DNA from: Microcaldota archaeon
GTDB taxonomy: Archaea > Micrarchaeota > Micrarchaeia > Anstonellales > Bilamarchaeaceae
Direction of reading: 5' to 3'
Length of the DNA stretch: 38,778 nucleotides
NCBI GenBank assembly: GCA_014727975.1
Contig: WJMK01000010.1
Span: forward strand, 1 to 38,778
The translations under genes were made by a program, and so were the position numbers. How positions within the stretch are numbered: the stretch's first letter is position 1; every line of letters starts with the position of its first letter. Shown here in pieces: positions 1-38,778 of this stretch. The notes below the pieces were generated by a model that searched no databases, had not been told where the DNA came from, and worked only from the letters and a program-made list of their open reading frames with translations.

Positions 1-409
1 CTGTGATGTTGAGAAAATCTTCTGCATCCATAAACTCTTCTGTGTTGTTGAGCCAGTCGTCTTCTTCAGGAAGAATTGGCTCTTCCCCGCCTGTTTCGTT
101 TGCAGGAGCAGGGGGCTCGATGGTGCCATTGACCTGAAGGATTCCATCTTCTGATGAAGAGTTTGTAAGGTTTAGGTAAGATTCCACCTCTATGAATTCT
201 GATGCATTATCCTCCTGCCCTGATTGGTTTGTAGAATTGAGGAAATCATCTACTTCTATGAACTCTGTTTCATTGGGGAGGGGCATAGGGGAATCATTCA
301 ATGTGTCGTTGTTTGTGAGGTTTACCCCCGAAAGCAGGAAAACGGTTATGAGCAAAGCTGGGAAGAACATAACAGGAATTGGCCTGGACTCGCTTCGGTC
401 CTCCCACAT
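1..409 (-). CDS. Secreted/membrane-anchored sequon-rich repeat protein, C-terminus truncated by window edge
   Basis: Manual reverse-strand translation from ATG at 409 stays open to the window edge (136 codons): MWEDRSESRPIPVMFFPALLITVFLLSGVNLTNNDT...; hydrophobic N-terminal segment, about 13 N-x-S/T sequons; TATA-like element at 432-440. Not in the ORF track because it runs off the edge. Confidence 0.7.
   Translation of the reverse strand, partial: MWEDRSESRPIPVMFFPALLITVFLLSGVNLTNNDTLNDSPMPLPNETEFIEVDDFLNSTNQSGQEDNASEFIEVESYLNLTNSSSEDGILQVNGTIEPPAPANETGGEEPILPEEDDWLNNTEEFMDAEDFLNIT
2..265 (-). repeat. Three degenerate 12-aa repeats EF[IM][ED][VA]xx[FY]LNxT within the truncated CDS
   Basis: EFIEVDDFLNST (230-265), EFIEVESYLNLT (164-199), EFMDAEDFLNIT (2-37). 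Confidence 0.65.
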
Positions 410-431
410 GCAAAAATTTCAATAGAATACT

Positions 432-452
432 TTATATATGTTTCATATATAA
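432..452. promoter_or_regulatory. Perfect inverted repeat TTATATATG-TTT-CATATATAA, probable TATA element(s) between divergent genes
   Basis: 9-bp perfect arms, 3-nt spacer; 23-31 nt upstream of the minus-strand start at 409. Confidence 0.55.
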
Positions 453-527
453 TAAAGCGGATTTTTGGGACAGGCGGATGGGCAAAAATAGGCAAAATTA
501 ATAAGGTTTCTCTGTGCTTTTGTTAGG

Positions 528-2645
528 ATGAGGGCCCTTTTCGGGATGCTGCTGGCAATCGGGTTGCTATTCTCCATTGCCAATGTTACGACGGAGGGGG
601 GGAATGTAACAAGCATTTATTTCAACCAGACGCAGAACTCAACCTCATGGGATGGGCTGTATGGGGATGTGGTGCTTGGTGCGGGAGCTACCTATACGCA
701 TACTGTAAACGGGAATGCTGTTGTGCTTTTGAATATGGTTGCGCAGGACCCTCCGTGCATATATTCTTCAATTTCCATGCATGTGGTTGCAGCAAACAAT
801 AGTGCAATCACTCTCCCTCTTTCTGCAGGCAACCTTGCGCAGCTGGACGGCTTCATAGGAGGGAGCCAGAACGGGAGCAGCACATTCACTGGGCTGGACA
901 CCTTTGTGCTGAATTCAGGTACTTACAACAATGTGCCAACGGCATACAGCTATGCAAACGGGGCCCCTTCTCCGGATTTTAGGGAGGGGTACCTGAACGA
1001 TGCGGTTGGGAACCTTGTTTTTGTTGCGGACGTGGTTGACAACCGCCCAAACTGGAACGGGAGCACGAGCGATTACCAGATTATGCTTCCGAATAACGGG
1101 GCCCCTGTGCAGTACTGGCTCTGGGTGGATGTGAACTATACCTGTGTGTCTCCCACCCCTCCAGACCCGCACCACAAGGACCACAAGCTCTTCATTCCGC
1201 CAATTGATTCATATTCAATTGTGACTGGTGAAGAGTTCAGCCTGGAATTGGTTGTGGAGAACAGGGGGGACTACAAGGAAGAAGATGTAGAAGTATATAT
1301 TTCTGAATGCCCGGAAGGGTTTTCCTGCGGAAGCGGGTTTATAGATAGCATAAAAAAAGGAGATGAAGAAAATGCGAGCCTCCTGGTTTCTGTTGGGTTG
1401 ATTGGCTCTTATGTTCTGGAGGTTTGTGCAGAAAATGATGATGCAGATTACTGCAGGGAATTCTTCCTGCAGGTGCTTCCGGAGTGCGAAGAGGGAGAAG
1501 GATGCCCGGGGGAGGAATACTGCGAAGGCGGGTACTGGGTGCCCAAGAAGGAAGCAGGGGAGGAATGTGGGGATGGCTGCTGGTGCCTGAGCGGGATTTG
1601 CGAGAATGGAGTATGCGTGCTCTGTGAAACAGATGATGACTGTGAAGACGATGAGGAATGCTCGGGCGGGTATTGTGAGGAAATCGAATGCCCGTGTGGG
1701 GTCGTGGAGAACCATGCATGCCTTCCGCATGAGTGCTGCTCGGACGGAGATTGTGAAACAGGGGAATTCTGCATAGGACTGGAATGTGTTCCCAAAGAAC
1801 TGGAGATAGTGCTTGTGGACGGGGAGCTGGTTGTTGGGGAAGAAGGGCATTTCCAGATACTCAACAATAAAGGGGATGAAGTTCCTTTTGCAGATGTCTT
1901 TACAAATAAGGAAAGCACAGTTGCGGATGAATTTGGGCATGCATCGCTTCCATTTTCTGCAGATGGGATTGTGTATGCGGATGGGGAAGGGTATCCGCAG
2001 GCTGCAAAGATGTTTAGCGTGCTGCAGCTTGCAAGCATAAGCCTGCTGGAAGGGCCGGCAGTTGCTGGAAAAGAATCAACTATAGAAATTACTGACCAGG
2101 ATGGAATGCCCATTGCAGGCGCAGATGTGATACTGGAGGGAAATGTGCTTGTAAGCGATGAGAACGGGCAGGTAAAATATGCATTCAGCGAATCCGGGTT
2201 CCAGACTATAAGCGCAACAAAGCAGGGATACAGAATAAGCGATGCGGAAATTGAGGTTGCCGCTGCGGGGGTGGAAATTGCAGACGCCTGCAAATTCCCT
2301 GTTGTGCTCAGCTGGATTGAGGTTGCGCCAACCGAATTTTACTGGCTCTGGCTCCTTTCCCTTGTGCTTGGGACATTCAACTTCATTGTGCTCAGGAAAA
2401 GGATAGGCAGGGACTTCCTGAAGAAATTAAAGGAAGAAAATTTCGGCGGGGAATATGGAGCAGAGCTTGCCAGGAAAAGAAGGGAAATCTACTACAAGAG
2501 CCTTGCATATTCTTACGGCCCGCTCCTGCTCGCGCTTCCGGGCATCCCGTTCCTTAATATTTGCTTCATGAGCAATGTTGTGGTGCTGCAGGCAGTTGGG
2601 GAGCTGGCGCTCATTATAAAGAAAATAGTTGAAAAGAGAGGATAA
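528..2645 (+). CDS. Large surface protein: signal peptide, cysteine-rich module, Ig/carboxypeptidase-regulatory-like repeats, C-terminal TM segments
   Basis: 705-aa ORF; N-terminal hydrophobic signal; many sequons; Cys-rich stretch CEEGEGCPGEEYC...CIGLEC; C-terminal WLWLLSLVLGTFNFIVL and a second hydrophobic segment. Confidence 0.85.
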   Translation: MRALFGMLLAIGLLFSIANVTTEGGNVTSIYFNQTQNSTSWDGLYGDVVLGAGATYTHTVNGNAVVLLNMVAQDPPCIYSSISMHVVAANNSAITLPLSAGNLAQLDGFIGGSQNGSSTFTGLDTFVLNSGTYNNVPTAYSYANGAPSPDFREGYLNDAVGNLVFVADVVDNRPNWNGSTSDYQIMLPNNGAPVQYWLWVDVNYTCVSPTPPDPHHKDHKLFIPPIDSYSIVTGEEFSLELVVENRGDYKEEDVEVYISECPEGFSCGSGFIDSIKKGDEENASLLVSVGLIGSYVLEVCAENDDADYCREFFLQVLPECEEGEGCPGEEYCEGGYWVPKKEAGEECGDGCWCLSGICENGVCVLCETDDDCEDDEECSGGYCEEIECPCGVVENHACLPHECCSDGDCETGEFCIGLECVPKELEIVLVDGELVVGEEGHFQILNNKGDEVPFADVFTNKESTVADEFGHASLPFSADGIVYADGEGYPQAAKMFSVLQLASISLLEGPAVAGKESTIEITDQDGMPIAGADVILEGNVLVSDENGQVKYAFSESGFQTISATKQGYRISDAEIEVAAAGVEIADACKFPVVLSWIEVAPTEFYWLWLLSLVLGTFNFIVLRKRIGRDFLKKLKEENFGGEYGAELARKRREIYYKSLAYSYGPLLLALPGIPFLNICFMSNVVVLQAVGELALIIKKIVEKRG

Positions 2646-2654
2646 GAAGTCTAG

Positions 2655-4403
2655 CTATTTCTTCTTTTTCCTGGATTTCTTTTTGGAGGGTTTTTTCTTT
2701 GTGCGCCTTAGCTTTTTTGTATCTTCCATCAGGGTTTTCCGCTCGGATGCCTTCTCCTCCAGCGCAGCCTTCTGCCTCTTGCTTTTTTCTTTTGCGGTTG
2801 CGACAACCTCACCGAACTCCTGCTCTTCTTCGCTCATTTCCCTGTACTTGGACATCAGCTCTGAGCTTTCGCGCATCAGCTGCTTTATGCGGTCGCGCAC
2901 ATCAGAAATCTTTTCATCTATGCTTGCCTCTTCCATCTCAAGCGAGCCCAGGCCTTCCCTGTACTTGCCTTCAGCCGCATCAAGCTCCTTAAGATACTTG
3001 CGCACATACTCGATTTCTGCCGCCTTCTTTATGCGTGCAAGCTCCTCTTCGCTTTCATGCACATATTGCTGGAGTTCATCCATCTTGCCCTGGTAATCCT
3101 CAGAATAACCCTGGAACCATTGCTCTATTTTCTCTATTTTCTCGAGCTCTTCTCGAAGCTCGTCCAGGCTGCGCATGCGCCTTTCGAGCGTGGACTGGAT
3201 GTGCTCAACACGCTCGGAAATAATTGTGCGGGAATCAACAAGATCTTCAAGGGATTCCTCTACTGTGCGGACTTTGTCTTCCATCTCCTCTATAGAAGCC
3301 CTGCCTGCTTCAAGGGTCTCGCGGAGCTGGGCTTCTGCAGTATTCATGGACTGCAGCATGTCCCGGAGCTGCATCATGCGGCTCCTGTCCCTCATCGCCT
3401 CTTTTTCCCCCCTTGCAAGCTCTTCATTGAGCTCTTCGCTTGCTTCCCTGAGATTTGACCAGTTTTCATCAAGGCCTTCCTTGGTTTTGGAAAGCACTGT
3501 GCCTGCTTCTGAATCGAATTTCCTGAGTGCCTCCTGCATCTGGTCTATCTCCTCTATCTTCTCCGGGAGAGTAGACATCATTTCTTTTGCTTCGAGAATG
3601 CGCTTTTCCTTTTCAAGCAAAGCATATTCAAGGTTGTCCAGGCTTGCCTCAAATTCCTTTTCCAGGGAAAGAAATCCTTCCCTGTGTATTTTTTCTTTTT
3701 CCCCTTCCAGCTGCTTGAGTTCCTCCTTTCCTTCCCGGATTAAGTGTAGGTAATCATCAAGGCGCTCTCTCAGCTTCCCCGTCTGCCTTGGGTGGAGGTG
3801 CAGGAACCTGCTTTTTTCAAGCCTCTTCTTCATGGGCTGTGGGGGCCCTTCGGAAACAACCTCCATCCGGGGAATTGGTTGGGGCTTTGGGCTTTCCTCC
3901 TTTGGTGCTGGCCTTGGGGCAGCAGCGCGGGGCTCCTCCTCTTCCTCTTCCGGCTCCTCTTCAAGCTTTAGTTTAGGTGTCTCCTTTTTCTTTTTCAGCG
4001 GTCTTTTCTGCTTCTTTTTTCCCCCGAGAATTCCTGAAAATAATGATTTTTCCTTCCTGCGTAGTGGGGCAACCTCTCCTATTTCATCTCCCAGGTCCAG
4101 TGATTCTGTTTGCTGGAGCTGGAGCTCCTCTGGCTCCTCTCTGCGCGGGCAGGATTTTGCTTTTTTTGGGGGCGGGGGGGTCTCGTCCATCACCCACATC
4201 GCATGGAGGGAGCCCATCCTGTTGTCAAGGCTTACGACGCCCTCTTCTTCGAGGATATGGAGCCATTTCTCCACTTCCTTCCTGTTCATCCTCAGCTCTT
4301 TGGAAAGCCTTCCGACCTCCACATCTTTTTTTGTTGAGAGTATATCAATTAGCTTGTCTATGTCTGTTGCGATAAGAAAGTCCTCCTCATCAACATCTAT
4401 CAA
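2655..4403 (-). CDS. Winged-helix plus long coiled-coil protein with Lys-rich C-terminal tail
   Basis: 582 aa; N-terminal wHTH-like segment (DKLIDILSTKKDVEVGRLSKELRMNRKEVEKWLHILEEEGVVSLDN), acidic/basic coiled coil, tail KKKPSKKKSRKKKK. Confidence 0.8.
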   Translation of the reverse strand: MIDVDEEDFLIATDIDKLIDILSTKKDVEVGRLSKELRMNRKEVEKWLHILEEEGVVSLDNRMGSLHAMWVMDETPPPPKKAKSCPRREEPEELQLQQTESLDLGDEIGEVAPLRRKEKSLFSGILGGKKKQKRPLKKKKETPKLKLEEEPEEEEEEPRAAAPRPAPKEESPKPQPIPRMEVVSEGPPQPMKKRLEKSRFLHLHPRQTGKLRERLDDYLHLIREGKEELKQLEGEKEKIHREGFLSLEKEFEASLDNLEYALLEKEKRILEAKEMMSTLPEKIEEIDQMQEALRKFDSEAGTVLSKTKEGLDENWSNLREASEELNEELARGEKEAMRDRSRMMQLRDMLQSMNTAEAQLRETLEAGRASIEEMEDKVRTVEESLEDLVDSRTIISERVEHIQSTLERRMRSLDELREELEKIEKIEQWFQGYSEDYQGKMDELQQYVHESEEELARIKKAAEIEYVRKYLKELDAAEGKYREGLGSLEMEEASIDEKISDVRDRIKQLMRESSELMSKYREMSEEEQEFGEVVATAKEKSKRQKAALEEKASERKTLMEDTKKLRRTKKKPSKKKSRKKKK

Positions 4404-4412
4404 GCATACACC

Positions 4413-4937
4413 TCATTCTTCCACCACGGAGAATTCTCCCGAGAGCTTCATCTTTGCCCTCCTGAATGCTTCCTTTACTGCAGACTCGTTTTCCTTTCCC
4501 TTATACACATAAACTGAGAAAAGCGCCTGGTTCTTCTTGAGCCTTGCGGCCCTGTCCATCGGCTTTCCAAAGGCCCTCCTCATTCCCTTCTGGATACGGT
4601 CTGCACCCGCACCTGCAACCATCTTGTTTTCCCTGATTACATGGTGGGGGTAAACCCTCACAAGGAAATAGTAGTTCCCTGGCATAGCTGCCTCCAGGAC
4701 CTTGTTTGCGGACTGCCTGGCTGCCTCTATTGCATTGTCCCTCAGTATAAGGATATCGTCTTTGAGCTTGAGATGGTAGGTTGCATCATAATCATCCTTG
4801 TCGGCGCCCATCCTGTGCTGGTTGAGCTCCTTGTGGGGCATCGTCTTTATGTAAGACTTCCTCGGCTTTCTCTTGGAGTGCCTTGTCCATGCAACCTTGT
4901 TGCCGTCTCTTACGCATTTAGCAGGTCTGATAGCCAT
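4413..4937 (-). CDS. rpl10e: 50S ribosomal protein L10e (L16 family)
   Basis: MAIRPAKCVRDGNKVAWTRHSKRKPRKSYIKTMPHKELNQHRMG... matches archaeal L10e signatures. Confidence 0.95.
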   Translation of the reverse strand: MAIRPAKCVRDGNKVAWTRHSKRKPRKSYIKTMPHKELNQHRMGADKDDYDATYHLKLKDDILILRDNAIEAARQSANKVLEAAMPGNYYFLVRVYPHHVIRENKMVAGAGADRIQKGMRRAFGKPMDRAARLKKNQALFSVYVYKGKENESAVKEAFRRAKMKLSGEFSVVEE

Positions 4938-5019
4938 GTAAATCTCCCTCTCGGTACAGTTGTTTATTTAACTAGGAAAATATGTGCAGGATTGTTTATA
5001 AAGGTATTGGGATGGCACT

Positions 5020-5544
5020 TCAGAGCTCCGGCGGGCCTATGCGGCCGAAAACCTTGTCGCTCTTCTTGTTTTGGTCCCTGTTTACGAAAACCCTCTTCTT
5101 CTTGCGGAGAAGCTCCTGGAGCTTGGAGGGAGACTCCCCATCCAGGTAAACATCATATACCTCATCCAATGAGCCCCTGAAGCGCGGGGTGATTTTCCCT
5201 ACAATGAGGCGCTTTTTGTCCTCAAACTGCTTGAGGTCCAGCTTTTTTGCGGGTAGCTCAATTACAACGCGGGCATCAATGTCCAGGAGGGGCTTTATCA
5301 GCTTGGGGTCAGGCTGTACCTCAACCTGCACATACATGGTGAAGGTGAGGTGGTCATAGACATCATAGTTGGTTTTCTTTCCCTTGAGTGCATCCAGGTC
5401 CACGATGTGGACAAGCTCAGTGCCGAGGCGCTCCTTGAGCCTCTTTGCGATTTTGATTGCGCTGCCCATGGGCTTCAGGGTGCCGAGGCGTCTCGTGTAT
5501 GCCTTTTTTCCCTTCAGGTAAATAAGCGGCACATCCATAATCAT
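5020..5544 (-). CDS. HisA/HisF-related half-barrel-sized protein, function unknown
   Basis: 174 aa; VHIVDLDALKGKKTN... resembles the HisA segment HLVDLdgAk..., but only about half the length of a TIM barrel. Confidence 0.6.
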   Translation of the reverse strand: MIMDVPLIYLKGKKAYTRRLGTLKPMGSAIKIAKRLKERLGTELVHIVDLDALKGKKTNYDVYDHLTFTMYVQVEVQPDPKLIKPLLDIDARVVIELPAKKLDLKQFEDKKRLIVGKITPRFRGSLDEVYDVYLDGESPSKLQELLRKKKRVFVNRDQNKKSDKVFGRIGPPEL

Positions 5545-6878
5545 GCAGAAACACCCCTCCCTGCAACAAGCCTGCTGAACACAGGGGGCACAATTATTGT
5601 GGTTATGAAAGCCATTGCGGAAATAATTGAATATTCGGGGATTGTGAGGGCTCCGCTGGAAAGGCCGAAAACTGCAATAATCAGTGCAACTTCGCCCCGC
5701 GGGGACATTCCAAAGCCTACAAGCGCGGACTCCCTTGCATTAAGCTTTGAAGCAAATGCCCCTATTCCGCACCCTACAAGCTTTGTGAGTACTGCGATTA
5801 CTGAGATGAGTATTATGGGCCAGAAGAATTCCATTACTGCGCCCACATCAACAAGCATCCCAAGGGAAATGAAAAACACCGGGATGAAAATTATTTCCAG
5901 GGAGCGTGTGCGCCGGTCTATCTCTTCCGCGTGCTTGCTGTAGTTGAGCAACACCCCTGCTAGGAAGGCACCCACTATGCTGGAAAGCCCGATGAATTCT
6001 GCAATATATGCGTAAAGGAATACAAATGCGAGTACATAAAGAAGGGTTTTTTCCCTTACCTTGAGCACGTTTACCTTCTTGTCCACGAAATATTTGCCTA
6101 CTATTGAGCCCCCTAGGAGGAAGATGAATGCATAAATGAGGACTGTTGCGAACGGCTCGAGTGCTGCTGCATCAAGTGAAGTCGGAAGGTTCATTACCAA
6201 TGAGAGCACAAGGAGGGAGAGGATGTCATCTATGATTGCAGCGCCCATAATCATCTGGGCAAACCTCTCATCCATGAGGCCCATCTCCTTGAGGATGGCT
6301 GCGGTTACCCCTACGCTGGTTGCAGTAAGGGCTGCACCCATGAACAGTGCATAAAGGAAGGAGCCTCCGGTGTAAACTGCAAAGAAATAGCCTGCAACAA
6401 ACGGGAAAAGAATTCCCAGGATTGCAATGATGAAGTTTTCCTTTGTGAATATTTTGTGGATGCTTGATTCAAGGCCCACCTTGAACATCAGGATTATTGC
6501 GCCGAACTGGGCAAATATTTCCACTAGTTCCTCATGCTGAAAGATTTCCGGGGGCTCTGCCGGAATAAAGGGAAGGGAGCCCAGGCTGGGCCAGATTAGG
6601 TGCAGGAACGAGGGGCCCATTATTACCCCTAAAAGCATCAGGATGAGCACTGTTGGCTGCTTGAGGAATTTAACGATGCTGTAAGCAAGTATTGCCAAAA
6701 GAAAAAGGAAGACCATTTCAAAGATGAGGTGCTCTTCCCCTGCTTCAGCAGGAAAAAGGCTTGTGCGCACAACAGAAAGGAAGAGGATTATGAATAAGAC
6801 TATGATTGAGTAGTAGAACAGGGGCTTCAGCACTGCCTCCTGCACTTTTCCGAGTCCTTTCAGTATCCTTTTCGGCAT
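5541..6878 (-). CDS. Cation:proton antiporter, CPA2/NapA-KefB type
   Basis: 445 aa polytopic membrane protein; ATSVGVTAAILKEMGLM...AAIIDDILSLLVL motif typical of CPA2 exchangers. Confidence 0.9.
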   Translation of the reverse strand: MPKRILKGLGKVQEAVLKPLFYYSIIVLFIILFLSVVRTSLFPAEAGEEHLIFEMVFLFLLAILAYSIVKFLKQPTVLILMLLGVIMGPSFLHLIWPSLGSLPFIPAEPPEIFQHEELVEIFAQFGAIILMFKVGLESSIHKIFTKENFIIAILGILFPFVAGYFFAVYTGGSFLYALFMGAALTATSVGVTAAILKEMGLMDERFAQMIMGAAIIDDILSLLVLSLVMNLPTSLDAAALEPFATVLIYAFIFLLGGSIVGKYFVDKKVNVLKVREKTLLYVLAFVFLYAYIAEFIGLSSIVGAFLAGVLLNYSKHAEEIDRRTRSLEIIFIPVFFISLGMLVDVGAVMEFFWPIILISVIAVLTKLVGCGIGAFASKLNARESALVGFGMSPRGEVALIIAVFGLSSGALTIPEYSIISAMAFITTIIVPPVFSRLVAGRGVSA

Positions 6879-6880
6879 GG

Positions 6881-8098
6881 CTATTTACTCCTGATTTTCT
6901 TTATCGCTGCTGTGAGCGTTTCAGTGGATTCCTTTCCTGTTTTCATGTTCCGGATGGTGACTTTCTTGGATTCCGCTTCCTTTTTACCGATTATGATTAC
7001 CCAGGGAATCAGCAGGGAGCGTGCATAATCAAATTGCTTTTTTATGTTTCGGCCTATCAGGTCAGTTTCTGCAGAAATCCCTTTCTTTCTGAGGGATTTT
7101 GCAGTTTTGAGGCCTTCATTGTAATAGTCGGGGAGGGTTGCAACAAAAACATCTGTGTAAGTCTTCTTTTCTGCCTCTTCTCCAAGGAGCAGGAGGATGC
7201 GTTCAATTCCAAGGCTTATCCCTACTGCCGGGGCGCCGTGGCCATATAGCTCGAGCAGCCCATCGTACCTGCCCCCTCCTGCAAAGCTGCCCTTGTACCT
7301 TCCGGTTCCCTTGAATTCAAACACGGTTCCGGAATAGTACCCTAGCCCCCGGACCAGGGAGGGTTCGAATATGAAATCAGGGAATATCCCCTGGAGCTCC
7401 CGGACTTCGGCTACGCCTTCAGGCGCATACCTTTCCAGGGCTTCCAGCTTTTTCTCATTCTTGCCCTTTAGGTTGAAAAGCGGGAGAATTTGGTCTGAGT
7501 ATTCCCCCAGGGCGGGCTCTAGGGTTTTGTATACTGATTTGTAGCCTATTTTGTCTATTTTGTCCAGTGTGCGGAAAATTTCGTTTCTTTTTCCTGAAAT
7601 TCCGAAATATTCCAGTATCGAATTGAGGATTTTGCGGCTGTTAAGGAGGACCTTGAAATCCTTTAGCCCTAAGCGGGTAAGGGAGAGAGACGCCATTTCC
7701 AGTAGCTCTGCCTCTGCGCGCATGGATGCGGAGCCCACGATATCTGCATCTGCCTGCCAGAATTCTCGGAACCTCCCTTTCTGGGGCTCTTCCCTCCTCC
7801 ATACCGGGCCTATTTGGTAACGCTTGAAAGGCTTGGGAAATGAGGTGTTGGCTGCAACCCTTGAGAGGGGGACCGTGAGGTCGAAGCGCATCCCAAGGTC
7901 TGAATTGGAAATTTCGAAGAGCTGCCCTGCGATTTCATCCCCGGACTTTGCCTTGAGGGTGCTGAGATGCTCCAGGGCAGGGGTTTCCAGTGGCTGGAAG
8001 CCGAATTCCCTGTAGGTTTCTGCTATTGTTGCGAAGGCCTTTTCCCTCTGCATCATCTGCGGAGGGAGGAAGTCCCTCATTCCTTTTGCGCGCTTCAT
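6881..8098 (-). CDS. hisS: Histidyl-tRNA synthetase
   Basis: MKRAKGMRDFLPPQMMQREKAF...RFDLTVPLSR...YQIGPVWRREEPQKGRFREFWQADADIVG...GLGYYSGTVFEF; class II HisRS motifs. Confidence 0.96.
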   Translation of the reverse strand: MKRAKGMRDFLPPQMMQREKAFATIAETYREFGFQPLETPALEHLSTLKAKSGDEIAGQLFEISNSDLGMRFDLTVPLSRVAANTSFPKPFKRYQIGPVWRREEPQKGRFREFWQADADIVGSASMRAEAELLEMASLSLTRLGLKDFKVLLNSRKILNSILEYFGISGKRNEIFRTLDKIDKIGYKSVYKTLEPALGEYSDQILPLFNLKGKNEKKLEALERYAPEGVAEVRELQGIFPDFIFEPSLVRGLGYYSGTVFEFKGTGRYKGSFAGGGRYDGLLELYGHGAPAVGISLGIERILLLLGEEAEKKTYTDVFVATLPDYYNEGLKTAKSLRKKGISAETDLIGRNIKKQFDYARSLLIPWVIIIGKKEAESKKVTIRNMKTGKESTETLTAAIKKIRSK

Positions 8099-8167
8099 GG
8101 AGCATTACCTCTAGCTGGTATCAAAAACAAAGGTAAAGTTTATATATTAAAAGGGATGGGGTGTTTG

Positions 8168-8183
8168 TGTAACCATGGTTACA
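8168..8183. promoter_or_regulatory. 16-bp perfect palindrome TGTAACCATGGTTACA, candidate operator
   Basis: Lies in the divergent hisS/kinase intergenic region between TATA-like elements TTTATATATT (about 8138-8147) and GGTTTATAAG (about 8189-8198). Confidence 0.5.
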
Positions 8184-8231
8184 TAAATGGTTTATAAGCC
8201 CCTTTCCCATATAACCCGGAGTGGGATAAGC

Positions 8232-8774
8232 ATGATTATCGGATTGACCGGAGAGAATTGCGCAGGCAAAGGAACGGTTGCAGAATACCTGAAAACAAAA
8301 GGATTCCTCTACCGCTCGCTTTCAGACGTGCTCCGCGAGGAGCTGAAGGCAGAAGGGAAAGAGCTGACACGGGAAAACTTAATTGAGAAGGGCAATTCCC
8401 TGCGCGCTGAGCATGGGCCTGCCGCCCTTGCCAAGAAAACGGTGGAACGGCTTGAAGAAGGAACGGATTACATTATTGATTCTATCCGGAACGCGGCAGA
8501 AGCGCAGGAAATCAAGTCACTCCCAAATTCTACTCTTGTTTATGTGCGCGCCCCTCCGGAAGTGAGGTTTGAGCGGATGAAGGCGCGGGGAAGGGAAAGC
8601 GATCCGCAGACTTTTGAAGAATTCCAGAGGCTGGAAGCAAGGGAAATGAAAAACGAGGACAAGACCAAGCAGAGCCTTGTGGAAGCATTTGAAATTGCGG
8701 ACCTGGAGCTGGAGAATATCGGGAGCATTGAAGAACTGCACAAAAAAATAGACGAATTGCTTGGTTCACTCTGA
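8232..8774 (+). CDS. P-loop nucleotide kinase-like ATPase
   Basis: Likely ATG at 8232 inside ORF 8187-8774: MIIGLTGENCAGKGTVAEYLKTKGF; Walker A GENCAGKGT. Confidence 0.8.
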   Translation: MIIGLTGENCAGKGTVAEYLKTKGFLYRSLSDVLREELKAEGKELTRENLIEKGNSLRAEHGPAALAKKTVERLEEGTDYIIDSIRNAAEAQEIKSLPNSTLVYVRAPPEVRFERMKARGRESDPQTFEEFQRLEAREMKNEDKTKQSLVEAFEIADLELENIGSIEELHKKIDELLGSL

Positions 8775-9329
8775 AAAATTCTCTTCTCCTTCTTCCATAT
8801 CAGAAAATGAAGCTTCATCCATTGGCGGAAGCTCTCCTTTCGAGCTCTCTTTCTTTTCTGCTGGCCTTTCCGGGACCTTCCCTGGCTCAAAGTATGCCCT
8901 GAATTTATCAGTAAGGAAGAGCTTGGAGCTCCTCCCATATTTGCGCTGGAAAATGAATCCGTTTTCCACGAGCTCGCGCACATCATCATAGACCATCGTC
9001 CCTATGCGCTTCACAACTTCAGACTTGAGGATTCCATTGTGCCTGGCGATATAGGAAAGGGTGCGAAGCGCAGACTTGCTTATGGTTGAGGATTGGGCAA
9101 ACTGCTTTACATGCCCGACATACTCATCCTTTACCCGCATTATGTAGGACCCGTCTGCCTCAAAAATCTCCAGGGAGCTGTTGTTTTTTGCATAGTCCGC
9201 CTGGAGCTCATCAACCATGCCCCGGATGTGCCCTGCTGAAGCAATCCCTGTGAGCTTCTTTAGCTCGGGTACAGAAAGTTCCCTCCCGCTCATGAACAAT
9301 GCAGCTTCAATCAAGCGCTTGGGTTCCAT
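8766..9329 (-). CDS. scpB: Segregation and condensation protein ScpB
   Basis: MEPKRLIEAALFMSGRELSVPELKKLTGI... tandem winged-helix ScpB-like; overlaps the downstream end of the scpA ORF. Confidence 0.88.
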   Translation of the reverse strand: MEPKRLIEAALFMSGRELSVPELKKLTGIASAGHIRGMVDELQADYAKNNSSLEIFEADGSYIMRVKDEYVGHVKQFAQSSTISKSALRTLSYIARHNGILKSEVVKRIGTMVYDDVRELVENGFIFQRKYGRSSKLFLTDKFRAYFEPGKVPERPAEKKESSKGELPPMDEASFSDMEEGEENFSE

Positions 9330-9997
9330 CCGTTCACCTTTATGAAAATCTCTCCCCAGAACCTGTCCTGCCTCAGCCCAACTGCCTTCTCCTGCGCAAG
9401 GTGGAGCAGCGGTGAAAGGGTAAGGATTGTTTCCTTGGGAGTTTTTTGCTTCACGAGCTCGGAGAATAGCACAAGGTTTTCCCCATCCATCTCCTGCTTC
9501 ATTTTTGAGTAAAGCTTCCCCATTTCCTTCTCAATATCATATTCAGGGAGGGGCATCTCTATCACCTCCCTGGGCTTTATCCTGGGCTTCCTGTTCATGT
9601 GCTCCTCGTCATCATACTTTATTACTCTCTCCATCTCCACAATAAGCTCGTTCAGGGTGATTGGTGCCTTGGGAGGAATCCTCGCCTTGATTTGCAGGGG
9701 GGGAATATCGCCTTCCCCTTCCACCTCAATGGGCTCCGGGGGCATCTCAATCTCCTCAGGCTCCTCATACATCCTCAATGCATTGCTCTTGTACTTGAGG
9801 AGGATTGCAGAAGCAAGGATAATGTTCGCAGGCACATGGAACTCAAATTTTTCCATGTCCTTTACTGTTTTCATGAACCCGTCGGCCACCGCCACAATGT
9901 CTATGTCCCAGGGGTCCAGCTTCTCAGATATCACTAGGTCTACCAGGAGCTGCTTCCAGCTGGGCTTTCGCACGATGGACGTGAGGGGGAGGTCCAT
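9311..9997 (-). CDS. scpA: Segregation and condensation protein ScpA (kleisin)
   Basis: SWKQLLVDLVISEKLDPWDIDIVAVADGFM...ASAILLKYKSNAL; typical ScpA N-terminus; paired with scpB. Confidence 0.92.
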   Translation of the reverse strand: MDLPLTSIVRKPSWKQLLVDLVISEKLDPWDIDIVAVADGFMKTVKDMEKFEFHVPANIILASAILLKYKSNALRMYEEPEEIEMPPEPIEVEGEGDIPPLQIKARIPPKAPITLNELIVEMERVIKYDDEEHMNRKPRIKPREVIEMPLPEYDIEKEMGKLYSKMKQEMDGENLVLFSELVKQKTPKETILTLSPLLHLAQEKAVGLRQDRFWGEIFIKVNGWNPSA

Positions 9998-10062
9998 GCC
10001 TGGATTTCTGTTGCAATGCTTATAAATCTTTACTGTATTCTTAATGCAGAAGGGTGCGAATT

Positions 10063-11193
10063 ATGAGGACTATGAAAGCAGATATAATAAATGGGAATGA
10101 GCCGCTCTCAAAGGCCCTGGATGCCATATCCAGGACAGGGACTGCGGTGATGGTTACTAAAAATGGAAAATACTACGGGCTAATAGATGACAGGGTCATC
10201 CGCCCAAACATAAGCGATTCCAGCCGCACAAAGGCAATAAGCGCGGCAGTTCGCGCACCCCGCCTTACTGAGGATATGTCTCTTGAAGAATGCATGCGAG
10301 CATTCATGGCGGGACATTTCAAATCCCTCCCCATTATTGAAAAGGGAAAAATAATAGGGGCTATCAGCCGTGCAGATGTAATGAATGAAATGGTGCGAAT
10401 GGGGAACGTGCCTAAAACAAGTGTTTCGGCATTGATGGCAAGCCCGATATACACAGTTGATGAAAAGGAAACAATGGGGATGGCAAGGGGGCTCATGAGG
10501 AAGCTTGGTGTCCACCACCTTGCAGTAACCAGAAGGGGCAGGGTGTGCGGTTCCCTCTCTCCATTCGATTTTTCAATGCTTTCGCTTAAGCCAAAGGGGA
10601 GGCAGAGGTTTGCCCTCACCTCAGAAATAGACAATCCTGATGAAAAGAAAGTGGTGGAATACCTGCGGGAAAAACTTGTTACGGTAAGGGCAAGCGAGCC
10701 GCTTGAAAGCGCAGCAAGAAAAATGGCCAGGCGCAACGTTTCCAAGCTTGTTGTGCTGGAAGGGGGCAAAGCAGTCGGAGTCCTCACTGCAATAGATGTA
10801 ATGAAGTTCATGCTCAGCCTTATAGAAGAGGGCCCGACAGTGTTCATAAGCGGGCTTCCTGAAGATGATATGTTCTACTATGGAGACATAGAGGAAAGCA
10901 TGAAAAGCACCCTCAAAAAATTCATGAGGAGCTTTGAGCTGGGGGACGTGAATATACACTTCAAGAAAGGAAAATCAACCTACCAGATGAGCAGCAAGCT
11001 GGATGTGGAACATTCAAACCTTGTGGTGCACAGTGAAGGGTATGACCTGAAAACAGTTGTAAACGAAAATCTTGATGAAATAAAAAGGATTCTTAAAAAA
11101 AGAAAGGATTATAAAAGAGACAAAAGGAAACATTACATGACAGAGGGCTTCTATGGAGGCAGGACGGAGAGCTTCTATGAAAGGACAGGTTAG
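10063..11193 (+). CDS. Multi-CBS-domain protein with C-terminal HPF/RaiA-like domain
   Basis: ORF 10054-11193 (GTG at 10054; ATG at 10063 or 10072). About four CBS-like repeats, then VFISGLPEDDMFYYGDIEESMKSTLKKF...VVHSEGYDLKTVVNENLDEIKRILKKRKDYKRDKRKH, similar in pattern to HPF. Confidence 0.8.
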   Translation: MRTMKADIINGNEPLSKALDAISRTGTAVMVTKNGKYYGLIDDRVIRPNISDSSRTKAISAAVRAPRLTEDMSLEECMRAFMAGHFKSLPIIEKGKIIGAISRADVMNEMVRMGNVPKTSVSALMASPIYTVDEKETMGMARGLMRKLGVHHLAVTRRGRVCGSLSPFDFSMLSLKPKGRQRFALTSEIDNPDEKKVVEYLREKLVTVRASEPLESAARKMARRNVSKLVVLEGGKAVGVLTAIDVMKFMLSLIEEGPTVFISGLPEDDMFYYGDIEESMKSTLKKFMRSFELGDVNIHFKKGKSTYQMSSKLDVEHSNLVVHSEGYDLKTVVNENLDEIKRILKKRKDYKRDKRKHYMTEGFYGGRTESFYERTG

Positions 11194-11641
11194 CAATGAA
11201 CTGCTTGTAGTTGTTGGCTTCATATTGCTCATATTGATTCCGCTGCTCTACGTCATGTTCTTCAAGATGGATGCAATACGCACAGACCTTGCAATGCTCC
11301 AGGTCCATTTCTCTGTTGCCCGCATTGCATTCCTTGTGAACGCTGTGGGGTACATGGGGGATGGCTCTGCAATGATTACAGAAATATATATCCCTGAAAC
11401 AGTTGAATCTGTTTCTCTTGGGGGAAGTGGAGGGCATGCGCATGAGGTGGTATTCACACTCCTTTCTGCAGGAGAAATAAATGAAGTTGTGCAGCCCACG
11501 GTTTTCCCAATAGAAGTGAGCGAGGACTATTCCCTTGCATTTGAAGAAGAGGAATCAGGAGGGGGAAGGTACCGCCTTGAAATGGAAAATGAAGGCGGGA
11601 CGGTTGTGCTTTCCCCGCAGCCTGACCCTGGAAATCCTTAG
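11177..11641 (+). CDS. Prepilin-like protein with class III signal peptide
   Basis: ATG at 11177: MKGQVSNELLVVVGFILLILIPLLYVMFF; K-G/Q cleavage-type motif followed by hydrophobic helix; overlaps the upstream CDS by 17 nt. Confidence 0.7.
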   Translation: MKGQVSNELLVVVGFILLILIPLLYVMFFKMDAIRTDLAMLQVHFSVARIAFLVNAVGYMGDGSAMITEIYIPETVESVSLGGSGGHAHEVVFTLLSAGEINEVVQPTVFPIEVSEDYSLAFEEEESGGGRYRLEMENEGGTVVLSPQPDPGNP

Positions 11642-12867
11642 AGGACTCTTTTTCCCTTTATTTCCTTTACAACTCTTGAGCCATCCACAACCAGCTTCCC
11701 TTTCAGGATTACCTTTTTTACCCTTCCCTTTAGCCTGAATCCCTCATATGGGGTCCAGCCGCACTTGGACTCAAAGCCGTCCGCGGAAACATTCCATTTT
11801 TCCTTAAGGTCCACAAGAGTGAGGTCCCCATCGTAGCCTTTCCCTATTCTGCCCTTGGTTTTGAGGCCAAAGATTTTTGCAGGGCTTTCCGCCATCCTGT
11901 TTATTATCCATGGGAGCTCCACCCTTCCTTCATTGTAGGCATTAAGGAAGAGTGCCAGGGAAGTTTCAAGGCCGGGGAGGCCTGCAGCCCCTGCCTCCTT
12001 GTCCTGCGGAGTGTGCGGTGCATGGTCGCTTCCAACGGAGTCCACAAAATATAATGCGCCCCAGAGTTCCCTCCTCTCTGCTTCAGACCTGAGCGGAGGG
12101 TAAACGTTTGCAAACTGCTTCAGCCTTTTGCCGTCTTTTTCTTTTGAAAGGAAAAGGTGGTGGGGGGTTGCCTCTACCAGGGACCTGCCCCATATTTTTG
12201 CAAGGTGCACCGCCTCAAATGTGGTTGTGTGGGCAAAATAAACAACGCGGTTCGCCTGGGCTGCAAGCATCCTTGCCTTTTCCACTGCAATTTTTTCAGC
12301 AACTTCCCCCCTGCCTTTTTTCAGCTTCTCCATTGCCCTTAGTGTTTCCTCATCCTCTGCATGCAGCAGCAGGGGTTTCTCTTTGGGGAATTTCTCAAAA
12401 TGCCTCCAGGTGCTGTAAACATCATCCACAAGCAGTTTTCCAGTGGTTTCTCCCATGCATAGCTTCATGGATTTTGGCTTTGCTTTTTTTACTTCTGCAA
12501 AATTGTTTTTGGTTGCGCCAAAATGGAGCCCATAGTCGCAAACCGCTTTCTTTTTTGCAATCTCTGCTTTTTTCCTTAGTGTAGCTGCAGTGGTTGTGGG
12601 CGGCTTTGTGTTCGGCATGTCAAGAATTGTCGTAAAGCCCCCTGCAAGCGCTGCGCGCGTGCCGCTCCTGAAATCTTCCTTGGAAGTGAGCCCCGGGTCA
12701 CGCAGGTGCACATGCGGATCGATTAGCCCGGGGAGCGCAAAAAGGCCCTTCGCATCTATCCCCTCACCCTTGAACTTCCCGAAGCCCTTGAACTTTCCAT
12801 TCTCAATCAGTATGTCCTTGGAGACTACCCGCCCTCCCAAGTAAAACTTAGCATTTTTTATTATCAT
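11638..12867 (-). CDS. pyrC: Dihydroorotase
   Basis: DPHVHLRDPGLTSKEDFRSGTRAALAGGFTTILDMPNT...SDHAPHTPQDKE. Confidence 0.94.
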   Translation of the reverse strand: MIIKNAKFYLGGRVVSKDILIENGKFKGFGKFKGEGIDAKGLFALPGLIDPHVHLRDPGLTSKEDFRSGTRAALAGGFTTILDMPNTKPPTTTAATLRKKAEIAKKKAVCDYGLHFGATKNNFAEVKKAKPKSMKLCMGETTGKLLVDDVYSTWRHFEKFPKEKPLLLHAEDEETLRAMEKLKKGRGEVAEKIAVEKARMLAAQANRVVYFAHTTTFEAVHLAKIWGRSLVEATPHHLFLSKEKDGKRLKQFANVYPPLRSEAERRELWGALYFVDSVGSDHAPHTPQDKEAGAAGLPGLETSLALFLNAYNEGRVELPWIINRMAESPAKIFGLKTKGRIGKGYDGDLTLVDLKEKWNVSADGFESKCGWTPYEGFRLKGRVKKVILKGKLVVDGSRVVKEIKGKRVL

Positions 12868-12911
12868 CTCAACCCTCAGGGAAAAATAGGATTAAGCAAA
12901 TATAAATCTAT

Positions 12912-14558
12912 CTAGAAGGGTATTGGCATAATAAGGGCAAAATTCTTCAGGAACTTCATCCAGATTTTGTTGTACCACTTGTTCCTTTTTTCAATTACAT
13001 TGAGGAGGTCCCTGAATGCCTCCTTTTCCCCTGGCCCCATCTTGCTTTCCGTTACTTTTTTGTGCTCCTTCCCATCCACGATGGTTACTTCCTCCTGTTT
13101 ACCTATCTGCTTGTTTGCCTGCTCATACCATGGGGGAAGGGAACTCCTCTTCTTTTTTATAGCCTTGATGAAATCCCCTGTTTTTACCTTCCTCTCCTTT
13201 CCGCTCTTGAACGCTTCCCTCCAGGGGATTGCTGCAGCCTCCTCAACAATTGCCTTCAGGTCTGCAGATGCATAGCCTGCAGTTGCAATTGAAAGGCGCT
13301 TGTATGGTATTCCCTTGGAAACAGGCCTCTTTTTTGCATGAATCTTGATTATTGCTTCCCTCGAGCCAAAGTCCGGCTCAGGGACATAGAGGGTTTTGCT
13401 GAAACGCCCGGACCTTCTCAGCGCAGGGTCGATATCCCAGGGGGCGTTTGTTGCTGCAATGATAAGGACGTTCTGGTTGTTTGCTTCAACTCCGTCCATC
13501 TCGTAAAGCATCTGGTTCACGGCCATCCTCATGTACTGCGCTCCTTCCTGGGCATCCCTCCTTCCCCCAATAGCATCTATTTCATCAAAGAACAGGATGC
13601 AGGGGGAGTTTTTCCTGGCTGTTTCGAATACTTTGTGGATATTCTTTTCCGTGTTTCCTACGTACATGTCCAGCAGGTCTGAAAGCTTTGCGTTTATGAA
13701 TGCAGAATCACATTCCCCTGCTGCGGCCTTTACGATATATGTTTTCCCGCACCCTGGGGGGCCGTACATAATGATTCCGCCCCCTCCGAGCTTACCGTAT
13801 TTCCTTGCAAGCTCGGGTTTTGCCATGGGGTAGATAACTGCTTCGCGGATTTCCTCCTTCATCCTTTCCATTCCCGCAACATCGTTGAAGTTCATGTCGG
13901 GTTTGTGGAGCACCTTAATCTCAGAGGTTCCGCCTTCTTTTCCTCCGCCTCCCCCTCCTTCTGCGCCTCCTGACTGCTTCTTGGTCTTTGCGGATTCAAG
14001 GTGGCTTTTTGCCTCTGCAAGCTCTGGGTTCAGTTCAAGCGCTTTTTCATAATCAGAGATTGCAGAATCCACATCCCCTGCATACTCATATGCAAGCCCC
14101 CTGAGGTGGTATGCCTCAGAGAAATCAGGCTTGAGCTGCAGCACCTTGGTGAAGTCCTCCACTGCTTTTTCATAATCTTCCAGGGAAGCATAGGATAGGG
14201 CGCGGTTGTAGTATGCCTTGAGGTAATTCGGGTTCAGCATGATTGCCTTGTCGTAATCCTTTATTGCGCTGGTATAGTCCTGCTTCCTGTAGAATGCATC
14301 CCCTTTGTTGTTGAAGATAATCGGGTTCTTGGGGTCCAGCTCAGCAGCTTCAGTGTAATCTGCAATTGCCTTGTCATAGTTCTTGAGCTGATAGTAGCTT
14401 AGTGCGCGGTTAAAATAAGCTTCAGAAAAGAGCGGATTTAGCAGTATAGCCATGTTGTAGTTCTCTATTGCCTTCTCGTAATCTCCCTTCTCATAGTAGT
14501 CATTGGCTATTTTGTAATAACTCCCTGCATCTACTAATTGGGGTTTTTTCTCTGCCAT
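12912..14558 (-). CDS. TPR-repeat AAA+ ATPase fusion
   Basis: Five TPR-like repeats, Gly-rich linker GGAEGGGGGGKEGG, AAA module: Walker A GPPGCGKT, Walker B CILFFDEIDAI, RRSGRF arginine-finger region. Confidence 0.92.
   Translation of the reverse strand: MAEKKPQLVDAGSYYKIANDYYEKGDYEKAIENYNMAILLNPLFSEAYFNRALSYYQLKNYDKAIADYTEAAELDPKNPIIFNNKGDAFYRKQDYTSAIKDYDKAIMLNPNYLKAYYNRALSYASLEDYEKAVEDFTKVLQLKPDFSEAYHLRGLAYEYAGDVDSAISDYEKALELNPELAEAKSHLESAKTKKQSGGAEGGGGGGKEGGTSEIKVLHKPDMNFNDVAGMERMKEEIREAVIYPMAKPELARKYGKLGGGGIIMYGPPGCGKTYIVKAAAGECDSAFINAKLSDLLDMYVGNTEKNIHKVFETARKNSPCILFFDEIDAIGGRRDAQEGAQYMRMAVNQMLYEMDGVEANNQNVLIIAATNAPWDIDPALRRSGRFSKTLYVPEPDFGSREAIIKIHAKKRPVSKGIPYKRLSIATAGYASADLKAIVEEAAAIPWREAFKSGKERKVKTGDFIKAIKKKRSSLPPWYEQANKQIGKQEEVTIVDGKEHKKVTESKMGPGEKEAFRDLLNVIEKRNKWYNKIWMKFLKNFALIMPIPF
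14004..14534 (-). repeat. Five TPR-like 34-aa repeats
   Basis: Repeated YYxxGDYEKAIxxYxxAIxLNPxxxEAYxNRA-type units in the N-terminal third of the AAA protein. Confidence 0.85.
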
Positions 14559-14625
14559 CTCACCACTGCCGCTGTTGAGTTATTCATGGTAAAGTATTTT
14601 AAAGTATTTTCCCCGAAATCCTAGC

Positions 14626-15138
14626 ATGAGCTCGAAGAAAGGCCAGGCAGCCATGGAATACCTCATGACCTACGGCTGGGCACTTGTAGCACTTGTTGCG
14701 GTTATTGCAGCCCTTATGGCCACCGGGGCGTTTAATCCTTCTTACCTGATTGCTGAGGAATGCACCCTCCAGCCCGACCTTGCATGCACCGGGCACCTCC
14801 TTTACATTGATTCCGGGGGCACTCCGCAGCTTGAGTTCCGCATAAGCAATGGGCTCGGGCATGACATATTGCTTGGGGATGTGAAGGTAACCACAAGCGA
14901 TAATGAAGAATATGAATCATACGACCTCGACCCGGCAGGGAGCAAGATTGAGCAGGGGGAATCCAAAGAAGTTATGATGGCACTCGGGAACCTGCGCACA
15001 ATCAAGGACGACGTAGAAAAAATGAAGGTAAGCATTACTTATGTAACCTGCGCACCGGAAGTGAATCCTGACTGCACTTCAGGCGGCCCTTCACACACAG
15101 TAAGCGGAAGGATAGTTGCGCATACACTAGAGGAATAA
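14626..15138 (+). CDS. Type IV prepilin-like protein with class III signal peptide
   Basis: MSSKKGQAAMEYLMTYGWALVALVAVIAALMATGAF; canonical archaeal KKGQxAMEYLMTYGW motif. Confidence 0.88.
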   Translation: MSSKKGQAAMEYLMTYGWALVALVAVIAALMATGAFNPSYLIAEECTLQPDLACTGHLLYIDSGGTPQLEFRISNGLGHDILLGDVKVTTSDNEEYESYDLDPAGSKIEQGESKEVMMALGNLRTIKDDVEKMKVSITYVTCAPEVNPDCTSGGPSHTVSGRIVAHTLEE

Positions 15139-15145
15139 GGGAAGC

Positions 15146-17491
15146 CTAAGCTTCTTTTTCTTCTTCAGCCTTTTCCACTTTGAATTCGCCTTCTTTTATT
15201 TCCCGGATTCTTGTGATTTTCTTCACTTCTTCAATTAGTTCCGGGTCCAGTCCTAGTTTCGGAGTGATAAGGATTATCTCCGCGCCCTGGGAAATCTGGG
15301 CTGCTGCCTTTGCCTGCCTTATCCGGGAGATGATTTCCCGCATGGGCTCAACCTTCTCAAATTCCTGTGGGAACCTGTTTCCCACCTTTGGCCAGGGAGT
15401 AAAGTTTATTGTGTCTCCCTCCCTTCCTCCGAACATCCCATGGTAGATTTCCTCGGAAATGTGCGGAGAAACAGGCGCAAGCATCTTTATGAAGGAATAG
15501 AGGACTTCGTGCAGCACGTACTGCGCTGCCTTCTTGGATTCGTCATCCTCCCCGTATGTGCGGTACTTCACGTACTCAAGGTAGTCATCGCAGAAATCGT
15601 GCCAGAAGAAATCATGGAGCTTGCGCATGCACCTGTGGAATTCGTAATTCTCCATTGCATCCGTGCATTCTTCAATTGCCTTGTTGAGCGATTCCATCAT
15701 CCACTTGTCAACTAACTTCAATTCGGGCTTGGAATTGTCGTATCCCTCCAGCCCCTTCTGCACAAACTTGGACGCATTCCACACCTTGTTCAAAAATGAC
15801 TTGGCAAACTTGATGTCTTCATAGGAAAATGGGCGGTCCTTGGCCATTGCCCCGCTCATTGCTGCCCACTGCCTTATTGCATCCGCAGGGTACTCCTTGA
15901 GCAGGTCCGTGGGGGAGATTACATTGCCCAGGGATTTGCTCATCTTGCGCCCATCTGGGGCAAGCACATTCCCATTCAGGAGCACAACATCCCAGGGCTT
16001 CTCCCCTGTTATTCCAATCCCTGAGCGGTAAATGGTGTAGAACGCCCAGGTGCGCACAATCTCCACGCCCTGGGGGCGGAGGGCGCTCGGGTACATCCTT
16101 TCCCATCCTTCCCTGTCCGGCCACCCTGCCACAATCAGCGGGGTAATGGAAGAATCCACCCAGCAATCCAGCACAGATTCCTCGGGCTTCATTTTCCCGC
16201 CGCACTTGCAGGTTTTTTCCGGGGCTTTTTCCGGGTAGAACGGAAGGGAATCTGCTTTTGCTGTTTTTCCGCATTTTTCGCAATAGTAAAATGGTATTGG
16301 GGTCCCGAAATGCCTCTGCCTGGAGATTACCCAGTCCCATTCAATTGAATCCGCCCAGTTGTCCAGGTAGTTTATGCCAAATTCCGGCACCCAGCGCATC
16401 TCCCGGGCCATTTGCTTGATTTTCTCCCTGTGGTTTGTGATGTCTGCAAACCACTGCTTGCTCATTGCATATTCTACAGGTGCCTTGCAGCGGTCGTGGA
16501 CCTTGATTACCTGGGGAAGGGTTTCCTGCTTTACGATTTTGCCTTCCTCCCTGAATTTCTGGATTAGAGTTTCCTTTGCCTGGGCAGGCTTGAGGCCGTC
16601 GAATTCTCCTGTTCCTGTGAGCTTCCCGTGCTGGTCCAGGATTGAAATAATGGGGAGCTTGTGCCTGTATGCCCAAACAATATCCTGCTTGTCCCCGAAA
16701 GTGCAGACCATCAGGAGACCGGTCCCGTATTCCTTGTCCACGTCCTTGTCAGGGATTATGGGCACTTCCTTGCCCAATGCAGTAGTTGCTTTTTTCCCTT
16801 CCAGGCTTTTGTAGCGCTCATCATCAGGGTGGTACATCACCGCAACGCACGCATACATCAGCTCCGGGCGGGTGGTTGCAATAATAAGGTCTTCCCCTTC
16901 CGGGCCCTTGAAAACGATATGGTTGAGCAGGGCTTCGCGCTCAAGGTCCTCGGTATCTGTTTTTGCAAGGGCGCTGTGGCATTTGTAGCACCAGAAAACC
17001 GGGTGCTCATCCCTGTAAATCATATTCTTGTCATACATGATGTGGAGGGAAAGCTGGACCTTGCGGTGGTAATCCTTGTCCAGGGTTCGGTACTGGTGCT
17101 CCCAGTCCGGGGAGAAGCCCAGCTTCACCATGGAATCCTTCATTTTCTCAATCATTTTGTCGGTCCACTCCACGCACTTTTCCCTGAATTCTTCGCGGGA
17201 GAGCCTCCCATACTTTTTCTCTACCTTGGTTTCTGTGGGGAACCCCTGGGTATCCCAGCCCTGCGGGTAGTAAACGTTGAAGCCCTGCATGCGCTTGTAG
17301 CGCGCAACAAAATCAAAATATGCATAGGAAAGGGCATGGCCCATGTGCAGCTCCCCGCTCGTAAAGGGCGGGGGGGTGTCTATTGCGTAGGCTTTGCGGT
17401 CGTCCAGCCCCCTGAATGTGTATGTCCCCTTTTTTTCCCATTCATCCTGCCACTTTTCCTCAATTTCTTGCGAAAACCTCTTTGCGAACAT
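15146..17491 (-). CDS. valS: Valyl-tRNA synthetase
   Basis: TPPPFTSGELHMGHALSYAYFDFVARYKRMQGFNVYYPQGWDTQGFPTE..., DGRKMSKSLGNV (KMSKS). Confidence 0.95.
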   Translation of the reverse strand: MFAKRFSQEIEEKWQDEWEKKGTYTFRGLDDRKAYAIDTPPPFTSGELHMGHALSYAYFDFVARYKRMQGFNVYYPQGWDTQGFPTETKVEKKYGRLSREEFREKCVEWTDKMIEKMKDSMVKLGFSPDWEHQYRTLDKDYHRKVQLSLHIMYDKNMIYRDEHPVFWCYKCHSALAKTDTEDLEREALLNHIVFKGPEGEDLIIATTRPELMYACVAVMYHPDDERYKSLEGKKATTALGKEVPIIPDKDVDKEYGTGLLMVCTFGDKQDIVWAYRHKLPIISILDQHGKLTGTGEFDGLKPAQAKETLIQKFREEGKIVKQETLPQVIKVHDRCKAPVEYAMSKQWFADITNHREKIKQMAREMRWVPEFGINYLDNWADSIEWDWVISRQRHFGTPIPFYYCEKCGKTAKADSLPFYPEKAPEKTCKCGGKMKPEESVLDCWVDSSITPLIVAGWPDREGWERMYPSALRPQGVEIVRTWAFYTIYRSGIGITGEKPWDVVLLNGNVLAPDGRKMSKSLGNVISPTDLLKEYPADAIRQWAAMSGAMAKDRPFSYEDIKFAKSFLNKVWNASKFVQKGLEGYDNSKPELKLVDKWMMESLNKAIEECTDAMENYEFHRCMRKLHDFFWHDFCDDYLEYVKYRTYGEDDESKKAAQYVLHEVLYSFIKMLAPVSPHISEEIYHGMFGGREGDTINFTPWPKVGNRFPQEFEKVEPMREIISRIRQAKAAAQISQGAEIILITPKLGLDPELIEEVKKITRIREIKEGEFKVEKAEEEKEA

Positions 17492-17532
17492 GAAGGTACC
17501 TCAAAAATTAGTTTATTCTGCTTATTAAACTT

Positions 17533-18297
17533 TTAAAACTGGTCGGAGGCGACTTTCATCCCATCGGTTGCTGCAATCGTCTTTACTCCTGTTTCCTCTT
17601 CTATTTCCTTTGCCTTCTTTTCCGGGGGATAGGACTGCATCTTCATTCCCATGTGGGTAATTATTGCGAGCTTGGGCTGCACCCTTCCGATTAGCCTGGA
17701 AGCGTCTTCTGCAGTGAGGTGGCCATGGTACTGGTCATTGTAGGGCTTCATTACGTTCAGGATGAGCAGGTTGCACCCATCAAAGAGCTTGTCCATTCCT
17801 TCAAAGTATTCCGTATCCCCGGTGTAGCCAATGCGCTTCCCATCCATTTCCAGCACGAAGCCAAATGCAGGAAAAGTGTCGTGCACTGCTTTTGTGAATG
17901 TGAATTTCCCTCCCTCAAATTCAAGGGATTCCCCTGGCTTTGCATTCACAATCGTTTCTACTTTGGAAAGGTGGAACTCGCTTATGCGCTGCCCATCGGT
18001 TTTTCCTTCAAGTGCATCATCCGCACCGATAAGGGTCCCTCCTTTCCTGAGCCCGTAGTTGCTCATTCCTTCTATAAGCACCCCTGCATCGCTTATGTGG
18101 TCTATGTGTGAGTGCGTAACCACCAGGATATCTGTCTTGCGGGGCACCAGGCCAAGGTTGCGCATGTGGACTAATGCTCCGGGGCCAGGGTCCACATGGA
18201 TATTTTTAGAGCCGGAAATAACGAAACCCCCGGTTGCGCGGGTCTGGTTGATTAGGTTTATTCTTCCCCCGCCTGTGCCAAGAAAGATGATTTCCAT
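17533..18297 (-). CDS. Metallo-beta-lactamase fold hydrolase
   Basis: MEIIFLGTGGGR...VVTHSHIDHISDAGVLIEG...GYTGDTEYFEGM...ITHMGMK; HxHxDH motif. Confidence 0.88.
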   Translation of the reverse strand: MEIIFLGTGGGRINLINQTRATGGFVISGSKNIHVDPGPGALVHMRNLGLVPRKTDILVVTHSHIDHISDAGVLIEGMSNYGLRKGGTLIGADDALEGKTDGQRISEFHLSKVETIVNAKPGESLEFEGGKFTFTKAVHDTFPAFGFVLEMDGKRIGYTGDTEYFEGMDKLFDGCNLLILNVMKPYNDQYHGHLTAEDASRLIGRVQPKLAIITHMGMKMQSYPPEKKAKEIEEETGVKTIAATDGMKVASDQF

Positions 18298-18319
18298 TAG
18301 GGAAGTTATGCTGGGGAAT

Positions 18320-19447
18320 CTATAAATCGCTTAGCATCTTGCAGCCCATGCACACTTCATCAGAGGAGGGTTCCCCGCATTCACTGCATTCCTTCAATTT
18401 CAGTTTCTTGTCCTTTACTGAATCCTTTACAATTGCCTGGAGCGTGTTGAAGCTGGAGGCAATTTTGCTTTTTGTCCCAGGATACTGGTCCTCTAAGGAG
18501 TTGAGTTCATGGCGCACCGACCAGCGGAGCGCGGAGGTTGCGTGGGGGCAGCAGCACCCGGAGTCGTATTCGTGCCCATGGAGGAATGCGTATGCTGCCA
18601 CTTCCTTTTCCCGGATGTCGCGGAGCGGGCGGATTCTTGGAATTAGCTTTTCATTTTCGATTAGTGGTTCGTTGAAGCGCGCAAAGCGCAGGGGCTCGTT
18701 GCGGATAAGGTTGAGCATTGCGGTCTGCGCCACATCATCTAAATTGTGGCCGATTGCAACCTTGTCCATCCCGAGCTCCCGGGCTTTTGAGTTTAGGATT
18801 TTCCTGCGGAGCACCCCGCAGTAGGAGCAGAGGTTTTCTTTTCCTTCTTTTGCAATTTCCGCAATTGTTTTCCCGTGCTCCTCCCTGAATGTATAAACGT
18901 GCTGCTGGATTTCCAGCTCCTTGCAGCGCTTCTTTGCGTTTTGGATTGCCTTGTCCCGGTAGCCTGGGATTCCTTCATCCACTGTGAGTGCAACCATCTC
19001 GAAGGGGAGGGACTCTTTTACTGCAGAAAGCGCGTGCAGGAGCGCATATGAGTCTTTTCCTCCGGATAATGCAACTCCAACCCTGTCTCCTTTAGTGAGC
19101 ATATTGTATTCGCGGATGCTGCGCTTCACCCTCTTTTCAAAAAGTTCCTTGAAGTGTTTTGGGCAGAGGTGCTGGTTTGCATACGCAAGGTAAATTACGG
19201 GTGCGGACTGGCAGTTTGCACATGTGGACGAGTATTCTGCGCGCTTCCAGTGGCCCCTTGGCTCCTGCGGGCTGGAAAGAGGCGGGACATGCTTATAGTA
19301 GATGATTTCCACTTCCTGCCCCTCATGTATAGTGGCAGTTTCCGGGATTAATTTGCCATCTATGGATACGAGTACTGCTTCGGCTGTAATGCCCAGCTCA
19401 TGCAGAAGCTCAATAAGGCTCATTTCTGAAGAAGAAGCAATCTTCAT
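18320..19447 (-). CDS. TtuA/Ncs6-family tRNA thiolation enzyme with N-terminal ThiS/MoaD-like beta-grasp extension
   Basis: PP-loop GVALSGGKDSYALL; zinc-ribbon cysteines CANC...CPKH and CSECG...CMGC; CSYCGVLRR; N-terminus MSLIELLHELGITAEAVLVSIDGKLIPETATIHEGQEVEIIYYKHVPP. Confidence 0.88.
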   Translation of the reverse strand: MKIASSSEMSLIELLHELGITAEAVLVSIDGKLIPETATIHEGQEVEIIYYKHVPPLSSPQEPRGHWKRAEYSSTCANCQSAPVIYLAYANQHLCPKHFKELFEKRVKRSIREYNMLTKGDRVGVALSGGKDSYALLHALSAVKESLPFEMVALTVDEGIPGYRDKAIQNAKKRCKELEIQQHVYTFREEHGKTIAEIAKEGKENLCSYCGVLRRKILNSKARELGMDKVAIGHNLDDVAQTAMLNLIRNEPLRFARFNEPLIENEKLIPRIRPLRDIREKEVAAYAFLHGHEYDSGCCCPHATSALRWSVRHELNSLEDQYPGTKSKIASSFNTLQAIVKDSVKDKKLKLKECSECGEPSSDEVCMGCKMLSDL

Positions 19448-19546
19448 GCATCAAATTGGATTGTTACAAGAATAAAAAGGTTTCCAGGAGCCTCAAAGAG
19501 CGATGCGGCGATTAGTGGGATTGCCCAAAATGTGGCTCGGGGCTAG

Positions 19547-19759
19547 CTAGAAGGCCTTCAGGGCTGCAAGTGAAAGATAGGCAACAAGGACACAGCTGAG
19601 CAGGGTGATCAGCATTATCATTGATGCTGAAAAAACGCTGAAAAGAACCTGCCTCGGGTCTGCAACAATCCTGGCGTCCGCTTTTTGGGTTGCCCGGGCT
19701 GCCAGGGCAATGGATGCAGGGTCTAATGCTGCTGTCCTGTATGCATAATTTTCTCCCAT
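19547..19759 (-). CDS. Small single-TM hypothetical protein
   Basis: 70-aa ORF; C-terminal hydrophobic helix LFSVFSASMIMLITLLSCVLVAYLSLAAL; TATA-like elements upstream. Confidence 0.5.
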   Translation of the reverse strand: MGENYAYRTAALDPASIALAARATQKADARIVADPRQVLFSVFSASMIMLITLLSCVLVAYLSLAALKAF

Positions 19760-19824
19760 AATTATGTTATATATGGAAGGGTATTTAAATGTGTCTATTT
19801 ATGGTCAAAGAAGTAAAAGAAGGA

Positions 19825-19848
19825 GATTATAATGCTTTCCTTATAATC
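19825..19848. promoter_or_regulatory. Inverted repeat GATTATAA-N8-TTATAATC overlapping the enolase core promoter
   Basis: Perfect 8-bp arms with spacer TGCTTTCC; ATTATAAT about 23-30 nt upstream of the enolase ATG at 19856. Confidence 0.5.
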
Positions 19849-19855
19849 CTAAACC

Positions 19856-21100
19856 ATGAAGATAAAATCCGTATTTGCACGGGAGATAATCGACTCAAGG
19901 GGAAACCCCACAATAGAAGTAGACATCAAAACAGAAAGCGGGGGCTTTGGGCGTGCCTCTAGCCCATCAGGCGCTTCCAGGGGGCTGCACGAAGCAGTTG
20001 AATTGAGGGATGGGGGGCCGCGCTTCCATGGAAAGGGCGTGCTCAAGGCAGTGGAAAACGTGAACAAGATTATCGGGCCGGCAATCTACGATATGGAGGC
20101 AAGCCCGCAGGAAGACGTGGACCAGATGATGATTGAGCTGGACGGGACCAAGAACAAGGAAAAACTGGGCGGGAACGCAGTCGTTGCGGTTTCCATGGCA
20201 AACCTGAAGGCTGCCGCATCCACAAGGAAGATGGCGCTGTACGATTTTATGGGCGGGGAAAAGCTTCCTATCCCTCTCCTGAACATAATCAACGGGGGGA
20301 AGCACGCAGGCAATGGATTGTCCATACAGGAGTTCATGGTGATACCTGCAAAAACTGAGTGCTTCTCGGATGGGCTGAGGGCAGCATGCGAAATCTACAA
20401 AACCCTTAATGAAAAGCTTGTGAAGAAATATGGCCGCACTTCAAGGAACGTGGGGGATGAGGGAGGCTTTGCCCCCCCGATGAGCAGGAGTTCAGAGGCC
20501 CTGGATGCTATTTCCGAGTCAATAGAGGAATGCGGATATTCCAGGATCGTGGGGATAGGGATGGATGCAGCCGCGTCCTCATTCTACCGTGAAAGCGACG
20601 GAAAATATTTTATGGATGGAAATTACCTGGAAAGGGGGCAGTTGATTGATTATTATGGGGGGCTGCTGGAGCAGTACCCAATCTACAGCATAGAGGACCC
20701 GCTCTTTGAAGAGGATTTTGAAGGGTTTGCAGAGTTCACTGAAAAATTCGGGAACAAAATCCAGGTTGTGGGGGACGACCTGGTTGTAACCAATGCAGAA
20801 AGGGTGCAGAAGGCAGTGGAGATGAAGGCAATGAATGCGCTCCTGCTGAAAGTGAACCAGATTGGCACCGTAACCGAAGCAAGAAAGGCTGCGCAGATTG
20901 CAACCGATGCAGGTATGCAGGTAGTGGTAAGCCACCGCTCAGGGGAGACTGAAGACACCTTTATTTCAGACCTTGCAGTTGGGATGGGCGCTACCCAAAT
21001 CAAAAGCGGGGCCCCTGCAAGAGGGGAAAGGACTGCTAAATACAACCGCCTCCTCAGGATTGAAGAAAAGCTGGGAAAGCATTATTCACAGGTATGGTGA
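19856..21100 (+). CDS. eno: Enolase
   Basis: REIIDSRGNPTIEVDIKTESG...NVGDEGGFAPP...SIEDPLFEEDFEGF...LLKVNQIGTVTEA...SHRSGETEDTFISDLAVG. Confidence 0.97.
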   Translation: MKIKSVFAREIIDSRGNPTIEVDIKTESGGFGRASSPSGASRGLHEAVELRDGGPRFHGKGVLKAVENVNKIIGPAIYDMEASPQEDVDQMMIELDGTKNKEKLGGNAVVAVSMANLKAAASTRKMALYDFMGGEKLPIPLLNIINGGKHAGNGLSIQEFMVIPAKTECFSDGLRAACEIYKTLNEKLVKKYGRTSRNVGDEGGFAPPMSRSSEALDAISESIEECGYSRIVGIGMDAAASSFYRESDGKYFMDGNYLERGQLIDYYGGLLEQYPIYSIEDPLFEEDFEGFAEFTEKFGNKIQVVGDDLVVTNAERVQKAVEMKAMNALLLKVNQIGTVTEARKAAQIATDAGMQVVVSHRSGETEDTFISDLAVGMGATQIKSGAPARGERTAKYNRLLRIEEKLGKHYSQVW

Positions 21101-21128
21101 CCCAATATGATGGAAAGGAGGAAATCCG

Positions 21129-21524
21129 GTGGGTTTGCCAAAACCCCGGGAGTGTGAGGCATTGAAGGATTCGCTCATCTATTTTGCTTCAGGCCCGATA
21201 AGCTGGCTGGGGGAAATCATTATGCTCTTTGGAGCCTACAACGGATTTTACGGTGATGGTTTAGTCCTCATGGGCTTCGGCTTCTCCCTCATCTGCATAG
21301 GGGAGGGGATGAACCTGCTGAGGAAAATGAAGCAGGCCGAGATTGAATTGCTCCATGAAAACATAACCAGGGAGCTCCTGAAAAACATGGCTTTCCCGTT
21401 TCTCTGGATCATTGTTTTCTTTGCAACAGGGATGGAGCTGTTTCTCGCCCTTTCAGTTGCAACAGGTGCAAAATCAATAGTTAAAAATGCAAGGATTGCC
21501 TCCAGCTTTTACCTTACTTCTTAG
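21129..21524 (+). CDS. Small polytopic membrane protein, unknown function
   Basis: 131-aa ORF with GTG start, several hydrophobic segments, tightly downstream of enolase. Confidence 0.6.
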   Translation: MGLPKPRECEALKDSLIYFASGPISWLGEIIMLFGAYNGFYGDGLVLMGFGFSLICIGEGMNLLRKMKQAEIELLHENITRELLKNMAFPFLWIIVFFATGMELFLALSVATGAKSIVKNARIASSFYLTS

Positions 21525-21951
21525 TGCGCTTTCTTTTTGCTGACGGCCTTGCAGGATTTATTATCTGGCGTATGTCCCGGGGAATCTCTTCCGGGGACAT
21601 CTCGCTGTAATACTTTTTCTTTTTCTCCTTCTTGCTCCCTCTGTCCATTATATGGGCAACGAAGGGGAAAAGCCGGTGGTCTATCTTTTCCTCCCTGTAT
21701 TTTGAAATCGTGTAAATTAGGTAAAATCCTATTGAGATTCCAGTCCACATAAAAAATACCGTAAAGATCTTTCCTTCATCGGTTGATGGCACGAAATCCC
21801 CGTAGCCCACAGTTGTGAAAGTAGCAGTCATGAAATAGATGGAGTCCACCCATCTCCAATGCTCAAGATTATGGTAAGCAATTGCACCAAAAGCGTAAAG
21901 TATTGCAATAAGCAGGAAAGCAAAAATTAAGCTCTTGGTAATTTCCTCCAT
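21514..21951 (-). CDS. Two-TM potassium channel-like protein with basic C-terminal tail
   Basis: MEEITKSLIFAFLLIAILYAFG...SIYFMTATFTTVGYGDFVPSTDEGKIFTVFFMW; TVGYGD selectivity filter; ORF extends to 21993. Confidence 0.87.
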   Translation of the reverse strand: MEEITKSLIFAFLLIAILYAFGAIAYHNLEHWRWVDSIYFMTATFTTVGYGDFVPSTDEGKIFTVFFMWTGISIGFYLIYTISKYREEKIDHRLFPFVAHIMDRGSKKEKKKKYYSEMSPEEIPRDIRQIINPARPSAKRKRTKK

Positions 21952-22038
21952 GGGAAAAAATCCCGTGGAACCTTTTAAATACCTTTGGGGCAATCAATAG
22001 TTTCCTTAGAAAATGCTTGTATAATTAGAGGTATTAAC

Positions 22039-22227
22039 ATGGCGATACTGGTATGTGACAGGTGCGGCAAAAAAACCGCAAAGCTTGACACCTGCAACTA
22101 CTGCAGAAAGGAATGCTGCGTTTCCTGCGTAAAAAGCTCCAAAAGAGTTGGAAAGGGGAGCAAGGCATACATCTGCAAAGATTGCTGGACAAAAATGGAC
22201 AGGAGAAAGAAATTCAAGAGCGCATAG
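22039..22227 (+). CDS. 62-aa zinc-finger protein with FYVE-like cysteine spacing
   Basis: MAILVCDRCGKKTAKLDTCNYCRKECCVSCVKSSKRVGKGSKAYICKDCWTKMDRRKKFKSA; four CxxC pairs; ATG at 22039. Confidence 0.75.
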   Translation: MAILVCDRCGKKTAKLDTCNYCRKECCVSCVKSSKRVGKGSKAYICKDCWTKMDRRKKFKSA

Positions 22228-22229
22228 GC

Positions 22230-25064
22230 TCAGGCTTTCTCCGCCTTTATCTTTACAATTCTTCCGTCAACTTCCCATGATTTTGCTTTCTTGTCTCCTT
22301 CAAGGTCTGCAAAATCAATAGATTTTGTATTGGTCGAGGCCATTATTTCTTTCTTGTTTTTCTCCACAATTGCCTTGATCTCATCTTCAAGGTCCATAAC
22401 TACCGAAACCCTGTCTTTTTCAACAAGCCCAAGGCCTTTCCTGAGCATCTGGACCCTCCTTGCAATCTCATTTGTCATTGCTTCGGAATAGAGCTCTTCG
22501 CTCATTTCGCAATCAAGGCAGACCTTTCCTTCAGGCACATCTGAGGAAGCAAACCTCTGGGGCTCGCTGCCGGCAGAAACGCTCTTTACGTTAATCAGCC
22601 TTGCAAGTATCGGGGCAAGCGTATTTACTGAGTCAATGTGGTCCTGGGATTCTGATTGGAGGTATGCTTCTGAAAGCGGCCAGCGCAGCTTAATCTTTTT
22701 TTCCTGCCTGAGCTCCAGGAAAGCCGGTATCAGCTCCCTTATATGCTCGAACTGCTTTTCAAGCGCAGGGTCAATCTCGCCTTCCCTCATTTCTGCAAGA
22801 GGATAAAGGGAAACTGATTCCTCTTTCTCGAAGTTCCTGAAGAATTTCTGGTAAACGAATTCAGGGAGGAACGGGGAAACTACTGAAAGCATCTTGAGCA
22901 CCCCCAGCACTGAAGCATAAATGGCAAAGAGTGCCCCTTCCCCCTCTCCTTTGGAGATCCGCTCTTTTGCAACCTTCATGTAGAATTTGCTCAGGTCCTC
23001 AACCAGGAAAAGTTTGAGGGCCTTTGCCGCATCATTCATTTCATATCTCTCAAATGCCGCATTGAACTCTTTCCTTGTATTGTTGAGCCTTGAGAGGAGC
23101 CACCTGTCTTCAACCTTAAGCTCTGTGTCTTTTATTTTCTCTTCCGGATAAAACCTGGTCAGGTAAACATACAGGTTGTAGAGCACATCAAGGACTCCAT
23201 GGGCCTCCTTGAGTGAAACCCAGTTGAACTTCTGCTCGTCCCAGATTGTGTTTGAAAGCCCCCAGAGCCGGAATGAATCGGCTCCATATTTCTCCAGTAT
23301 GTCCTCCACCGGCACGAAGTTTCCTACGGACTTGCTCATCTTCTCCCCTTTCTCATCCACGAAAAAGCCGTGCATTATCACCCTCTTGTAGGGGCATTTT
23401 CCGTCCTTCACTACCCCTGAGCCAAGCAGCGAGTAAAACCAGCCCCTTATCTGGTCCTGGCCTTCAAGAATGCAGTCAGCCTGGCCATAGCTCTCCCTTT
23501 CCTTCTTGCTGAGTGATGCCCATACCGCATTTCCTGAATCAAACCATACGTCCAGCACATCCGGGACCCTCTTCATTTCCCCTCCGCATTCAGGGCACTT
23601 GAAAGACTTTTCATCTATGTATGGGCGGTGGAGCTCCTTTATCTCCCCAAGCTCCTTCTTGTCCGAAAGCACTTTCATGCCTCCGCAATCCTTGCTTGCG
23701 CATTTCCAGATTGGGAGGGGTATTCCCCAGTACCTCTGCCTGGAAATGCACCAGTCGGGCGCATCCCTTACAAAGTCCCTGAACCTGTTCCTTGCAAATT
23801 CGGGCTGCCAGGCAGTATGGTCAATCTCTTCCTGCATTTTTTCCTTGAGCTTGGAAACTTCGATAAACCACTGCTTTGTTGTGAGGAAAATAAGTGGGTT
23901 CTTGCACCTCCAGCAATGGGGGTAGCGGTGCTTTATCCTTGATTCATGGACAAGAAGGCCCATCTCTTCTAGAAGCTTGATTATTTCCGGGTTTGCTGCG
24001 CGAACGTTCTTTCCTGCAAGCTCCCCTGCCTCTTCTGTATACCTGCCCTGTGCATCCACCGGGCAGAACGGCTCAATCCCGAACCTTTTTCCTATTATGA
24101 AATCTTCTGGACCGTGGCCGGGAGCCGTGTGGACCAGGCCGCTGCCCTCTTCAAGCGTAACATATTCATCGCTTAGCACAACCCTCCGGTTTGCCTCTTT
24201 CCTGATTTTGTCCTGGAAGGGGTGCTCGTATTCTACCTTTTCAAGCTTCTTCCCTATAAATTCCTCAAGAACTGTGCCTGCCTCTCCAGTGAGCTCAAGC
24301 AGGTAGTCCATGCGCTCTTTTGCAACAACCCAGACCTCATTGCCTACTTTTACTCGCAGGTAAGGGAGGTTCGGGTGGACCATCACTGCCATGTTGGAAG
24401 TAAGGGTCCAGGGCGTTGTTGTCCATACTATGAGGAATTCATTGTCCCTGTCCTTTATCCGGAACTTCACGAATATGCTGGGGTCGGTTTCCTCCCCGTA
24501 TTCAAGCTCATAATTTGCCATGGTGGTCTCGCATCTGTGGCAATAGGGGAGCACATATACGCCTTCTGTAAGCAGGCCGAGCTCATTTGCCCTGGCTATG
24601 ATTGCCCAGGATGATTCGATATATGCATCCTTGTATGTGATGTATGGGTTGTCCCAGTCCATCCATACTCCAAAGCTCTTGAACTGGTTGCTCATCACCC
24701 CTATGTATTTTGTTGCAAAATCCTTGCATTCCTCTATGAACTTCCCTATCCCGTATTTCTCTATTTCCTGCTTGTTCTTTATCTTTAGCTCCCTTTCCAC
24801 CTTTACTTCAATGGGGAGGCCATGGGTGTCGAACCCTGGCTGCACGCGCACATTGTATCCCCTGCCCCTCCAGAACCTGCAGATTGCATCCTTTGCGCAT
24901 TTGTTCCATCCGGTTCCTGGGTGGATCTGCCCTGTTGCGTACGGAGGGCCGTCACAGAAATAATAGTTCTCGCCTTTCTTGCGCGAATTCTTTACTTTCT
25001 CATAAATCTGGTTTTTTTCCCAGAACTCCAGGATTTCTTTCTCAACTGCCTTGTGATCATACAT
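22230..25064 (-). CDS. ileS: Isoleucyl-tRNA synthetase
   Basis: 944 aa; FCDGPPYATGQIHPGTGWNKCAKDAICRFWRGRGYNV..., DEKGEKMSKSVGNFV. Confidence 0.96.
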   Translation of the reverse strand: MYDHKAVEKEILEFWEKNQIYEKVKNSRKKGENYYFCDGPPYATGQIHPGTGWNKCAKDAICRFWRGRGYNVRVQPGFDTHGLPIEVKVERELKIKNKQEIEKYGIGKFIEECKDFATKYIGVMSNQFKSFGVWMDWDNPYITYKDAYIESSWAIIARANELGLLTEGVYVLPYCHRCETTMANYELEYGEETDPSIFVKFRIKDRDNEFLIVWTTTPWTLTSNMAVMVHPNLPYLRVKVGNEVWVVAKERMDYLLELTGEAGTVLEEFIGKKLEKVEYEHPFQDKIRKEANRRVVLSDEYVTLEEGSGLVHTAPGHGPEDFIIGKRFGIEPFCPVDAQGRYTEEAGELAGKNVRAANPEIIKLLEEMGLLVHESRIKHRYPHCWRCKNPLIFLTTKQWFIEVSKLKEKMQEEIDHTAWQPEFARNRFRDFVRDAPDWCISRQRYWGIPLPIWKCASKDCGGMKVLSDKKELGEIKELHRPYIDEKSFKCPECGGEMKRVPDVLDVWFDSGNAVWASLSKKERESYGQADCILEGQDQIRGWFYSLLGSGVVKDGKCPYKRVIMHGFFVDEKGEKMSKSVGNFVPVEDILEKYGADSFRLWGLSNTIWDEQKFNWVSLKEAHGVLDVLYNLYVYLTRFYPEEKIKDTELKVEDRWLLSRLNNTRKEFNAAFERYEMNDAAKALKLFLVEDLSKFYMKVAKERISKGEGEGALFAIYASVLGVLKMLSVVSPFLPEFVYQKFFRNFEKEESVSLYPLAEMREGEIDPALEKQFEHIRELIPAFLELRQEKKIKLRWPLSEAYLQSESQDHIDSVNTLAPILARLINVKSVSAGSEPQRFASSDVPEGKVCLDCEMSEELYSEAMTNEIARRVQMLRKGLGLVEKDRVSVVMDLEDEIKAIVEKNKKEIMASTNTKSIDFADLEGDKKAKSWEVDGRIVKIKAEKA

Positions 25065-25198
25065 AAATAATACACCATTTAGGGAGGGATATGGAATAGA
25101 AAAGAAAATAAAATACTACCCTGCCCAGTCCCAAAACAATATCCCAAAAATAGAGGGAGGTGGTTCTGCCGGGGGGCGCACTTTGCCCCTACCTGGCA

Positions 25199-25885
25199 TC
25201 AGAAGACTTTCTCCCCAACAAAGATTTTTATTCCGTTTGGGGTGAGCTTGAAAGGGATTTTTTCCTTCTTGTGGTCTGTCCCCCTCATCTTGTAAACCTC
25301 AACTGCCTTTATCCTCTGCTCCGCCTTGCCAAGATTGTATAAGTTGATGATCCCGTCCAGTACAAAGTGCTCAATGTCGAATTTCGAAGTTGCAAGGTCC
25401 TGGTTAGGCGCCTCAACAGTCATTATCGCTGTAATGTCCAGGTTCCTGAGCAGGGAGAAGAACTCGAACATTGTCTGCCTGTATTCGGATTCATCCTTGA
25501 ATGCAAGCCGTACCATCGTTGCTGAATCGATAACTGCCCTGCGTATATCATTCTCTGCAATCCTCTCTTCCAGGGTTTCTGCAATATCCTCGAGCATGAA
25601 CCTGTCCGGCTTTATTATTTCCATCTTTTTTGCGGAAATCAGGTCTGCCATGTCTGTGAAGCCTGTGAATGTTGCGCTCATGTTCTCAATAATGTCTTCA
25701 GGGGTTTCCTCCAGGGAGATGTACACTCCATTCTCGCCCATCTGGGCCCCCCTGTAGATGTACTCAAATGAAAATGATGTCTTGCATGCGCCCGGCCCTC
25801 CGTTCAGCGCAATGTGCCTGTGTATGGGGATTCCCCCATTCAGGATTTCGTCCATGCCTGCAATTCCTGTCTTTACCCTTTCCAT
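25199..25885 (-). CDS. KaiC/Rad55-like RecA-superfamily ATPase with atypical Walker A
   Basis: MERVKTGIAGMDEILNGGIPIHRHIALNGGPGACKTSFSFEYIYRGAQMGENGVYISLEET; single RecA-like domain. Confidence 0.87.
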   Translation of the reverse strand: MERVKTGIAGMDEILNGGIPIHRHIALNGGPGACKTSFSFEYIYRGAQMGENGVYISLEETPEDIIENMSATFTGFTDMADLISAKKMEIIKPDRFMLEDIAETLEERIAENDIRRAVIDSATMVRLAFKDESEYRQTMFEFFSLLRNLDITAIMTVEAPNQDLATSKFDIEHFVLDGIINLYNLGKAEQRIKAVEVYKMRGTDHKKEKIPFKLTPNGIKIFVGEKVF

Positions 25886-25964
25886 ATTACCACTCTGAAA
25901 TACGATTCATGGAGAATATTTATATGCTTAATTACCCAAAGCCCTATGCATAGAGGTGGGAGCA

Positions 25965-26936
25965 ATGGAAACAGATTTTCTTCCCTGGACAGAGAAATAC
26001 AGGCCTAAATCACTTTCAGAGGTAATGGGGCAGGAGGAGACAGTTAAGTCCCTTTCTGCTTTTGTGAAGGCAAAAAACATGCCTAATATGCTTTTTGCAG
26101 GGCCTCCCGGAATAGGAAAGACCACAGCAACCCTTGCCCTGGCCCATGATTTGTACGGGAAGAGCCTGGAGGGCAACCTGCTTGAGTTAAATGCATCAGA
26201 TGAGCGGGGAATCAATATAGTTCGTGGTAAAATAAAGGATTTTGCCCGCAGTGTTTCCATGGGTGAGAAGGTCCCTTTCAAGCTAATTTTCCTGGATGAG
26301 GCTGATGCGCTCACCCCGGATGCGCAGCATGCGCTCCGCAGGACGATGGAGATGTATTCTCCGGTTACCCGCTTTATCCTTTCATGCAACTACTCATCTA
26401 AAATAATCGAGCCTGTGCAAAGCAGGTGTGCGGTCTTCCGCTTCCTCCCGCTTACTGATTCCCAGGTCCACAGGATGATTAAGCATGTTGCAGACAAGGA
26501 GGGGCTCGATGTGGATGAAGGGGCAGAGGAGGCAATTGCGTATGTTTCCCAGGGAGATATGCGCAAGGCAATCAATGCCCTGCAGGGAGCAGCCATCCAC
26601 TCCAAAAACATTACAGAAGAGATAATTTACAAGATTTCCTCCCGGGCCCGCCCAAAGGAAATAAGGGAGATGGTTGATGCTGCATACGGGGGAAACTTCC
26701 TTGATTCCCGCAAGATGCTGCTGGACTTAAGCACCCAGTACGGGCTCTCCGGCTCAGACATAATACTGCAGGTTTACCGGGAGGTGGTGAACCTGGAAAT
26801 CCCGGAGAAAAAGAAGGTTGCGCTCGTGGACCGGATAGGTGAATATGATTTCCGGCTTGTGGAAGGTGCAAACGAGCACATCCAGGTTGAGGCGCTCCTG
26901 GCGCAGATTATGCTGCTTGGGATGGAACGGGAATAA
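25965..26936 (+). CDS. rfcS: Replication factor C small subunit
   Basis: PWTEKYRPKSLSEVMGQEETVKSL...FAGPPGIGKTTATLALAHDLYG...LNASDERGINIVRGKIKDFA...FLDEADALTPDAQHALRRTME. Confidence 0.96.
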   Translation: METDFLPWTEKYRPKSLSEVMGQEETVKSLSAFVKAKNMPNMLFAGPPGIGKTTATLALAHDLYGKSLEGNLLELNASDERGINIVRGKIKDFARSVSMGEKVPFKLIFLDEADALTPDAQHALRRTMEMYSPVTRFILSCNYSSKIIEPVQSRCAVFRFLPLTDSQVHRMIKHVADKEGLDVDEGAEEAIAYVSQGDMRKAINALQGAAIHSKNITEEIIYKISSRARPKEIREMVDAAYGGNFLDSRKMLLDLSTQYGLSGSDIILQVYREVVNLEIPEKKKVALVDRIGEYDFRLVEGANEHIQVEALLAQIMLLGMERE

Positions 26937-26937
26937 C

Positions 26938-27435
26938 CTAAGCCCTTGCTTTCTTTTTTTCCTCAGGTGTTGCAGAAACCAGCTGCACCGGAACCTTGTC
27001 CTGGCTGCTTAGGAACTGCAGGAACTCTTCTCCCTCCCGGTTGTTTTTGGGGATAATGTGCAGCCGGCCTTCGGCGTTTTCCAGGGAATAGTGTATCCCT
27101 TCCCTGAATTTTGTCGCACCTGGCACATCATCGTTGCTGAGTTCCTTCACCAGCTCATCTGCAGAAATGCTTTCTGAAGCCACTTCATAAACGGCAGGCT
27201 CTGTGTCTGCTTCAATCACAGTAACCTGTGTGGGGCCAAGGTCTTCGGCATTGTAGGTTCCGAGAAGGGACTTTAGTTCCGGGTTTTCTGTATTGACTGT
27301 GATATTTCCGTTGAATGGGTTCTCCACCATTGTGTAGTCTCTTTCCGGGCCCTCCTGGAAACGGGATCTTATCTCTTCCATTGCAATCCTTGCATCCGCG
27401 CCATTTATCTTATAGCTCCTTCTCTCTCCAGCCAT
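26938..27435 (-). CDS. Hypothetical protein, possibly an internal duplication
   Basis: 165-aa ORF filling the gap between rfcS and the tRNA; weak internal similarity between halves. Confidence 0.6.
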   Translation of the reverse strand: MAGERRSYKINGADARIAMEEIRSRFQEGPERDYTMVENPFNGNITVNTENPELKSLLGTYNAEDLGPTQVTVIEADTEPAVYEVASESISADELVKELSNDDVPGATKFREGIHYSLENAEGRLHIIPKNNREGEEFLQFLSSQDKVPVQLVSATPEEKKKARA

Positions 27436-27470
27436 TTGAATCGCCTGGATATAACTAACAAAGAAAGATT

Positions 27471-27478
27471 AAAAAAAA
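27471..27478 (-). terminator. Oligo-T terminator downstream of tRNA-Glu
   Basis: On the minus strand the tRNA 3' end is followed by TCCTATTTTTTTT. Confidence 0.55.
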
Positions 27479-27483
27479 TAGGA

Positions 27484-27558
27484 TGCTCCCGCCGGGATTC
27501 GAACCCGGGCTACCGGAGTGAAAGTCCGGTGTCCTTGACCGGGCTGGACTACGGGAGC
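27484..27558 (-). tRNA. tRNA-Glu (anticodon UUC)
   Basis: Reverse complement GCTCCCGTAGTCCAGCCCGGTCAAGGACACCGGACTTTCACTCCGGTAGCCCGGGTTCGAATCCCGGCGGGAGCA; 7-bp acceptor stem, anticodon loop CTTTCAC, T-arm GGTTCGAATCC; CCA not encoded. Confidence 0.95.
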
Positions 27559-27563
27559 TCATG

Positions 27564-27608
27564 TTTTGAAGTGCACGCAGGCAACCCTGCGGCAAAAGCG
27601 CTTCAAAA
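27564..27608. other. Bipartite hairpin immediately 5' of tRNA-Glu
   Basis: Outer TTTTGAAGTGC/GCGCTTCAAAA (11 pairs incl. one G-U), inner CGCAGG-CAAC-CCTGCG. Confidence 0.5.
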
Positions 27609-27612
27609 TCTG

Positions 27613-27638
27613 AAATAAAACTCCATAACTAATGGAGT
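27613..27638 (-). terminator. Stem-loop plus T-rich tract downstream of tmk
   Basis: Minus strand ACTCCAT-TAGTT-ATGGAGT followed by TTTATTTCA. Confidence 0.45.
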
Positions 27639-27678
27639 GAGTGAAAATTTAGAAGAATACTATATAAAAAGGGCACGC

Positions 27679-28260
27679 TTAGCTTATAAGCTTCAGGATT
27701 TCCTTATGGAGCTCTCCCGGGGGCTTTGTTGCGTCGAGAACAACCCACTCCTGGCAAAGAAAGGAATCCTCTTTTAATGTGAGGAAGCGCTCCCGCACAT
27801 GCTTTAGGTATCCGGTATCCTCATCATAGCGGTCCGGATCTTTGCCCTCCTTTTGCTTTTGCTTTATCTTGCGCTCGTGCGCAACTTCAGGGGAGAGGTC
27901 AAGCAGGATTACCTTGTCCGGGCGCACAAACCCAATATCTGAGACTAAATCCTTTGCCTGGCCATAGGAAAAATGCTTGTCATATGCAATGGTGGAGAAC
28001 ACATATCGGTCGATTATGCAGGTTTCCAAAGTGTCCGCAAGCCTTTCCTGCTCGTTTGCAATATCCGCAAGGAAAAGCAGGAAAAGTGACTTGGGTGAAA
28101 TCTCGCGCTTCTTTTCCAGGTATTCCCGGATTGAGGGGAATTCAGGAGTAGGATATTTAAAATGGGTGAAATCTATCTTCTCTTTCAGTAGGGCAATCTG
28201 TGTATCCTTTCCGCATCCGTCCACGCCTTCCAGCACAAATTTGATGTTACCACCTACCAA
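27679..28260 (-). CDS. tmk: Thymidylate kinase
   Basis: IKFVLEGVDGCGKDTQIALL...IDRYVFSTIAYDK...KVILLDLSPEVAHER. Confidence 0.9.
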   Translation of the reverse strand: MVGGNIKFVLEGVDGCGKDTQIALLKEKIDFTHFKYPTPEFPSIREYLEKKREISPKSLFLLFLADIANEQERLADTLETCIIDRYVFSTIAYDKHFSYGQAKDLVSDIGFVRPDKVILLDLSPEVAHERKIKQKQKEGKDPDRYDEDTGYLKHVRERFLTLKEDSFLCQEWVVLDATKPPGELHKEILKLIS

Positions 28261-28369
28261 TTATCAGAAGAAAAATACATAATGCACGCAAGAAAATAAA
28301 TACCTTATCCATGCACGCGTGAGGGGGGTTTATATGGGTATTTCTGCCTAAACCCTGAAAGGTGGGATT

Positions 28370-29284
28370 ATGGACTTAATATCTTTCAGGGACCTCAGCA
28401 AAGAGGACGTAGAAGAGTATTTCGCAAGGGCGGAAGAAATGGACAGGCAGCTTGAATCCGGGAAGGTTGAAAAGGTGGACGGGATTGTTGCAACAATGTT
28501 TTTTGAGCCCTCCACGCGGACCAAGCTTTCCTTCCAGAGCGCGGCCGAGCGGCTTGGGCTGCAGATTGTGGACTTCGTGGGCTCAACCTCTTCCCTCAAG
28601 AAAGGAGAGAGCTTTGAGGATACCATACGGACCGTGGACGGGTATGCAGACATCATAATAATAAGGCATCCTCTTGAAGGCAGTGCAAGGCTTGCTGCAG
28701 AATTCGCTGAAGCGCCCATCGCAAACGGGGGGGATGGGGGAAACCAGCACCCCTCCCAGACGCTCCTGGACCTTTACACACTAAAGAAAATGAAGGGGGA
28801 TATCGGGGCTTTGAATGTGCACCTCGTAGGGGACCTTAAGCACGCACGGACAATGCGCTCCCTGCTCTACGGGCTGGGGATGTTTGGGGCAAAGGTGAAG
28901 CTTGTTGCGCCCAAAGGGCTGGAAATGGCGCGGGATGCGATTGCAGATGTGAAAAAGAAGTTCGGGATGGAAGTGGAAGAATCCGAAACCATTGACTTCA
29001 GGGGTGCGGACGTAGTATATGTATGCAGGATACAGGAGGAGAGGTTTGAGGACAAGTATGAGGCAATGAGCGTGAAGAAAAAATTCACAATCAAGCCGGA
29101 ATACCTGCAGGGGGTAAAAGAAGACATGATCATACTGCACCCCCTCCCGAAGATTGATGAGATCCCCCCTGAAGTGGACAAGAGCAGGCATGCAAAATAC
29201 TTTGACCAGGCAAAGAACGGAATCCCGATGAGGATGGCTATTATGAAGAAGATGCTGGGCCCTGCCCGGCAGGATAAAGGGTGA
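28370..29284 (+). CDS. pyrB: Aspartate carbamoyltransferase catalytic subunit
   Basis: MFFEPSTRTKLSFQSAAERLG...NQHPSQTLLDLYTL...HPLPKIDEIPPEVDKSRHAKYFDQAKNGIPMRMA. Confidence 0.97.
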   Translation: MDLISFRDLSKEDVEEYFARAEEMDRQLESGKVEKVDGIVATMFFEPSTRTKLSFQSAAERLGLQIVDFVGSTSSLKKGESFEDTIRTVDGYADIIIIRHPLEGSARLAAEFAEAPIANGGDGGNQHPSQTLLDLYTLKKMKGDIGALNVHLVGDLKHARTMRSLLYGLGMFGAKVKLVAPKGLEMARDAIADVKKKFGMEVEESETIDFRGADVVYVCRIQEERFEDKYEAMSVKKKFTIKPEYLQGVKEDMIILHPLPKIDEIPPEVDKSRHAKYFDQAKNGIPMRMAIMKKMLGPARQDKG

Positions 29285-29289
29285 TTTTG

Positions 29290-29724
29290 ATGGGCATTAC
29301 TGTAGACACAATCGAACAGGGGACTGTAGTGGACCACATCCAGCAGGGGATGGGAATCCGCGTAATGGACCTGCTTGGGATAGACAAGAACTATCCCCAC
29401 AGGGTTGCGCTTGTGATGAACGTGGGCAGCGGGAAAAGCGAGAAAAAAGACATCGTGAAGATTGAGGGCATCCTTGTATCAGAAGAGAAAACGGATGCAA
29501 TTGCCCTTATTTCCCCGAATGCGACCATCAACCATATCCAGGAAGGCAAGGTAGTGAAAAAGAAGAAGGCAGAGCTTCCGGACAGGATGGAGGGGGTCGG
29601 GAAATGCCCGAACCCAAAGTGCATCTCCAACCACCAGGATGTGCCTTCACGGTTTGCACTGGATGGAGAGGAATACAGGTGCGGGTACTGCGAAAGGAAG
29701 TTCAGGGCATCCGAGCTCGTTTAA
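29290..29724 (+). CDS. pyrI: Aspartate carbamoyltransferase regulatory subunit
   Basis: IEQGTVVDHIQQGMGIRVMDLLG...CPNPKCISNHQ...YRCGYCERKF zinc site. ORF opens at 29281 (GTG); ATG at 29290. Confidence 0.95.
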   Translation: MGITVDTIEQGTVVDHIQQGMGIRVMDLLGIDKNYPHRVALVMNVGSGKSEKKDIVKIEGILVSEEKTDAIALISPNATINHIQEGKVVKKKKAELPDRMEGVGKCPNPKCISNHQDVPSRFALDGEEYRCGYCERKFRASELV

Positions 29725-29729
29725 ACATA

Positions 29730-29752
29730 AAAAGGCACAACTGGTGCCTTTT
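29730..29752. promoter_or_regulatory. Inverted repeat AAAAGGCAC-AACTG-GTGCCTTTT overlapping prs TATA region
   Basis: Perfect 9-bp arms directly after pyrI stop; right arm runs into TTTTATAACT, about 24-31 nt before the prs ATG (29781). Confidence 0.5.
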
Positions 29753-29780
29753 ATAACTATTTCTTTCCCTTTTCTAGACC

Positions 29781-30629
29781 ATGAGATTTGTGTGCCCTTC
29801 TTTTTCAGACCTCTGCCAGCCAAACGTGGAGATAAAGAAGTTCCCGGATGGGGACAGCTATGTGCGGGTGCCCTCTGCGGCAGATGCTGCAGGAAAGGAT
29901 GTTGTGCTGTTCAACCGCCTCTATCCTGAACAGGATTCTGCAATATTCCAGACCCTCCTTGTGGTGCGTGCGCTGAGGGAGCATAATCCAAAGAGCATTA
30001 CCCTTGTTGCCCCTTACCTGCCATATTCCAGGCAGGACAAGCTGTTCAAGGAAGGGGAATTGAAGAGCGCGGAAATCCTTTGCGGGCTGCTGAAGAGGGA
30101 AGGGGTGGGCCTGCTTGTTACATTTGACTGCCATTTCCTGAAGAAAGAAGGAGAATTTGAGTACGGCGGGCTGAAAATAAAGAACCTTTCACTAAACAGG
30201 AGGCTTGTTGAGAAGGCCAGGGAGATTGCAGGGGAAGAACTTGAAATAATGAGCCCGGATGAGGGGGCCAATTACCTTGTTGCCGAATACGGGGGCTCGA
30301 GCATGAAAAAGGAGAGGGGAGAGTATGCAGAGGGGGGAGAGGCCTACAGGGAGATAAAGGAAGTGAAGATGGAGAAAGATGTTTCCGGCAAGGCTGTGCT
30401 CATAATAGATGACATGATTTCCACTGGGGGGACAATGCTGAGAGGCATTGAAAACGTGAAGAAGGGAGGTGCAAAAAGCGTAATCTGCGCGGCTGCCCAT
30501 GGGTTCTTCCTGAAGGGTTCCCTGGAGAAGCTAAGGGAAGCGGGGGAAGTCTTTGTCTCAGACAGCATACCTACAGAAGTTTCAGAAGTTTCAATAAAGC
30601 CTTTGCTTGAAGAGATGTTTCCGGAGTAG
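29781..30629 (+). CDS. prs: Ribose-phosphate pyrophosphokinase
   Basis: PDGDSYVRVP...RLYPEQDSAIFQTLLVVRALRE...APYLPYSRQDKLFKEGE...LIIDDMISTGGTM. Confidence 0.94.
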   Translation: MRFVCPSFSDLCQPNVEIKKFPDGDSYVRVPSAADAAGKDVVLFNRLYPEQDSAIFQTLLVVRALREHNPKSITLVAPYLPYSRQDKLFKEGELKSAEILCGLLKREGVGLLVTFDCHFLKKEGEFEYGGLKIKNLSLNRRLVEKAREIAGEELEIMSPDEGANYLVAEYGGSSMKKERGEYAEGGEAYREIKEVKMEKDVSGKAVLIIDDMISTGGTMLRGIENVKKGGAKSVICAAAHGFFLKGSLEKLREAGEVFVSDSIPTEVSEVSIKPLLEEMFPE

Positions 30630-30634
30630 ATGGG

Positions 30635-31804
30635 ATGAAAATAGCATATTTCACAGACACCTACCTGCCAAACAATGACGGGGTCGTTACCTGCCTGCTC
30701 AATTACAGGAAGGGGCTGGAGAAGCGAGGACATGAAGTATTTATTTTTACTCCGGGCACGAAAAAGCAGAAGCAGGAAAACAAGGACAGCAACGTTTACT
30801 ATTTTACTTCTGCCTCGTTCAAGCCCTACCCTGACTACCGGCTGGCGCTTTTCCCTTTCCAGTCAGCAAGGAAGATGCTGAAGGACATCGGGGTGGACAT
30901 AATCCATTCCCACGGGATTGCAACAACCGGGCTGGCTGCAATAGACTGCGCAAAAAACCTTGGGATTCCGTCAATCGCATCATTCCATACAATGGTCCCC
31001 AGCGCAACCCACTACCTTACAAGCAGGGAAGACATGCAGAAATTCCTGGAGGATGTTTCCTGGAAATACCTTAGGTGGTACTACAAGTTTTTCAGGAGGG
31101 TCCTTGTGCCAAGCACATTTACCCGGCAGGTGCTGGAGAAAGAGGGCATAAGCAACACAACAGTGATGCCTGCAGGCATAAACTACCGGCTCTATTCAGG
31201 CGGGGACGGGGAGTGGATAAGGAAGAGGCACAGGCTCGGGAAAAAGAAGATTGTGCTGCATGTCGGGCGGGTAGTGAAGGAAAAGAACCTGGAGCTGCTT
31301 ATAAATGAGGCCCAGTCAATCATAAACAAGAAATCCAATGTGGTTTTCATAATTGTGGGGAAGGGCCCTGCGGAGGAATATTACAAGAACCTTGTGGCGC
31401 TCAAGGGCCTTGAGGAATATTTTATATTCACAGGCTTCGTCCCCAGAAAAGAACTCCCGGACTATTATGATGCTGCAGATGCATTTGCATTCCCGTCTTA
31501 TTTCGATACGCAGGGGCTTGTGGCGCTTGAGGCAATGGCTGCGGGGCTCCCGGTTGTTGCGCCAGCGCGCTCAGGCTCCTCTGATTTTGTGAAGGACGGG
31601 GAAACGGGGTACCTGTTTAAGGAAGAAGTGGATTTCCGGGAAAAATTGCTGCTTGCGCTTGAAAACGGAAAATGCATGGGGGAAAAATGCAAGGAAGTTG
31701 CGCGCAAATATGATGCAGACAAAAGGGTTGAGGAGCTAGTTGGGTTTTATGAAGAGATTTTAAAGAATGGGAAAAACGGGCCAGCTAAACCTTCATCTCC
31801 TTAA
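30635..31804 (+). CDS. Glycosyltransferase, GT4 family
   Basis: MKIAYFTDTYLPNNDGVVTCLLNYRKGLEKRGHEVFIFTPG...HVGRVVKEKNLELLI...PSYFDTQGLVALEAMAAGLPVVAPARSGSSDFVKDGETGYLF. Confidence 0.93.
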   Translation: MKIAYFTDTYLPNNDGVVTCLLNYRKGLEKRGHEVFIFTPGTKKQKQENKDSNVYYFTSASFKPYPDYRLALFPFQSARKMLKDIGVDIIHSHGIATTGLAAIDCAKNLGIPSIASFHTMVPSATHYLTSREDMQKFLEDVSWKYLRWYYKFFRRVLVPSTFTRQVLEKEGISNTTVMPAGINYRLYSGGDGEWIRKRHRLGKKKIVLHVGRVVKEKNLELLINEAQSIINKKSNVVFIIVGKGPAEEYYKNLVALKGLEEYFIFTGFVPRKELPDYYDAADAFAFPSYFDTQGLVALEAMAAGLPVVAPARSGSSDFVKDGETGYLFKEEVDFREKLLLALENGKCMGEKCKEVARKYDADKRVEELVGFYEEILKNGKNGPAKPSSP

Positions 31805-34340
31805 TCATCTCTGCGAATTCATCCCAGGTTTTCAGTAGCACAGAGCCGGACTGGACTTCGAGCTTAAGCATGGTCCCGCCTTTGTATCCGCTGGAAAGGT
31901 ATTCATAAAACTCGCTTTTCTCTGCCTGCTCTTCAAAGAGTATTATGTTGAGGCCGTTCTTGAGGCTTGAGAGCGCATTAGGTATTACCCTTCCTGCATT
32001 ATCATAGAGATGCACATAGATATCCTGGCCAAGTATTGTAATCTTGGAATCGTAATCTTCGCTTGAATCTGGCGGAGTAAAGGGAACTGCGTTGTTTATG
32101 CAGATGTCCCGGAGCTTCCTGAAGGAGGCAAGGTAGCGGATGGTATTTCCTGCCTCTTCCTCCCAGGAAGTAAGCCCATAGTAATCCAGCTCCTTTTTTA
32201 CAAGGTCCATCCCTGCGAGCCTCAGGAGCAGATACTCAAGGTTGTAGTCGCTTATGAAAAGCGGCTTTCCTTCAAAGAGCATATTTCGGAATCCTCCCTT
32301 GATTTCGCTTAATGTCAGTGGGGTGTTTTTCCATTTATAGCGCTCATTGACCTTTTTGAAAATTTCCAGGAGCTTTTCTTTCTTCATGGGAATTTTGGTT
32401 GTGCTCTGGGGCGGGAAATCGGGGATGTCCAGCCCGTACATTGTAACTCCCTTCCTTGCAAAAAGTATCCCTATCCCAAGTGCAACAACAGCAATCCCTA
32501 TCCCTCCCAGTATCAGGGGATCCTCGAAGATTGAGCGGGAGGCGAACTTCGTTGTTGTTTCAGTAAACTCAAACTCGCCAAGCTCGAATGTGAATGTGTG
32601 CTCTTCATTGGCTGCAAGCGGCCCGCCTGTAAGCTCTGCAGCATCCACCTCCAGGCTTTGGACATTGCTGAATTCCTGCATTGCTGCCTTGTTGCCGTCC
32701 ACATAGACCTGCCCTGTTACCTGCACCGGGGACCCATCAAGGTAAAATGAAAACCTGTAAACATCATTTAAGGTGCTGTGCCTCCCCTGCACAATTTCTA
32801 GGGTGCCAACCCGCATGTAAGACCTTGCATACGCCCGTCCGTCAGAATCAATGATGTTCAGAATGTAGTCACCGCTCGGGAGGACAAATGTGTATGGGAA
32901 GGTGGGCCTTGAATTCAGGGGCACTTTTGCTGTTGCAATTGGCTCCCTGTCGAGCTCAGCAAGAAGCTCAGTAACGGAGAAGAAAAGCCTTTCTTCGCCT
33001 CCCTCCTCATTTAGCTCTGCCATTATGTCCATCTGGGTGGAGCCGAGCCCTGCAGGAGTTATTTCATGCCCCTGTGTGTAAATTTCTCCCTTTGTGCTCT
33101 TCTTGGCGTAAATAACTGTGCTGAAGCCCAGCTGGCTTTCATTATCAAACCCATAAATCTTCAGGTATTTGCTGTCCCCTTCAAATGTAGTGGTGAAAAG
33201 CTGCACAAGGCTCTCGTTGCTGCCGATTTCTACTGTCCTGGAAGCATCTCCAATAGGCGCCAACCAGGGAGTATTCACCACCAAATCATAAACATCAGAT
33301 GCTGCATCCTGCCCATCCTCCCATCCCCCATCCAGGGTTTGCGGAAGGGCAACCAGGTATCCGTCTCCATACCTATATGCGCTGACAGATCCCCTGACCA
33401 GGCTTGCGCCGCTAATTGCATAAAGTGCGCTTTTCATCCTGAATTCCCCTTCTGAAGAAGGGGGAGCGGATTCATCAAAGGTAATTGCAAGAGGGTCAAG
33501 TGCAGCAGGGTTTGAAGAAACCACTGCCCCTTCAGTTGTATACATCCTGAAAAAGGGCTGGCCTATATAAAGGACTGTTACTCCACGTTCAAGAAGCTCT
33601 GTGATGCGGGTATCCTGGCCATTAAGCAGCTCTTCAGGGATATATCCGCTCGGGACTATCACCAGTGACTGGGAAGGCAGTGAAGCAAGCCCGCCCATCC
33701 CTACTTCATTTACAGGGATTCCCCAGTTGGAAAGCGAAGATTCCAGGGAATTTATGAATTCGGGGTATGTTTCGGCCTGGTAGCGGTTGCTCCTCAGAAC
33801 ATAAACCGAGGAGGGCACAACAGAGTTGTATGCCTCGAGCGTGATGGGCACTTCCCCTGCAGGCTCGCCTTTCATCTCCAGCATCACAAATGCTGTGTGG
33901 TAGGGCTCCCTCGGGGCATCTTCCCTGCTCGCAGTAAGAAGGTCGTACGCCTTTACTTCTGCGGAAAGCGATTTTGCTGAGAGGGGGTTAATGACTGATT
34001 CATCCTCATAAACCGTGGACTGGAAAAAGAGCATCCCTGTAACGATAAGGGCTAAAACCAGGAGCAGTGCCCCGCCTGCTTTTATGAGCAGCTTTGTGCT
34101 TACAAGCGGTGGCTTTTCCTCTTCTTTTTTTTGCTCAAGGGCCATTGTGGTGTCCCTGGGCTTCTTTTCCTCCTCCAGGACCACCTTCCCTTTCGGCTTT
34201 TTCCATTTCTCAATTGTTTCCCTGATTGCCTGAAGAGGGGTTTTTTCGACCTTCTTGAACTTGAGCTCACTGGAATAGCGCTTTTTTACATTGAACTGGT
34301 AAGTGCGCTTCTTTATTTTGAGGTCTTTTATGTCAGCCAT
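31785..34340 (-). CDS. Large two-TM membrane protein: basic cytoplasmic N-tail, approx. 500-aa extracytoplasmic region, cytoplasmic C-terminal region
   Basis: 851 aa; TM1 LLIKAGGALLLVLALIVTGMLFF, TM2 PLILGGIGIAVVALGIGILFA; last gene of five-gene operon. Confidence 0.8.
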   Translation of the reverse strand: MADIKDLKIKKRTYQFNVKKRYSSELKFKKVEKTPLQAIRETIEKWKKPKGKVVLEEEKKPRDTTMALEQKKEEEKPPLVSTKLLIKAGGALLLVLALIVTGMLFFQSTVYEDESVINPLSAKSLSAEVKAYDLLTASREDAPREPYHTAFVMLEMKGEPAGEVPITLEAYNSVVPSSVYVLRSNRYQAETYPEFINSLESSLSNWGIPVNEVGMGGLASLPSQSLVIVPSGYIPEELLNGQDTRITELLERGVTVLYIGQPFFRMYTTEGAVVSSNPAALDPLAITFDESAPPSSEGEFRMKSALYAISGASLVRGSVSAYRYGDGYLVALPQTLDGGWEDGQDAASDVYDLVVNTPWLAPIGDASRTVEIGSNESLVQLFTTTFEGDSKYLKIYGFDNESQLGFSTVIYAKKSTKGEIYTQGHEITPAGLGSTQMDIMAELNEEGGEERLFFSVTELLAELDREPIATAKVPLNSRPTFPYTFVLPSGDYILNIIDSDGRAYARSYMRVGTLEIVQGRHSTLNDVYRFSFYLDGSPVQVTGQVYVDGNKAAMQEFSNVQSLEVDAAELTGGPLAANEEHTFTFELGEFEFTETTTKFASRSIFEDPLILGGIGIAVVALGIGILFARKGVTMYGLDIPDFPPQSTTKIPMKKEKLLEIFKKVNERYKWKNTPLTLSEIKGGFRNMLFEGKPLFISDYNLEYLLLRLAGMDLVKKELDYYGLTSWEEEAGNTIRYLASFRKLRDICINNAVPFTPPDSSEDYDSKITILGQDIYVHLYDNAGRVIPNALSSLKNGLNIILFEEQAEKSEFYEYLSSGYKGGTMLKLEVQSGSVLLKTWDEFAEMIKEMKV

Positions 34341-34345
34341 TTAAC

Positions 34346-35074
34346 TCACTGGGCCTGCTGTAGGTAGCCCTGCCTTACAAGGTTGTTGAGCACATCCTCA
34401 ACCCTTGCTTCTGGGACTTTGTTGTATTTTGCAAACTCCACGATGTTGATTGTCCCATTGTGGTCCATAATCCACTCCTGGACCCTTGTGCTCAGGACAT
34501 TGTCAGAAATTCCGCCATGGAGCTTCTCAAAGCGTACCTTGAGCTCATCATTTTCATTCTTCAGCTCATAGTTTTCCTTGGAAAGGCTCTTCACCTGGTT
34601 TTTGTAGATGAGCGAGGACCTCCTGAGATTCTCCACTTCCCGCTTGAGCTGGTCATATTCCTTGTAAAGTGCCTTGTAGTCCCCGGTAGTGTATTCCTCA
34701 AGTTGCCTCATCGTTTCTTCCACAAGCTGGTAAACAACCTTGTTGTCGATATCATAATAGGGCTCAACCAGGGTTACCATGTTGAGCAGGTAGCGCATCA
34801 CATCCAGTTTCCTCTTGGTCGGGGAAACGTTGCTGGGAACAGTATAAATTACTTCGATTTCGTTTTTCTTGAACTTCATCAGGGAAAAGAGGTAAGGTGT
34901 TTTGTCGATGCTCCTGCTTTCGATATATGCTACATTAACTCCCTCTTTCTCCTGCGCAATCTTCAGGAAGGAAATTGTGTTCAGTGCAGATGCAACATCA
35001 GAAAACTTCCCCTGCAGCTTTGCCTTCATCCTGAAACCATCAACTTTGGGCTGGGTTATGCTCTCTCCTGCCAT
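34346..35074 (-). CDS. Coiled-coil protein with C-terminal winged-helix-like segment
   Basis: 242 aa; coiled coil YDQLKREVENLRRSSLIYKNQVKSLSKENYELKNENDELKVRFEKL, then STRVQEWIMDHNGTINIVEFAKYNKVPEARVEDVLNNLVRQGYLQQ. Confidence 0.75.
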   Translation of the reverse strand: MAGESITQPKVDGFRMKAKLQGKFSDVASALNTISFLKIAQEKEGVNVAYIESRSIDKTPYLFSLMKFKKNEIEVIYTVPSNVSPTKRKLDVMRYLLNMVTLVEPYYDIDNKVVYQLVEETMRQLEEYTTGDYKALYKEYDQLKREVENLRRSSLIYKNQVKSLSKENYELKNENDELKVRFEKLHGGISDNVLSTRVQEWIMDHNGTINIVEFAKYNKVPEARVEDVLNNLVRQGYLQQAQ

Positions 35075-35079
35075 TCAGA

Positions 35080-35541
35080 TCACTTCTTTTTTTTCTTCCT
35101 TTTCGGCTTTTTTGGGCTGCTCCTGGGGGAAAGCCTCTTTACAACATCATTCGCAGTGCTTGCCTTGGCGGCTGCGCCTTCCTCGCCCTGGAGTGCGGGC
35201 ACATAGCTGAGGAGTGCAAGCGCAGCAACCATCAGCCCGAGCAAGAGCGCAAAGAAAATGCTCACTATGTTGAAGGGGGCCCCAAGGAGTATTGGGCCGA
35301 GCACAAGAAGCAGCACAAGTATTGCTGCAACTGTTATGTGTATCACTGCCATCTTCTCGAATTTTGAACGCTTCTTTTTGTATTCCTCAAGCTTCTCATC
35401 CGAAACCACGAGCTTGTTGTTTTGCAGGATTCCAAGCTTTTCCTTTATGTTGCGGATTGTGCGGATTATCGCGTCCTCCTTTATTGGGGTGCCCTCTCCG
35501 GGCTCGACTTGCTCTCTTGAAACTATGCACATTCTTGCCAT
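35080..35541 (-). CDS. Small two-TM protein with Lys-rich tail
   Basis: 153 aa; two hydrophobic segments, tail SPRSSPKKPKRKKKKK; 1 nt from upstream ATPase gene. Confidence 0.75.
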   Translation of the reverse strand: MARMCIVSREQVEPGEGTPIKEDAIIRTIRNIKEKLGILQNNKLVVSDEKLEEYKKKRSKFEKMAVIHITVAAILVLLLVLGPILLGAPFNIVSIFFALLLGLMVAALALLSYVPALQGEEGAAAKASTANDVVKRLSPRSSPKKPKRKKKKK

Positions 35542-35542
35542 T

Positions 35543-37120
35543 CTATCCCTCCTCCAGGATTACCTGGGTTATGTCCCTGTCCAGTATGTCTGCCTTTCGC
35601 TTGTCTGCTAACGTAAAGATGTTGATGATGGTGGTATCCTCAATCCCGATTTCCTTCAGGAACATAGTTATATTGGAGCGCTCCACCCCGAACCTTTCCA
35701 GAAGGATAATGAATGACGCAATGTCCATGTGCCTGCTTTTCTGGTCGAAAAGCCGCACAATCTCTTCTATCCTGGCATCCCCAAGCCCGAACTCGCGGAG
35801 CCTCCTCTTAAGATTGTCTTTTTTGAATGATACGCTTCTTGCCACATCAACCGCCTCTTTCTGCTTTTTTGTAAGGACCTTGGAAAGGTCCAGGAAGAAT
35901 TCGCGCATGGGCTCTTCTCCCTCTATTTTATCTATCAGGAAGGTGGAGGGATAAGGCGCTGCGCTTGAAAAAGACATGTTCACTGCACATGATCCCACCC
36001 CAAACTTGGATATCTCGTCCCTCATGAATTCGCTGAAGTTAAGGGAACCCTGGAGGTAATCCAGGAATTTCTCGAACTTAACCTTGAGTATGAATGTTGT
36101 CCCTACATTCGAGAAGATTGCCTCTGCAATGTCTGTGGGGTTCTGGGAGGCAACAATAAGCCCGAAGTTATATTTCCTCCCCTCCCTGATAATCATCACT
36201 GCATCCGAGTTCTCATCCTTGCCGATTTTCCAGGCCTCGTCCAGGACCACGATGAGGCGCAGGCCTTTTGCCTTTGCCCATCCTGCAGCGCGCATCCTCT
36301 CCTTGATGAACTGGAGCATTGCAAGGGCCCCCAGCGCCCTGAACCTCTCATCAGGGAGCCCTGAAAGGTCCAGCGCAACAAGCCCGGACCCGGTAAGCTC
36401 GGTGAGGCTTACGGTACTCTGCTGTGCGAAGTAATCCTCTCCCGGCTTTGTGAACTGCTTGAGCCTGTAAATTGCGTTTTCCAGCTCCGCGGGGAACTCA
36501 TATGTTCCCATTGACGCCTTTTCCTCCAGGATTTTCACCACGTCCTTGAGGGTCGGCGCCTGGATCGGCCTCCCCAGCTCATCCCTCTGCTCTTTTGCCT
36601 CCATCCTGAACTTGTTGTCCCTGTATGCTTTTTCTATCGCCTGCTCGGTAAGCCTTTTCTGCTCGGGGTACTGGTCAACATCAGTAAGGATTGCAATTGT
36701 GCGCATTACCTGCTTGATGCGGTCGTAGGGCTTCATCCCTCCCAGGTCCAGGAGGTTGAGGTAGGAGCCTTTCCCCAGGGAGATTACCTTCCCCCCTGTC
36801 ATCCTTACCCACTGCTTGTATTCTCCTGCCCAGTCAATTATCAGGGCATTGGAGTCCCAAACGAATGATGCCCTTGTAAGGAAAGTCTTGATGAAGTATG
36901 ATTTTCCTGAGCCTGTAATTCCCACGATTGCAAGATGCGGGTTGGTCACATACTGGTAGGTCCAGTAAAAAGGGGCATTGAGCATCTTGGTCCTTCCCAC
37001 ATAAATTGAATTGGTGGGGTCCTTGCAGAGCACCTCCATGGGGGGCTCTGGTGGATGGACCAGGATATTCCTGCTCGCTATGTCCCTGTTGGGCAGTTTG
37101 CTTACAAAAAGCCTTCCCAC
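35543..37120 (-). CDS. HerA/VirB4-type P-loop ATPase
   Basis: NPHLAIVGITGSGKSYFIKTFLTRASFVWDSNALIIDWAGEYKQWV...LRLIVVLDEAWKIGKDENSDAVMIIREGRKYNFGLIVASQNPTDIAEAIFSNVGT. Confidence 0.9.
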   Translation of the reverse strand: MGRLFVSKLPNRDIASRNILVHPPEPPMEVLCKDPTNSIYVGRTKMLNAPFYWTYQYVTNPHLAIVGITGSGKSYFIKTFLTRASFVWDSNALIIDWAGEYKQWVRMTGGKVISLGKGSYLNLLDLGGMKPYDRIKQVMRTIAILTDVDQYPEQKRLTEQAIEKAYRDNKFRMEAKEQRDELGRPIQAPTLKDVVKILEEKASMGTYEFPAELENAIYRLKQFTKPGEDYFAQQSTVSLTELTGSGLVALDLSGLPDERFRALGALAMLQFIKERMRAAGWAKAKGLRLIVVLDEAWKIGKDENSDAVMIIREGRKYNFGLIVASQNPTDIAEAIFSNVGTTFILKVKFEKFLDYLQGSLNFSEFMRDEISKFGVGSCAVNMSFSSAAPYPSTFLIDKIEGEEPMREFFLDLSKVLTKKQKEAVDVARSVSFKKDNLKRRLREFGLGDARIEEIVRLFDQKSRHMDIASFIILLERFGVERSNITMFLKEIGIEDTTIINIFTLADKRKADILDRDITQVILEEG

Positions 37121-37130
37121 ATTTATCTCC

Positions 37131-37946
37131 TCACAGTATGCTCTCTTCTATTGCCTTCGGGCCGGAGGGGAATGCGTATTCCCATTCAAAGCATCTCTTC
37201 ATCTCGTCTGCAGTCAGTTGCTCTACCTGCACATTAAGCGCGTTCTGGAGCGTTACTTTTACCTCCCTTACCTGGGCGCGGAGGGTTGCCACCGCAGACT
37301 CTTTAGAAATTCCTGATGCAGAAGTCATGGCATATGCAAGCACCCCCATGGGCCTTACCCCTTTTATCAGGCGCTGGAGCTGGGTGTCCCACATGCCGAT
37401 TTCCCTTTCGTACTTGTCCATCTTGAGCACATCGGGCTCGGCCTTGTCCCTCTCCCTTGCAAGCCTGAGCTGGGCTTCTGCCTTCCTTGTTTCAATCATC
37501 CTTCTTTTTTCCGCAACATCCTCTGCATAAAGCAGGTAGCAGATTTTCACTGCATACCTCATGTTGGAGATTGCCCTCTCGAAATACTTGTTGTATGCAA
37601 CATTCTGGTCCGGGGTCCTTTCTGTTGCAGACTCATAAATCCTTATTGCAAGAAATGCTGATGCATAATACTCGTTTCCTACCTTCTTCACTATCACATC
37701 CTGTGAAGGGGGAATCTCATATCCTGTGTCTGTTATCATCACTATTTTCTGCCTTTCTGTAAGAAGAGGGACAACAATATACCCGTATTTGAAGAAAACC
37801 ACTCCTCCAAGCCCTCCCAAGCCGGCTAAAAGTCCGCCAATAAGGCCAAGCCATCCGCTCGCGCTTGAGCTGATGGCCATTACCGCGCCCAGGAATGCCA
37901 GGCCAATTGAAGCATACATTAAGTTTTTGGCAGTAAGTTGCGCCAT
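37131..37946 (-). CDS. Membrane-anchored protein resembling PrgI/VirB4 N-terminal region
   Basis: 271 aa; N-terminal TM pair, then DVIVKKVGNEYYASAFLAIRIYES...and GVRPMGVLAYAMTSASGISKESAVATLRAQVREVKVTLQ...; first gene of operon. Confidence 0.6.
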   Translation of the reverse strand: MAQLTAKNLMYASIGLAFLGAVMAISSSASGWLGLIGGLLAGLGGLGGVVFFKYGYIVVPLLTERQKIVMITDTGYEIPPSQDVIVKKVGNEYYASAFLAIRIYESATERTPDQNVAYNKYFERAISNMRYAVKICYLLYAEDVAEKRRMIETRKAEAQLRLARERDKAEPDVLKMDKYEREIGMWDTQLQRLIKGVRPMGVLAYAMTSASGISKESAVATLRAQVREVKVTLQNALNVQVEQLTADEMKRCFEWEYAFPSGPKAIEESIL

Positions 37947-37977
37947 TAGACCACACCGACTGGGTATTTCATCTAAG

Positions 37978-37987
37978 GTTTATAAAC
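37978..37987 (-). promoter_or_regulatory. TATA-box of the five-gene operon
   Basis: Minus-strand GTTTATAAACC about 32-41 nt upstream of ATG at 37946. Confidence 0.5.
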
Positions 37988-38010
37988 GTATTGAATAAAG
38001 ACCGAGGGAG

Positions 38011-38778
38011 CTACCCGATAGCGGAATCCACAATTGAATCTGCCATCCCCAGGTAGGTGGCCGGGTCCATCAACTCATCTAGCTCCTTTTCGCTGAACTG
38101 CTTTCCCGCTTCGCTTTCCTTCAGCACTTCCCTGAGGGGCTTCTTTTCCCTAAATGCTTTTTGGGCTACTTCGCGTACTGCTTCATGGGCTTCCTGCCGG
38201 CTCATGCCTTTTTCCACCAGCGCCATCATGACCCTCTCACCCATCACCAGGCCCTTAGTAAGCTCAAGGTTGCGCTGGATGTTTTCGGAATAGAATTCCA
38301 GGCCTTCAAGAATTGCTGCCATCTGCTTTGCCATGTAATCAGTAACTATGAAGCTTTCTGGAAAAATAAAGCGCTCGTTTGCAGAGTTTGTGAGGTCGCG
38401 CTCATGCTCTAAGGGAATGTTCTCAAGTGCTGTCTGCACGTTTGCGCGGACTACGCGCGCGAGGGAGCAGATTCTCTCGGATTTGTGCGGGTTTCTTTTG
38501 TGGGGCATGGTGGAGGAGCCAACCTGCTTCTTTCCAAATGGCTCTGAAATTTCACCCATTTCCGGCCGGGAGAGGTTGCGGATTTCTTTTGCCATCTTCT
38601 CTAAGGTTCCTGCGATTATTCCAAGGGTGCAGAGCACCTGCGCATGCCTGTCCCGCTGGATTACCTGGGTGGAGATTTTTGCGGGTTTCAAATCCAGCTC
38701 CTCCATCACAAGCTCCTGCATCTGAATTCCTTCCCTGCCGAATGCAGCCATCGTGCCGGTTGCCCCGCTCATCTTCCC
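38011..38778 (-). CDS. purB: Adenylosuccinate lyase, C-terminal part (N-terminus beyond window)
   Basis: GSSTMPHKRNPHKSERICSLARVVRANVQTALENIPLEHERDLTNSANERFIFPESF; fumarase/ASL signature; frame open to window edge. Confidence 0.93.
   Translation of the reverse strand, partial: GKMSGATGTMAAFGREGIQMQELVMEELDLKPAKISTQVIQRDRHAQVLCTLGIIAGTLEKMAKEIRNLSRPEMGEISEPFGKKQVGSSTMPHKRNPHKSERICSLARVVRANVQTALENIPLEHERDLTNSANERFIFPESFIVTDYMAKQMAAILEGLEFYSENIQRNLELTKGLVMGERVMMALVEKGMSRQEAHEAVREVAQKAFREKKPLREVLKESEAGKQFSEKELDELMDPATYLGMADSIVDSAIG

Follow-up and report, generated by a model that had tools for sequence, protein, structure and literature searches.

The closest described relatives of the gene block analysed here are Ced and Ted, and its components place it near them in the type IV secretion superfamily. 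The Ced system of Sulfolobales (CedA, CedA1, CedB, CedD and CedE) shares with the block a chromosomal location, the lack of a relaxase and parts of VirB2, VirB4 and VirB6 type, although in the block the first and last of these are assigned only tentatively; it likewise possesses two ATPase paralogues, along with two VirB6 paralogues, and the N-terminal domains of CedB and CedD match different parts of the VirB4 N-terminal domain. In the Ted system of Thermoproteales, a pilin, a VirB6-like protein and a VirB4-type ATPase are equally linked on the chromosome. For Candidatus Micrarchaeota, a DPANN phylum with the present name Microcaldota, and for DPANN archaea in general, the exchange of material with the host is a long-standing open question for which few testable gene sets are available.

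The operon and its conservation in Micrarchaeota

The window, i.e. the whole analysed stretch of 38,778 nt, is one entire contig (C5) of a 1.07 Mb genome (G000) that is 88% complete. Its minus strand carries at 31785-37946 five ORFs with intergenic gaps of 10, 1, 5 and 5 nt, an operon referred to as locus A:

37979-37986, minus strand: putative TATA box of archaeal type, TTTATAAA, ~33 nt ahead of the operon's first ATG
37131-37946, minus strand: p271, ORF of 271 aa; predicted VirB3-like transmembrane hairpin fused to a VirB4 N-terminal-type domain, the putative membrane anchor of the motor
35543-37120, minus strand: ATPase of 525 aa with GTG start; VirB4/Ced-type motor domain and a helical C-terminal domain of ~100 aa
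36899-36922, minus strand: Walker A motif GITGSGKS (ATPase residues 67-74), carried by 97/97 orthologues
36227-36241, minus strand: Walker B motif DEAWK (ATPase residues 294-298), invariant in 18 aligned orthologues; 0/97 orthologues with DEAH
35080-35541, minus strand: p153, ORF of 153 aa; membrane protein with a Lys tail
34346-35074, minus strand: p242, ORF of 242 aa; N-terminal domain, coiled coil and C-terminal winged helix
31785-34340, minus strand: p851, ORF of 851 aa; two transmembrane helices around a beta-sandwich ectodomain

The ORF coordinates bear out a preliminary description of this DNA, made from its letters, which had listed five minus-strand genes with gaps of 1-10 nt; the TATA element that it placed upstream of 37946 corresponds to the box at 37986-37979, an assignment from sequence only; a scan for sigma-70-type promoters is uninformative in an archaeon. 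The membrane topology proposed there also stands, with a hairpin in p271, a hydrophobic segment followed by the Lys tail in p153 and two transmembrane helices in p851.

With respect to the neighbourhood, a convergent glycosyltransferase gene (30635-31804) overlaps the 3' end of p851 by 20 nt (31785-31804). Purine biosynthesis genes are found beside both ATPase loci of the genome: a purB-like gene (Pfam; 38011-38772, minus strand of the window) adjoins locus A, and purF- and purD-like genes, recognized by reading the sequence alone, adjoin the second locus, locus B (L003:2237-3628, minus strand, and 8792-10126, plus strand).

At E<=1e-40, 246 of the phylum's 295 genomes encode a homologue of the ATPase; among the near-complete Micrarchaeota genomes, 89 of 96 do so. 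Identity is about 53-93% among the matches listed; nearly all named relatives among the best 80 of 322 loci are Candidatus Micrarchaeota. The order p271-ATPase-p153-p242-p851 is kept in all of the first 20 loci examined. Across the synteny sample of 100 loci, which includes some genomes twice, the p271 gene immediately precedes that of the ATPase in 89 of 92 loci with room for it, or 91 of 92 once two exceptions are explained by a run of N in the assembly (L113, where the p271-ATPase fusion is only apparent) and a broken ATPase frame (L149), and the downstream gene order is kept in 75/77 loci. These counts cover Micrarchaeota only and do not extend to sister DPANN phyla. The genes flanking the block differ between lineages. 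As the order is kept across loci with tight spacing (median gaps of 4-12 nt) while p851 orthologues diverge down to ~20% identity, the operon arrangement is not due to chance. A failure of the genes to co-occur in relatives had been named in advance as grounds to reject a translocation system; the synteny comparison finds them together phylum-wide.

Components of the putative machine

Judged by profile scores, the ATPase is of VirB4/Ced type and meets the VirB4-type criterion of the type IV secretion superfamily, albeit below curated cut-offs. NCBIfam models score 75 bits for CedD, 75 for CedB, 63-68 for VirB4-like families and 50 for HerA, and the Pfam DUF87 match reaches 61.5 bits; the paralogous ATPase on contig C15 scores 104 bits with CedB and 58 with HerA. 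Every family score stays below its curated cut-off, with the ATPases at 70-104 bits against a CedB equivalog cut-off of 700. The catalytic residues are invariant in 18 aligned orthologues and a SQxPxD motif is found in 97/97. As the alignment with CedB begins only at CedB position 251, the N-terminal domain is missing from the ATPase chain; p271 could supply these N-terminal ~250 residues. At the other end of the chain, the C-terminal helical domain is in several families a separate gene for ~100 aa right after the ATPase (L046:9284-9583, L049:6753-7070, L043:9018-9314). A search for defence systems with PADLOC retrieved only generic HerA/DndH/mad8 ATPase matches with partner genes that do not fit, and was discarded.

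The AlphaFold model of p271 (72 sequences, pLDDT 86.5) displays a two-helix membrane hairpin (residues 6-26 and 32-66) followed by an alpha/beta domain. Its top five Foldseek matches in the PDB are all chains of the R388 inner-membrane complex (VirB3/VirB4) with probability 1.00, the best being 8rtb_A (described as TrwM/VirB3-TrwK/VirB4-TrwI/VirB6-...), while the sixth is an unrelated protein with probability 0.41. At E 0.01-0.02 and a best TM-score of 0.39, combined with the clear ranking and probability, the match is remote but specific. Sequence profiles identify no related family for p271. Its reading as a VirB3-like hairpin joined to a VirB4 N-terminal-type domain is an inference from a modelled fold; by that fold, p271 meets the criterion of a VirB4 N-terminal domain with VirB3 hairpin as a separate polypeptide, Ced being a precedent for ATPases that match different parts of this domain. 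A TM-anchored VirB4-N-like protein had been proposed for this position, and the fold supports it.

Less can be said about the three remaining gene products. Two CxxC motifs of zinc-ribbon-like type occur in 42/97 orthologues of p153 and have been lost in the genus of the window. The coiled coil and the probable winged helix of p242 rest on weak Pfam matches. The model of p851 (pLDDT 85.9) predicts a cytoplasmic N-terminus, transmembrane helices at residues 82-110 and 608-626 around an ectodomain (residues 125-600), and, at residues 654-850, a conserved domain in the cytoplasm whose fold is unidentified, in agreement with the two-TM protein with a large extracytoplasmic region expected beforehand. 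The beta-rich ectodomain of ~480 residues has an Ig/macroglobulin-type beta-sandwich, and Foldseek retrieves complement/TEP macroglobulin and fibronectin beta-sandwich chains; as such generic beta-sandwiches dominate the search, no specific function is claimed for it. The p851 of the window has no Pfam match, and the 56 members of the family have three, all weak, one of them MG2. Surface proteins of ~2000 aa that are encoded directly downstream of p851 in some lineages (L135:15677 onward, L139, L148 and L155) constitute a single family; a protein of >1371 aa encoded on contig C35 of the window's own genome has no detectable kinship with them.

Locus B (L003) is equally tightly packed and encodes an 81-aa pilin-like protein, a 313-aa polytopic protein, a 259-aa p271 homologue, a 480-aa ATPase and a 232-aa p242 homologue (p232, L003:7974-8672, after the ATPase). 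In the tree of p271-like proteins, the locus B copies are united in a single clade (99/98), which joins the upstream copies from some families with support of 93/88. The polytopic protein belongs to a VirB6-like family with 13 genes in this genome, namely a six-gene array on C35, a six-gene array on C44 and the copy in locus B; both arrays are on contigs without an ATPase gene, which counts against the proposed machine, and C35, next to whose array the >1371-aa protein is encoded, carries two further pilin-like genes, three in total in the genome. Fermentimicrarchaeum limneticum, like several other lineages, has the whole set assembled in one operon, with one gene for a pilin-like protein, six for polytopic proteins and two for p271, besides the ATPase, a ~100-aa gene resembling the ATPase C-terminus, p153, p242 and p851. 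The VirB6-like family is found in 91/97 genomes; some families typically yield 7-9 matches, the order of the window 13-17. It is also absent from 6/7 ATPase-negative genomes (hypergeometric 7e-9), a value that overstates independence as the absences come from about four families only.

By sequence, the polytopic proteins do not qualify as VirB6: Pfam and NCBIfam yield no VirB6/TrbL match, and the one tryptophan reported as invariant in VirB6 is not conserved. They are called VirB6-like only because of their topology, their place in the operon and a weak relation of their profile to that of the pilins. The same kind of profile link has been reported for CedA/CedA1 and VirB6/VirB2 (PMC9905601). 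The only PDB profile matches of the family are to ABC transporters, at 7e-4 over ~90 columns of hydrophobic helix, and were set aside. The pilin-like proteins consist of a two-helix core and a signal-like segment, which is absent in the 81-aa protein, and match TrbC/VirB2 (26.6 bits, cut-off 27.9; E 7e-6) and T4SS_pilin (2e-4) just below the cut-offs. Some lineages have a tandem of three pilin-like genes ahead of the block (L145:7824-9060, L149:7626-9017, L142:794-2057). A large AAA protein with ~nine predicted transmembrane helices followed by tandem AAA-like domains is encoded near the C35 array at L158:13535-16279.

Function and alternative explanations

Cumulatively, it is probable that the five genes specify the motor and envelope components of a translocation machine that is chromosomal, derived from type IV secretion and conserved in Micrarchaeota, best read as a domesticated and stripped-down Ced/Ted-like derivative. 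The hairpin and domain of p271 would dock a ring of the VirB4-type ATPase to the membrane, as is done in bacteria by VirB3 and the VirB4 N-terminal domain. The ring may power a channel built from the polytopic VirB6-like proteins together with a pilus of VirB2-like pilins, to which p851 would contribute its Ig-like ectodomain with the cytoplasmic domain, with p153 and p242 as putative cytoplasm-facing adaptors. While the linkage of the genes and their co-occurrence, the type of the motor, the p271 fold, the pilin-like relatives, the absence of a MobA-type relaxase and the lack of a credible coupling protein are observed, the assembly of ring and channel, and loci A and B working together, are inferred only. 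A domesticated translocation machine had already been considered plausible in the preliminary description, and a near-universal, non-mobile, syntenic block fits it; operon and machine type stood, but the second ATPase locus, the VirB2-like pilins and the VirB6-like arrays were missing from that account, as they lie on other contigs.

By analogy with Ced/Ted, the likeliest function is that the machine exchanges or imports DNA, perhaps taking it from the host, a reading held with about even confidence; cargo and direction are inferences only, and no data demonstrate them or expression of the genes. The main rival retains the machine and changes the cargo: as a secretion or exchange organelle in contact with the host, it would move proteins or metabolites instead of DNA, and docking would occur via the pilins, the p851 ectodomain and the giant surface proteins. 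This possibility, somewhat behind DNA exchange, derives its weight from host dependence, which applies to Micrarchaeota with cultured hosts (PMC5498576, PMC11329633), from a 21-nm barrel of unknown composition with which the DPANN archaeon ARM-1 docks host nanotubes, from giant nanohaloarchaeal Ig-repeat proteins that carry a VirB4-like ATPase, and from the tandem VirB6 arrays of host-dependent Rickettsiales; the Ig/macroglobulin-like p851 ectodomain and the ~2000-aa surface proteins after p851 in one lineage also speak for it. However, no effector or coupling protein has been identified, the ARM-1 nanotubes are interpreted as host-derived, and no evidence was obtained that ARM-1 encodes the operon. 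A bolder proposal, speculative and rather doubtful at present, is a DPANN-specific class of type IV secretion system in which a split VirB4 motor serves a channel that is assembled from six distinct VirB6-like subunits and topped by an Ig-type ectodomain, an envelope organelle, possibly the ARM-1 docking barrel, that draws DNA or nutrients from the host.

That the ATPase instead belongs to DNA repair as a helicase of HerA type, its neighbours being unrelated to it, is suggested by its DUF87/HerA-family match and by PDB HerA chains, which lead the sequence search. Yet the Ced and VirB4 models score above HerA, the Walker B motif is DEAWK and not DEAH, the neighbours including membrane proteins stay together phylum-wide, and the same genome encodes on C44 a separate HerA (118 bits) and NurA, 5-6 kb apart; therefore the role of repair helicase does not fall to the operon ATPases, which fail the criterion of HerA orthology and NurA linkage, and repair is very improbable. 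The initial label VirB4/HerA is hereby sharpened to VirB4/Ced, and plain HerA repair, which would have refuted translocation, does not do so.

Equally remote is the possibility that the block is part of an integrated element, conjugative or viral, for which the VirB4-type motor, the pilin-like genes and the proposal of conjugative elements in islands of Mancarchaeum (PMC5498576) could be invoked, as MobA-type relaxases (PF03432, that family only) occur in 0/60 genomes, no credible VirD4 coupling protein is found in these 60 (marginal partial matches in five, best ~20 bits, none in the window's own genome), no related viral contig and only a single partial plasmid match (37%) were retrieved, and the chromosomal order is identical in nearly all genomes. 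The lack of relaxase and VirD4 first noticed in the window thus extends to the phylum sample, and conjugation is an unlikely function.

Comparison with known systems

No published description of the system was found in the open-access papers searched, the subscription literature not being covered. As a concrete candidate, the block could account for the passage of DNA or other molecules through the envelope of tiny host-dependent archaea; near-universal in one phylum and present in the complete genome of F. limneticum, the gene set lends itself to a search of existing proteomes from cultured Micrarchaeota. It extends Ced/Ted-type derivatives of type IV secretion from Thermoproteota to DPANN.

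In contrast to Ced, the N-terminal-type domain is a separate, hairpin-anchored protein, each array is made up of six VirB6-like genes, and p153, p242 and p851 are added; unlike Ted, the block is devoid of Rad50, HerA and ParA genes and combines the split motor with arrays and extra modules. Together with the failed Ced equivalog cut-offs, these features define a variant distinct from Ced/Ted. The Rickettsiales systems (rvh/vir) share a virB3-virB4-virB6 operon in which 4-5 VirB6 paralogues stand in tandem, an arrangement that the six-gene arrays parallel, but belong to diderm cells, possess VirB8-VirB11 and VirD4 and retain the invariant VirB6 tryptophan. The MPF-FATA-like systems of Patescibacteria are also those of host-dependent ultrasmall cells, with VirB4 in most genomes alongside VirB2, VirB3 and VirB6 and mostly no relaxase, whereas they commonly include the TrsD coupling protein, have VirB4 as one full-length chain, and are not known to comprise VirB6 arrays or a p851-type protein. 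Finally, the giant SPEARE-type proteins of nanohaloarchaea, also DPANN, link an Ig-type ectodomain to a VirB4-like motor by fusing the ATPase to the giant protein, while in Micrarchaeota ectodomain protein and motor are separate and are accompanied by VirB6-like arrays.
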